DNA from: Hyperoplus lanceolatus
Lineage: Eukaryota > Chordata > Actinopteri > Uranoscopiformes > Ammodytidae
DNA length: 64,000 bases
Reading direction: 5' to 3'
NCBI GenBank assembly: GCA_026929865.2
Contig: CM049407.1
Location: forward strand, 21,906,501-21,970,500
Both the position numbers and the translations under genes were made by a program. Under the pieces are notes generated by a model that made no database searches, was not told the origin of the DNA, and worked only from the letters and a program-made list of their open reading frames with translations. Positions 1-64,000 of this stretch are shown piece by piece (position 1 is the first letter of the stretch; each line of letters starts with the position of its first letter).

Positions 1-1887
1 TTCCCATTCTGAACTCAATGTACATGCAGCAAACGGTTCAGACCTTTGCTGTGTAGTGTCTCATGACATGGTGGGCCGTTCAGTTAACATCATCATCATC
101 ATCATCATCAGAAGAAGAACCATTGAAAGCCAGACCTGTCACCATCTAAAAAACCCACTCAAATATTCAACGCCTTGTAAAAGCTGTGAGACTCTATACC
201 CCTGTGTTCTTTTCCAAGCCAATGTCAAGTGCAGTGGTCCTGTGAGTAAAGTATAACAATGAACACTGTGTGGTATTGGTTTGCAGCAGGGCCCAGCGTT
301 GTATGGTGTGCAGCCCGTGTAGTGTGTCCCCTTATCTAGCCGTCTATCTGTAAAAGAGTCCATTACAGCAGGCTAAGGCAGCACCTTGGGATGAGCCGCG
401 CGACACCAGCCATCCTTTCGACCTCGCCACGCACCTATCGAGTGCCCGGGATACAAAGAAGAATGTGTGCTTTTTTTTTTTTTTTCAATGCCTCATTCAA
501 CTTTCTCCTTGACACATCCACTCCAGATGGAAAAAGTCATACAGCCGCACTTGCTGCTGCTCTCAGAAAGTGCGGCCTTGGGTTTTTGTAAAAAGGGCTG
601 CTTTGTGGCGAGCCGACAAAAGCATCATCTCCACTGTGGAGCCATTGAGATGAAAGGAGAGAGAGAAAGAGCAATGAAAAGGAGGGTAAATACTCTCCGT
701 GTCAGCTCTTGACTGCAGCTTTTCAGCCCTACGATTGCTCATCAATTGTCAGTTGCATTGGGAGCACTGTGACATAATAAAAAGGGCATGTATTTAAAAC
801 AGGAGGTCCTCAAAGCTTAGAAAGCAAGGGCCATGTGATTAAAGAAAAGTGGTCCATAAGAAAATAAATGCAAAAATAAAAATCCCACACATCCAAAACT
901 CATAGGCATTACGTGTAAATGCTTACCTACACAAAATAACATAAAAAACACTTGTTTTGTAAATGATCTTGGTTGTGTAATTTAGTTCCCTGCTATTACC
1001 AAAATATCTCAAGAGTTTGAACCTCCTTTTAGTTGCATGCATTTGACCTTAGAGGCCAGCCAATAGGAGCAGCTCCTTGTATGGGTGACGGGGAGGTATA
1101 GGCAGCCTGCTCCCTACATGAGCGCACACATGCAGACATACTGATAGGCAAGAATGTGCTGTATAACGAGCAGGGACTGAACACTGTGAAGGTGCAATAC
1201 ATTTCATTGCCGGTATATTACAAACAGAGGCTCAAACATTATTGGCCGTGCTCTCAAAAAAGCGTCTGAATTGTGTATTTCTGAAGATCTGGTCCATCAT
1301 TGGGCAGCGGCAGCAGCAGTAGCTAGGAAGCCTTTTTACTGGATGTGGCCAATCAATGAGCTAGCCTCCCCCCCTCCCCACCACACACACAGACACACAG
1401 ACACACACACACACACTCTAGTCAATGCAGTGTTGTGACGTCAGGTTACCTAGCAACCCCCTCTTCTGAGTCGTCAGCAACATTTCAGTGGGATTTTCCC
1501 CTACATGTAAAAAAAAACACCAAGGCCCAGACACAATACATCTCGACGGCACAAATGTCATCGTGTGCGTCTCCGAAAAAGGGAAAATAGCTACAAAACA
1601 TGACCCTCACGCTCTTTCTATCTGCAGCCGCACGTACTGTTTACTTTACCTACTATTGTCCTAAATAGAATGAATTTGGATAGGATTACATGAGCACACT
1701 TAATGGTCCACAGAATCCCTTTATTGATATCAGCAAACGTGTGCGTATTTGTGTTGCGTATGGTAGCACACAGTCGCATCGACAAAAAACCGAGGAGATA
1801 ATGACAGGCCTCTGCCACCCTCCCCTTGCATATTATTTTTGGTGCAGAGTGGAGGAGAAAGCAGCGTTTGACGTGTGTCCTGGTGGT

Positions 1888-1906
1888 GGGAGGGGGGAGG
1901 GAGGGG

Positions 1907-1959
<53 letters not shown>

Positions 1960-1972
1960 AGAGAGGGAGAGA
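1888..1972 (+). repeat. 85-nt homopurine tract: G-runs then (AG)n
   Basis: Every base from 1888 to 1972 is a purine. The first part has four G-runs of three or more separated by single A residues, a classic G-quadruplex pattern. It passes into about 23 AG dinucleotides and then a G-rich tail. Purine/pyrimidine tracts of this kind can form triplex (H-DNA). It is inside ksr1 intron 1. Confidence 0.9.
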
Positions 1973-3627
1973 TGGCGTCAGAGCCCACCTGTCAGCAGCA
2001 CGCAGCTAAACAACGAAAGCCATGGCAACCAACGGCCCTAATGCTGTGAGAGCAGATGAGTGACAGCCACCAGAGAAGTGGAGAGAAGAGTCCCAACCAG
2101 CCAGCCAGCAATGTAGGGCCCAAGCCTGACACAGCAGCAGACTCAGGGGGGAGCACAACCCACCACTGCTCCAATTGTTTTTCCTCAAGGCCCCCTGCTA
2201 GTGCTGACACAGCCACTTTTGGTGCACCTGCCAAAAGGATAGCACACAGTCATATCCGAGAGAGAAGAGCAACAACGCTCTAGTATAGAAGAATAATGCT
2301 ATTTTCACACAGGAAGGTCAGGTAGTTTCTCCCGGATTTTTCTTGTTGTCGGAACAAGCTCGCTGACTAACACATATAAAACTCCTCGTATTGTATAAGC
2401 TATTGGACATGTCTAAGCAAAATTTAGTGGTTCTAAGATGTTTTTGGTAACATTATAATTTATGAGACACATGTATATTGCTACAGTACATATTAGCACT
2501 GTTAGCAACAAAGGGGCACAAGAAGAGCAGGGATCCTTTTGTTATTTGTTGGATGTAGTCTGTACTGTACCGTCTCCTTTGCCTGTACATGTGCCCGCTC
2601 CAGTCAGCATCACACAGTCAACTTGGAGAGAGCGAGGTTAACAACAGTAGCACAGGAGGCCTGCAGATAATGCAAATCTAAAAGTTCATTTTAATATTCA
2701 TATACTTTCAAAGACACGTTTATGCAGGATCATGTGAGCGAACCAGAGCGGACAGATGGGTGATTTAGGGTTGGTAAATGAATAAAAATAAAGAAAAAAA
2801 TTCAATATACGAGAAACACAATGCAGCCAGGCAGACCTAGTTATGCACAGGCCATCAGGTCACATGGACTTTTTTTTCGCAGGGGTGGGGGGGGGGGCTG
2901 AACATACATGGTTGACAATGGTCCGTTGCCCCTCCTCCAATAGTTGTTACCACCAGTGCAAAGTTGACCCCTACTCTTGGCTAAGGGGGGGGGGGGGGTT
3001 TAAGGTTGTACAAGGTCCCAACCATAGATAATAAAGGTCCCAACCTACACCTACACACAGGGACAGAACGTTGCCCTAGTCTGTGCTTACACTGTGACGC
3101 ATGTGACTCAGGGACATGCCTCAGTCACATGTTTTATGAAGTTTTGTGAAAAGGTAAAAAAAAAACTTAAAAAAAAAGTTCAACATGAAGTAGGCCTATA
3201 TATATTTTTTTTTTTTCAAATTACTCACAGTAATTTAAGGACATTGCACGCACACACTCGCACACAAATGCACACACACATATGGCTACAACATACAGGA
3301 ATTTTTAACTAACTTCCTTGTGATTTGGAGCTGGGCCGAGCCAACCCATCCACCCCCTCCTTTTCTCACAAAAAGAAGCAGAGCAGACCTCAAAATTACA
3401 GGATGTAATGCAACTCATCCTGTGTCAGTTGTTTAAGAATAGATTAAGGGCCTGCCTACAGTCTTCTTCAACCATCCTGATTTCCACATTGCCGGTCCCT
3501 TCTCACTGACTGCATAGAGGCGGAAACAGAGACGGGCTCCTCACCGCAGTTGCTGCAGTCACTAGAGTTGTGTTTCCTTCATACCCTCGTGTGAGCAAAA
3601 TTCGCCATTGTCTTCTCCTAGGCCTCC

Positions 3628-3739
<112 letters not shown>

Positions 3740-4560
3740 GTCATGTCACAAGAAGCGATTGGCTTTGATTCTCCCCTCCCCTTTCCTCTCTGCTCTCCCC
3801 CTCTTGCACAGGCTCTTTGCGCGTCATTTGATTTTCTTATTTAACAACCAACCCTTGAAAATGCGTAGGAAGAAAGATGTCTAAATATAGAATGCAGCCA
3901 CAACAGCTCGCAACACGGGCACACAGCAAAAGAAAAACTCTCCCCAACACACACACGATTAGGAGACAAAACAAGAGTGATGCTTTGCCAGTGTTTGCTG
4001 ACTGAGAGATTAAAAAAAGATAAGAGGGGTCACTTGCTTCTGTGTGACGATGTACAGCAAATTAGTAAATATCCATCAACAATTGACACTTGCTTAGGGC
4101 TATGTGAAACACAGCACATCATGAAATGTCTGGACCATGTAAAATGATTTGGACACGGTTTAACAAACAAACAAGTGGCCAAGGCGTCGCAAATGGATAT
4201 GATGCAAAGGTCAGCGCACATAAAGAGCTACAGTTAAAAGTGACAAGGAGGGAGAGAGACCAGGCTGAGTGGGATTAACATGTGAAAAGTGAAGTACCAG
4301 TTAGCACTCCATTTAAGAGGGCCAGTATCATTATCCTCTCGTTGGCAAGGCAGGAAAAAACACACACACATTTAAAGTGGAATAATAAAGCTCCCTCAAT
4401 GAGCGTATAAAGTGAGTTCAAGCCTCTCTCGATGGCACTCGAGTGCAATATGGGAGCGATACCCCGTTAGCACCGTTAGCGGGTGTGACAACTGCTATGA
4501 CCTCACGGTTTGCTCAAATTGATCACATGAATTTAAGTGGCTCAAATATTAAATCTAGAT

Positions 4561-4945
4561 GGAATAGTTAAAACTAATTTTAAATTTTAGCTTGTTGCCT
4601 CACTCTCTAGTTCAAAACAAGGCGACAGAAACCATTCCTTTAACTGTGCGTGCATTTTTCGAAGAAACAATGGCCATGGGTTGCTCTTAACTAGTTAGCT
4701 GAGCTCAAACACTGGTAGTCCAGGGTAGCATTTTTAGTGATGTTGTAAATTGTTTCTTCTGACTTGTCTGCATAGGCAGGCTAACGCTACCATTGACTAC
4801 CACTGTTTGAGCTAAGCTAACGAGCGACACCCATTGCCAATTCTTCCTCAAAAATGCATGCACAGTTAAAGGAATGGTTTCTGTCGCCTTGTCTGGAACA
4901 CAAGAGTGAGGCGACAAGCTAAAACCTTTTTTTTTTAACTATTCC
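4561..4945. mobile_element. Fold-back MITE (family D)
   Basis: The left end GGAATAGTTAAAA is mirrored at the right end by TTTTTTAACTATTCC. Most of the two arms are also inverted copies of each other: TAGCTTGT(T/C)GCCTCACTCT, then GGCGACAGAAACCATTCC, then the GTGC(G/A)TGCATTTTT block recur in opposite orientation. The short unpaired centre is near 4740-4770. Length is about 385 bp with no coding capacity. This is the structure of a non-autonomous inverted-repeat element; the superfamily cannot be set because no clear target duplication is visible. Confidence 0.8.
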
Positions 4946-7613
4946 TTTAATTTCCTCACATCCAGCAAATTCTGCCATAGAACAATTTACATACAGCCAC
5001 CTGAACGCGGGAATGGGAGTTGCAAGGCAGAGTGTGCATGCTACAATTTTTAAGATCCTGGCAGTTAATTTGGGCTACTGTAGGCCTACCCATCCCTCTG
5101 AGACTTTAGGCGTGGTAGGGCAAGTGAGATCTCAAGCAGGGAGCCAAAGCAAGAAGTGAAAGTGCACAGCAAGATGCGGTTTGGAAATGGTGTGCCAGTA
5201 AAGACAAAGGAAGTAAGAATGCTGAGCACCACTCGAAAGATTGTTGGAAGATGATGAACATTTGACTGTAATTTGACTGTGTATTTGAATGTAATCAGCT
5301 ATGGCCCAGTTGATCTAAAATCCCTGTTTCAATTCCATCTCCATTTCAAACTGACAGATTCATGTGGAGCTGGCAGACTTGATAGATACAATGTTCTCCA
5401 TTTATGAAACCAGAATGACTCTTCCAGTTTTGAAAATGTGGTCAACAGACACAAACCGTAATGTCAATATTAGAAGCCGAACACATTTCAGCGTGCCATT
5501 CATATGACCATCTTCTCCATTTCATTTATCCATTGCTCTGTGTAAATCATTGTGACTCTTTTGCTTGTGCGATTCAAAGATTATTTCCAAGAATCTAAGG
5601 TACTTGGTTTGACCATTTCCTAATTGAACTAAAAGGGTAAAACTACTGATACATTCTCCGCTCAGCCTGGATTTGTGGCAGATAAGAGGAAGAAAATAAG
5701 AAAGTGAGAGAGAATAATATGACAGAAGAATAGTAGGTAGTATGCCAGAAGTGTGATTTTTTATTTTTTTTTCAAAAAAGGGAACACACTTTACCATCAC
5801 CTGCAACTACAACAAGGAAGGATTTTGTGCCACTTGATCCATTGAGGCTCACGCAACCCAGTAAAGATACAACTTTGCACCAAAACACGATAGTATATAC
5901 ATACACATCGCAAGAAACACAAACCCAACTGAAACCGGTGAATGGAATGCGTGGCAAAGTTTAAAAAAAAAATCACGTCAGACTTCAAGAACAATTTTGG
6001 CTGTTGCATAATGAGACCAACTGGAAATGATCGGTTCAAGGGAAGTTTCCACAAGTTCTGAGTTGAGCTGAGATCTAAAGACATTGCTGCCCATGTTCTC
6101 AGAGAAGTTGATCAAATACTTAGCCATGTTTTCTTTACTTTAGAGACTTCGGAACAGTCAAAACAGCTCAAGGTATGAGTAACTGTAACAGGTATGCTCT
6201 GTACTATAAGATGAAGCACAGTTGAACTTAAAAACTCCGAAAGGTTAGATCACTGACACAAAAGGTACATTCATAATCATGAGAAAAAAAGATTAAACGC
6301 ATATAAGCCATTTAGCTGTGCTGTAAACCAGAGAGAATCTATCGTACCTGTTTCCGATGCAGCATTTGAAAAAGCCAGTGAGCAGTTTGAGGCTCTCTTC
6401 ATCACAGGAAAGGGCAGTTTTAAAAAGCCAGCAAAAAAACACGCGAGACCGGCACGACCTGCCCATTGTCGTGTAGAACAATGCGATACAAAATGCACCT
6501 ACATGACAGCGTGACTGACTCAGGAAGTACTCTAGCAGATCATATCCTGCCCCACGCAAGTGACGATACACGCATGACAAAGGATGAAGAATTTAAGGCT
6601 TTAAGCATATGTATAGCAGGATAGGCCATAAAGATGACCCCCCTCCCAATTCTTGTTTTGCAAACTAGTCAAGCAGACTAGGCTTGGGTACATTACCATT
6701 TTGCTTGAGAAAACCAAGATGTGATGTGAAAACATGCAAATGGGTTACATTCACTCTCATTGCACAAGAGCAGCTGCAACATTCAAACTGGACTGGTTTC
6801 TATTCTAGTTAATACTTTTTTTGCATTTGATTTTCATTTAATACTGGGCTTCCTCGGTTGAGCCTGTGAACATTTGTTCCCACACACACGATAGCTTGCC
6901 AACTTGCATCTAATGCCTGCCGGCCAGCACAGGGATGGCCATTATGAAAATGGCAAAACAAAATAAAAAATAAAAATGTTAGGCCTGCTGTGTCATCTCT
7001 GCCATGTTCTGAAAGGGTACAGTATTTCTCCTGCACACTTTGATACAAGTACACGTAGATCTTTTGAGCAGGCGATATTGTGGCCTGCTGAGGCAAACAA
7101 TGCGACAGTAACAAGATTACAGACTGCATTGTGACTTGCTTTTTTCTCAAAAAGTGATACTTGCTTCATGGGCAAGTGACTATCTTGAAGGTCACTTGAA
7201 AACCAGTTCAGCTGGGCTGCTGTATACTGCGTCTGTGTGCGGCTGAAACTGAACGGTTGGGAAGCTCTATGGAACATAAGTTTATAGGGACGATGGCACA
7301 ATTGTTCATGGGGTGTTGAGTTATACAGAAATAAAATGGACATGGATAATTGATAGCCTGCAGCCAATCAGGAGTGAGTATTCCTTTTATCCAAGGTATA
7401 ACGCTTAAATAAACCATGAGCCGAGAAAAACCCATTTATAACATCTTCTATCGTATCTCTAGAGTGTCAGTAGGCCTATGTCTGGAGCCTCAGTCTATGC
7501 ACAAAAACAGGTACATTAATCTACCCTCTACAAAATTCATATGTGCAGCCAAGAACTTTGAAGCCTACTATTCCACTGTCTCATCACAATGTACTGTATC
7601 AGCTTTTAACAGC

Positions 7614-7618
7614 ACCCC

Positions 7619-7649
<31 letters not shown>

Positions 7650-7661
7650 ACACACACACAC
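7614..7661. repeat. poly-C followed by (CA)n
   Basis: A run of about 21 C residues passes directly into about 13 CA units. It lies in ksr1 intron 1. Confidence 0.9.
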
Positions 7662-8846
7662 TCCTTCTTCCCATGAGCCTCCTCGGCTGAAGACGGGACC
7701 TGCTGTCTGTCCCCCCTCATGGCATTGTTACTAACAACACTGGAGCTGGACTTTCCATGACATGATTCCTTCAGTCATCTCACAGCTGAGAATATTACAA
7801 AAACAATATGCGACTGTAAACATCCCGCGGTTGGGAAACATGCAGGCCTGCTGAGATTAAAGTGACCCTCATGAAAAGGACTGTATCAACAACAGTACTA
7901 TATGGCTCACAGTGGGCTTGGAATGGTAAGACTTATCATTGGAAAAATGATCTAAGTCCCAATTTACAAACAGGAAGCCTACTACTGATTATCTGGTGCA
8001 TTTTCAATTCTGCATCTGAATTTTCCCAGAGCTTATTTTTTTCTAAATAGGCCTATGCAAGGTGAATCATTTATTTGCTCATGCCTGCACGCTTATACCA
8101 TGCATGCATGACCTCTCTATCATACTGCTTAGCCTAGGCTATAAGGGGCATGCCGATCAAGGCCTTACAGAGCCACGGCTCTTGCGCAAAGCAATGTCAA
8201 GTCATCCAAACACGACTGTACTGAAATCTGCATCCAGATATGCAGGAATAGCAGCGCGTAGGCTACCACCCTGGTGAGGGGGGGACGGATAAGCACATGG
8301 AACACGTCGTACATTTCGTTTTGTATTTGCTTTGCGTGCGTGCATGCATGCGTGCGTTCTGCACGGACACAACATCCTGTGCAGAGAAACAGCGCATAAA
8401 TATCACATAGTATATCACATAATTGAATGTGTACCATTAGGACATGCATAGAGGCGGATTTCAGCTGCACAGCGCGGTGCAGTGAATATGGGCTATCCAA
8501 AATATTTCCACCTAGAGAAAAAGAGGTCACACAAATAACTGGATCATGGATATCTCGTCGACCATATAGAGACATGGTGAAGGCAAAAGCTTATCATTTT
8601 GGGGTCGTGTTCACCTCAATATATCGAGCCGGTTCTATATTATAAGCGACAAAAGGGCTTAGTGCACTGACACTTAACGACAGAGCGCCTTTGCTTGCAG
8701 CCCATATGCAGCCTCTATAGATGAGGCGGACATACACTAGCGTTTGGGCTTCATGACTCCGCAATTTGACTACACTGCCTTCTATTGCAGTAGCAGCAAC
8801 AGGACGGGGACTCGGGCATGTGTATATGGGGGAAAGCGATCATTAC

Positions 8847-9071
8847 CTCCAAAGTGCGTATTTCTTGCTGCGTGAGGTCGTTGGACGCGGCGCATTTGGT
8901 CCGAAGCCCCTGTAAACTGGAGATGGAGATTTCAATCATATTCTGGATGAGTTCGCATTGATGTAGTGCGGCCATCGCTGCGCCACCGCCGCCGCCGCCG
9001 CTATCCCTCTCGGGCTGCGGCTGCTCATCACTCTCGACCATCTTCCCACCGTTGGCAGACACACTATCCAT
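8847..9071 (-). CDS. ksr1: KSR1 first coding exon (kinase suppressor of Ras, N-terminal part)
   Basis: Reading on the minus strand from the ATG at 9071, 75 codons run to a GAG|GTAATG splice donor after 8847, in phase 0. The first 33 residues are acidic with a six-glycine run encoded by GCC repeats. Residues about 37-75 carry the KSR signature, including [12 protein letters not shown] and [13 protein letters not shown], which begins the conserved coiled-coil/SAM-like CA1 region used to bind RAF. KSR proteins are pseudokinase scaffolds for RAF-MEK-ERK signalling at the membrane. The QQEIRTLE wording favours KSR1 over KSR2, and the company of myo18a agrees with human 17q11.2 synteny. The start has G at +4 and a purine at -3. 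A second Met at codon 11 is a weaker alternative start. The remaining exons are outside the window. Confidence 0.85.
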
Positions 9072-9081
9072 TCCTCAGCAT
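9064..9081 (-). other. Overlapping upstream ORF at the ksr1 start
   Basis: An ATG ten bases 5' of the ksr1 start opens a five-codon frame (Met-Leu-Arg-Asn-Gly) that stops at TAG inside the first codons of ksr1. If the mRNA begins upstream of this, the uORF would overlap the main start and could lower initiation. The transcript start is not known. Confidence 0.5.
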
Positions 9082-9462
9082 TGGGCCACGGCTGGAAGGG
9101 CTTGGAGATCTAGTCAAACTGTTCAGCTCAAATCAAACATATGCAGCAGTCAGTGTACCCAGCGACGCAGCGACCTATTGTGGAAGTTAGCTGACAGCAA
9201 ATGTTCCCCCTCTCAGCTCCCAATCTCGATTGAGTCAGGATGCAAACGACATATATCTATATAGGCTATATATATATATATATATTTCTGTTCAAAACAA
9301 AAGATGCACGAAGGTAACCCGGCCTGTGAAGCGGTTCCAAAGTCCTGTAACGCTCGAGCCGTATATTTCAGTCCGTCTGGGCTACCGACGAGATGCTACT
9401 CTCTTCCACCGACAGCTCTGGCAGAGGCTTTCGCCGTCTGTCAGCTGTTGGGAACATCACGG

Positions 9463-9490
9463 GGCGCTGTGCACTCTGGGAAATGAAGTC
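9463..9490 (-). promoter_or_regulatory. ZNF143/THAP11-type (SBS) motif
   Basis: On the minus strand the site reads ACTTCATTTCCCAGAGTGC followed by ACAGCGCC. It matches the long ZNF143/STAF consensus (ACTACAATTCCCAGAATGC plus a GCG tail) at nearly every position, with differences at two or three bases. These sites mark housekeeping-type promoters, and this one points to ksr1. Confidence 0.6.
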
Positions 9491-9516
9491 ACGCCGCACT
9501 CTATACGCTATACCCC

Positions 9517-9563
9517 ATAGACATTATAAAGGATATATATATATATATATATAATGTCTATGC
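9517..9563. repeat. AT-rich hairpin (TA repeat flanked by inverted repeat)
   Basis: CATAGACATTATA and its exact reverse complement TATAATGTCTATG flank a run of TA dinucleotides, forming a cruciform-capable palindrome. Confidence 0.8.
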
Positions 9564-9786
9564 TATACCCTCTATACGCTATACCCATGCGCCATACCAT
9601 CCCCGCAACCTCCCCCCAGCCCAGCCTCTCGTGCGCGTGCTCAGGCACATGCAAATGAAGATGAAGGACCAACAGCAGACATTGTTTTACACAATTGCCA
9701 CAATAACTGCTTACTTTATAAGGGGACATTCATTTGAATTAGCAGAAAGCATAGCACACTACTTACAAATGTTAGGAAAGGCACAG

Positions 9787-10021
9787 GTGTAGCCTAATTG
9801 ATAAAATAGGATAATGGATGCATTCTATTTAGGTGCTCTGGTTAGGGCCCTGATGATATAAGCCTTTTCATACAAAACATTTCACATGTTACTGCAGCAC
9901 AATCACTGTTGTGTAGGCTATTACATTCAACAATGGCTGAATTCCATTTAGCTGCCTCAGTTTCAGAGCCCTGTTAGGCTTTATTGTGCATGCTAGCTCA
10001 CTCACTGTTACACTTACATGG
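9787..10021. repeat. Two tandem copies of an unclassified interspersed repeat
   Basis: Two neighbouring segments (about 9787-9864 and 9918-10021) share the order: ATGGATGCATTC/ATGGCTGAATTCC, then ATTTAG, then GAGCCCTG or GGGCCCTG. The second continues into ATTGTGCATGCT and CTCACTCACTG. A third copy is in vezf1 intron 1 at about 27980-28095. No tRNA promoter or terminal repeats are visible, so the class is unknown. Confidence 0.55.
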
Positions 10022-10724
10022 CTTGAATAGAATGGAGCCATCGCTAATGTCATTATCAACACCTGTGCTTTTTCTTACTACGACAAGTTAAAAAACATTT
10101 CCTTTGAAAAAGCGACAAAGCGGATGACAAAAACTACAATAACGTAATATGCTCTGATCTGCATTAAAAGGGGTGACGCAAATAATTCTGGTGTCCAGAA
10201 TACTGCTTCTTTATCCTGCATTGGTAGAGCACAGTAAAGTGTGGAGAGGCAGGGCTGGCAATGCGAGAGTATAGCTTTGGGTTCCCAAGAATAATCCCCA
10301 CCTTTCACCTCACTAGTGGCAACACGCACAGTGCCAGAGTACACGCTGAAAGAGATGTACACCTAATAGCCCACGGGAACACCAAAGGGATTGTAGCACT
10401 ATGATTAATGGGCCGCAGGTTCTTTATGTAGTCTATCAAAGGGACTGTCTGTGATCAGTGAACAGCCCCTCTTCCAATGCTGCCAATCCAAGCCCACATA
10501 GTTGACATTCCACTAGCATGTAGTCGAGTAGAGTGTGCATGGTCCGCATTCAAATTCCGACTGTAGCCTTTCCACAATGCCAGTGCCAGCGTTCGGTGTG
10601 GAAAAAGGGGCTGCTCACCTAATAAGCAATAAGGCCTTTATTATCAGCACATATTATTACACTTCTCAGAAGTCTCAAGAGCTATACTACAAATCAGGTG
10701 GTCAAATTAAAAACTGATCACTTC

Positions 10725-11065
10725 AAGGTGGAGTCAGTGATTATGGAGAATGCTTGGCAGTCAAAATCTCCTTTTTGTCAAACATCAGGGATATATCTCC
10801 TCACAATCTGCTACCTGTCTGTACTGTATGTGTGCTGAAAATAAATCTGGTGTTCATACACAGCCTCGGCTCTGTAAACTGGCATGTTCCTATATATGGG
10901 GGCCCCCCTGTGTTTACATATTGCTTACATACCAGTTTACAGAGCATACAGGCTTTGTATTAACACCAGATTGGTATGGACAGGTAGCAGATCGTGCAGA
11001 GACATTCCCTGATTTAGACAAAAAAGTTATTTTGACAACAAGCATGAATCACTGACTCCACCTTT
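10725..11065. mobile_element. Fold-back MITE, family A copy 1
   Basis: The ends read AAGGTGGAGTCAGTGATT and AATCACTGACTCCACCTTT, and the whole body is one long imperfect palindrome: the two halves of CACAGCCTCGGCTCTGTAAAC and GTTTACAGAGC pair near the middle. Three other copies of the same family are at 22447, 33097 and 50333. There is no coding capacity. It is a non-autonomous inverted-repeat transposon of undetermined superfamily. Confidence 0.85.
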
Positions 11066-11186
11066 AATCCTCACACTCACTGTCTTTATCTCCACACTGA
11101 AAGCAAGTTGAGCGCGCAGCCAGAAGTAGAGAGATAACTGTAACTTACCAGCCTTTACAGTGTTTGAAATTAGTGCAAACTTTAGC

Positions 11187-11221
11187 ACATGTAGTACATG
11201 GTTTTCCCATGTACTACATGT
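11187..11221. repeat. Perfect 15-bp stem hairpin
   Basis: ACATGTAGTACATGG and its exact reverse complement CCATGTACTACATGT are separated by five bases (TTTTC). It lies just after the family A element and is not part of its arms. Confidence 0.9.
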
Positions 11222-12012
11222 AGAGGGGTGGGAGGAGAGGGAAGGTTTTTCATAACCATGAAGGCAACAGTACACATGGCTCATTGATGCAATGAGGGTG
11301 CGATGTTCCTTCCTCTTAATATACCCTGATTATACAATGGAACGTGAGTCACATCTTGCAGAGCCCCGTGTTCCTTCTCTCCATCTGTACACTGTATTTT
11401 ACCAAACATGCAGCAGTCTAAATAGCAGCCTTGCACTCTAACATATAACCAAACAAAGGAACTAGAAACCTCATTCAGTGTTTTGGTCAACCTCCGACCT
11501 CATCTGAAACTACAAAAAAATCCTCTTAAATAACATTTAAATCTGGCTGTAATCTAATGGATTTAACATTACATTAGAAATCCATGTAACACCATTTCAA
11601 TGAAACAAAACCAAGTTTCGATCATATACTATTTGTGATGGCTCATATACTCTGTACATTCAGATTTGAAAGTGACATGCCAAGCAGAACAACCTGCTAA
11701 TTTCAGCTCTTCTTTGCCTTCAAAAAACAAATTACAAAGTGGCAATCTTGGGATCGGAGTACAAGAAGGCTTTAACAACACTCTGATATTGTACATGTTC
11801 AGCTTTGACAAAGCATACTGGGTCAAACTAAAGAAAAGCACTTATGGGAACCTACCAATCACACAATAACCGCCAACATATTATACTTGTGTACTTTGCG
11901 CAAAAAGCTAATGTTGTACAATATGATGGCAGCTAATAAATGCTGGGAACATACAGTTGCTAAACACTATAGACACAGAGCAAGTACAACCTTGCATGTT
12001 CAGGGAAATTTT

Positions 12013-12390
12013 AAAGGTGCACTATGTAACTTTGGGTATCTCAGAGAAGTGAAGATGTTAAGGTATATTCCATGGTATATTCTCATAATTAAATAAACAC
12101 ATTTTTCCTCACAGAACAATTGGATCCCTAGAACACTGTTTGAAGTAAGGAAGCTACCTGAAAAGTTTCATTGTGGTACATGAGTAGGGGGCCCACAGTT
12201 TTGTTAACAAACATATTCTAGTCTATGGTGTCTAAAAATAATTTTGTCTTGATTTATGATGACAAGGAATCATTCAATACTAAGAATAACATGTAGAGAA
12301 ACATTTTTTTTGTAATCACCTGCAGGCTTTGCAAGTGTAAACAAATCCACCTGCATCATGACGACTATTGCAGTGCGCAAGTGATTACCT
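12013..12390. mobile_element. MITE, family B copy 1 (right end degraded)
   Basis: It begins AAAGGTGCACTATGTAACTTT and shares ordered blocks with the element at 36524: the CTGGAACACTGTTT-like block, the AAGCTACC block, and the CTGCAGGCTTTGCAA and TGTAAACAAATCC blocks. The expected right terminal repeat is not clearly preserved, so the right limit is approximate. Confidence 0.65.
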
Positions 12391-12586
12391 TTTTTATCTA
12401 CTTAACCGTTCAGTTTACCAATCACAAAGAGGTGAAATGTGAGCGTCACAGAAGCCACTATTCTCTCTGACAATACATTACTCAATCCTTTTATCCCATG
12501 TGATTTGTTTTCCATGGAATACCTCCAGCATCTCTAATGAAAAACATTGGTGTGCCTCACCGTTTGCTTCTCCGCCCCTTCTGTGT

Positions 12587-12619
<33 letters not shown>

Positions 12620-15600
12620 TTGCTGCAGTTCTCTCCAAGAGCTTGTGTTCCTCTTTAGGTGAAGCCTGGGGATTATACAGACCTGTGTTCAGTAATAAAT
12701 AATGTGCATGGTGCAGCAGGCAATCCAACAAAAAAAAAAAGTACCTGCAGTATATTAATTTAAAAAAAAAAATAAACAAGTACACGAGGAATGTTTCGGA
12801 TAGGCACTTGGCAGCTTGTTGACACGATTCACTCAGCTGAGGATAGCATGATCCTTTACCAGCCTCTTAAGCCTTTTAAACTGTTGTACTATTGGATAGC
12901 CAAGAAGCCACACATACTGTAGCGTGGGGGCTCACAACTCACAGATTAAATTAGAGTGCGGACAGTCTTCTTTGCTGGCTGGGGTTTTCCAGGAACTAGA
13001 ATGAAGGTTCTGGGGAGGTCGAGCCCATTTGAAAACAACATTTTGATACTACAGGGTCTATTCATGTCATAATAAATGAATACGACAAATAGCATTTTGT
13101 ATCAAAATTACAATTTTGATTCTGATGTAAATGTGATGTGATGATACACAGGGTGCACATTTATCACACCTTGTCAAGTGTACATCTATGCATGTTTGAG
13201 TACAGACTACAGTTATGCTGATTTACAATTATAATGAAAAGTAACACTCAGTAGTAGACAGTATTATGGATATGGGGAGACAAATTAGGTCCAAATATTT
13301 TATCAATATAAAAACAAGGAAACCCTCTATTCTTTCATAGACGCTTCTTATTTTTCTTGCCATAATAAGTTCTGTTTTACTGCTGTATTCACAAACAATT
13401 TTGGGAAAGGAGAATATTGATAATATTTACTGTTTACAGTTTGTTCCTACACTATATTGTATTGTGTACATGAGAAAACCCCATAGGTTAGATATGTCAG
13501 CTCTGGTCAACTGGTGATTGGTCTGGTTCAAAGTGTGTGTCATGCTAGTATTAGAATACATTGTATCATAATCGTAATCATCACTCCTATTGGTTTTGTC
13601 GCCTGTGTTTGCACAGCTTGAATTAAATCATGGATTTCTTTCCATTTGTTCAATAGTAGGGTTACAGAAGATAAAGCACTGGTGGGCCTCAATTCATTTG
13701 CACCCGACATGTGATGCAACCTTAGCCATTGACTCCACTAGATCATATCTTAAAGCAAAAAATTATGCAAACAAAAATAAAAAATTTAAAACAATTCTTG
13801 AAAGATTCAAAGGGATGGTTTGCGTTGTGAATAAATGACACCCAGGCATAATACAATTAAAACTGTACCCTTAAAAAAGCTAAGTGGCTGGTATCATACA
13901 GGAGCATGTAAATCTACGGTATATGCCTTTACTGTGGACCAGTTATTCCAAATAGGGGAACTACACGGCTACTGTAAATAATACTGGAGAGGACTGGCAT
14001 GGAACTGTTGAATATGCATTGACAACAACATCACCTGCTGGACAACTCTGTGCTGCAAAAACATCAAGTCTCATATTAGGCTTTCCAGATCTTTATGAGT
14101 GCAAGCAAGACGTTTCTGTCTTGCATTGCGTTTTTTTGAAATGTCTTCAAATCTATAAAGTACCACGATAATTCCTGCTTTTAATATACAATTAGCTATT
14201 AAATAAATAAATGCTTTGTTACATATTCCGTGATCCTTGTGGTCCTCCATTAAAAAAAAACTGACTAAAATCTAGAATCCAGAAAAATTAATTTTAATTC
14301 TATAAAACCATTTCAAAAGATTGATTTAAATTGCACAAATTGAATGCAAACTATTATTAAAACATATTCAATACACTGGAAAACCTTTGTGCCACATTAA
14401 CCTCCAGGGGATATGAAATTCTTCAACTGAACACATGTTGGGCTTATGGCCCTTGTGGTCGGTTACATATCTCTGACCAGCTTCTCCGGTTGTAAACATG
14501 CAGGCAGCTCAAGAGCTTCATTGATTTGACTAAACAGTGTGAAAGCTGCATGATGTGTGACTCTGTATGTGTGGTATGATTTTTATGTGCCAGGTGGCCG
14601 CCCCATCCATCTCAGAAACAGCTGCCCTTGAGGAATTTTTATGTGCTTGGCTATAGGCTGTTAAGAATTGTCATTAGACAGAGGCCATTCTAGATAAGAA
14701 TGATCAGACATATTCAAGTTCCGGTTTGAATGTCTATCTGCTAATTGTAGCTAGGTTTTAATGCCTATGCTCTTTGCCTTTTTAGATGCTTTGCTATTGG
14801 CTACTAAATTGATCCTCTGCCAATAAGGTGAAGAATGCCCTATTGGTGGTGGTAGCATGCCCTATACAACAGTGGTGCACCCGCCAGCCACCCGGGTTCT
14901 GGACAAAGCCCTGCCCAAAATATTTTGTTCCAGTGTCGCTGAGATGTCCTAAAAGGAAAGTTAAGTTGTAGTTTATGCATTTATTGACCTGCAACTTTTA
15001 AAATGATTTCCCTATAACCCAAAAGGAGACACTGGTTTTCATTTCCTATCACTTATGTGTGAAAGTCAATTTGACCAACGCCTGAGCCCGAGATTCAATT
15101 TCACTTTAACATCCGTCAAGATGTCAAAGATTTGATCAAATAAAAAACATTAACCTAACAACAAACACTCTCAGTTGTCCTAAATGCAACATATGTACAA
15201 AAGGTTGCCACTAAGGGCTGATTTTCATATTGTAGTATTATAAATGGGACACCAAATGAAGTATGGAATGCAACTTAAACTATAAAACTAGCAGAAGCAA
15301 TGCGTTTTGGAAAATGGTTGTCAATCTGTAGACTTAGCACAATGGTGGGAAAAGGTGATGGATACTTGTGGTAGAACTGAAGGCACTGAGTTGATGTTCT
15401 TGTCCTCTTATCAAGTGTACATTTTGTAATAAGTACAGTCTTCTAGTTTTTTTTTTTATGAAATGTTAACTCTAACATAAAAATAGTTTCCTATGGGTTG
15501 GTGCAGAAGAGTTGTCACACCTACCAAGGCAGATAAAGGCTGCTTCCTAATTAAACACACTTGAAATTCTCTACCAAAGAGATCAATAATAAAAACCTTC

Positions 15601-15637
15601 TACAGACTTAATACATGTACACATTTGATAGTTTTCT

Positions 15638-17804
15638 TTTATTTAGACAACCCAAATAAAAGGCACATAACATTGCGCATGTTTATGTAATAATTTGACA
15701 AACATACATTTAAAAAAAATGTAGGAATGTTTGATCTCTCTGCTAACCAGAAAGCCTAGCCTCTCGTATATACAAAATTACCATTGTTAATGTTCTAATA
15801 CAAAAGATTTATAAAAAAAGGTTATCTTATCTTTCACATCTATTCTAACTACCATATCCTTGGAACTAAAATAGTTTTGTACAAAGATATACATTCAACT
15901 GCTTTCACAAGGGTCCTGGAATTTTCCAATTCTTTTTTTTTCTTTCTTAAAAATAAAGAGATGTTCAATTCCACGAGAAATGTTCAGTTTATCACATTAT
16001 TCTTGTATCAAATTTGGCAAACAGGCTATCATAGTGTTTCTATGTAAATGCATAAGAACAAAAAAACAAAAATAATCTACACTAATACTTTGTTTAAAAA
16101 CAAAACTTCGGGGAAAAATGACAAACATGCATATTGCATTTTTCAGTATAAGCTGAATCAACTGAAAAGAGCTGCAACGCTGTTGAGATAACATGGCATT
16201 CATTAAAACTAGTTTCATGTTCAACAGATACAGTGTTTGGAGTCATGCAACATCCATCTTGTCCCATTACAATTACTGGACACAAGCTTGCATTTGATCA
16301 AAACTTGAACTCAAAATGAAATGTAAATAGGGTACAGCATGTAGGCCACTGCACAGTAAATGCTAATTGAAATGGACGGCTATGTTTAAAAATCATTCAA
16401 TTGTTAAGACTTCTTGTCCCCTGACGGAACTCTATAGTCAAGTCTTTTACAAACACGATGCCAAATGAATAAGGAAATCTAAAACAAAAGAACAAGAATT
16501 CATACGTCAAGAATCAAGATACATGGTAGATGGATACTTAATTTAAAAGAACCAAGTTCATGATTAATGGGCTTTTGTGAGTTTCCTGAGTGAAGGGTCA
16601 TTTTGGGGCTTACAGATAATTGATTCAAAAATAAAAATAAAACAGTGTACAGAAGAGTCAGACAAAAAACTAATTAGTCACCATTATGATGACAGTAACA
16701 GACTGAAAAAGCTTCACTACAAGGCCAGGCCTTTTTTCCATGGTCAGCCACTAGATGGCCCTCAAGTGCCGGGCTAGTTAACCAAAACACTTTAAGACTC
16801 CAATTTGATCTTTGATAATACTGCTGTTCACCTGTACTGTAGGATATGCTTTCAGTGCAAGACTCATTCCAATCTGACTTCATGGATAACAAAAAAAAAA
16901 TATATAACACTACATATAGGCAAATAAAAACAAAACCCTTTGTGTTTCCATACAAATAGAAAAAACCAAAGTATTTCATTGTAAAGAGGACACTTTTGAG
17001 ATGTCACAAAAAAAATTGAAATCCTGACATGAAAAATACATTACTATGTCAACTGTACAAGTTAGTCACTGTACCTCAAGAGCATACCTATACTATATGA
17101 GAAGAGAAAAACAAAAAGCTATAGCACTGTGTGAAAAAATATTCCTCCATGCGAGTGGAAGCGACAGTCCCTTTTACTAGACTCATTTCCTATAACATTA
17201 AATAGTGATTAGCAGGCTATAGTAAAAAAAAAAAAAAAAAAAAAAGAAGAAGAACAAAAAAGACTTACAAAAGAAACACCCAGGAGGCTTTGGGAGGGAA
17301 CTTGTTTTAAAACATCACAAATCTGCAATTTAGAGTTATTGCTTCAGTCCATTTCCTCATCTCCCTTTTACATAAAAAGCACAAGGTGTGTTTTTTTCCT
17401 ACGAGTCCTCAAGGGGTGCTTGGAAAAAAATGAAAAATAAAATAATAATAATAAAAAAAAAAATCCTCTCCTCTCATTTGTCATGATACAAATCACAGTC
17501 ATCGTTCTAACTTGACTACACTAAGTCCTGATTTTCAAAGATAAAAATCCTACTCGGTTTTTTTCCTACTCAAGTGTTCTTCAACTCATGTCAAGTCACT
17601 TCTTAACATCAGTTGAGGGGACACAGCTTTTGACGTGGCGGTGGGGAGCACCTCCTACTGGCCGCACAGCTCATGTAAATGTTCGCTTCGGGGTTTTTTT
17701 TTTCCTCGATGGAAGTAAGTAAACATGGTTCAGGTGGTGGGGACACAGGAGTTTCTTCTTTCACTTCATTTTCCCTTTCTTTCTTTCTTTCTGGCCAGTT
17801 CAGT

Positions 17805-17844
<40 letters not shown>

Positions 17845-17874
17845 TCTCTCGCTATCTGTCTGTCTGTCCTCTTT
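15638..17874 (-). other. vezf1: vezf1 3'UTR (inferred)
   Basis: This AT-rich region follows the vezf1 stop codon on the minus strand and carries no gene. A candidate polyadenylation signal AATAAA lies at 15643-15638 on the minus strand. It contains TC and A-run simple repeats. The 2.2 kb length is an inference; an earlier polyadenylation site is possible. Confidence 0.4.
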
Positions 17875-18209
17875 TTACCAGGGTGGGGAAGAAGGCAAGA
17901 CTTGGGACAGAAAAGACATGCTATCCACAGGCCGCATGGCGATGTTGAGCGGTCCGCCCATGTTCATGCCCATGGAGGTGGTGATGGCGACCGGGTGGGC
18001 GATATTCATGGATCCCGAGGAGGCGATGTTGAGGGGCCCGGTGACCATGGTGACCGGATGCTGCAGACTGACGGTGTTGGTGCCAAAGTTCATCTGCGCG
18101 GCGATTGTTACCGGATGGTTGTTGTTGTGAATGCGGTTCATCACCGTGGAGATTGGGGTGGAGACGGTCACGGGCGTGGCCGAGGCGGAGTTGTGGACAT
18201 TGTTACCGT
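17875..18209 (-). CDS. vezf1: vezf1 exon 5 (C-terminal domain and stop)
   Basis: The acceptor is TTTTCTAG|AC. The exon starts in phase 1, completing an Asp codon, and ends with TGG TAA. It encodes a Met/Asn/Pro/Val-rich tail with repeated HPVT-I and PLNIA units and the terminal SSPPW. The family C-terminus is clearly recognisable. Confidence 0.93.
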
Positions 18210-20197
18210 CTAGAAAAGAAGAAGAAAAGACACAAGAAGAAAGAGTATTTTAATATGTTATTCTGTAGCAATAGTTATTCGTTGGTAGGAGATAAAATGG
18301 GAGAGCTAAAATGGACAACACCCTCATTTGTCCTACTGCGTTCTAATGTATCATATGATGTGTACAGTCCCAGACATATCTTGTAATGCAGAGTGCAACC
18401 AGGGTAAAAGGAGTAAGTCCTCCGTAATGGAAGTTCCATACTTTTGTCAGTGAAATTCAACTCTTTTATTTTTTTAAAGATAATTTTTGGGCATTTTTAA
18501 GCTTTTATCATAAGACAGATAGACACAGGTGAAATGGGGCAGAGAGGGGAATGACATGCAGGGAACGACCACAGGCCGGATTTGAACCTGTGGTCTGCTG
18601 CTTCTGAGGACTGAGCCTCTGTGAGCGGGCGCTCTAACCACTACACCACGAGCGCTCCCCTTAAGGCCATACTGTGAGAATATTCAAATCATTGCTTTTT
18701 TTTTAAATGCTTTTAAGACCCCGATATAAACTGCCCATCCTAGTGTTGCCATGTTAGGGCCCACGTGTTTCTGACAAGCGCGGCCGTACCTTTGTTGCAG
18801 TTGTTAAAGTTGGTCTGTCCGTGAGTCTTCAGATGGCTGGTGATGTAGGCAGCGCTCAGCATCTTGCCACAGATGCTGCAGGTCACCTTGCCCTCGTGTC
18901 TGATCATGTGGGAGCGCAGGCGGTCTTTGGTGGCGAAAGCAGAGGTACAGGCCTAAACAACAACCGCAGAAAACAGTGAAAAGGTCAGTGGAGTACGACA
19001 ACAACATCAAAAACAATATAAATAATAATAATTAGAATAACCTGGAAGCTGAAATAGAAGACTCTTACCGTGACTTGACATTTAAACGGTCTTTCAGAGG
19101 AATGCACATGCTTCACATGGCAACTCAAGTGGTCTGGCCTAGATAGAAAATAAATACAAGCACAATAACATTTAATCTTTGGACAAGGATGCGGTGACTT
19201 TTAGATGAGTTGAACGCAAAAAAAAATCACTTAAAAAACTAAGGGCTGAAGCCATGGTCAGAGAATCAACTCTTATTAGGTTATAATCAAACATGGAAAT
19301 GTAAGGTTTAGTAGAGATTTCCTTAAACTACAAATCACAACACAGTGTCAAAATACAGACAGTGCTACCCTCGATTGTAAAAAATAATAATAATAATGTG
19401 TTCGTCTTCTTGAGGGCCCAAATAGTTAATAGTGTGTGTGGTAAGAATGCACTTCCGTCTCAATAACATATTTGTGATAGTTAAAAGCAGCTTTACCTTC
19501 AATTCGATTAGGGATAACAATATATTGGCTGTTAAACAACTTTGACCTGTGTGTATATTTGACAGTAACCTCATGTTAGTAAACAAACAGAAAATCAAAC
19601 GCCTTAAAGTTCTAAATACATTTGTAAGTGCCAAACTTTAGAGTAATTAGGATGTGCTCAGCCTGCTTTGATAATGAGGGGATGAGCAAAGAAAAAAAAA
19701 ATCCCTAAAATTTCAGTCAGTGGCGGTTAATTCTTTGTGATCAATCGAGCATGAATTAGTTTGACCTAGTTTCCAAAAACGCACCACACTGAGAAGGGTA
19801 AACTACTTTTTCCACTTGTTTTTTCCTGATTCAATTGACAGATAAGCATTACACTTGACTACTTCTATTTAGTGTCCTGGCTTTCCTTACAAAAATATCA
19901 AGATAATGTCATTGAGAATTTCTAGGAATGCGATTGTCACTATGTAGGCCACTGATTTAATTAAACTCCATTAATGCAATGAGTCTTGACAGTTTTTTTT
20001 TTTTTTTACAACAGTCAACAACTGGGAGGAGGCATTCAAAGCAATTTTCAGCCATGACAAAATAAGAGGAATCTAAAAGAAATAGTTTCTTTTAGCATAT
20101 TACTTGCCTTCTCACTGAACTTAAAAGTTTTTTAACTTTTCTCAAGCTTTGCAAACACATTATTTCACAAATACCTTTTGAAATGACAAATGGCTAA

Positions 20198-20257
<60 letters not shown>

Positions 20258-20710
20258 AACCTGATAAAAGCAGGCGATGTTAATTTGCTACAGATGCTTT
20301 TAAACTGAAAGTTAAAGATAAATAAAACATTGACAACCACACATTCCTCAGTGTTCTAGTCAGTGTATAATTGACTGTTTATTGCATATTAGCAGTTGCA
20401 AGAAAACAGTGGTTTTTCCCTCTTGACCTTTACAGTGAACCTCCAAGCATTCAGAAGTCCTTCTTGGCAGCGCTCCTACTCTGTCAGCTTGTTAGTTTCC
20501 TAGTGTGTGAGCTGAATCATGTTAGAGAAGAGCCAAAATGAAGTGACTAGGGGCCACAGTACTGGCAGCTGCTCCCAAACCGGAAAGTTGTGTGCTACTG
20601 GATTTTTTTGTTTTTTAATAATACAAATGAGCAGTCAAGTGGAGTGGAGTCTTCTCAGTGGTGCCATGAACCGGAATCAGGGTTTTTATTTTGTCCCACT
20701 AACGAGGAGC

Positions 20711-20744
<34 letters not shown>

Positions 20745-23700
20745 CTGCCTACATATCTGTCTGAGTGGCAGTGAGTCAGTGGCCTGTTATTCAGTAGTCC
20801 ATTCTCACTTTCCAGTATGCCGATGAATCCCTATACCCCACGTCACCGTGTTGGACGCATGCCTGACACTGCTCTCCACAGCACAGTGCTAATATTACAA
20901 GCTTGGCTGGGGGTGTACACTGCTGATGTTTTTGTTGAAGTGGTGTTGCAACACACAACTATCATGCTTTTAATCAATAGTATCTACTCATTTTAATGCT
21001 AAATAACATACACCAGGATATATGTGTTCAGTAGAAAATATAATTATTAAAGGCACTAGAAGTATATATGTTAACTACAGGGTAAGTGTGTCGACCTAAA
21101 CATTATTGCATGGTTCAGCGGATTCCCAGGGGAAAGGGAGTCTGTGACGTGCTGGCGGGAAGCGCAAAGTGACAAGTGACGCCTCCTCCCCCCTCCACAC
21201 ATACTCTACCACTGCTGCTCTCCCATGTGTTTAAACATGTGGTTGAAATGGCGCTGGGGTCAATGCACGTAAAAAAACCTAAACTCCTTAAGACAGTCTC
21301 TAAATATAAAAAGGACACTATGTGGACGGCAGACGAGCCATTTCTATATGAAATGAGCAGCGACTAAACAACCTAAACAGGCAACAAGTAACAGCTCGTC
21401 AGTGAAGTGAACTTTTGGTAGATAGGAAATACATGTAGCATCTGGGGGATTGCATTATTGGTTCAACTAAAAATCCTCTCTGTATTGACTGCCAAAACAC
21501 ATTGTAATAAACAACTCCAAACATGAAAGATATATAAGGTTACACTTCAGTCCAGCGGGCATGTTTTTTTCTTCCTTGAGAACACAGCAAAAGCTTCAGT
21601 TTTGGACCGCCAAATGGTCATAAAAGCAAGGTTTGTTTGTAAGGATGTGTTTATAATGTTATTTCTAAAATCCCATGGAGACAGGTCAAGACTTCTCTCT
21701 TTGACCCCGGAATGCAAGCATGAGAGGGTGAAATTAGTGTCTGTTTCCACTACCATCAGAATAAATCAGATCTCAGAAACATACTTCCTGGTTACAAAAG
21801 CCTTGTTACTATAGTTCAATTGAAAGCTTATGAATACACTCAAGCTGTTGTATGAAACCATGAATCAATCTGTTTTTTTTTGCACATGCCCCCATTTTCT
21901 CACCAATTCAATATTTATCCCTTTGCCTCGACCCATTGCTGCCGATTCCAATGCCGAAAAATAAAAACTATTTTCAAAACTATCCACTGACATGCATTCA
22001 TTTAAGACTAGTCCACTTCGTGTCTTTTAATGTACGATTTTCTATCCACCATTATGCAATTGTTCGAGGAGGTAATATAACTTATTCCAGCACCTCAAGA
22101 GCTCTATGAGGAATGTACAGAGACGTTTGCAACAGGTAATATTATCTCCTCATGAAACCTGTGGCTGGCACTCCACAGCCAGACTGACTCCATTAGACAA
22201 CTCTGTCCAACAGCATGAAGAAAAGTGTCTTCTGAAAAGGAAAGATAACTACGGGGTGGGAACATGTCAACGCATTAAGGTTAAGAAATATATGTCCACT
22301 CCAGTATTATATAACACTTGAAAATGTAAAGAAAAAAAAAAAGAACAGGCTTATTACCCCAATACAAAAGTGTTTCAGTTGTATTACCTTAAGAAATACT
22401 GCAAGGGGTGATTGCTCCTACTTACGAAGCCCAACCCATTTCAATTAAAGGTGGAGTGAGCAATTCTGTAGAATGCTTGTTGTCAACATCCCTTTTTTTT
22501 CAAAATCAGTGAATATCAACTCATGATCCGCTACCTGTCTGTAATGTGTGCACTGAACAAAGAAACTGTGATAAAGCTGGGGTGGAGGACTTGGGGAGAA
22601 AATGGGATAGAGATTCGAATTCAAATATCTCAACCGCTCCACTTGTTCTCTTTGGTCCCTCCCTGACACGCTCTACACCAACACAGTCGTGCCAAAGTGA
22701 ATGGACAGCCCCAAGCCAATAACAACAGAGAATCGGAGCCTCGCTCTGATTGGTTAAAGTGTACAGCTCATGTTAACTTTGACCAATCAGAAATCATATA
22801 CCCCAGCTTTAATACACAGCCTAGGCTCTGTAAACGGGCATGTTGCCAGCTAAGGTGGGCCCCCTTTGTTTACAAATCAGTTTACAGAGCCTAGGCTGTG
22901 TATTAAAACCCAATTTCTTTTAGTGCACAGTATGGAGAGGTAATAGATCTTGAAGAGATATTCGCTTATTTGGACAAAAAGTGAATTTGATTCAAGCGTG
23001 CGCCAGAATCGCTGACTATACCTTTAAATATCGGTCACAATATAATTACATGTGTAACTTAAAAGGACAAAAAGTGACTCTTACCTGGAAAAGCCTTTCC
23101 CACAAACAGAACACACGTAGGGCTTGTGCACTCCGCCGTCGTGAGAGCGCACGTGGTAGGTCATGCGGTCCTTCCTTTTGAAGCGCTGCTGGCAGATGGG
23201 GCACTCGAAGGGCTTCTCGTCCGAGTGGGACAGCTTGTGGCGGTTGAGGTGGTAGACGTCGCGGAAGGCCTTGCCGCACATCTCGCAGCCGTGGTTCTTC
23301 TTGACGGGCTTGGCTGGTTTCTTGGGCACGTTTTGCTGCTGCTGCTGCTGCTGCGGCTGATGGTGATGCTGCTGCTGCACGTTGCCCATGGCCGATGACG
23401 TCATGATGCTTTGGGAGACGGAGGTGGTGGCCGTGGAGAGGATGCCGGCCACCGTGGAGACGTAGGACTGATGGCCGTTGTTCTCGCGCTGCATGGAGGA
23501 GATCATGGGCACCATGGTGGGGGCCGACTGGTGGGCCGTCTTCTTGGGCCGCGACACCATCTTGATGCCGGTGTGGCTGGACTCGTGGCGGCGCAGGTGG
23601 TAGCTGTCGCGGAAGGCCTTGTTGCAGTAGCCGCAGACGAAAGGCGTCTTGCCCTTGTGTTCCTTCTTTATGACGGGCATAGGAGGCCGGCCACCTCCTC

Positions 23701-26700
23701 CTCCTCCGCTGGCCACATTGTCTTTGAGGAGCTCTGCGGCGCTGGTGGGAGGCTTCTGGTCTAGCTGGATGGGCAGGATGGGCTTCTGGTCGATCTGTTC
23801 CCCCGCGTTGAGCAGTGGCAGCAGGCTGTTCTGGGCCACCTGGTGCTGGTGGTGGAGGGCTTCATTGGCCTGCTGATGAAAACAAATAAGCACATACACA
23901 ATACAGATGTTAATATTTGGCTAATTTAGTCTAGTAGGGGGTGTAACGTATATATGTATGATATATAGATCGATATTTCCATTCATTTGGGAAAGATAGG
24001 GTCGCATTGATGCAATGCCCAAACATCAATGCATATCGCCGTCTTTACACATAAATGTAACACATTGTTTTAAATGGGCATATGATATCGTCTCATATCC
24101 ATCGCAGGCCTCTGAATAAAAACGTATTCGTACCACAGCAGACTTTGTGATATCGGAAATGATCTTTGTTATCCAATGAATCGATCTAATATCGCATTGT
24201 GATGAAGACAGCGATTCTAGACGGATTCTAGATATTTGTTGAAAATTCCCAAAAACTAATGTCAAAAAGATCTTTTTATATAGCTTTTAATAAAAAAACA
24301 CAAGTACTGGGGATTATAATTAAAAAACAGTAGACATTCTCCACACAGCAATGCATCATTACTTTCTATTGTCTTCATAAAAGATACACGCCCATGAAAA
24401 CAAGGGTTAGAAAGATGTTTCAGAAAACAAAAATGGGGTACTCGTTAGGGGTGGGAAAAAAAAAATCGATTTTCCGATTAAAATCGATTCTCTCTCGAAC
24501 GATTCTGAATAGATTCAGAAAAGTTAATAATTGATTTTTTTTTTTTAATATATATATATTTTTTTGTAAATACTAATACTTCCTGCGCCATTGCGCATGC
24601 ACACCACACATGTGCGAGTTGTTTCCAAAGTGGCTTCAAAAGGGCTGAGAGCAGCAAACTCATGACCTGCACCGGCTTTATCTCTGTTACGTTTTTGTAT
24701 GAGAGCTGAATTCCAAGCCATACTTTCTGTACAATGTGTTGAAATCACATAGAAAATAGATAATAGAATAGAAATCCTATAGAAACATGATTTACGAGGT
24801 TAGAAATAAAATAAAACTGAATCGGTTTAGTTTTTACATACTTCCATATTGTGTTGAAAGCTGCATTGATTATTGCACTGTTCATAGAAAGCCATATTTG
24901 TGACAAGAAAAGCTTTTCTCTTAATACAATATTAGAGAAGGCAATTCATCTGTTGATTGTCTTTAATGATCATCACAAAAGTAGGAAGTGATTAGCAAAC
25001 TGAGTAGCAAACTCAGATGCATATAAATATATTTTTGAAATTCACACATGGGTATGTACATACATTTTTTTTGCATTGAAAATCGATTTTGAATCGAATC
25101 GTATCCCTCTGAATCGGATCAAATCGTGAGGTGCCAAGAGATTCCCACCCCTAGTACTCGTTCCTTCATTAATGATTGAGGTTGACGCAGTATGCCACTA
25201 ATGCAAAAGAATAATCCAGAATATACGGGATGAAAAATGATCCCATCATGACCGTGCTGATTCATCATGTGACTGCTAAGCTAAGCAAGCATACCTAATT
25301 AGTGGCACAGCAGAGTCCAGCACTCTGAAGAGAAGGCCAGGGCTTAGTTAGTAGACATGCATGCACGCCAACACACACACATACACACTGAAATACAGGT
25401 TGCTAAATAAGACAAAGCAACGTGGATAACAGAGACACAACAGCTTTCTGGGTATATGGCCGCCTCCCACTTTGTGTTAATGGGGTTTTGCAGCTGCAGT
25501 GCAGAGTAATGCTCACCACTGCCACAACACCAATGGGATGATGTAGCTGGGTGCAATAACAGGAGCAACAACTAGTTGCCAAGTTGGGTTTGCAACAGCA
25601 CACAATGCCCTCACATAATATCAGTTATTCCAACACATTAAAATACTCAGCAGCTAAACGTTATTTAGTGAATTTTGCCTCGGCATGTTTTCACAGAATT
25701 GGGGGGGGGGGGGGAATAAATTAAAAAAAGGTATGCAACAGGAAATAATGCAATCCGAGTCCTTCTTGAATTTAACACTTCCTACGTCCAAGTAAAAGTC
25801 CTCCAGCAAAAATAATTATGGCTTTAATTGTGAAGCAGCTGCAAGCTATTTATAAGCATTGGGGTTTGTCAGCTTAGCTGACTATGTTCTAATGTTAGAG
25901 GTAATCCATTCATTCCCATTAATTCAGACTCCTGCATGGTTCTTCTGGCTAAAACTTCTGAAAGAAAAAATGCTTTCATGTATACAATTCTGTTAAGGTT
26001 TCTAAGGAGAGCTCTGCTTCCATCTCTCTTAAAAATGAATAAAAAGACAGCATTTTTTTCCAAACCAGACTAATTGTACCATCGTTAACACTTGTGCTGG
26101 TAAACGGACAGTCGGGACAACTCTGTCGTCAACCACCGGCAAGAGAAGGGCAAGGTGACATGCTTGACCTTTCCCTTTGAGGTTCAATCATCCATCGAAA
26201 GCGGCCAGCCAAGAAAAGGAGTTGCAAAAAAAAAAAAAAAAAAAAAGGGGAGGCAGGGAGAATAGAGAAGAAAAATGAACCAACACAATGTCCTCCTTAT
26301 GTCATCTAGCCTATTGTGAGAGACACAAATCTGAGCAGTGATGCCTCAGCAGGGGATCTTTGTATGCTCATCTTCATTGATTTGGCTCATCTATTCATGA
26401 GACAGGGACATTGTTTATACACACACTACTCCACTAAACTTTGCCGTCATTCCCTCGTAAGCAATGGAACCTGGGAAATGGTGTGCAAAATGCCACCGAG
26501 CCCACCCATCCATTAGTCTAAACACCTGCTCACACATGCCACCTTCAAGGATTAGTCATCATCATCATGCCAGTCCGCTGGCACACCAGGGGTGGGTGGT
26601 GGGGGGCTTTATGTTTGGGTGGGGGGGATACCAGCCGGGAACCCTCTTTGTGAAGCTTGTGAACAGCAGATATAGCCAGTGCAGACAGAGGTGCAGGGCC

Positions 26701-29700
26701 CTGTAAGCTGCTGTGCCTTCATGCAGCTCTGACCATTTTGACACAAATGTGCTCTGACAACTGGGGCTGCTCCCTCATAAATAACATCAAAATGGAGGGA
26801 GTGTCCTGATGGCTCCACAGGCCACTGTAGACTTGAATTGAAGCTCATGGTCTGAGTCAGATTATGCACTGTCTTTCTGAAATCTTTTGTGTCGCACTCT
26901 ACAGCTGCTTGCCGAAATCGCGTTTTTTTTCTTTCTTTCTTCTTTTCTTGACAAAGCAAACAAAAAACTATAATTGATAACATAAAAATGGGAGGAATTG
27001 AGGCCAGGCCACTACAGAAAACAAAACTTAAAATGTAAAATACATATTTTATTCAGGTACATGCTCTAGATTTTGTAGTTTTCAAATAGAGTTATTTGAG
27101 TACCTCTAGGAGTAGGCAAAATGTTTTAGAGGACGTTTTGATACATTGATTATTTTTCATGAACTTGGACAGCATCATCAGAGGATGATGTAAGCCATTG
27201 CTAACAACACACCACACGACACCATGTAATGCTTTCTCTTAAAAACACATGAAATCAACAGAGCCTATGAAACATTTAGTACCTGCCTGGTAACACAAAG
27301 AGCTCTCTTGATTCAAGAAAACTGCAAACATTTCCTTAATGTGGCCCCCAAACTGGGGTTTTTAGAGGGAAGATTCTTATCGGACAGAACAAACACTCAG
27401 ATGGAAGGTAACTGAGGAAGAGTGAGACGCCTACATTTAAAATAGTAACCCCCTAGCAGATTCACAGTACATCACTGATGTATCATATCGTATGGCTAAG
27501 ACTTATTAAGTTACTTTTTGGCAACAGAGCCATGATGAAATTCATTGCTCAACTTAAGGGACCCAAGAGTGATCTCGTACCTTGAACTATGAAGACTGAT
27601 TTCATACAAAATGTGCAAATACTTACAGAATAGAGAAAAAAAAAAACTTTATCACAGAATAATCAAAACATTTGACAAATAAAACCGGTTTGCTGTACTG
27701 GTATGCTTCAGGGGAAATAATTTAAAAAAACAAAGCCAAAACTGGATATCCAAATTTTAAAATCACATCGTCAAGCAAATAACTATTGAAAATAATGCTA
27801 AAAAACCACTGCAGGAACAAACAGAGAACTTGTTAAAGTACTTATTAGAAACCTGAATTCACTTTGAATCGGTGCCACACATCAACATTTCATTGTTGTC
27901 AGCCTTTGTTTGCTGAAAGATTATGTATGGCTCTATTTTTACAGAAGACATTATGGCTTGTCATAGCAGGAAAAGCATAGGTGTAATTAGTATAATTAAA
28001 GATGGCTGCATTCCATTCAGGTGAGCTCGTTTCAGGGCCCTGGTGATGGCATTGTGCATGCTGACTCACTGGGACAATTCACTTGAGCCATTGTCAACGA
28101 AAGATCTATTGTTAGAGAAAGATGTATGAACTTTAATGAGGAGTACAACATATGAAACTGATTATTTGTCTTTGGCACTTATAAGCCTGCATGTGACAAT
28201 GGTTGCAGAGTCTGTTTTTTATACAAAAATAAATTTTAATTGGATTAAGTCTACAAAATCAGGGAAATGGGGTTCCCAACTGGCAAAATGTTGCACCTTG
28301 GACACTAGCTCTTAAACCTTAAGTGTTCAACTGTTTCTGAAGCTCCATTCATTTATATACTTAATACAAACAGTTAATTACATTACTTTTGTTTGGTGTA
28401 ATGGACCCCTTACAAGCTAAACAAGCTCTCAAAAAACACGCATACACCTAGTCAGCACCAAATGGCAGATAGAAAGAGTTAGCGACTAGTTAGTGAACAA
28501 AGTTGCACAGCCAGCAAGCGAAAGGTCAACATAGTTAGTAAAGGACAAACCGGAGCTAGATTATTGGGTATCACCGACCGTCATGGAGGCTGAATGTGTG
28601 AGAGTAGGCACGTGGTTATATATCACGTTAGCCACTACAACTTGATGGCTGCATTTAATGTGGTTCTGCTCCTAGTGACAACAATTATTATCCAATTTCA
28701 AATGTATGTGGAATACCTTTTTTTTTAAACAAATTCCACTGTCCCCACACTGAATGTGAATATCTAAACTGTAATTGATACATGTTGTGGTCACTTGTTT
28801 ACTGTATGAGAAATGTTTCTACACCAGCAGATAAACAAAATGGCCCCCAAACGAAAGGTGTGTCACTGTCAGCTTTTGTAATAGCTTGTTCATAGGTTTT
28901 GCAGTATCAGAAGAATGGCTGAGTAGCACTGCAATGTGTACAGTGTTTTTCTCTAGTGGCCATTGCAGTCTCCTGAGGAAGCCAGCATGGAGTTCCAGGC
29001 ACAGCATGATTACATATGAGTTTCTCCCATTAGGGCACCGTTTACTACTTTGCAACATTGCAGGAGTGTCACTGTGTATACAGGGGCAACTTGTCTAAAC
29101 AACATGATTTCCTAAGGGTCTTAACTACACTGATTTTTTTCTATTTAAAATACATTGCACATGTATCAAGAATAGGAGATACAGCTGTATTCATAGTAAT
29201 AATCCAGCTCATTTACACAACAATGTGGGTGATTTGAATGCCCGACCAAGAATTTAAACAAGAATATGTTGATCAACATCAAGATAAAATGTCCATCTAG
29301 AAAACACAGGATAACTTTAAAAACAAACATGTTGCAAAGCATGTGTCAATTGATGGTAGTCAATTGACAAAAAAAGTGTGCTCTTCTTACGTCAACAAAT
29401 GCTAACTGCATACAGATTCACATGGGATTGACACAGTAACAGTGTGAGGTACATAATACATGCAGGGCCTCTGGCTAGCTGCCAGATACCCAACAACAAG
29501 CCACACTGTCCATCTGCCTTCTTCGTCGGGAAGAAATAGAGCTTTAAGATGAGGGAGTAATTGATCAGTCTGACAGGTGACGTATCCCAAAGGCTACCTA
29601 ACTTTATTACAGATATGATTAAAACATCCAACAGTGCTCCATGTTGTCTCTTTCAAACTATTGTTTGCATATTACTGAGTAGTACCAGTAGTTAGCAATA

Positions 29701-31592
29701 CTGGCTAACTAATGTTAACTCTGGCTTGTGGAGAAAGATATTTATCCCTACCTTTTAGATGCCTTAAATGAGAAGCATTGAAGTTGCCTAACAAAATGAT
29801 AGTTCTTGAGTGCTTCTGCTGCACTCCATCAACACAAATTACACCTTCATGTAACTTTTATTTCAAAATGTGATTAATCTCGTATATAATCAGCGTTCCC
29901 TCAGTCAGCACTAGTTTGATAGGCTACATAATTAGTTTATCATTAATGTAGACATCAAGGGGTGCAAAGTTAACCCATTTCTCAGAAGATAGGGTTACAA
30001 CTATCTTGGACAGTGACCAATGGCACTAGAAGATAACAGTTGTACCAACAAGAACTTTATCTATAATTGACCATGCTCACGAGTCACAACACATCCAGTT
30101 ACTCATATAAAAAAACCTAGGCCTAGCAGCCAGGAACTGTGAAAATTATGTTTGTGAATGATACTGAATTGCTGCTAAGTTCATTGAAGAAGTTCTTCCC
30201 ACGAGGAGTTTGTCACACCCACTTAAAAAAAATAAAAAAATGGGACATGACTTTATAGATAATACACTGAAAGATCCCGCTTACGACTTTGTTATACACA
30301 CCAGATACCTCATAATGGTGATTTACTTAGGACGGTGGCTCGTATGTCGACTAAAAACGGACAAAACCCCTGCATTACCATAAAACAATAGAATCGGCGG
30401 CAAAACATTTAACCATATCAAATATCCCCTCCTCGTAAAGAAAACCTGGGGTGTTGCATTTTTCATGTTCAGGGCTTAGTTCTTTTGGGCCAAGTAAGGC
30501 CACGGCGGGAATAAAACCATTTCATTAATTTCATTGAACAATAGCCCTTCCATCTTAGTAGGCTACACGGTGAAACAACAACCAAACCGTGGCAGACCCT
30601 TCTCTCTCCCTCTCAGCAGTTGCAGCAGTAGAGCTCACTTTCTGGCAGAAACATTGATTTATAAAATTGCGTAAGGTCGTTGCTTATTTCAAACGTGCCT
30701 ATCAGTTGCTACCAGTGTTAGCCTATGTTACGTGCATAGTTTGAATTCCTCTCCACCGCGGGTCACCCAGAATAAATAAGCTAATTCACAAACAGAGAGC
30801 TGCACATGATAGGATGTCGCTAAAACGTTAGTTTTGCAAGCTCGTTTCGGCAGACTCGCCCCCCCAAAATGAGCCGATATTAGCCAGCAAGTTTGACGAG
30901 GGTAGCCGAGACATCGTTAGCTAACTTGGCTAGTTAATGTCGAAGCGGCCGAGGCGAGCGGAAAGTTCACCGCGGACTTGCAAATCGCCGTTAGTAAATC
31001 TCAGCAGCTGATAAACCTAAGTATACGCTACTGCAACCATACTACCATGTATCACCTTACATCTGAAATGTATGTGGTTGTATTACTATGAAACTCTTCG
31101 CCGGTTTTACATGTCGTTATCCGATCAAAGCCCTCAATCACAGAGGAGGGAAAAAAAACAGGTCTGTCTCGATTGTAACGGTGCAGCGGCTTGTCCAGCC
31201 TCACTTCAAATCATCCCGCATGTTTCGCTGCTGTCTTCGACTTGGCAAACTATCTTGTTTTAAAAAATCGTACACGCTGTCGAGTTATTCCACGTCCTTT
31301 ATCTAAATATTCGCAAGATAGAAAAAACGAGCCACGTTTTTCGGTCGCTCGTTGAGGAGAATTGATTTTTTTGTTCTAGCGTCATTCCCGAGCCTCACAG
31401 CTGGAAGCCTGGATTCATATACCATTGTTTTGCTTGGTTACTCGGTCTTGGCGTTACTCGTTTTAAAAACCGGTTTCGCCGCTAAGATATCCCCTGTTTG
31501 GGCTTTTCAAAGGGTGTTTTACGAGCTACCCCAGTTTCCCTCCCGGAGAGTCAACTTACTTGAAAAAGAAACGTACTCCAGCTCGGCTCCAT
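17875..31592 (-). CDS. vezf1: VEZF1 (vascular endothelial zinc finger 1), complete gene model
   Basis: The five coding exons join 31592-31560, 23869-23085, 19138-19069, 18952-18790 and 18209-17875, giving 462 codons with stop. The phases are 0, 2, 0 and 1, and all junctions are GT-AG. The N-terminus is MEPSWSTFLFQ. Finger 1 is at residues about 90-110, finger 2 at 206-226, finger 3 at 234-254, and finger 4 starts at 264 and is split by intron 2. Finger 5 spans the exon 3/4 junction and finger 6 is in exon 4. A Gln/His run lies at about 175-190. The C-terminal domain repeats HPVT/PLNIA-type units and ends LPSSPPW, diagnostic for the family. VEZF1 is a nuclear DNA-binding regulator of endothelial genes and chromatin barriers. 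Compared with human, the segment between finger 6 and the C-terminal repeats is much shorter and lacks the long polyQ. Whether this is the fish a or b copy cannot be told. Confidence 0.93.
18466..18660 (-). mobile_element. tRNA-derived SINE, copy 1
   Basis: On the minus strand a pol III A-box-like TGGTGTAGTGG and a B-box GGTTCAAATCC are spaced as in tRNA. A tRNA-unrelated body follows with TGCATGTCATTCCCC and an A-rich 3' end. The acceptor stem does not close, so it is not a tRNA gene. It sits in vezf1 intron 4, and a second copy is at 40449-40624. Confidence 0.85.
18790..18952 (-). CDS. vezf1: vezf1 exon 4 (rest of finger 5, finger 6)
   Basis: The acceptor is TTGTTTAG|GCC and the donor G|GTACGG. 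It has 54 codons plus one base. It encodes ACTSAFATKDRLRSHMIRH and the closing finger with CSICGKMLSAAYITSHLKTH, both very close to human VEZF1. Confidence 0.95.
19069..19138 (-). CDS. vezf1: vezf1 exon 3 (finger 4 end, start of finger 5)
   Basis: The acceptor is ATCTAG|GCC and the donor ACG|GTAAGA. The 70 nt complete an Arg codon and encode PDHLSCHVKHVHSSERPFKC and three more residues. A weaker in-frame donor lies six bases upstream (CAA|GTCACG). Confidence 0.92.
20199..20260. repeat. (GAAA)n microsatellite
   Basis: About 15 perfect AAAG/GAAA units, in vezf1 intron 2. Confidence 0.95.
20711..20744. repeat. (ACAG)n microsatellite
   Basis: About eight perfect ACAG units, in vezf1 intron 2. 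Confidence 0.92.
22447..23025. mobile_element. Fold-back MITE, family A copy 2 with internal insertion
   Basis: The ends are AAAGGTGGAGTGAG and GCTGACTATACCTTT. The central palindrome TACACAGCCTAGGCTCTGTAA and its mirror are intact. Relative to the ~315-340 bp copies elsewhere it is about 240 bp longer, because of an unrelated segment at about 22565-22805. The right end lies only 60 bp from vezf1 exon 2's splice donor. Confidence 0.8.
23085..23872 (-). CDS. vezf1: vezf1 exon 2 (fingers 1-4, Gln-rich linker)
   Basis: The exon has a tandem CAGCAG acceptor (start at 23872 or 23869) and ends AG|GTAAGAG in phase 2. It encodes three complete C2H2 fingers and the start of a fourth, separated from finger 1 by a Ser/Thr-rich linker and a Gln/His run. 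Codon use is GC-rich at third positions, unlike the flanking AT-rich introns, which supports strong purifying selection. Confidence 0.96.
24446..25153. mobile_element. hAT-type non-autonomous transposon, 708 bp
   Basis: The terminal repeats are TAGGGGTGGGAA and TTCCCACCCCTA, flanked by an exact 8-bp target duplication GTACTCGT (24438-24445 and 25154-25161). The eight-base duplication is the hAT hallmark. Subterminal AATCGATT-rich motifs recur in opposite orientation at the two ends. There is no transposase. The perfect duplication suggests a fairly recent insertion in vezf1 intron 1. Confidence 0.93.
27980..28095. repeat. Unclassified interspersed repeat, third copy
   Basis: It shares ATGGCTGCATTCCATT, TTTCAGGGCCCTG and ATTGTGCATGCTGACTCACT-type blocks, in the same order, with 9787-10021. 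Confidence 0.55.
31560..31592 (-). CDS. vezf1: vezf1 exon 1 (11-codon start exon)
   Basis: The exon encodes MEPSWSTFLFQ and is followed by a perfect GTAAGT donor. The human protein starts MEANWTAFLFQ, so the match covers the same exon boundary. The exon is only 33 coding bases and would be missed by gene finders that need long frames. Confidence 0.95.
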
Positions 31593-31720
31593 TTCCACAC
31601 TTACTAATTCTGTAGGAAACCAAGTAGAAGCCTACAACAAAGCGACCAAACATGGCAGCTGAAACAACTTCCGGTAACCTCACGGGCTCAACCACTTTTC
31701 ATACCATTCAGGGGGGTGCT
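31593..31720 (-). promoter_or_regulatory. vezf1: vezf1 5'UTR/core promoter with ETS-type site
   Basis: On the minus strand CCGGAAGT (31674-31667) is a consensus ETS/GABP element about 75-80 bp upstream of the ATG, and no TATA box is visible. An upstream ATG at 31653 opens a frame out of phase with vezf1 that crosses the exon 1 start and would end a few codons into exon 2. The transcription start is unknown. Confidence 0.5.
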
Positions 31721-33096
31721 AAATGTAATATGTGAAAACGAATTGGTTTGGTTTGTTCGGCTCGTATAATTATTATACATCAATGTCAACCCCAAACTTG
31801 ATACATATATTCCATTATTTATTTGCAAAGTATTGTCTGAATCTTTAGTCTCCTAACTCTGAACTAAGTTCATGTAGTTGGACTTCTAAACACCCCTCTG
31901 GATGGATTTCCGCTGAATCTGCGAGGGGTTGTTATAGCCGAGTGCTGCCTGTCGCATGTGGTTTAGGATATAGTCGTGTTTCAGAAACTCCATTTGTTTT
32001 TACGAGATGGATTGGGATTCGAAAGCGCCTTGTCCTTCATTAATAACGTTTGCCTTTATTCTTTCACATAATGATACGTATTTCTGTTTAAATTAAGGAA
32101 AACATAATCCGCGTGGGTAGTTTTCATTAATGGGATGGGGATGAATGAAAACGACAGCCCATAGATTTTACGCATTGCCTCCAGTCGTCCAAAATAACGT
32201 GCATCCAGTCTAGGCTACTCTTGAACAGTGAATAGCCTACACAATTTAAGGAGTTTAATTTAATTTTTAAATATTTAAAAATGTTTTCTGGCAGGTAAAA
32301 AATTAAATCCAATAAATTCAAATAGTGTTTCCAATGTTTATTAGAAGTTTAAGATAAAAATAAAAAAGTAATTCTGCATATCTTAGAAAATTGGAATTTA
32401 CACTATAGGCCCATAGTAAGCCTAAATCTAACCATATCTTGCCAGCATTCTTTCCACATAGGCCTATGAGTTGTGTGTTTATTCATGATTTGTCCCAGAA
32501 CCAAATGTAGTTTTGTACCTCACTGCTATTTAATTGATCATCAAATTTTATAACAAATAATTTCCCCAGAAAGAGCGGTAAATGACATGACCCACCTGAC
32601 CACACAGGAAATGAATCATCGCTGCTTTGTTTAATCCCAATTGTTTTGAAGCTATTTCATACAATGGTCTTTGATTTAGTCATTTTGAAATGGAAAACGA
32701 CTGTGAAATGCCAATAGATAACTGAAATATCTGTTGGAGCAGTGTAATAGGTCTCAGTAGATGCAGGCTGACAACATTACTAATACAGGAAGCCTGTCTG
32801 TGATCAAATGACACCTTCAACCTTGTAGTAAGGCAGCTAAGAAAACAGTGCAGAGCATCTAAAGTTACAATAACAGTAGACCATGCCAGATGACCTTCAT
32901 CAGGACCACGGGCGGTCCAATTGGGGCTCTGATAACTTAAATATATGTCATTCGAACATCTTTCATTCAGATCCAGCTGGGCACATAGGCCTACTGTATG
33001 CAATCTATTTCCCTTTCCCTTCATTGTTTTGTATAGAATAAAAACCTAACATAAACCTTCCGATTATAAGCCTATGTGGATACAAAAATCAGCCTC

Positions 33097-33407
33097 AAAG
33101 GTGGAGTCAGCGATTCTGAAAAACGATTGTCAACATAAAGTTCCCTCAACCAATAATATAGAATATCTCCGATCTGTATGTATCCTTACTGTGTGTGCAC
33201 TGAAATGAAAATCCAGTGTTAATACACAGCCTAGGCTCTGTAAACGTGCATGTTGCTATAGCTACAGTGCCCCCATTTGTTAACACACCCTTTGTTAACA
33301 TACCAGTTCATGGACACAAGATTTTATTCAGCACACACACACAGTACGGACAGGTAGTCGATTTTGACAACAAGCATTCATTTTCCAGATTCACGGACTC
33401 CACCTTT
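33097..33407. mobile_element. Fold-back MITE, family A copy 3
   Basis: The ends are AAAGGTGGAGTCAGCGATTC and TTCACGGACTCCACCTTT, with the family's CACAGCCTAGGCTCTGTAAAC left-centre block preserved. The right-centre block is diverged. Length is about 311 bp. Confidence 0.8.
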
Positions 33408-34726
33408 AAAACAGCAAAGGAGTGCTGTTTATAGTCAGATCATCACCTGGGTGTCACCAAAACAACAGGGCCCGGATTGCTTTGCAGCACCGGATAATAT
33501 ACACAATGCACTCCTAGTAGCAAGAAGCATGACAAACAATCATGACAAAAGAATCATAGATTAAAATAACTCCCACAGAATCATACACAATAACATAACA
33601 ATTATAACATCACAGGGGCTGACAGTGCACAGTTATCACATTATCTCAAATTAAGTACATTTTTACTTCTAAACTGTATACAGCTAAAGACAAACAAACT
33701 AACAATATATACAATCCAAATACTAAATGCATTTTAAGTTCACAAGTGTTTGTCTCTCGAGCCCAGTTAGTGTAATATATCCCTCTAGAACCACCAACAA
33801 CTTGCTAAATAGTAAAATTTTATCATTAGTTTTTGCAAATAAATGCCATTATTTCACACTATTTCACTAGACAGTGACAGAAAGAATGGCTAGTGTTAAC
33901 ATTTATGAATACGATTTGAAGTATATTCTTTTCCTCCACAACAAACAGTTAGTACATGTGCCTATACTTGAAGCAAAGTACGAACATCTTGTGGGACACT
34001 AGACATGTGTTTTAGCTCTGAAATTCAAAGTGGACACAGATCTGTGCTTGAATCAGTATTGTGCACACTCTTTCCAGTAGGTTCTTTGAACCCTCTGCTC
34101 GCCCGTGAATGGCTGTTCAGGGAAGGTGCCCCCATTGTACATTTCCATCTTTGTCCCACTGTACATTGAAAGCCTTTATTCACATACAGCGCAATGAACG
34201 TTTCAGTTAGAGTTAGGGAATATGTGGGGTCAGCCCATTCTCCACCTCATCCAGCTAAAAAGACACGATAACATCCAGCAACGGGCTTCACTTGAAAATA
34301 CAGTTATGCAGATTGCTTCCTGTGATATTTTTCCGGCTTTGGATAAAGACCACTCAGATTCTCCAAAGGTAAGCTTTTGTCCAGGACAGGACAACGTAAT
34401 GAATATAATAGATGTGGTTCATGTTTTAGTTTGTTTTCTTGTTTATAAGATACCTTTCACCATTAATGCTTGAATTGATCAATGGATTCTTGATTTAGTA
34501 GTATAGTTTGAGTATTCATTTGTATAAAATGGCATTTTAAAAAACAAATGTTGTGTTATAGAACATGGTGTCTCACAACTAATTTTTTTTTCTCGACCAT
34601 TAGAAACTGCTGGTCGTTTAGAGCTTGATGCAGTATGTTTTCTTATGTGGTCACATATAAACTACACTTGATTATATTTTAAACAGATTATCCTGTTGCC
34701 TGAATCCACTGTGAATAGTAACATAT

Positions 34727-35052
34727 TAAAGCTGTAGTTCGTAACTTTCTCCATACAAATGAATGTTACACTCAAGCCATTGCCAAATGAGTTGACAAAA
34801 AACTCTCACTTTATTTCTTAGTATGGCATCGTTAAAAATGGTTCAGCCCACTGACACTGGATTAGGAGCTCAGACAAATCTTAAGAAGAGCCCACATATT
34901 GTTTTAGTTGTTGATTCTACTGCTAAGGAAACACCTTGAAGGAATAAAATCCATGCGCAATCACCGAAGGCTTACCTCATGTAGATGACAGTGTTGTTGT
35001 AATAACTCAGGATTCCTCACAGGGACAGCAGAAGTTACGCACTTTAGCTTTA
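34727..35052. mobile_element. MITE, family C copy 1
   Basis: The left end TAAAGCTGTAGTTCGTAACTT mirrors the right end AGTTACGCACTTTAGCTTTA. Relatives are at 53252 and 54371. Confidence 0.75.
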
Positions 35053-35299
35053 TTATGAGTCGATGTGAAATCTATTATATGTTGACCTTATTTTTGGGGT
35101 ATGGTGGGCCAATAATTAGTTAGACAAATTCTGAAAGTTATACATATTTGCATATTATACATCTGGTGTCATGCACCTGCTTCTTCGGTAGCCTGAGACT
35201 TCTGAGTTTGGGCCATGTCAGATTGATGATTCAGTTATCACTAAAATGACCTTCTTTCCGACTCCTGTGAATAGTGACACTATTTGTCTTTCGACAGAA

Positions 35300-36430
35300 A
35301 TGGGAGACTGGTCCATTCTTGGCCGCTTCCTAACGGAGGTTCAGAACCACTCCACGGTCATCGGCAAGATATGGCTGACCATGTTGCTCATCTTCCGCAT
35401 CTTACTGGTGGCGTTGGTGGGGGACGCAGTGTACAGCGATGAGCAGTCCAAGTTCACCTGCAACACCCTACAGCCCGGATGCAACAATGTCTGCTACGAC
35501 ACATTCGCTCCCGTCTCACACCTGCGCTTCTGGGTCTTCCAGATTGTCCTCGTCTCCACGCCTTCCATTTTCTACATTGTCTACGTCTTGCAGAAAATCA
35601 CCAAGAATGAGAAGATAGAGGATCCCACCAAGGTCGAAGTGATACCCAGGTCCTCAGCTCCTCTCGAAGGGGACAGCCACATGGGAGGAGATTTGGAGAC
35701 GTCGATGGAAGCCGGCAGTCCTTACAACACCACCCATAGCAGCGAGGGCTGGAGCTCACAGGTGAGGGGCGAGTGTGAGGAGAAGGGCCAGTTGGAGGAA
35801 GATACCAGGGAGGTAGTAGGGAAGGACCCAACCCAACTCTCCAGTCAAGTGCTACTCATCTACATCATACATGTCTTGCTGCGCTCCATCATGGAGATAA
35901 TATTCCTCATCGGGCAGTATTACCTGTTTGGATTTGAAGTGCCACACCTTTTCCGCTGCGAGACCTACCCCTGTCCCAACAGGACGGACTGCTTCGTGTC
36001 CCGAGCCACGGAGAAGACCATTTTCCTCAACTTCATGTTCAGCGTCAGTCTGGGTTGCTTCATCTTGAACATTGTGGAGCTGCATTACCTGGGCTGGATT
36101 TACATTTTCAGAGTGTTGTTCTCGGCCTGCTGTACATGCTGCGATACGGATAGGGATCCAGTGAGGCCCGTGGATTTGTATTCGGACAACAACCCGCTGT
36201 TGCTGGAGCTCAAACACTCCTTACGAGGCAGGGTCGTCCTGCAGACCACCTCTGCAATGTCCCGGGACAAGGGCAGTGGCTGCGGCTCAAACCAGACCCC
36301 GGCCATCTCCTTTGAGACGGACTCTACGCTGGAGTGTACCTCCAAGAGAAATCCTGACGAAAAGGAGCGCACCAAGACCAGACTGCACAATTTGGCCAAA
36401 ATAGGAAGGGGCAAAAAGTCATGGCTGTAA
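35300..36430 (+). CDS. Connexin (gap-junction subunit), delta/gamma-like, 376 aa
   Basis: The whole coding region is uninterrupted, and a splice acceptor (TTTCGACAG) lies two bases before the ATG, a common connexin layout with the intron in the leader. The first extracellular loop has CNTLQPGCNNVC (C54, C61, C65; spacing x6, x3). The second has C220, C225 and C231 (x4, x5). Four membrane segments lie near 21-42, 76-97, 184-210 and 241-268. The cytoplasmic loop is long, about 85 residues, and acidic. The tail of about 105 residues ends KKSWL. The usual SRPTEKT motif after loop 2 reads SRATEKT. Connexin hexamers form intercellular channels at the plasma membrane. CYDTFAPVSHLRFW resembles GJD4 and GJC proteins. 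A fish cx36.7/gjd6-type or gjd4-type gene is possible, but I do not assign a symbol. Confidence 0.93.
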   Translation: MGDWSILGRFLTEVQNHSTVIGKIWLTMLLIFRILLVALVGDAVYSDEQSKFTCNTLQPGCNNVCYDTFAPVSHLRFWVFQIVLVSTPSIFYIVYVLQKITKNEKIEDPTKVEVIPRSSAPLEGDSHMGGDLETSMEAGSPYNTTHSSEGWSSQVRGECEEKGQLEEDTREVVGKDPTQLSSQVLLIYIIHVLLRSIMEIIFLIGQYYLFGFEVPHLFRCETYPCPNRTDCFVSRATEKTIFLNFMFSVSLGCFILNIVELHYLGWIYIFRVLFSACCTCCDTDRDPVRPVDLYSDNNPLLLELKHSLRGRVVLQTTSAMSRDKGSGCGSNQTPAISFETDSTLECTSKRNPDEKERTKTRLHNLAKIGRGKKSWL

Positions 36431-37470
36431 ATTTTTTCATTATTATTATTTTTTTTTTATCAATGACTGTGCTTGTATATCTTGAAATTGACTGGCATCA
36501 ACAACTTTTCAGGATGGATCAGTTTAAAGATGCACTATGAAACTTTTGGGTGTGTCAGAGAATTGAATATTTTCTAAGGTGCATTCTTATAACTGAATAA
36601 ACAAACTTTACCTGCAGGGAATTTGCGTCCCTGGAACACTGTTTCGAGTAAGAAAGCTACCCGGAAGGTTACTGTTTCACTGTTGTTCTTTACAGCAGCA
36701 GTGTCCACAGATTCATTTACAAACACATAGTCTTTCATTTGGTTCCTGGTGCCTCAAAATATATTTTTTTATGTATAATGATAATTTAATACTAAAAATG
36801 ACACATAAAGTAAATGTGCTTTGTAAACTGACTGCAGGCTCTGCAAATGTAAACAAATCCCCCTCCTCTGAAACTACAAAGTGCACCTTTAAGTAAGCTT
36901 TGAATTATTAAAATGATTGATTTCATTTCAAGGAGATATTGTGACAGATTCATTATATTTGTTTTTAGGCTCAGAAAAAAACTCACCAGTACAAGAGCTC
37001 TGATCATTAAGAAGCTGGTATTTTGGAATGATTTGGAGATGATGCGGTTTGTTGACTTTTCTTGGTTTACCTTGTGTACAGAAGCACCGATCTCAATATA
37101 GTGCAGCATTTTATGAAATATGTCGCTTTGAATATTGTCAAATCAATGTATTTTCTGTGATGCATACCTACTACACTCACACTACACGTGTTGAAGAAAT
37201 AGTATTCTTTGGTAATATAATGAGTTTAAAAATGAGCAACTTTATACTTAGCTGGCCTGTTACACATGCACAGAGGCTATGCATTGGTTTGGAAGTCTAT
37301 ATGTTTGTCAACCAAAATGGTGTCAATGGTGTGCAAATTGTACATAAGGCTGCTCTGAGTGGGATAAATGGCTTGATTTTCTTTGATTTGGCCAGACATA
37401 TCTGTAATACCTGCTTGCTAACTGTTAATTTTTCTATTATATCCCATAATAAAAAATAAAAAAATAATTG
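36431..37470 (+). other. Connexin 3'UTR (inferred)
   Basis: Non-coding sequence follows the connexin stop. A family B MITE (36524-36892) lies inside it and brings an AATAAA at 36596-36601. A second candidate signal, AATAAA at 37448-37453, may be the main polyadenylation site. The extent is not certain. Confidence 0.4.
36524..36892. mobile_element. MITE, family B copy 2
   Basis: The left end is TTAAAGATGCACTATGAAAC and the right end is AACTACAAAGTGCACCTTTAA, so the terminal repeats mirror each other. Internal blocks are shared with the copy at 12013. It begins 94 bp after the connexin stop codon. Confidence 0.8.
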
Positions 37471-38039
37471 GACTAGAATATGCAACATTCTTTAAAGTAT
37501 TAACATAAGAAGCACAAACTGGGGCTAGCCTCACACAAACACATACAAAAATCAACATCCATTACCAAAGGCTAAAATAAAGTGAGAACTAACAAACAAA
37601 AACCCCTGTGCCTGTACTGTTATGTGTTCCAGTAAGAACAAAATACCAGGAGAGGTCACTGCTGTTCGGTTTACGCCGGTGCTGCCTTCGGGTGCTGTTG
37701 GAATTATTGCACTTCAGAGAAGTTTAAGCCCCAATACCATGTAAAAGGCTAAATCTGGCACAAAAAGCTCACGTTACACATAAAGACGGATACATCACAT
37801 TAAAATAAAGTTTTTTTTTTTTTGTTTTTTTGATAACTAGGCTTATTCTTTTTTGTAGTGTTCTTCTATAGCCTAGGTTACACGGATTCAAGATCAATTG
37901 TCGCATTATAATTTGAAGCATTCGTCCATAAATATACTTGGTTATTTTACATGTGAATACTAACTGCCATTTTTATAAAATATTATAAACATTGTTATTA
38001 AAAGAAATGTGTTGTAATTTCTCATTTCTGGGTTTACAG

Positions 38040-38158
38040 TAAGTGTTTGAAGGCATCACAAGCACCTACATTTCTCGCACCTGCTGTCAATCTCAAGGAA
38101 GAAAATCCTGAAAACTTAAAACAAGACAACAATGCGGTCATTCGCGGGAAAAATACAG
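38040..38158 (+). other. Candidate non-coding 5' exon of myo18a
   Basis: A pyrimidine-rich acceptor (TTTCTGGGTTTACAG) precedes about 119 bases, which end at ACAG|GTAAGC, a near-perfect donor. It lies 1.1 kb before the acceptor of the first coding exon. Placement as a leader exon is inference only. Confidence 0.3.
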
Positions 38159-38605
38159 GTAAGCGACTATCATATCTGCTGATAGCGTTAACTGTGTGTT
38201 GTTTTACATGAATGACAATTCCACACTCTCTAGCCCACTGAAAGTGATCCCTAAGGCCACCGGTGCATCAGAATGAGGGCAAAGCAGCTTAAAGGGAGAG
38301 CATTACAGCCGAGCTATGTGGACCAGCAACAACTGAGATAGGCTACCGCATGTGTCAAGTAAGTTCAGTAAAGCTACATATCAAGACTTGTTATTCTCAT
38401 CTCCTGCGAACAGCTAAACGGCATATGAGAATAGTCCCAGAAGTGTAAATTGTTTGTAATTTCTGTCGGCTATTTCTCATGCCTTTCTGATCTCAGTAGA
38501 CGTGATTAAGTGTGGATTAAGTGCGAATTTACTGTTTGTGGGTTGAACACAAAGGCTATGTATGCAGAGTAACTAGCCTACTACTGCATGCTTCGATGGA
38601 GAATC

Positions 38606-38679
<74 letters not shown>
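38606..38679. repeat. Compound (CG)n(TG)n tract
   Basis: About seven CG dinucleotides pass directly into about 30 TG dinucleotides, all alternating purine-pyrimidine. Confidence 0.95.
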
Positions 38680-38682
<3 letters not shown>

Positions 38683-39280
38683 CTGAAAAAGTCCCATATC
38701 TATGTCAATGTGTCCTTTGTTGAGACTGTAATGCATCAATGGGTGAAGTGGACATGGTATTCTTTTTCTTCTGATTGAAATGGTTGTTTGTTGACACTTT
38801 GAATGTAAAAAAAACACAAAGGAGTTATGACATGATTTTGCGTTTGTAAATTGATAAAATGTGTTTAATAGTTGCAACCAAGAGGTTTAGGACGGAAGTC
38901 TTTAAATGTATATCTTTAAAATGATTGGCTTATATATAGCAGGACTATGAACCCAAAGGAATGATGTGCCTTACTTTGGGGACATATTTATGATGTTGTT
39001 ACATGGACACTGACCAATTTTATAAAGGCCAATGTGATATTCTGTAAATAACGATATGAACATAAGCAACATACAACATTGAGTGAAAAAAAAAATATAT
39101 GCATAAAATATTAATAACAAGGCAATCTATAAAGAATTGACTATTCTGGGATTTCCTTTGTACATCTGTCATACTAAGCCATTACAGATGTGCATGATTA
39201 AACAATATTGAATCAATACATTCTATTAAGCTCTCAGCAAATATTTTTCCTTAATTGTGTCTTTTTCTCCATCCATACAG

Positions 39281-40383
39281 ATGACATCATAGGTTGGAAA
39301 CTTCTGTAGATTCCGTCTACTCTGAGATGCCCACCTATGAAGGGGACACTTTGCTCGCAGTAAGGCATTCAGACTGGTACAAAAAGATTACTGAGAAGTT
39401 CAAGCATGTTTCACCTGATTAAGAAAGACAAGGAGAAGGAGAAAGAAAAGGACCTGGGAAAGAAGGAGAAGAAAGATAAGAAAGAGCGCATGTCCCAGGC
39501 CGAGTTGAAGAGCCTGGAAGAGATGAGCATACGTAGGGGCTTCTTCAACCTCAACAGAGGTTCTAAGAAGGATTCCAGGAGCAGGTTGGAGATCTCTAGT
39601 CCCATCCCCATTAAAGTGGCTGGCAACATGGAGATCAGCCTGACAGACCTGGAAGTGGAACACCTTCCCCACACCCTGGAGCAGGATGTTGGACAAATGA
39701 GCACAAGTTCCTCTGGAGAGAACATGACAGGAACCGAATTGGAGCACCACCGTGGCTCTGTTAAGGAGAGAGCAGCCAAGTTCGGGGAACTTGCCCGGTT
39801 GAATTCCATGGTAGGCCAGAAGCACGTGACTTTTTCCCAGAAGATTGCAGAGGACGGCACCTCAGAGGTTTCAGATCATCCAAGGCAAAACTGGACTAGG
39901 TCTGCTTTCAAGTCCCACCACTCGCACAACCCAAAATGCACCAATTACGTGGTTTGCATTCCTGAGATGGTGGAGAAGACCTTCCCTGGTGTGGACCTTC
40001 AGTTGCCCGAGCTTGTTGCACCGCCGATACCCGACCCTAGGGAGCTTGAGCTACAGCGCCGCAAAACCGGGGATTTTGGCTTCTCTTTGCGGAGGACCAC
40101 CATGCTGGACAGGCAGCCAGATGGAGAGGTTTTTCGACGTCTGGTATACTTTGCAGAACCAGGGTCAGGCACCAAGGACGTGGCTTTGGGCCTGGTGCCA
40201 GGAGACAGGCTGGTGGAAATCAACGGAATCAACGTGGAGAACAAGGCCAGGGATGAGATCGTGGAGATGATACGTCAGTCCGGAGAGTCGGTCCGGCTAA
40301 AGGTGCAGACCATCTTGGAGCTGAGCGAGTTGAACCGCTGCTGGCTGAGGAACACTGAAGACTCGCCCAAAGAAGTCATTGAG
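39281..40383 (+). CDS. myo18a: myo18a first coding exon (KE-rich and PDZ)
   Basis: The exon appears to start after the acceptor CCATACAG|A at 39281. The ATG is at 39406 and the exon ends ATTGAG|GTAAGT in phase 0 after 326 codons. Residues 1-30 ([12 protein letters not shown] and a Lys/Glu-rich stretch) match the start of MYO18A isoform alpha. [20 protein letters not shown] and the PIPIKVA block are also shared. A PDZ domain lies at about residues 213-305, with [28 protein letters not shown] and [16 protein letters not shown]18A is an unconventional myosin linking F-actin to Golgi and membrane partners, and its PDZ helps target the protein. The linker at residues 60-190 is poorly conserved with human, as expected. 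Confidence 0.95.
39327..39422 (+). other. Overlapping upstream ORF (31 codons) in the myo18a leader
   Basis: An ATG at 39327 opens a frame of 31 codons that ends at TAA 39420-39422. It overlaps the myo18a ATG at 39406 in another frame. A three-codon uORF (ATG ACA TCA TAG) also starts at 39281. Both would lie in any mRNA that uses the 39281 acceptor. Confidence 0.6.
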
Positions 40384-43300
40384 GTAAGTAGAACTGATGA
40401 TGAATCGTTTTCAGTCCACTGAGTCAATACTGTAGACCCACATTTTCTTTATTTTTTTAGTGGATTTTTTATAGTCTAATAGACAGTGTGGAGAGATAGA
40501 GGCTAAAATGGGGAAGAGGTGAATGACATGCAGAGAGGGCCGGATTTGAAGCTGTGGTCTGCTGCTTCTGAGGACTGAGCCTCTATGGGCAGGCGCTCTA
40601 ACCACTACGCCACGAGCGACCCCCTAGATCCACATTTTCTGATTCTGTTTTTTCAATGCAATCGCGTACATATATTTCTAGAAGTGATTACATCTGAAAA
40701 TGCTACTGTTTGTTGGCTGCAATTTTTCTAATTATTATTTGCATCACACAGAGATACAGAGTTTGTATTGTTCTGCTGCTCTGGATCTGTATTATTAAAA
40801 AAATACATGTAGCTATACTTGGGCTAAAGGTCATCACCACCTTCAATTGAAGTGCGTGCCAGCCTTTTTTTTTTCTTTCTCATTTTTGGTGTTTCTTTCA
40901 TCAAAGTATCTGGTTCTGGCACCACCATATAGTGGATTAAAGATGTCTGGACCATGAATGGGAAAGCATAATGACAGTGGTAATGTGCTTTTTGCGTGCA
41001 TGTATGGGGGAGTGTTTGTGTGTGTGTGTGTTTTGAAAGAGAAAATGTGTTCTGGTGTATATATAATCCCCCCCCCCCCCTCCCATCCCTCCCCCCCGAG
41101 TCCTTTGACACCAAACAATAGGACGCTGAAGGAAACAACGGCCCAAACGCCACCACAGCCCCATGGCCATATGGTCTCGTAAGACTTGGCTGGCCGCCCA
41201 TTCAGTTCGCTTCGCTTGGATAAGCATGTGGGCAACAAGTAGAGGAGCATCAAGTTAAACTCTTTATTAGCCGGCACAACAAGCACCTGGATCAGAGCGT
41301 TCTGGTGTGTTTCATTTTTGTGGTCGTAGAGTTTGGACAGTGGGAGACAATCACTTTGTTTCAGGTTAGGGCTTTGAAGTATAGGCTGCTGTTATCAGAA
41401 TCAGATTCAGGATCAGAACACCTTTGTTGTCATTGCATTGGAAAATAACAACATTACTTGTGACACTCGAGTGATTCATTCCAACATAAAAACATAATTT
41501 TGCCATCCACTAAACATGTTGCTGCACTTACTTTATATATTGATATATGAGGTACATCACATCAGTAATGTAATTCACTTTTGCATACCAATAAAAATAT
41601 CTACAGTGTGTAGGTTTTTTAAAATTCTGTAATCAAAAAATTAGAAAAACATTTAAATATACTGTTTTTATTAAAAGCCCCAGCATAATCGTTTCAAGAT
41701 AAGGACTCGCTTGTAAATGGCAATGTACAGTCCCCTCCATAAGTATCGGAACAGTGAGGCCAATTCCTTTATTTTTGCTGTAGACTGGAAACATTTGGGT
41801 TTGACACCAAAAGATGAATATGAGACAATAGATCAACATTTCAGCTTTAATTTCCAGGTATTCACATCTGGATCCGATACACAACTGAGAAGATATCATT
41901 ATTTGTAAAGGAACACCACATTTTTAGGTGAGCAGAAGTATTGGAACAGATAGACTTTAAATAAATTAAAGTGAATAAAACGCAATATTTTGTCGCAAAT
42001 CCTTTGCTTGCAATAACCGCATCAAGCCTGTGACCCATTGACATCACAAAACTTTTGCATTCTTCTTTTGTGATGCTTTTCCAGGCTTTCACCACAGCCT
42101 CATTCAGTTGCTGTTTGTGTTAGGGGGTTACTCTCTTAAGTCTCCTCTTTAGCAGGTAAAATGCATGCTCTATAGCGTTTAAGTCTGGAGATTGACTTAG
42201 CCAGTCTAAAACCTTCCACTTCTTGACCCTGATTAACTCCTTTGTTGTGTTTTGGTCAATATCTTGCTGCATTACGGAGGACCTTCCAATCAGTTTGGTT
42301 GCATTTTTCCTTAAATTGACAGACAAAATGTTTCTGTAAAGTTCTGAGTTCATTTTGATGTTGCCATCATGTGTTACATCATCAATGAAGAATAATGAGC
42401 CCATCTGAGAAGAAGCCATGCAAGCCCAAGCCATGACATTGCCTCTACCGTGTTTCACAGATGAGCCTGTATGTTTGGGATCATGAGTAGATCCTTTCTT
42501 TCTCCAAACTTTAGCCTTTCCATCACTTTGGTAAAGGTTCATCTTGACAACAACACAGTAAGACATGATGGCAACAGCCAAATGTACTTAGAAGTCTACA
42601 GAAACATTCGGTCTGCCAATTTAAAGAAAGATGCAACCAAACTGATTGGAAGATCCTTCATCATGCAGCAAGATAATGATCTAAAAAAACTGCAAAAACA
42701 ACAAAGGAGTTCATCAGGAGCAAGAAATGGAAGGTTTTAGACTGGCCAAGTCAGTCTCCAGACTTAAACCCTATAGAGCATGCATTTTACCTGCTAAAGA
42801 GGAGACTGAAGGGAGTAACCCCCCAAAACAAACAGCAACTGAATGAGGATGCGGTGAAAGCCTGGAAAAGCATCACAAAAGAAGAATGCAAACGTTTTGT
42901 GATGTCAATGGGTCACAGGCTTGATGCGGTTATTGCAAGCAAAGTATTTGCGACAAAATATTATGGTTTATTCACTTTAATTTATTTAAATTCTATCTGT
43001 TCCAATACTTTTGCTTGCCTAAAAATGTGGTGTTCCTTTTCAAAAAATGCTATCTTCTCACTTGTGTATCGGATCCAGATGTGAATAGCTGGAAATGAAA
43101 GCTGAAATGTTGATCTATTGTCTCATATTCATCTTTTGGTGTCAAACCCAAATGTTTCCAGTCTACAGCAAAAATAAAGGAATTGGCCTCACTGTTCCGA
43201 TACTTATGGAGGGGACTGTATGTATGCATGTATCGTTCCATGTTGTGAGTGAAGAAAAGGGCCATTAGAGATCACATTTTAATTGAGAAAGTAATTGGTA

Positions 43301-46300
43301 TGTCACAATTGTTGTGCACTGTAAATCAGCAGGTGGGAACATGTGCTCTTGGCTGTAAAAGTGAACGTATGCACAGCCACAGACTGCCTTTCTTTTCAGA
43401 AAGAAAATCAGAAAGCTAGTGTAAGCGTGACCCACAAACCAACAGCACTATTTATAGGTGGTTATAATAAGATCTGGATTCTAGATCTAGATCAGACCTT
43501 ATGTGAAGCATGAGCCTATTTTGCATGTCGGCTGAATTGATATCCAGGTTGGAAAAAAATCGTTGTACATATTCTTATTTGCCTTTTGTACCGAGTGCCA
43601 GATGAGGTGTTAAATACCACTCTCATCCTTGCCTGCTATAGCTAAAGCTAAACTCAAGAGCCTGTTAGCGTATAGCTTGGCATAAACACTGAGAACAGTA
43701 GGATAGCGCCTAGCTAACTCTGTCTAAAACATTCTGCCTGTCAGCACCTCTCAAATAAAATTGTGGCATGGCATCTCTATCTGTGCTTTGGCATTTCTAT
43801 CTAGTTGATGTTCTGGGTTAATGTGCCATTTCTTGGCTGCGTTCAGTGACTTCCTGGAGTCTTGTCATCACCATGAGGTTACCAGGCAACCAGCGGTGAT
43901 GTGTGAAATTTCTGGAATGACGTGTGGATTCATAAATAAGATGGCTGATATTTAACACAAACTAAACATACAGGTGGTGGGTATCAGTTGAACAAATGAT
44001 CTCCCTCATGTCTGCTGTCTCTTTATGCTTTATATATTTATATGCCATTCAAAGGTGCAGCAGCCAATCCATTCTCAAGTCAAATGAATTTGAAATTTGA
44101 AATGTGCCTCATTTTATTCCAAAACATAAATGAAATGATGTCATGGCTTGGCAAAGTATGCGCTGCTGAGCACATGAACCTTCTGTCCATTGGGTGGCAG
44201 CCACAGTCCACAGTACATGAAGTACTACACAGGACAACTATCCTTCTGTTTTTTTATCACTTCTGTTCTGCTTCCAAAGCTTTCAGTGTCTTTCCTGTTT
44301 CACTGTAATCTCTTCATCATAGAAGACCAAACATTTTAGACCAATCAATAACCATGACTAAATGTAATGGACATTTGCCCCCAGAATGTGTGAGTATGCA
44401 TATCATGGCTTCATATGTGGGGATTCCAAGGTTTAGGTTTTACCAGGGGGTATGATTTGAAGAATTAAAAGTTAAAGCTCAAAACAACATTGTGTGGAAA
44501 CTTAGGAGTGACTGATTCTGTGTATCTAAACAAGTGAGTGCTCATATAAATACCATGCATCTGTTCAGTTAGTACAAGTACTGCAAATGAGCAGGTGTAG
44601 TGTTTATACCCTGTCTCTGCTCATTGTTGTCTCACAGACATTCTGAAGGGAAAAGGCGCTCTTAGACCATTTTGAATTTGTTCAGCTGGTCGAGGTAAAT
44701 CAATTAGTCAGAGGCATTATGAATCCAAGTGGAGATGCTACACGTTTGTAGCGCAATCTTAACAAGTCACTGTTGCCAAAAAGGCTTGAACTGGTTAGTG
44801 TCTTTGTTGGTATTGTAGAATACACCTAGGCTACTTGGTTTATTTGGCACATCTGAATTGACATTGATTTGATCACTTTTACTCGCATATTTAACAATGA
44901 GCACATGATATCTATATCTCTACAATGACTTTATAGTCTTATCACTTCTTCTTATCACAAGTAAGTGCCTTTTTAAATGTGGTCATTTTGTAGTTTTTGA
45001 ATTGTCAGTCATCCAATCTGTCAGCACTTATTTTCTTTTTTTTTACATTTATAAACATAGGAAGAAGATGCCAGAATAACGACAAACAAGAAAAGGCTAA
45101 ACTCTTTTGACCCAGTTACATTTAATACAACTGAGTTTCAGGGTGGCCCTTGGATGACCTGATGTTCCCAAATATTTAATCTAATATCCCTGTGTTGCTC
45201 ATCTCTGATCCCATGCAATTCCTGTCTTTCTGCTGCCCAGGCACAGACACTTTTTATCAGTAGGAAATTAGCAAATGGAGTAATCGCTTCCTTAAGCTCA
45301 CCATTTATATCACCCCCCTCTGCTATCCATTGCATTGTGGGGATGCTACGGTAGCAGAACCTATTAGCACATGCCTGGATTAGAAAGAGGCGGGGCTTCC
45401 CAGGATAAAGTTGTATGGTTCATGATAGAGACTATGAAAATGCACTTTTTTACATAAATCTTAATTGAATATATAAATTGTGCCCTTACACACACAGTTT
45501 CATAGAGTTTTAAGCGCTGACTGACCTCTTGTACAGTGAGTAACTGTGACTATTCTGCCTGTAGTTTGAAGCACATGAAGCCCAGGTGAAATCATACCTG
45601 AAGTTTGCTGCTCCTAAATCATGCCTATGTGGCCTAGTTTCCAAAAGAAGTTCTGATTTGCAAATCTGGGTCACATCCCGGAATTTCCAAAGGACTCCAG
45701 GCAGCATATGATGTCCCATCATTCATTTCTGCTCTCAGTCCCCAAAGCATGGCCATCGTTCAAATCTCTCCGGCCTGATTTTTTTTGGGGGGGAAAACAA
45801 GAAATAGAATTAACAGATCATTAATGTGGACAAACCAATTATTTCAGTGTATTTGTTTAAAGCACATATGTCATAAGACTACACTACACGGCAATTTACA
45901 ACAGGATTCAAACAGATTTCATAGTATTGGAGATTTGGAGGGTATAACTGGGACGGAATCAGCACTGATTATGGCGTATAGAGTCCCTAATCTTTGGTCT
46001 GCACTAACCATGTGTAGACAAACAGCAGACATGGGGCTGTGTGTCCCAGTAACTGACTCTGAGGATTAGCAAACTGTGCTAGATAGATCAGCTAGACTGT
46101 GTGTGTGTGTTTGGCTGGGTCTTGCTGTTAATACATGAGCCTCTGAGTATACCATGAGAAGGAAATACCTCAAAGCAGATTATATATATATATATTCCAC
46201 ATTCCACATTCCAATTTAAATAGAGAAAAAAAGTTGTGTTTGTGCCTGATGTTGAATGAATAAGTGCAGTGCCTGATGTTGAATGAATAAGTGCAACCAA

Positions 46301-49300
46301 CACCCAATTTCACTTGCACTTTATCCAAAGGCACTGGCTATTTGATCAATTAAACTGGCAATGACTTTATGAAGAGGAAACAAATGTGCGAAAAGATTGG
46401 ATGATCTAATTCCTTCCAGACCAAGCCTCTTGATACAGTTCTGTTTGTCTTTCTGTGGCTACACTCCTGGCACCAATGAACTGAATTCTTACCTCCAAGC
46501 AACTCACCTTTTACACATGTTTATACCCAACTGGTTTTACAGCGATGCAATTTTTAACTTTAAAGGCATGACTTGTTGTTTTATAGAGGTTTGTCGCCAA
46601 AACAATACAGCATCTAGAATCGAGGTCAGTTGTGTGCTTAAGCAGATCCCCCTGTGAAATTGGGGGATTTTTTTTACATTAGTTTATAGCTCCCTCTTGT
46701 GGTGTAAAGGAGATGGTGAGGAACATGCCTTCCACAAATCATAAAGATGTGGCATTGCATTAAATAATACTTTAACACCATAGACTGTATACAAACACTT
46801 GTTCTATTATTTGCACGTGTTTGCATGTTAATCCATCCTGATTTGTGTATCACTCTCTTATAGCTGCAGAGATAGACTTTTTTTAATGGACTATACAAGT
46901 GATTTGTGCGAATAGAGTGTATTCCTCACGGCCAAAGTTTTTACTCAACCTGTCGCTGTGTAACAGTCATTTCATTTAGAAAGTATTTGAAGTAAGACAT
47001 TGTTGCATTTCCCACTTGTATCATCTCTCAATCTCTTAATTACACTTTCGTAGTCTTTGTGCTCCGCTACAAATGTAAACAGCATTATGTACGTCACCTG
47101 AGGAGGGCCACTACCTCACTGATTCCCTTCCTGTCGCCAGCCGGTTGTCAGGGGAGGAGAGTGACAGGGCAAAAGTGGCTGAGTTAATTGATGTGGTTGT
47201 GCAAAATTCCTATTTATAGCCTGTCTGTATCTCAGCAGCTGACCCTCTTCTACCCCCCTCTACCCCAGCTCCTCTCACATTACAACCCTCTAACACTCCT
47301 CAGACCAGCAGCTTTACTGTGACCCAGCCCTCGAGACTGCCTCCTCCCCACCCCACCCACACACATTCACTCAGTTCTAGTGAGCCTATGCTACTCACAG
47401 ACCCAGGGCTCTATACAACTGACTGACTGCACCACTCTGGGGACAATACTGGAAGGTTAACCAGGCCTATAGAGAAAGGTAATGGCTTCGTGTGTGTGTG
47501 TGTGTGTGGCGAGCGGTGAGATCTGCTGCTCACAGTGTACATGCTAGCAGTTCCAATGTGGCGGTCTCAGAATGGCCCCCCTATGCTGCTGAAACTATTT
47601 ATAGGAGGAGTGGACGCTGATGAAAGCGGGGCCACAGACTGTGTAACATGTTGACACACCAGTTGTGTTTGCCGCGTCCTCTCATTGAGTAAAGAAAGGC
47701 CAATTATTGCTTTAAATTGTGAATGAAAAGTTGTGACAGGTGTTGACAAAGTTGCATGTTTGCCTGGTGATCAAGTGTTGCGATGTGTAAGTGTGAAAAT
47801 GAGTATATTTATTTTCTGTCTTACCTCTTTAACACCTGGGTCTGTTGTGTGTAATAGCCATATCATGTCTTCTGATTGATTTTGTGTCATCACTGCAAAT
47901 GAAGCCAGTTGTAAAGGGATCATTTCAGTGTGCCTGCCGACTGAGGTTGAAAGTGGTTGGTTCTTTATATGTAGTTGTTATAGTATTTGACTGAGAGAGT
48001 GTGGCGGATGAATGTGAGTCATCAGTCCTGTTTGCAGTGTTTGAGTACATCTTCATGGTCATGTTTTCCCACTTGTGTCTTGTGTAGTGTGAAGAAAGCC
48101 AAAGCATTTCATTGTTATGTGTTCTGTCCTCAGTGCTGCATGGTCCCACTGCCCTGTTGGTGTATGACCTGTTGTGTGCGGAGAACGAGTCCACCGTGTC
48201 CCACCATTCACCCATAAAAATCCCATTCTTCATCATCGCTTCACACACTTCTCCTCCTCCTCTCCCCGGCTGTCCCTTTTTTCTTTTTTCTTTTTTCTTC
48301 TCCTCCTTCATCATCCCATATATTTATTCTCCACATCGCCGCCGAGCTTGTTCCATGACTTCTGGCCTTTTACCATGGCGTACAAATCACGTTTTTCCTT
48401 CTGGGATCAAAAGGGAAGTCTCACTTTTACTGTTGTGTGTGTGTGTGTGTGTTTGTGTGTTTTTTTGTTGTTGTTCATATCTGCATGCTGTTACTGTTTT
48501 TTTTTTTAAATGTCCTTTAATGTTGCCAGAGAGAAAGCTTTTGGTTCTGAATGTGTGGTTTGATCTTCTTTTGTGTTGCTTCTTCCTTGTGCAGGTTAAA
48601 GTTGTGAGTAAGCCAGATGTAAGTGTTTTTTCACCCCACCTCCCGCATGGTTTTGGTCACTCAATTCACACGATGAAAGCCGTTTTCTTGGCTGTGGTTA
48701 AAATATTAAAGGAGAGAAAAGTCAATAGGCCTTATCTAGCAATAGCTTTAATTTTGGAATGGGTAATGAAAAATGCAGTTCTTCAATTACCTGTATACAG
48801 TTCAGCTTTGAGCTAGAGCTGATTAAATTTTTCTCAGGAAACCTACTTTTTTTTTGACAATATGACTAATGCATGGCTTCAATAAGGGACTTCTCCTAAC
48901 CATGTAGTCCATCAGTTAATTCTCAAAAGTGAGCATTTCTCTGCCCACTGTCTGAAACACATGTCTGCTTGTCTTCATCAGCCAATGCAACAATGAAACA
49001 GGGATTGGAATGAGACTTCTGGGGAACTATACAGTCATTGTTTCGTGTTTCTCACCTGAATACATTGTGTGCGTCCTTTAGGCCTGACATATGTGTTGGG
49101 TACATTCCCCACAGTTTGCCAATAGACTTCAAAGTTAGAATGGACTGAAAGTGTCCAATAAAATGGCCTGATGATTGCATATACTAACGTTATAGGGCGT
49201 TGCATGCTTTGAAGTTTTCAAGATGCTCACATGGAAATACACTAAACCCATTTTTGACTAAAGCTTTATTATGGAGTTTCTGAGCCTGGTACCTGCTATT

Positions 49301-52300
49301 GAAATGACAGTTTTATCTTTACCGGCCTTGGAAATAATCTCCCCTATTGTCTCCCTTGCTCTTTTTGTTTTATATCCAGTCTGATGTAGACAGTAGTCAA
49401 CCTCCTCAGGCAGTCACTAAACCTGGGTCACTGGACACAGGAAGTGCTCCAAAGTCAACTGCACCAACATCTGAAGAGTCCAACAGTAACGCTGCCATGG
49501 ACGGCCCGGACGGTAAAAACGTAATTCGGGTTGTGAGAAGAGTTGTGAGACGGGGGGTTCCAGCTGAGTCCACCCCCAGTGCCGCCCACCCTGCTCCAGA
49601 CCCTGTGCCCAAAACAAACACACCTACTAGGCCTGAAAAGGATGATATCTCCATGGGCCTAGCCAGTCTAATGGGCAGGGGAAGAACCAAGGAACACAGG
49701 CCTCGCACCCGCAACCAAGACCGCAAAGAGGACGCCGCAGAAGAGCAGAAGGAAGAGGAGGAGAAAGAAATGGAAAATTCAGAGGAGGCTGCATCCGCTC
49801 CAGCACCTACACCTACCCCTACCCCTACTGCGCCACCAAAGGCTAACCCCCTTGCCCCTCCAGTTGGGTTCATACCCACTCCCAAACCTGACCCTTTGGC
49901 CCCCCCAGCCGGGTTCATACCCGCCCCCAAACAGAATCTGTTGATACCTCCAACAGGTTTTATCCCAGCCAGGAAAACCAGCCCAATGATGCCCCAGAAG
50001 CAGAATCCCTTGGCAAGACCTCCAGGGTTTATCCCTGTCCCAAAGTCAGACCCCCTGGCTCCTCCTGCAGGGTTCATCCCAAAGGGCCGTTCGTTCGCCG
50101 TTAAGAAAGCCGAGGTACTGAGTGACATAATGGTGCACGTTTGGCGATTTAACCTCTGGGTTGAGCATGCCGTGTGATAACAACAGACATCACTGTTCAT
50201 TTATAGGCTACATGTAACCTCCTCATCAGATTCACCCTGTAAGAGACTTCTTCAACTTGCCCTGATTTGTTTTTTGATTATGGATCATCATGACTTTAGC
50301 TTATGACATGTGTTACAATTAGGCTCGACTTGAAGGTGCAGGAGATTCTGGAGAATGCATGTTGTCTAAAATTACTTTTTTGTCTGAATCAGTATACCTA
50401 ACTATCTTCTCACGACCCGCTACCTGTCCGTTATGTGTGAGCGGGCATGTTGGGCATGTTGCTAGCTATGGTGGGCCCCCTATGTTTACATATCCTTTGT
50501 TTACATAGCATTTTACACAGGTTAGGCTGTGTATTAACACACTATTTCTTTACAGCACGCACACAGAATGGACAGCTAGCGGATCGTGAGGAGATATTCA
50601 CTGATTTTGACAACAAGCATTCTCCAGAATAGGTTACTCCACCTTTTAATCTTTGTGATTAGCAAAATTACTTTATTTTTTAAAGTTGTCTCCAAAAGGA
50701 AAAATCCCTGTAGATTTCTGACATAGACGAACATTGGTATAATGAAGCCACGCTGAATTAGTGAAGGGAAGCATGGTGCATGTAACGGCTCATGATCAGG
50801 CTCCATCAGTGAGGTATGAGGGTCCACTCGTATAGCCTGCACTCTCTATAGTGTGGTAGCTGTCTGGGCACCGAGCTGTGACTCATTACTGTCAGGGAGA
50901 GTGTTGAAGCGGTTCTGTCTGCTGTGGACCCTCCACCTTTAGAGATCTTTCTGGGAAACCACGATAATACTTCAGATTATATTCTTAATGGAAGAAATGA
51001 ACCAGTAATTCTTGTCAGTTACACAGCTCATTCTAAAAGCCATGATCCCAGTTGGATAATGATCTTTATATGTTGTCTGATATTTAATATTAATGTTAGG
51101 AATAGTTGTCTTTTTCAGCTGTCAAACTTGTATATACTTTTTATTTATTCCTTGTTTTGATTCGTCCCTGGGACAAGGTTACACGCTTGTCCTGTTATTG
51201 AGTGTCTCTGGCATTCTGTGTGTCAGCGCCGTGGCCATCTGAACACTTTATTAACAGATGTCCATGAAATCTGGCGAACAGTTGGGTATTTGGCCATGGC
51301 GCTAGGGATTTGATTTTAGGAGAAATGCACCTGGTGTTTTGCCGAGGGATATTGTGTTTGTGATGGGCTCCGCGGAGATATTCAGGTGTCCTATATTACA
51401 GTAAGGGCAGCATGAAGACGTCAGCTGAACGTAGAAATGTATTGTGTACTCTATAGTGATTTTACTTTTTCTTCTCCCACTGGAGCTAACAATAGGCACA
51501 CAACTTAACCTCACTGTCATCTAAAAATAAAGGTGAATCAGAGATAAGGATTTTTTTTTTTTAATCAGTAAAATTTTTTTGGCAGCACGACTTCAACTTG
51601 AAATATAACTTGGATGCAAAACAGCAGCAGCTATGTACTAGAATTATTGATCCACAGCTGCCTACAATTACAGAGCATAATCACAAAACATGATGATTTC
51701 ATTCCGGGTTGCTACTCCCTAGTTTCCTTGGATTTTAGTTTCAGTTGTGTAAGAATTCAGCTGTGACAATGGAAAATTATTTAATTACGCCAACTGATTG
51801 TAGCTCAAGTAACCAGTGACAAAAAAAAGCCTCAAACTCTCATTATTATGCTGCTGCAGCGCTTAATGATCCAATTTTCTTTAATAGACATTTTCCCTTA
51901 CTCGTTTCCCCATTGAATTAATTGGGAAATTCAATTAGTGGGAACACACATCCCTTGAAGTTGGGGCGTAGTTGTGCATGCGCTGAATGGAATCCATTGT
52001 TGGAAGAAAACATAAAAAGCAGGAACATAAACCTCATCCTTATTGTCACCTTTCCTTTCCGTGTTATTTCCATCTGTGTGTGTGTGTATGTGTGTGTGGG
52101 TGTGCACATGTGTCTGTCAAACTGTGTGTCTGTGAATATTTGCATATATGGTGTAAAGGTAAAGGAGGCACCTTGTCCCCCTGTGGGCCCCAACGGTAAG
52201 CCGTCCCATGTCGCAGTGCCCAAGGCTCAGTCTGCCTCGGATGAACAGGTGTGTGTATGTCTTGCTGCGAAAGGTACACGTAACGGTGTGCGTTTTCTCA

Positions 52301-52502
52301 CATTCGTCAAAAAGCACTTGACATTTGTGTTTTTGAAATGGAATGCTCTTTATGTTTTTTTTTGCAATTGCTGGTCCTGCTATCCAGGTCCCAAAGCTGA
52401 TTCCCACTGAGGAAGATTACAAGCGTGTGAAGAGAATCTTCACCATCGCTGGCAGTGATGTAACTTCTGTCTGTCTGTCTGTCTGTCTGTCTGTGTGTGT
52501 GT

Positions 52503-52564
<62 letters not shown>

Positions 52565-55500
52565 TTTGCATTTGCTGTTACTTGACCAGCCTGAGCCGAA
52601 TGCTTACTACCCCCAGTAGCTGGACATGTCGGTCCACCACACCGGGCTGTCCCTACTGAGCTTTTCAATAGGTCTCAATTTACAGGACCAACATATTTTT
52701 CTGTGTTTTTGTTTTGTTCATTCTTTAGGGTCAATTGCTTTGCTATCAGGTTCAGATAAATACCTATATGCTCTGAATGACGATCAAATTTGCCCGTTTT
52801 CTCATTGTATTTTGGCAGGGCTTGATTATATGGCAGTGTGGTTATATCTCCTCTCAAAGTTTTCCCTGTTATTCCTTCTCTATGCTTTCTGCTTCTCTCT
52901 GTGGCTCATTGGATCCTTGCCTGGCTGTCTGCTTTCCTCTTTGCTATTTGCATGGCCAGCGTGCCAGAGACCTCAAATCTTCTCAGGTATGCAGCGTGCT
53001 CCTTTAGCTTGTCCAGTGCCCCAGTCTAAGCTTTTTTTCTCCTCAACTGACCCTACTCTGCCCTACTTTGTTTTTGGCTGCCCGCTTGTCTTTCTAACCC
53101 TACTCTGCCTTCTGCGGTTCATTCTTAGTTCATAGGAATATAGTAATGTGACATAAACCAGCCGGTTAAGAGAATTGATTGTGGGCTTCCTGATCAGGTT
53201 GTTAGAGGTCTCAACAAGATTAGTAATAGTAAATAGCTTATTTTGGTTATATTAAAGTGATCGCCAAATTAGTTGACACAAAGTTGATTAAGCCTACCAG
53301 CTCCCCAGAACTCTCTTTGAAAACTGGCGTCGACACAGGCACATGATCTCAAGCAGCATCAACAAAATGTTTCAGTTGTTGATTCTACTGCTGTTAAAAA
53401 CATGCATGCACAGCAGAAGGTATACAATCCATATCAGTCACCAAATACTTACCTCATGTACGTAGATGCACCGACAGTGTTGTTGTAATTCCTCAGAATT
53501 CCTCATGGGGGGCAACAAATGTTACGCAATGTAGCTTTAATTTGACCAATGCTGCCTGCAGTCAACTTACAATGAAACCAACATGCAGCTGTGTTATTCA
53601 TGCTGCTTTTTCCCTTCACATCCTCATGTAGTTTCTTAAATACTGCACCTTGAATCTTATCAAGTGTGGCTGAAAAAGATACTCCAGGAAACTCCTTACT
53701 TTGCTTGTAATGATACAATATATTTGTATATCATAGTACATCCTATCCTTGTGTTTATGCAGTGCAATAATATTTCTACAGCTGATTTCATTAGCATGGA
53801 GTGCTACCTTGGTGTGCTGTGTTTTAACCGTACCGTGTACACAATTGATCTAGTCAACTGTGACTGTTAATTAATGACAGAACATGAAGTCCCCACCGAC
53901 CCAAACACTGTACTTCAATGCACCGTGTAATCCCGGCTCATTAATACATTTACATTGTAATGCTTTATGATGAATGACTTCACCTTATTCTGCCACTGTC
54001 GCTTGACTTCCAACTGCGTCGTTGAACTGATGTTGGCCCTGCCGCCACAGTGTTTTGTGTGTGTGTGTGTTTTTATTGTAATGATTTGTAACCTCATCTA
54101 TAAAATATTTGAATTGGTTGAATTCAATCGCTAAATATGAACCGACTTCTGCTCCGTCCCCTTAGCCCAAACCCGTGGAGGACCCTGTGGCCATCCTTCA
54201 GGCAGCGCACTCGGCTGCAGCTAAGGTCTGACCAATGACTACAGCTGATAGTTCTGGTGTTTCAGAAACGTGTGTGTGTGTTGTGGTGGTCTAGTGTGAT
54301 GAGCTAGTCAATAGGCGATGCTAAAGTATCAAATAGCACATACAGTTCACTAACTGCTGTCCCCTCATCTTAAAGCTATAGTGCGTAACTTTATCTTTTA
54401 AATAAATGAATGTCAGTTACATTCAAGCCATTGCTAAACAGTGTTGTAGTAATTCCTCAACAGAGGGGCAACAGAAGTTACGCGCTATAGCTTTAACCAG
54501 AGAGAGAAAAGAGGAAAACATGCGGTGTTGGTGCACTTATCGGATAGTTATTATGTTAGCTCGATTGAATTTCCGAGTAAACTGTATCTGAAGTGTGTGC
54601 CTGCACGATTCACCTCCACACTTGACCTGATTTGGCTGTTTCAGTTTGTAGTGTTAGGTGTTTTTCCCCCCAGTTCCCCATTAATGCATTTTGTCTTTGT
54701 GATGTACTGTACTTGGTTGTGATGTAACACCCCTGTCTCACATTCTGTTACACTGTACAATGCACTCGAAACGTCTTCAATGCAAGCTCTGTGAAATAGT
54801 TTTTTAAAGGTGGATTGTGGGAACTGTAGTTTTTTTTCCTCTGGAGGGCTGATGTGTCATGGACGTAAGTGCTAGAGGTGAAAGATGAACAAATGGAGCA
54901 GTTCACACAAATCTATACAGGTTTAAGCACTGAAAGAAGCCCTCTGTCCAATGAATTCATTCCCCTTTTATGTGTCGTGAATGTGAACCGCATGTTAACC
55001 TGTGCTTGTGATTCTTGTCATTTGTGGGAGCCTTGAAGTAGTAGACCGTTTTTGCAGTTACCTCATTTAATCGATAACATTGAGCAGTTCTATTTATTTT
55101 GCGCCATTTTCATTTTGTAATGTTTAGTTATTGATTTTTAAAAGTCTTGCTCATTGTGATTGTTGACCTGTGTTATCAGGGAAAGACTGAAGAGCAGATA
55201 ACGACAGAGAAGGCCTGGTATAACACAGACAGAGTATGGCTCGTCCACAAGGACGGATTTTCCTTGGGTGAGTAAAAAAAAACTTCAATATTTAAGTATC
55301 TGCTTCCATATATAATTCCTCAAATATTCAAAGCAAATATATAAAGCTCACTCTCCTGTCAGTGCTGGACGGGTCTTTTTCTGGCTGTCAATTATTGTTG
55401 ACCTACAGTATAGAGGTGGGCTTTTGAAGCTGATGTGCTTTTGATACTTAAAAGCTAAACGAGTGTACGTGGCCAGACTGACTCCCTTTTACCATAGACG

Positions 55501-58500
55501 GCATGCAATTAGACCAAGCGTGTTTTCCTATTCCAATGCTCAACGTTTTACTTTAAATGAAGCTCAGACATCCCCAGAAGGAATAGAACTGCCTAACCTT
55601 ATCAGGCATGTGCAGTAACTTAAGACAAGATGAAGCTTTTGCCCTCAGTTTCGAGATCATGTCAGGATAAATTAATTCCAGTCTTTTTTTTTTTTTTCGG
55701 CGAGGCAGCAACCCTCCTGAAGACAGATGCAGGCAGTTTGCCAGAGGGGAAGGTGAAAATCCGCCTGGAGAGTGATGGATCTTTATTGGATGTGGATGAA
55801 GATGATGTGGAGAAGGTATTTTTTTTTTTTAATCGTCCAAATCAACTCTGAACCTCATCAATTATTAAAGGGATGGGGGATGACACTATACTGACCGCTG
55901 CTGACTTTGAACTCTAGGCAAACCCTCCCATGTTTGACCGCGTGGAGGACCTGGCCTCGCTGCAGTACCTGAACGAGTCCAGCGTCATGCACACCCTGAG
56001 GCAGCGCTACGGAGGCAACCTGGTGCACACCCACGCCGGGCCCAACATGGCCGTCATTAACCCCATTAGTGCCCCCTCCATGTACTCCGAGAAGGTAGGA
56101 CGGCAGCTGCCTGTGTGCGTAATGACCAAGTTTAACCCCTAACAGTGCATTATGCTCCCAGCACTTTGACTGTTTTGTAACAGATTGAAATGGATTTATT
56201 TAATATTGTTTTGTAGATGCCTATCTATGTTTTTATTTAAACATGTTTTGTTGTATTGTCTTTGATTTCATTGATTGATTGTTTTTTTTTCATTCATTTG
56301 ATTGTGTTCTACTCTGATATTCAAATCTTTTTTTTTCCCGGTGTGGTTTTCATACAAGCCTGTACAGGTTTCTGCCGCACCCACACATGTACTTTTTATA
56401 ATGTATCGCTATGTGTTTCTATATTGTTTGTATGACAAAAAAACTTTAAGAAAAACTCAACTAAAACAAAAATTTTTTTTGGATCTCTTATGGAACAGCA
56501 GAATACCAAAGATGATAATTGATACAGTCATATGAAAAAGTTTGGGAACCCCTCTCAGCCGGCATTATAATTGACTCTGCTTTCACAAAAAAAAGATAAA
56601 AGTGGTATGTCTTTAATTTACCAGGAACAGCTAAGTACTGGGATGTTTTCCGAACAAAGATTTTTTGAAAAGCAGTATTTGGTTGTATGAAATAAAATAA
56701 AATCTGAAAAACTGGCTGTGCAAAAATATAGGAACCCTTGTGGTTTTGTTGATTTTAATGCCTGTAACAGCATGTAAAACTGAGGACTTTAAACACAAAG
56801 TTGGTTGGATTATGTTGTTAAGCCTTGAACCTCATAGAAATGTCTGTTTAATCATGAGAAAATGTATTTTAGGTGCCTAAATGCAAGTTGCACTTCTCTT
56901 TGACTCTCTGCTGAAGTGAGACAGAATGGGATCATCAAAACAGCTCCCAAAAGATCTGAAAAACAAAGATTGTTCATTGTCATGGTTTAGGGGAAGGCTA
57001 CAAGAAGCTTTCCCAAAGGTTTCAATTGTCAATTTCGACTGTAGGGAACGTTGTCAGGAAATGGAAGGACACAGGCATAGTGGCAGTTAAACCCAGGCAT
57101 GGCAGACTAAGAAAAAAACAGGAGCGGCATAGGTGGAGGATTGTGAGAATGGTTGCACACAACCCACAGATCACCTCCTCCAAAGACCTGCAAGAACATC
57201 TGGCTGCAGATTGTGTATCTGTACATCGTTCAACAATTCAGCGCAATTTGCACCAAAACATCTGCTTTTTATAAAGACCAAATAACTTAATTTTTGTCTC
57301 ATCAGTCCAAAGCATTTTCTTCCAATATGAATCTGGCTTGTCTAAATGAGCTTTTGCATACTCCATGCAACTGTATCTGTGGCATGGGCGCAGAAAGGGC
57401 TTCCTTCTCATCACCCGGCCATACAGATGATTTGGTGCAAATTGCACTGAATTGTAGAACCATGTACAGATACACAATCTGCAGCCAGATGTTCTTGCAG
57501 GTCTTTGGAGGTGATCTTTGGGTTGTGTGCAACCATTCTCACAATCCGCCGCATATGCCGCTCTTGTACTTTTCTTGGTATGCTAGACCTGGGTTTAACT
57601 GCAACTGTGCCTGTGTCCTTCCATTCCCTGACAACATTCCTTACAGTAGAAATTGACAATTGAAACCTTTGGGAAAGCTTCTTGTAGCCTTCCCCTAAAC
57701 CATGACAATGAATAATCTTTGTTTTTAAGATCTTTTGGGAGCTGTTTTGATGATCGCATTCTGTCTCACTTCTGCAGAGAGTCAAAGAGAAGTGGAACTT
57801 GCATTTAGGCACCTAAAATACCTTTTATCATGATTAAACAGACCTTTATATGAGGTTAAAGGCTTAACAACATAATCCAACCAATTTTGTGTTTAAAGTC
57901 CTCAGTTTTACATGCTGTTACATGCATTAAAATCAGCAAGACCACAAGGGTTCCCATATTTTTGCCCAGCCAGTTTTTCACATTTTATTTAATTTCATAA
58001 AACTAAATACTGCTTTTCAAAAAATCTTTGTTTGGAAAACATCCCAGTACTTAGCTGTTCCTGGTAAATGAAAGACATACCAATTTTATCTTTTTTGTGT
58101 GAAAGCAGAGACAATTATAATGCCGGCTGAGAGGGGTTCCCAAACTTTTTCATATGACTGTATGTGTGGCCAGCTCCTCTTCACCCTCTCCACCATCTCA
58201 TTGTTCCAGGTGATGCAAATGTTCAAGGGCTGCAGGAGGGAGGACACAGCCCCTCACATCTACAGCATGGCCCAGGCTGCCTATAGGAACCTTCTCACCA
58301 CGCGCCAGGATCAGTCCATTGTCCTGCTTGGCAAGAGTGGTAGTGGCAAGACCACCAACTCTCAACACATCATCCAATACCTGGTGTCTGTAGCTGGCTG
58401 TGCCAACAAAACCTTCTCCAGTAGGTTGGAGGGGAACCAATCTCTAAATTAAAATCATTCAAATCTATTGCAGATTGTTGCTGTTGTATTATTGAGACCA

Positions 58501-61500
58501 TCCAAAATGTCTGTATTTTTCTTTTCTTTGTGCTCTATAGCAGAGAAATGGCAGGCGGTGTACACAGTTTTGGAGGCTTTTGGGAATGCCTCTACCTGTA
58601 TGAATGGGAACGCTAGTCGCTTCTCCCATATTGTTTCCTTGGACTTTGACCAGGCAGGCCTGGTGACCTCAGCCTCTATCCAGGTACAAAAAACAACATA
58701 TTTATTTATCTAATTATTCAAGACATTAGTGCTCAGTCTTTAGGTGTCCTACTCTGCCCGAGTATGGTCGCTGACAATGTCTGATAAACTAGTAGAGATT
58801 TCCAAAATTTCAGCAGACTTTCTTCTTATGGTTACTTTCGCTGCCTAAAATAAATGTAATTTTTATTAATTTTTAATTTCCTGTTCCTGCTGTGGCCTTG
58901 CAGACAATGCTTCTGGAGAAAATGAGGGTGACAAGAAGACCGGAGGGAGAGTCCACCTACAATGTATTTTACTACCTGCTGGCTGGTGTGGACAGCTCTC
59001 TAAGGTCAGGAGGATTAATACTTGTATGCCAATTAAATGCACAATACACCACGGTTCTGCAATCAACCAACACGTTGAGATGTTGTCAATGATGTATCAC
59101 TGCTTCCGCGCATGTGATTTATGAAGCCTTCAGTAGACATGAGAGATGATGTTGTTGTCTTCAGTGTTGTTCTCGTTTCTTCATCAGAACTGAACTGCAC
59201 CTCAACCACTTTGTGGAAAACAATGCATTTGGAATCGTGCCCCAGCCTACGGTAAATACTACTTGGCCTGCGTCTGAACAACCACCAAATGGAATAATAA
59301 TGACTTTTACAGTTTATAAAGCTGAATGTTTGAGTGACTTTATCTGGCTGAATAGAAATTGACTGCATATAGCAAAAACAAAGATACCCTGTGTAACTAG
59401 TGGACCATATCTAAAAGTTTGATTATTACAATTCCATAGTTTTATCTTTTAGCCTAATCACAACCTAGACCTAAGCGGTCGACCCTCATACTGTGTTTAA
59501 TGGCGCTCCCCCACCGTCACACTGCAGTGTCATGATGGATTACACTAAATGAACAAAAACAGCAAGCTGTGCTGGTTATTATAGAGTTTATTGTGTCATC
59601 ACACTTAACCCATTGATGACGGCTGCTGCGCGATGCCACATTGCCTCTCCTGCCTGATCCTGCATCGTGCAGCATTGTTACTTTATCTAATTTTCATGGC
59701 ATGCGCAGCATAGAATGCACTGTCATTGGTTCAAATACACATGAGGTGGGTTTTGTTGATTTTTTAAGACCACGTGATCACCCAAAAGTTGTGTGGTTTG
59801 GCGAAAATCACATCAATCAAAAAAATTAAAAATTAAAAATAAAACAAAATAATAAAAAAAAATAAGCCGGCTGTGTCAGCGATAGTGTATTACAGAACAG
59901 TTAGTGGCGTTTGGTGCGCAGAATCAAGGTCCACTATAGGCTACTGACGAAAATCACACTAAATATTTTATATTATTTATTCTTTTTTTTCTATCTAATT
60001 TTGACGATTTTTAGAAAAATTTGTTGGTTTGTAAGCACTAAGGGAGCATGTTTACATAAAACCTGTGAACCTTAACTTTTAATTGTATTTTATTTCATGT
60101 TTCTATGTGCTACACAGGCTTAGATATTAAGGTTTTGTTAGACTTGACAATTCGTACTATTTTTTCAGAAAACCCTCAGGCATTAAGGACATGCATCCTA
60201 GATTGCCATAGTCATCAATGGGTTAAATAAACATTAAGTAACCTTTAGCTAGACAAAACATACTAAGGGTGTATTCACACTGGGAAAGTCCGCTAGTTCA
60301 CTTGCTTTGGTCCAGACCAAATAGAGTTTAGATTTTTTTTGTTTGATGTGGTCCACTTTCATGTTGCCCCTTTTGCAAGTGAACCAGCATTAAGAAGTAA
60401 AACCACACGTGATCTGAGGTCATTCATTCATTGGACAGACATTCTGGGGTGGGGAGAAGCAGGAAAAACAAAGTAAAAACTGCGAAATATATAACTGATA
60501 CGATATGGGGTTAAAAATAATAAATAAATAAATAGGCCTACATCTAGCCTATAAATAAAATCTAAAAAAACATAAAATTATTGTTGTTTCATATGGTTAT
60601 ACTATGTAGGCCTGTGTCAATGTGTGGCTTGTAGCCTACGATGTGAAACATGATATTTACTGTATTTTTGCTGCTGGACGCGCTGCTCGCGAGGAATAGG
60701 CTCGGTGTGAGTTCAGCGCGGCTTAGCTCCAAACTGACACAGGGATAGTATTGACGGTCCCGTAACATGGGAAGCAGAATAAAAACACGCACTTCATACA
60801 AAGCGCAGCGTGAACCTGCTGTCACTGTGCGGGAGACGCTCACCTCCCCTTCATCTGATCGCTGAACACATCAGCATGTTTACGCGTCCTGTCTATCAAA
60901 TGTAATTCGCTCGGGCTCCCGGTCAAACCACAACTAATCTTCCTAACGATGGCGACAACAACGCTTTCCTATAATGTGAAGCTGACAGCGATTTATTAAA
61001 AAGAAAAGGCACAGTGCTTCCTGCAATTGGGTCGGATCGGTCGGCCAAATTCACACCACAAACGAACTGCAGCAGAGTGCGTTTTGAAATCGAGACCACC
61101 TCTTCAGCTGGGTCTCGGAGCGTTTGTTTGGTCCGCCCCCGAGTGCGATTGCTGTATTCACACCTGTCTGAAAGATGCGCACCAAAGGTGGAAGTGCATC
61201 TGAGTTCGTTTCAACTGAACTAAACACGGCATGTGTGAATACACCCTAAATGTTCCAATCTCACAACACAGAATGGGTCAGACAGTGTGTTTTGAAGGAT
61301 GGCACTTTCTCAACAATTGACTAGTAATCCTGTACTGTAATGGTCATCAACATGTGTGCTAAACCTTTCCAATATATAGTCAGAGTAGTGGACATAGTTC
61401 AGCTCATCCTATTCTTATTCATACATTGGCACAATCTTTGAAATAAATCCATTCAAACCACTTCTATTAGACACCAACAATACACATTTGAAACCATTAG

Positions 61501-61744
61501 GATAATATGCCCCCTTTAAGACATTTTATATGAGAATTTTTTTTTAATCATTAATAGTTCAGAAGGAATTTGATTTGAATGTAATGTGCTATCTGGCAGA
61601 CGGAGGATAAGCAGCGGGCCTCCCAGCAGTTCTCCAAGCTGCAAGCAGCCATGAAGGTCCTGGGGATCAGTGGCGATGAGCAGAGGGCCTTTTGGCTGGT
61701 CCTCGGGGCCATCTATCACCTGGGGGCGGCTGGGGCTACCAAGG
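39406..61744 (+). CDS. myo18a: MYO18A (unconventional myosin XVIIIA), N-terminal part of gene model
   Basis: The core exons are 39406-40383, 55180-55267, 55709-55815, 55918-56094, 58210-58420, 58541-58683, 58904-59004, 59188-59251 and 61600-61744. Five phase-0 cassette exons lie between the first two (48595-48618, 49380-50114, 52159-52248, 52388-52459 and 54166-54225). All junction phases agree. The product starts with the KE-rich and PDZ regions. The motor head follows: the [13 protein letters not shown]3-like subdomain, the P-loop GKSGSGKTT, switch-I-like NGNASRFSH and the LDFDQAG segment. The model ends before the motor actin-binding half and the coiled-coil tail. The gene continues off the right edge, because the next family segment (AAEAGRKQFARHEW-like) was not found before 64000. 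Confidence 0.9.
40449..40624 (-). mobile_element. tRNA-derived SINE, copy 2, with target duplication
   Basis: It is the same element as at 18466-18660, in the same orientation. It is flanked by a 16-bp direct repeat TAGACCCACATTTTCT at 40433-40448 and TAGATCCACATTTTCT at 40625-40640 (one mismatch), the sign of LINE-aided retrotransposition. It lies about 65 bp after the myo18a exon donor. Confidence 0.9.
41068..41097 (-). repeat. C-rich tract; G-quadruplex motif on the minus strand
   Basis: Four C-runs of at least three (13, 3, 3 and 7) are separated by one or two bases, giving a G4-capable sequence on the minus strand. It lies in a myo18a intron. Confidence 0.85.
42120..42581 (-). pseudogene. 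Tc1-like transposase fragment, C-terminal half
   Basis: About 153 codons on the minus strand include the [12 protein letters not shown] region, [10 protein letters not shown] with the second catalytic Asp, and [13 protein letters not shown] with the catalytic Glu. The normal length is about 340 residues, so the N-terminal half, including the helix-turn-helix, is missing. It is a truncated relic in the left arm of the palindrome. Confidence 0.85.
42560..43010 (+). pseudogene. Tc1-like transposase fragment, frameshifted mirror copy
   Basis: The plus strand repeats the left-arm coding sequence: [23 protein letters not shown] and MQQDND are readable first. After a frameshift the [13 protein letters not shown] region and the [20 protein letters not shown] block follow. 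It is non-functional. Confidence 0.8.
46238..46293. repeat. Tandem duplication of a 26-27-bp unit
   Basis: GTGCCTGATGTTGAATGAAT plus AAGTGCA occurs twice in direct succession with essentially no differences. Confidence 0.85.
47200..47610 (+). promoter_or_regulatory. myo18a: Candidate internal (muscle-type) promoter and leader exon of myo18a
   Basis: Two perfect MEF2 consensus sites, CTATTTATAG, lie at 47210-47219 and 47595-47604, and an E-box CAGCTG is at about 47236. Between them is a C-rich, ATG-poor stretch ending at AGAAAG|GTAATGG (donor after 47478), which could be a non-coding first exon. Mammals have a striated-muscle MYO18A isoform with its own N-terminus, so an internal muscle promoter here is plausible. 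This is inference from motifs only. Confidence 0.4.
48595..48618 (+). CDS. myo18a: myo18a cassette exon a (24-nt micro-exon)
   Basis: A good pyrimidine-rich acceptor (CTTCCTTGTGCAG) and the donor GAT|GTAAGTG bound eight codons, VKVVSKPD, in phase 0 at both ends. Its inclusion would insert eight residues after the PDZ exon without a frameshift. Confidence 0.65.
49380..50114 (+). CDS. myo18a: myo18a cassette exon b (proline-rich repeat exon, 245 codons)
   Basis: The acceptor is TTATATCCAG|T and the donor GCCGAG|GTACTG, phase 0 at both ends. The N-terminal third is Ser/Thr-rich. A basic patch [14 protein letters not shown] follows, then a Glu-rich stretch, a Pro-Thr run, and five copies of a unit like [14 protein letters not shown] (49845-50090). 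An internal ATG at 49497 has the strong context GCCATGG and could start a shorter isoform. The exon has no counterpart in the canonical human alpha isoform as I know it. A long intact frame and clean splice sites support coding status; the function of the repeats is unknown. Confidence 0.82.
50115..52158 (+). other. myo18a: myo18a intron between cassette exons b and c
   Basis: It contains family A MITE copy 4 (50333-50646) and otherwise AT-rich unique sequence ending in a TG-rich stretch. No exon was recognised. Confidence 0.7.
50333..50646. mobile_element. Fold-back MITE, family A copy 4
   Basis: The ends are AAGGTGCAGGAGATTCTGGA and TCCAGAATAGGTTACTCCACC. The inner GAATGCATGTTGTC and GACAACAAGCATTC blocks mirror each other. 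Length is about 314 bp. Confidence 0.8.
52159..52248 (+). CDS. myo18a: myo18a cassette exon c (30 codons)
   Basis: The exon reads [20 protein letters not shown] and ten more residues to SDEQ|GTGTGTG, phase 0 at both ends. The acceptor GTGTAAAG is weak, being TG-rich rather than pyrimidine-rich. A stronger-looking AG at 52216 would break the frame, so 52159 is preferred. Confidence 0.6.
52388..52459 (+). CDS. myo18a: myo18a cassette exon d (24 codons)
   Basis: The acceptor CTGCTATCCAG|G and donor GAT|GTAACT enclose [20 protein letters not shown] plus AGSD, phase 0 at both ends. A TGTC/TG microsatellite starts directly after the donor. Confidence 0.68.
52467..52563. repeat. (TGTC)n(TG)n compound microsatellite
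   Basis: About six TGTC units are followed by about 30 TG dinucleotides with a single interruption. It begins eight bases after the cassette exon d donor. Confidence 0.95.
53252..53540. mobile_element. MITE, family C copy 2 (left end diverged)
   Basis: The right end GTTACGCAATGTAGCTTTAA and the block TTGTTGTAATTCCTCA match 34727-35052. The left terminal repeat is degraded. Confidence 0.65.
54166..54225 (+). CDS. myo18a: myo18a cassette exon e (20 codons)
   Basis: The acceptor is GTCCCCTTAG|C. The exon encodes [20 protein letters not shown], phase 0 at both ends. The donor GTCTGA is non-optimal; read-through would meet an in-frame TGA at once. Confidence 0.68.
54371..54495. mobile_element. 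MITE, family C copy 3 (short)
   Basis: The ends TAAAGCTATAGTGCGTAACTT and AAGTTACGCGCTATAGCTTTA are near-perfect mirrors. At 125 bp it is an internal-deletion form of the family. Confidence 0.85.
55180..55267 (+). CDS. myo18a: myo18a exon (start of motor head)
   Basis: The acceptor is GTTATCAG|G and the donor TTGG|GTGAGT, phase 0 to 1. The sequence [20 protein letters not shown] then LVHKDGFSL corresponds to the MYO18A TEEQ to DGFSL segment that opens the SH3-like motor subdomain. Confidence 0.95.
55709..55815 (+). CDS. myo18a: myo18a exon (SH3-like subdomain)
   Basis: The start at 55709, after CGAGGCAG, is chosen because it restores the human-length FSLA-LK-LPEGK alignment. The exon ends [17 protein letters not shown] in phase 0. 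The poly-T tract directly before the acceptor is long. Confidence 0.93.
55918..56094 (+). CDS. myo18a: myo18a exon (motor N-terminal)
   Basis: The acceptor is AACTCTAG|G and the donor GAGAAG|GTAGGA, 59 codons in phase 0. It encodes the [20 protein letters not shown] and [15 protein letters not shown] blocks conserved in myosins XVIII. Confidence 0.96.
57026..57274 (+). pseudogene. Tc1-like transposase N-terminal fragment (left arm)
   Basis: It reads [20 protein letters not shown], then [13 protein letters not shown] and [20 protein letters not shown], the paired-like DNA-binding domain. It ends where the palindrome turns. The upstream part is in other frames. Confidence 0.85.
57238..57812 (-). 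pseudogene. Tc1-like transposase N-terminal fragment (right arm)
   Basis: A 133-codon frame from 57812 begins with the HTH region ([20 protein letters not shown]). The coding continues after a frameshift to [18 protein letters not shown], containing the first catalytic Asp, then stops. It is non-functional. Confidence 0.85.
58210..58420 (+). CDS. myo18a: myo18a exon (P-loop)
   Basis: The acceptor is TTGTTCCAG|G and the donor TCCA|GTAGGT, phase 0 to 1. The exon encodes [20 protein letters not shown] and the P-loop [15 protein letters not shown]. The P-loop is GKSGSGKT, not the GESGAGKT of conventional myosins; human MYO18A also deviates here (GSSGSGKT). Confidence 0.97.
58541..58683 (+). CDS. 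myo18a: myo18a exon (switch I region)
   Basis: The acceptor is CTCTATAG|CAG, a TAGCAG tandem, and the donor ATCCAG|GTACAA, phase 1 to 0. It encodes [20 protein letters not shown], the switch-I-like NGNASRFSH and [15 protein letters not shown]. Confidence 0.96.
58904..59004 (+). CDS. myo18a: myo18a exon (motor)
   Basis: The acceptor is GGCCTTGCAG|A and the donor CTAAG|GTCAGG, phase 0 to 2. It encodes [20 protein letters not shown] and [13 protein letters not shown], matching the myosin core strand and helix with the FNVFYYLL motif. Confidence 0.96.
59188..59251 (+). CDS. myo18a: myo18a exon (motor)
   Basis: The acceptor is TCTTCATCAG|A and the donor CCTACG|GTAAAT. It completes an Arg codon and encodes [20 protein letters not shown] then T. 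Confidence 0.95.
59609..60222. mobile_element. piggyBac-like non-autonomous element, 614 bp
   Basis: The ends CCCATTGATGA and TCATCAATGGG are inverted repeats, flanked exactly by TTAA on both sides (59605-59608 and 60223-60226). TTAA duplication is typical of piggyBac. There is no transposase. Confidence 0.75.
60267..61246. mobile_element. PIF/Harbinger-like non-autonomous element, 980 bp
   Basis: The terminal repeats GGGTGTATTCACAC and GTGTGAATACACCC are perfect over 14 bp, flanked by the 3-bp duplication TAA (60264-60266 and 61247-61249). The three-base TWA target duplication suggests PIF/Harbinger. No transposase frame is seen. Confidence 0.8.
61600..61744 (+). CDS. myo18a: myo18a exon (last one in window)
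   Basis: The acceptor is ATCTGGCAG|A and the donor AAGG|GTAAGC, phase 0 to 1. It encodes [32 protein letters not shown] and [12 protein letters not shown]. The next codon is split, and its exon lies beyond the window. Confidence 0.96.
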
Positions 61745-64000
61745 GTAAGCTCTCTCTCTCACCAAATGCTTTCCCATTCTAAATCTGCATCACTGATTTG
61801 TATGGATAACGCCAATCGGTGTACACACTACACTACACTACAGTGCATGCTCAAATGGTGTCTGTATATTTCTAATAATAATTTATGTTATCTCAAATAT
61901 GTTAAGACTGCATTATGTAACATCTCCAGCGTGATGCAAGGCAGTGGTAATCCAGAGAACTGCATTATGCATTTGTAATTGAAAGAGATGTTGCCCATTG
62001 CGAACAATGCTCTCTACTGCGCTGTTCGACCCAAAGTTATGAATATAAAATGTTAATGTGATATTTATAACATAAGTAATGATAGGGTGATATGTATATA
62101 ATAACAGTATCTGGTTGACTTGGTCATTACAGAACCTTTTCTGCTTTAAAACGGATAGCACATCATAATAACTGATCAGAGGTAGGTCCTAACGCGCTAC
62201 ATTTACTCCGTTACAAATACTTGAGTAACTTTTTGAAAAAATTGTAATTTTAGGAGTAGTTTTATTGCAACATACTTTTACTTGAGAAAATATTTGAAGA
62301 AAGAACGGTACTTTTACGCCGTTCCATTTGGCTACGTGACGGTCGTTACTTTATTGTTTTATATATTTTATTTATTACATGCGAGAGCTATTTCTCTCAT
62401 GATTTCTCTCCCCGGGGACGTCTTCAGCCAACATCTCTATCACTTGACTATTTCAACCAATAAAAAACACATTACAAAAGCTTGCCAATCAAATGCAGCC
62501 ACTTCAGTCACATGACAAGTGTTGTCATAGGGCTCAACCATGGGCTCAACAATGTCCGCGGACTTTTTTAAAGGCTGCGGTTCCGCACCTTCCGCACCGA
62601 TGTTGTGTCCGTGGCCGTGCCATGTAGGTTAAACGCATATTTTACCGACTATCTGGGTGAGTCGAGAAAATGGAAGAAACCGCTGATTCCGAGGAGCAAT
62701 AGCCACACCCCTGGCCTCAAATACAAACTCACACACTCGCAAGCTCTCAATCACACTAACTCACAAAATAACAATCACACACTCACAATTACAGTGACAC
62801 AGACTCCCACACACTCGCAATTACAGAGAAACTGTTCTTCTTTGACACATGTCCTGTTCTCCCTGTAGCCTACTCACTTCGCATGCCCCAGTCTGGCTGT
62901 GTGAGAGTCTGAGAGTGGTCTCTTTGTTCAGCCACTCTGTAGTTTCATACGTTAAGTGAGTGTGCCAGCAGGTTTTGATGTGTAACGAAGTTTAATTTTG
63001 TGTGTTTTATATTTTTGGGGCTAAACACAACCTAGATAATTTTCTCAGGGCCAGTGACATATTGTAGGAATTTGTTTTAAAATGTGTATGTGCAAAACAA
63101 TTGCAACAGTGTTATAAGTGTATTGGTTTTAATTAATATAATTTTGGACAAGCCTAATTTATTATCATTTTATTTGAAGGGTGATGTATTTAATTTGTCA
63201 GATAATTAATTTATTATTGTTTGAGTTCAAGGGTTATTCATTTGATTTTCAAATACCTTATTTATTGTTTTATATTATGTTCGCGTCTATTCTGTACGGT
63301 TTGTGTTACTCTGTATATTTCAAAAATAAATCCGGAGTAATTCAGTAGGCCTACCTGTACTCTTGAGTACTTGAGTAGTCTTTTCACTGAATACTTTTTT
63401 ACTCTTACTCGAGTAATAATTTTTATGAGTACTTTTACTTCTACTTGAGTAATTATAATCTTAAAGTAACTTACTTTTACTTGAGTAAATTTTTTGGCTA
63501 CTCTGCCCACCTCTGTAACTGATGCCTTGCCACATATTTATCCAGCTGTCTCTGGTCTTCAAAGTTTTGGCATGTGAGGTGATACATTTTTAGAGCCGAA
63601 CCTCTGTCATGGTTGACCTTATTAATGATCCTTACTGCAGGAATCATATTACACAAACAAAGCACGGTTTCTGCTACTGCAGCTGAAACCACTGGCAAAC
63701 CAGAGCTTAACTGCCAGGGAAACACTGTTGCAGCTCAACAACAGAAAAACATCAGCTTGATTTTGGCCTTAAGTCTTCTTGACAAACATTTGTATCTTGT
63801 CATAAGAACGCATCAGGAGACTTAATGGGAACAGCAGGCGTCCTAAACGTGAGGATTTTATTCCTGTATTTGAAGCTATTTGTATGATGAAACCTATTGT
63901 AAGAAAGCTAGATTCTTTTTTTATCTGTGTTAAAGTAATACATCTAAAACAAGATGTCTGCCATCTAAAAAAAAACCTCAAGCTGTCAAAATATATTCAT
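61745..64000 (+). other. myo18a: myo18a intron (runs off right edge)
   Basis: No match to the following MYO18A segment was found on the plus strand up to 64000. The stretch holds the hAT element at 62177-63515 and AT-rich sequence. Confidence 0.8.
62177..63515. mobile_element. hAT-type non-autonomous transposon, 1339 bp
   Basis: The ends CAGAGGTAGG and CCCACCTCTG are inverted repeats, with an exact 8-bp target duplication TAACTGAT (62169-62176 and 63516-63523). TTACTTGAGTA-type subterminal motifs recur densely at both ends. There is no transposase frame. Confidence 0.9.

Follow-up and report, generated by a model that had tools for sequence, protein, structure and literature searches.

Exon organization from PDZ exon to motor

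The 64,000-nucleotide stretch of Hyperoplus lanceolatus DNA analyzed here (the window) carries on its forward strand the front part of a myo18a gene. The first coding exon of the alpha isoform encodes a KE-rich region and a PDZ domain (Pfam PDZ, E 1e-8), and 14.8 kb further downstream lies the exon with which the myosin-XVIIIa SH3 domain begins (Pfam SH3_Myosin-XVIIIa, E 1.1e-13), here termed the common exon. In an earlier note on this DNA, five segments of 24, 735, 90, 72 and 60 nt had been described between the two, all of them in phase 0. These segments (A to E) exist as described and add up to 981 nt, or 327 codons; moreover, both flanks are also in phase 0, on the side of the PDZ exon and on that of the motor (Table 1). 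Judged from the human sequence, the five segments are presumably absent from the alpha isoform. The earlier note missed a start exon (g1) at the head of the run, as well as a sixth phase-0 candidate of 27 nt.

Table 1. Features of the myo18a region in the window (slashes mark exon borders)
Feature	Position	Strand	Description
Alpha first coding exon, coding part	39406..40383	+	ATG, KE-rich region, PDZ domain; donor GAG/GTAAGT, phase 0
MEF2-type site	47210..47219	+	CTATTTATAG; upstream of g1; putative role
MEF2-type site	47595..47604	+	CTATTTATAG; putative role
g1, gamma-type first coding exon	48375-48413	+	13 codons; 53-nt block including donor conserved in C4 duplicate
Proposed non-GT donor	48414..48419	+	GGAAGT, as AAG/GGAAGT; same letters in C4 duplicate
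TGCATG (RBFOX motif)	48482..48487	+	+69 of first gamma intron
Exon A	48595-48618	+	24 nt, VKVVSKPD, phase 0
Exon B	49380-50114	+	735 nt, 245 aa, phase 0, proline-rich, five GFIP repeats
Exon C candidate	52159-52248	+	90 nt, phase 0, weak acceptor; no match in C4 duplicate
Exon D	52388-52459	+	72 nt, phase 0; C4 counterpart
27-nt candidate exon	52960-52986	+	phase 0, RARDLKSSQ; from splice-site scan
Exon E	54166-54225	+	60 nt, phase 0; C4 counterpart
Common exon	55180..55267	+	GKTEEQ..., start of myosin-XVIIIa SH3 domain; phase-0 start; alpha and gamma would join here

A simple position-weight score was used to rate the splice sites. By this measure, exon A has good sites on both sides (acceptor 6.4, donor 4.1), and it was the top-scoring candidate exon between g1 and exon B in the splice-site scan. 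Exon B combines a good acceptor (7.6) with a weak donor (-1.0) and exon C a poor acceptor (-3.8) with a good donor (5.7), while the donors of exons D and E are weak (about 0). Proline makes up 19.2% of exon B, which also bears an 11-residue motif. A simple-repeat origin of exon B was rejected, as Tandem Repeats Finder gives just two short arrays there. The joined extension had no matches in the PDB at E 0.1, and its only match in NCBIfam fell far under the cut-off of that family.

A conserved start exon in the duplicate myo18a gene

The start exon g1 is located in the intron that follows the PDZ exon, and its end lies 181 nt before exon A. In the window, no good acceptor was found within 200 nt upstream of g1. 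A second myo18a gene is found on C4, with a PDZ exon 60% identical to that of the window; this exon is open to ...SSQ, is followed by GTAACT and ends in phase 0. The g1 block, 53 nt including the donor, is shared by the two genes (blastn E 1.3e-11), and was the only match under E 0.2 between the two compared stretches of about 5 kb each, so that none was detected in their remainder, the promoter region included. A genome search that allowed up to 3 mismatches recovered its 30-base core in the window and on C4 only. Both genes thus share a conserved start codon beyond the PDZ exon, at 48375 in the window and at C4:37113110 in the duplicate, where the encoded peptide reads MAFSSRFSFWEKK.

On C4, about 54 kb separate the PDZ exon from the start codon, and exon B follows 1.1 kb after the latter. 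Next come exons D and E, in this order, and then the common exon. Within the 20 kb examined, exon B was recovered at tblastn E 1.4e-36; a search of the whole genome gave it as two C4 pieces, at E 9.2e-5 and 7.3e-4. Exons D and E were found in the right order, each with a score that none of 1000 shuffled peptides reached. No counterpart was detectable in the duplicate for exon A, exon C or the 27-nt candidate, whose scores were reached by 556, 284 and 988 of 1000 shuffled peptides, respectively, and the splice-site scan of the duplicate likewise gave no candidate for exon A at the settings used. Three of the five segments, namely B, D and E, are therefore backed by conservation.

The start exon of myo18b

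The identity of the C18 gene as myo18b is backed by collinear matches to pieces of the motor and tail of human MYO18B, one of the C18 matches being partly to a fish fragment included in the query. No match of this gene to the human MYO18A motor piece was found at E 1e-3, and a genome search with the human MYO18B motor at E 1e-5 detected nothing on C18. The start exon of the C18 gene reads MALSSRLKLWEQK/GAAAGT, and the next exon begins at CAG/ATAAAGGAG (IKEE...), where the frame runs on as predicted from human MYO18B.

The first 13 codons of MYO18B follow the same pattern as g1, MA.SR...W..K, and in both the exon ends in a phase-0 junction after the lysine. A non-systematic comparison showed no other resemblance of MYO18B to the myo18a block beyond this start. 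At the DNA level, g1 and myo18b share a match of 18 nt (E 0.99). The N-terminus of human MYO18B aligns to position 48375 from its first residue, with 7 of 13 residues identical, at an E of 0.21 that is not significant in the window alone; the best match of that search was at position 9456 (E 0.15).

Probable assignment of the block to the gamma isoform

In mouse, Myo18A-gamma (Horsthemke et al. 2019, as summarized in PMC11112018, PMC7900500 and PMC11285346) is a striated-muscle isoform that has neither KE region nor PDZ domain and carries a polyproline segment instead. It is described in reviews as an A-band protein of striated muscle, whose first 19 residues resemble Myo18B and have much in common with it (PMC11112018, PMC7900500). 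The comparison with mammalian gamma was made through such reviews and human sequence.

Several corresponding features were found in the fish gene, whereas the serine-rich C-terminal extension of gamma would lie beyond the window. The alternative N-terminus resembles that of fish myo18b (MALSSRLKLWEQK), the comparison with human sequence being weak when taken alone. The extension that would replace the KE region and the PDZ domain is proline-rich, owing to exon B, and Pfam detects no PDZ domain in the joined gamma-type block at E 1. The extension of mouse gamma is estimated at about 309 residues from the position of the P-loop (with human spacing), compared with 340 in the fish if all five exons are included. 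Both would lead into the common motor exons and, as proposed here for the fish, the mouse Myo18A isoforms include an internal transcription start, according to the same reviews. The fish form differs from mouse gamma in the GFIP.PK repeats of exon B, and in two short exons for which no counterpart was detected in the C4 duplicate. Judged from sequence, the block from 48375 to 54225 very probably corresponds, in teleosts, to the N-terminal extension of Myo18A-gamma. The conservation on C4 further indicates that both fish myo18a duplicates kept both front ends.

In the proposed model, a putative promoter inside the 14.8-kb stretch would give rise to transcripts with their 5' end at g1 or upstream of it. 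Exon g1 would be joined to the gamma-specific exons A, B, D and E, perhaps with C, all in phase 0, and then to the common exon. The resulting product would lack the KE and PDZ front and carry instead a proline-rich, probably disordered extension of roughly 340 residues; expression in muscle and a role in the A-band are presumed for it, as in the mouse. Splicing of g1 would proceed through a conserved non-GT donor that RBFOX may make usable in muscle, as discussed below. On this reading, a sarcomeric myosin isoform in its fish version would account for the puzzling run of exons.

In the earlier note, the five exons were regarded as a modular spacer that is variably combined, in up to 32 versions, and could tune the distance from PDZ domain to motor. 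All of the boundaries in the window, including the PDZ donor, are in phase 0, as is the end of the PDZ exon of the C4 duplicate, so that such joins would stay in frame; however, an interchangeable N-terminus also needs phase 0, which is therefore no pointer to independent cassettes. Several observations disfavor the spacer: the block is headed by a conserved start exon homologous to the start of myo18b, on C4 it is separated from the PDZ exon by about 55 kb, and it matches the PDZ-less gamma extension, which in mouse replaces the PDZ front end (PMC11112018, PMC7900500). In addition, the cassettes are not conserved as a set, with B, D and E present in the duplicate and A and C undetectable there. 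The earlier note thus appears to have been right that the segments are mostly real myo18a coding exons between PDZ and motor, most firmly for B, D and E and less so for A and C, but a combinatorial spacer as their main role is distinctly unlikely. Some of the exons may nevertheless be included in transcripts that carry the PDZ exon.

It is also very unlikely that gamma starts elsewhere, for example at an ATG inside exon B, with g1 being a conserved element that is regulatory or a short ORF. Read without splicing, the g1 frame of the C4 copy meets a stop directly behind GSLI and could therefore be a free 17-residue ORF. Nevertheless, g1 is homologous to the start of myo18b, where the following exon keeps to the frame predicted from human MYO18B, and reviews describe much of the first 19 residues as shared by mouse gamma and Myo18B.

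A candidate non-GT donor

The most unusual feature of the proposed gamma start is its 5' splice site. The start exons end in AAG/GGAAGT in both myo18a copies and in AAG/GAAAGT in myo18b. Apart from the missing T at +2, which is obligatory, these sites agree with the donor consensus. With positions +1 and +2 left out, all three score 8.5 bits, compared with -8.3 bits for the single GT close by in each myo18a gene. The AAGGRAAGT string as such is not rare, occurring 3 times in the window against 1.4 expected.

Introns with GA or GG donors are known from FGFR1-3 and from the copepod Eurytemora affinis, in which an exon-final AG is obligate and an A at +3 almost always present (PMC5714493). Such donors are very rare: among 222,263 human introns, 32 GG and 14 GA donors have been counted (quoted in PMC5714493). 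The features of such introns, namely an exon-final AG, +3A, an A or G at +2 and an AG acceptor, are present in all three start exons examined, which are homologous and hence not independent cases. In contrast to these introns, the g1 site belongs to a first coding exon and has a UGCAUG close to it. The FGFR GA donor is reported to need a canonical site six nt upstream (PMC7072748); by inspection, g1 has no such site. Taken together, the sequence features suggest that g1 is probably spliced by way of a non-GT donor, which is GG in the two myo18a genes and GA in myo18b.

A canonical route would require no unusual site: the GT four bases on (GGAA/GTCTCA, phase 1), which is conserved in both myo18a copies, could be joined to phase-1 acceptors, AAAG/TTGTGAG in exon A and CCAG/ACAGTG at exon B of the duplicate, and by inspection the frames work. 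This route is nonetheless unlikely, given the score of its donor and that of the exon A acceptor (-1.2). Furthermore, the homologous junction of myo18b must be in phase 0, because within the opening 15 nt of its exon 2 every AG falls in phase 0 (by inspection). The phase-0 GT by the myo18b start exon scores -5.0, and its use would add two residues that are absent from the human protein.

The same GT would serve as a phase-0 donor (GAA/GTCTCA) if translation started at the ATG at 48355, located 20 nt before that of g1 with the same spacing in both myo18a copies. This frame is extremely unlikely to be the real one. Between the copies it shows 5 amino-acid changing and no silent codon differences, compared with 4 and 2 in the MA.SR frame of the same stretch, and over its 21 codons the numbers are 10 and 1. 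Moreover, by inspection it runs into a stop in myo18b, which the MA.SR frame alone matches, and its GT donor has the same score of -8.3 bits.

No prior report of a non-GT donor in MYO18A or MYO18B was found among the literature matches listed. The main text of PMC4176328 contains no mention of MYO18; a prior report, for example among the 184 sites of its supplementary list, is possible. If the non-GT donor is real, it would represent a rare conserved vertebrate donor without GT, with a testable reason for its presence. Gene predictors and aligners bound to GT would then miss the start of fish gamma and possibly that of myo18b, a gene whose mutations have been linked to human myopathy in review (PMC7900500).

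RBFOX and MEF2 motifs

A UGCAUG was found within 75 nt of the donor in all three class-18 start exons examined in the genome, versus 1 of 11 canonical donors in the two copies of myo18a, in a post hoc test made after three motif types had been looked at; the MBNL and QKI motifs gave no pattern that could be called consistent. RBFOX bound at the UGCAUG just downstream may recruit U1 to the g1 donor, and so confine gamma to muscle. Muscle exon 9 of GFPT1 (PMC10514471) and exon A2 of MYH9 (PMC13158602) similarly combine a weak donor with RBFOX and with muscle or tissue specificity. In the passages compared, their donors are called weak and are not described as lacking GT. RBFOX binding at g1 is predicted from the motif. 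In MYO18A itself, exon 48 is reported to respond to RBFOX2 (PMC8686545), and a cassette exon of Myo18a to QKI (PMC5062968); neither is equated here with any of the fish exons.

Still more tentatively, class-18 myosins might possess an old, conserved non-GT 5' splice site in their first muscle exon, one that may predate the MYO18A/MYO18B split and is held non-canonical as an RBFOX-dependent muscle lock. The site would be kept without GT because the muscle N-terminus would then depend on U1 recruitment assisted by RBFOX. If so, a muscle lock would be built into a sarcomeric myosin.

Three MEF2-type sites are present in the window, and at least three were found in 0 of 100 shuffles, for a motif chosen after it had been seen. 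These sites are at most a suggestive pointer to striated-muscle expression. Two of them are listed in Table 1, and a further one is located at 43448.

Phase-0 exons between the PDZ and motor exons

The five small myo18a exons (A to E) listed in the earlier note, flanked by the PDZ exon (end 40383) and by the common exon (start 55180) at which the alternative front ends would join, were confirmed in position, with phase 0 throughout. The myosin-XVIIIa SH3 domain starts in the common exon (Pfam E 1.1e-13). According to simple splice-site scores, the splice sites of exon A are good, the donors of exons B, D and E are weak, and the acceptor of exon C is poor (-3.8).

Coding segments preceding the common exon of myo18a in the window
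Exon	Position	Phase
A	48595-48618	0
B	49380-50114	0
C	52159-52248	0
D	52388-52459	0
E	54166-54225	0

A scan of the same region showed a sixth phase-0 candidate of 27 nt (52960-52986, RARDLKSSQ), whose splice sites score as fair (3.3 and 4.5). Exon B carries 15-residue PLAPP.GFIP.PK repeats at 49860-50100. The intron between the PDZ exon and the block contains a DNA element (41726-43220), Tc1-like by eye, with two 527-nt inverted arms that are 94% complementary.

A start exon shared with the duplicate gene

A start exon, g1, was missed in the earlier note. Its ATG at 48375 lies in good context, and it extends to 48413, with 181 nt separating it from exon A. The sequence that we take to be the human MYO18B N-terminus aligns at 48375 from residue 1, with 7 of 13 residues identical; on its own, this match carries little weight (E 0.21 in the window, the top match of the same search being at 9456, E 0.15). 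The genome contains a single further gene copy carrying this PDZ exon, on C4 (60% identical), and this gene is likely a duplicate derived from the teleost genome duplication. When two stretches of ~5 kb from the window and C4 were compared by blastn, a single strong match was obtained, 53 nt covering the g1 start and donor (E 1.3e-11), followed by a second-best match at E 0.26. With up to 3 mismatches allowed, the 30-base core of the 53-nt match was located genome-wide at just these two sites. The C4 counterpart, MAFSSRFSFWEKK, is located 1.1 kb upstream of C4 exon B.

An out-of-frame ATG at 48355, 20 nt upstream of the g1 ATG and equally spaced in the duplicate, is a possible upstream ORF. 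Between the copies, the MA.SR frame of g1 shows 4 changing and 2 silent codon differences versus 5 and 0 in the rival ATG frame; these counts, although small, would favour the MA.SR frame.

Exon B is clear in the C4 copy (E 1.4e-36 over a retrieved stretch of 20 kb; pieces at E 9.2e-5 and 7.3e-4 genome-wide), ~55 kb beyond the C4 PDZ exon, and comprises 386 codons (1158 nt) with four (G/R)FIP repeats, versus 245 codons and five repeats in the window. Exons D and E are present in the correct order (0/1000 shuffles each). Exon C (284/1000 shuffles), exon A (556/1000) and the 27-nt candidate (988/1000) were undetected in the duplicate. The C4 PDZ exon has an open frame with an SSQ end, followed by GTAACT in phase 0. 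Because this exon is open and C4 exons B, D and E were found, both front ends appear to have been kept in both duplicates.

A probable gamma-type N-terminus

According to reviews (PMC11112018, PMC7900500, PMC11285346), Myo18A occurs in mouse as three isoforms. Alpha carries KE and PDZ, and beta has no extension; gamma, the isoform found in striated muscle, has an extension devoid of KE and PDZ that contains a polyproline segment, and its first 19 residues are Myo18B-like. The fish block fits this description: it starts internally, opens with Myo18B-like residues, includes a proline-rich exon and can be joined to the common exon in phase 0. Its length is also comparable, since g1 through E would encode 340 residues if all five exons are included, versus ~309 residues in mouse, a figure estimated from the published P-loop position combined with the spacing in human. 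On these sequence features, the block very probably represents the fish Myo18A-gamma N-terminus, the ordinary reading in place of a spacer. The earlier proposal that exons A to E form a spacer between PDZ and motor was borne out as to phase and, for most of the segments, coding; the linker role is no longer needed and is quite unlikely.

A candidate non-GT donor in class-18 myosins

The MYO18B N-terminus used above also matches an exon on C18 (E 3.5e-5); of the 5 matches listed, no other falls below E 1. We take this C18 gene to be myo18b, since pieces of what we take to be the human MYO18B motor and tail match it in collinear order (best E 1.4e-25), and the MYO18A motor piece has no match there at E 1e-3. 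When a shorter part of the MYO18B motor served as query, C18 yielded no match at E 1e-5 genome-wide, and another C18 match rests partly on a fish fragment included in the query, which weakens this identity. At C18 ~27829520-27830000 (minus strand), three consecutive matches to one myo18b stretch (CEQPLQCEVNHV.GCDPVRY) start within ~335 bases, reflecting a local duplication or an assembly effect.

The myo18b start exon, MALSSRLKLWEQK, terminates 1.5 kb before the matched exon. This second exon begins CAG|ATAAAGGAG in phase 0, and therefore the start exon would be expected to stop directly behind AAG, a lysine codon. That codon is followed by GAAAGT in myo18b and by GGAAGT in both myo18a copies. 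Leaving out the first two intron bases, the donor scores 8.5 bits in all three start exons; the sole GT close by in the myo18a copies has a score of -8.3, and the phase-0 GT of myo18b one of -5.0. Because exon A begins with G, the window junction could equally be shifted by one base, to a GA donor and GG acceptor with identical mRNA; this spelling is inapplicable to exon B of the duplicate or to myo18b.

In a copepod, GA and GG donors always follow an exon that ends in AG and nearly always have +3A (PMC5714493), both seen in the fish donors; in human, such donors are very rare (PMC5714493, PMC4176328, PMC7072748). AAGGRAAGT by itself is nothing unusual (3 occurrences in the window versus 1.4 expected), and the argument rests instead on its occurrence at the homologous junction in three related genes. 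Judged from sequence, g1 is probably joined via a putative non-GT donor. This conserved candidate donor in class-18 myosins would be an unusual, testable feature around the gamma N-terminus.

RBFOX motif and upstream region

The RBFOX motif UGCAUG occurs within 75 nt of the donor in all three genes (window +69, C4 +41, myo18b +17 and +46), as compared with frequencies of 0.040, 0.049 and 0.012, respectively, in random 75-nt windows of those sequences, and with 1 of 11 among canonical donors from both myo18a genes. The product, 2.3e-5, overstates the case, because the motif was noticed after three motif types had been examined. RBFOX downstream of a weak donor is reported to aid U1 recruitment at a GFPT1 muscle exon (PMC10514471), and a weak MYH9 donor is also described as an RBFOX target (PMC13158602). 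By analogy with GFPT1, RBFOX bound downstream of g1 could possibly help use of its putative donor.

Exact MEF2-type CTATTTATAG sites, a motif picked after being seen, number 3 in the window (at least 3 in 0/100 shuffles), two of them within 1.2 kb upstream of g1, and may hint at a muscle promoter there. The C4 stretch compared contains no exact copy; looser MEF2-type sites occur in it, one 412 nt before C4 g1. With regard to a possible 5' UTR exon, the 200 nt preceding g1 in the window contain no good acceptor (best score -3.2). In C4 a fair acceptor (5.4) lies 76 nt upstream of the start exon, and in myo18b a strong one (9.6) lies 145 nt upstream.
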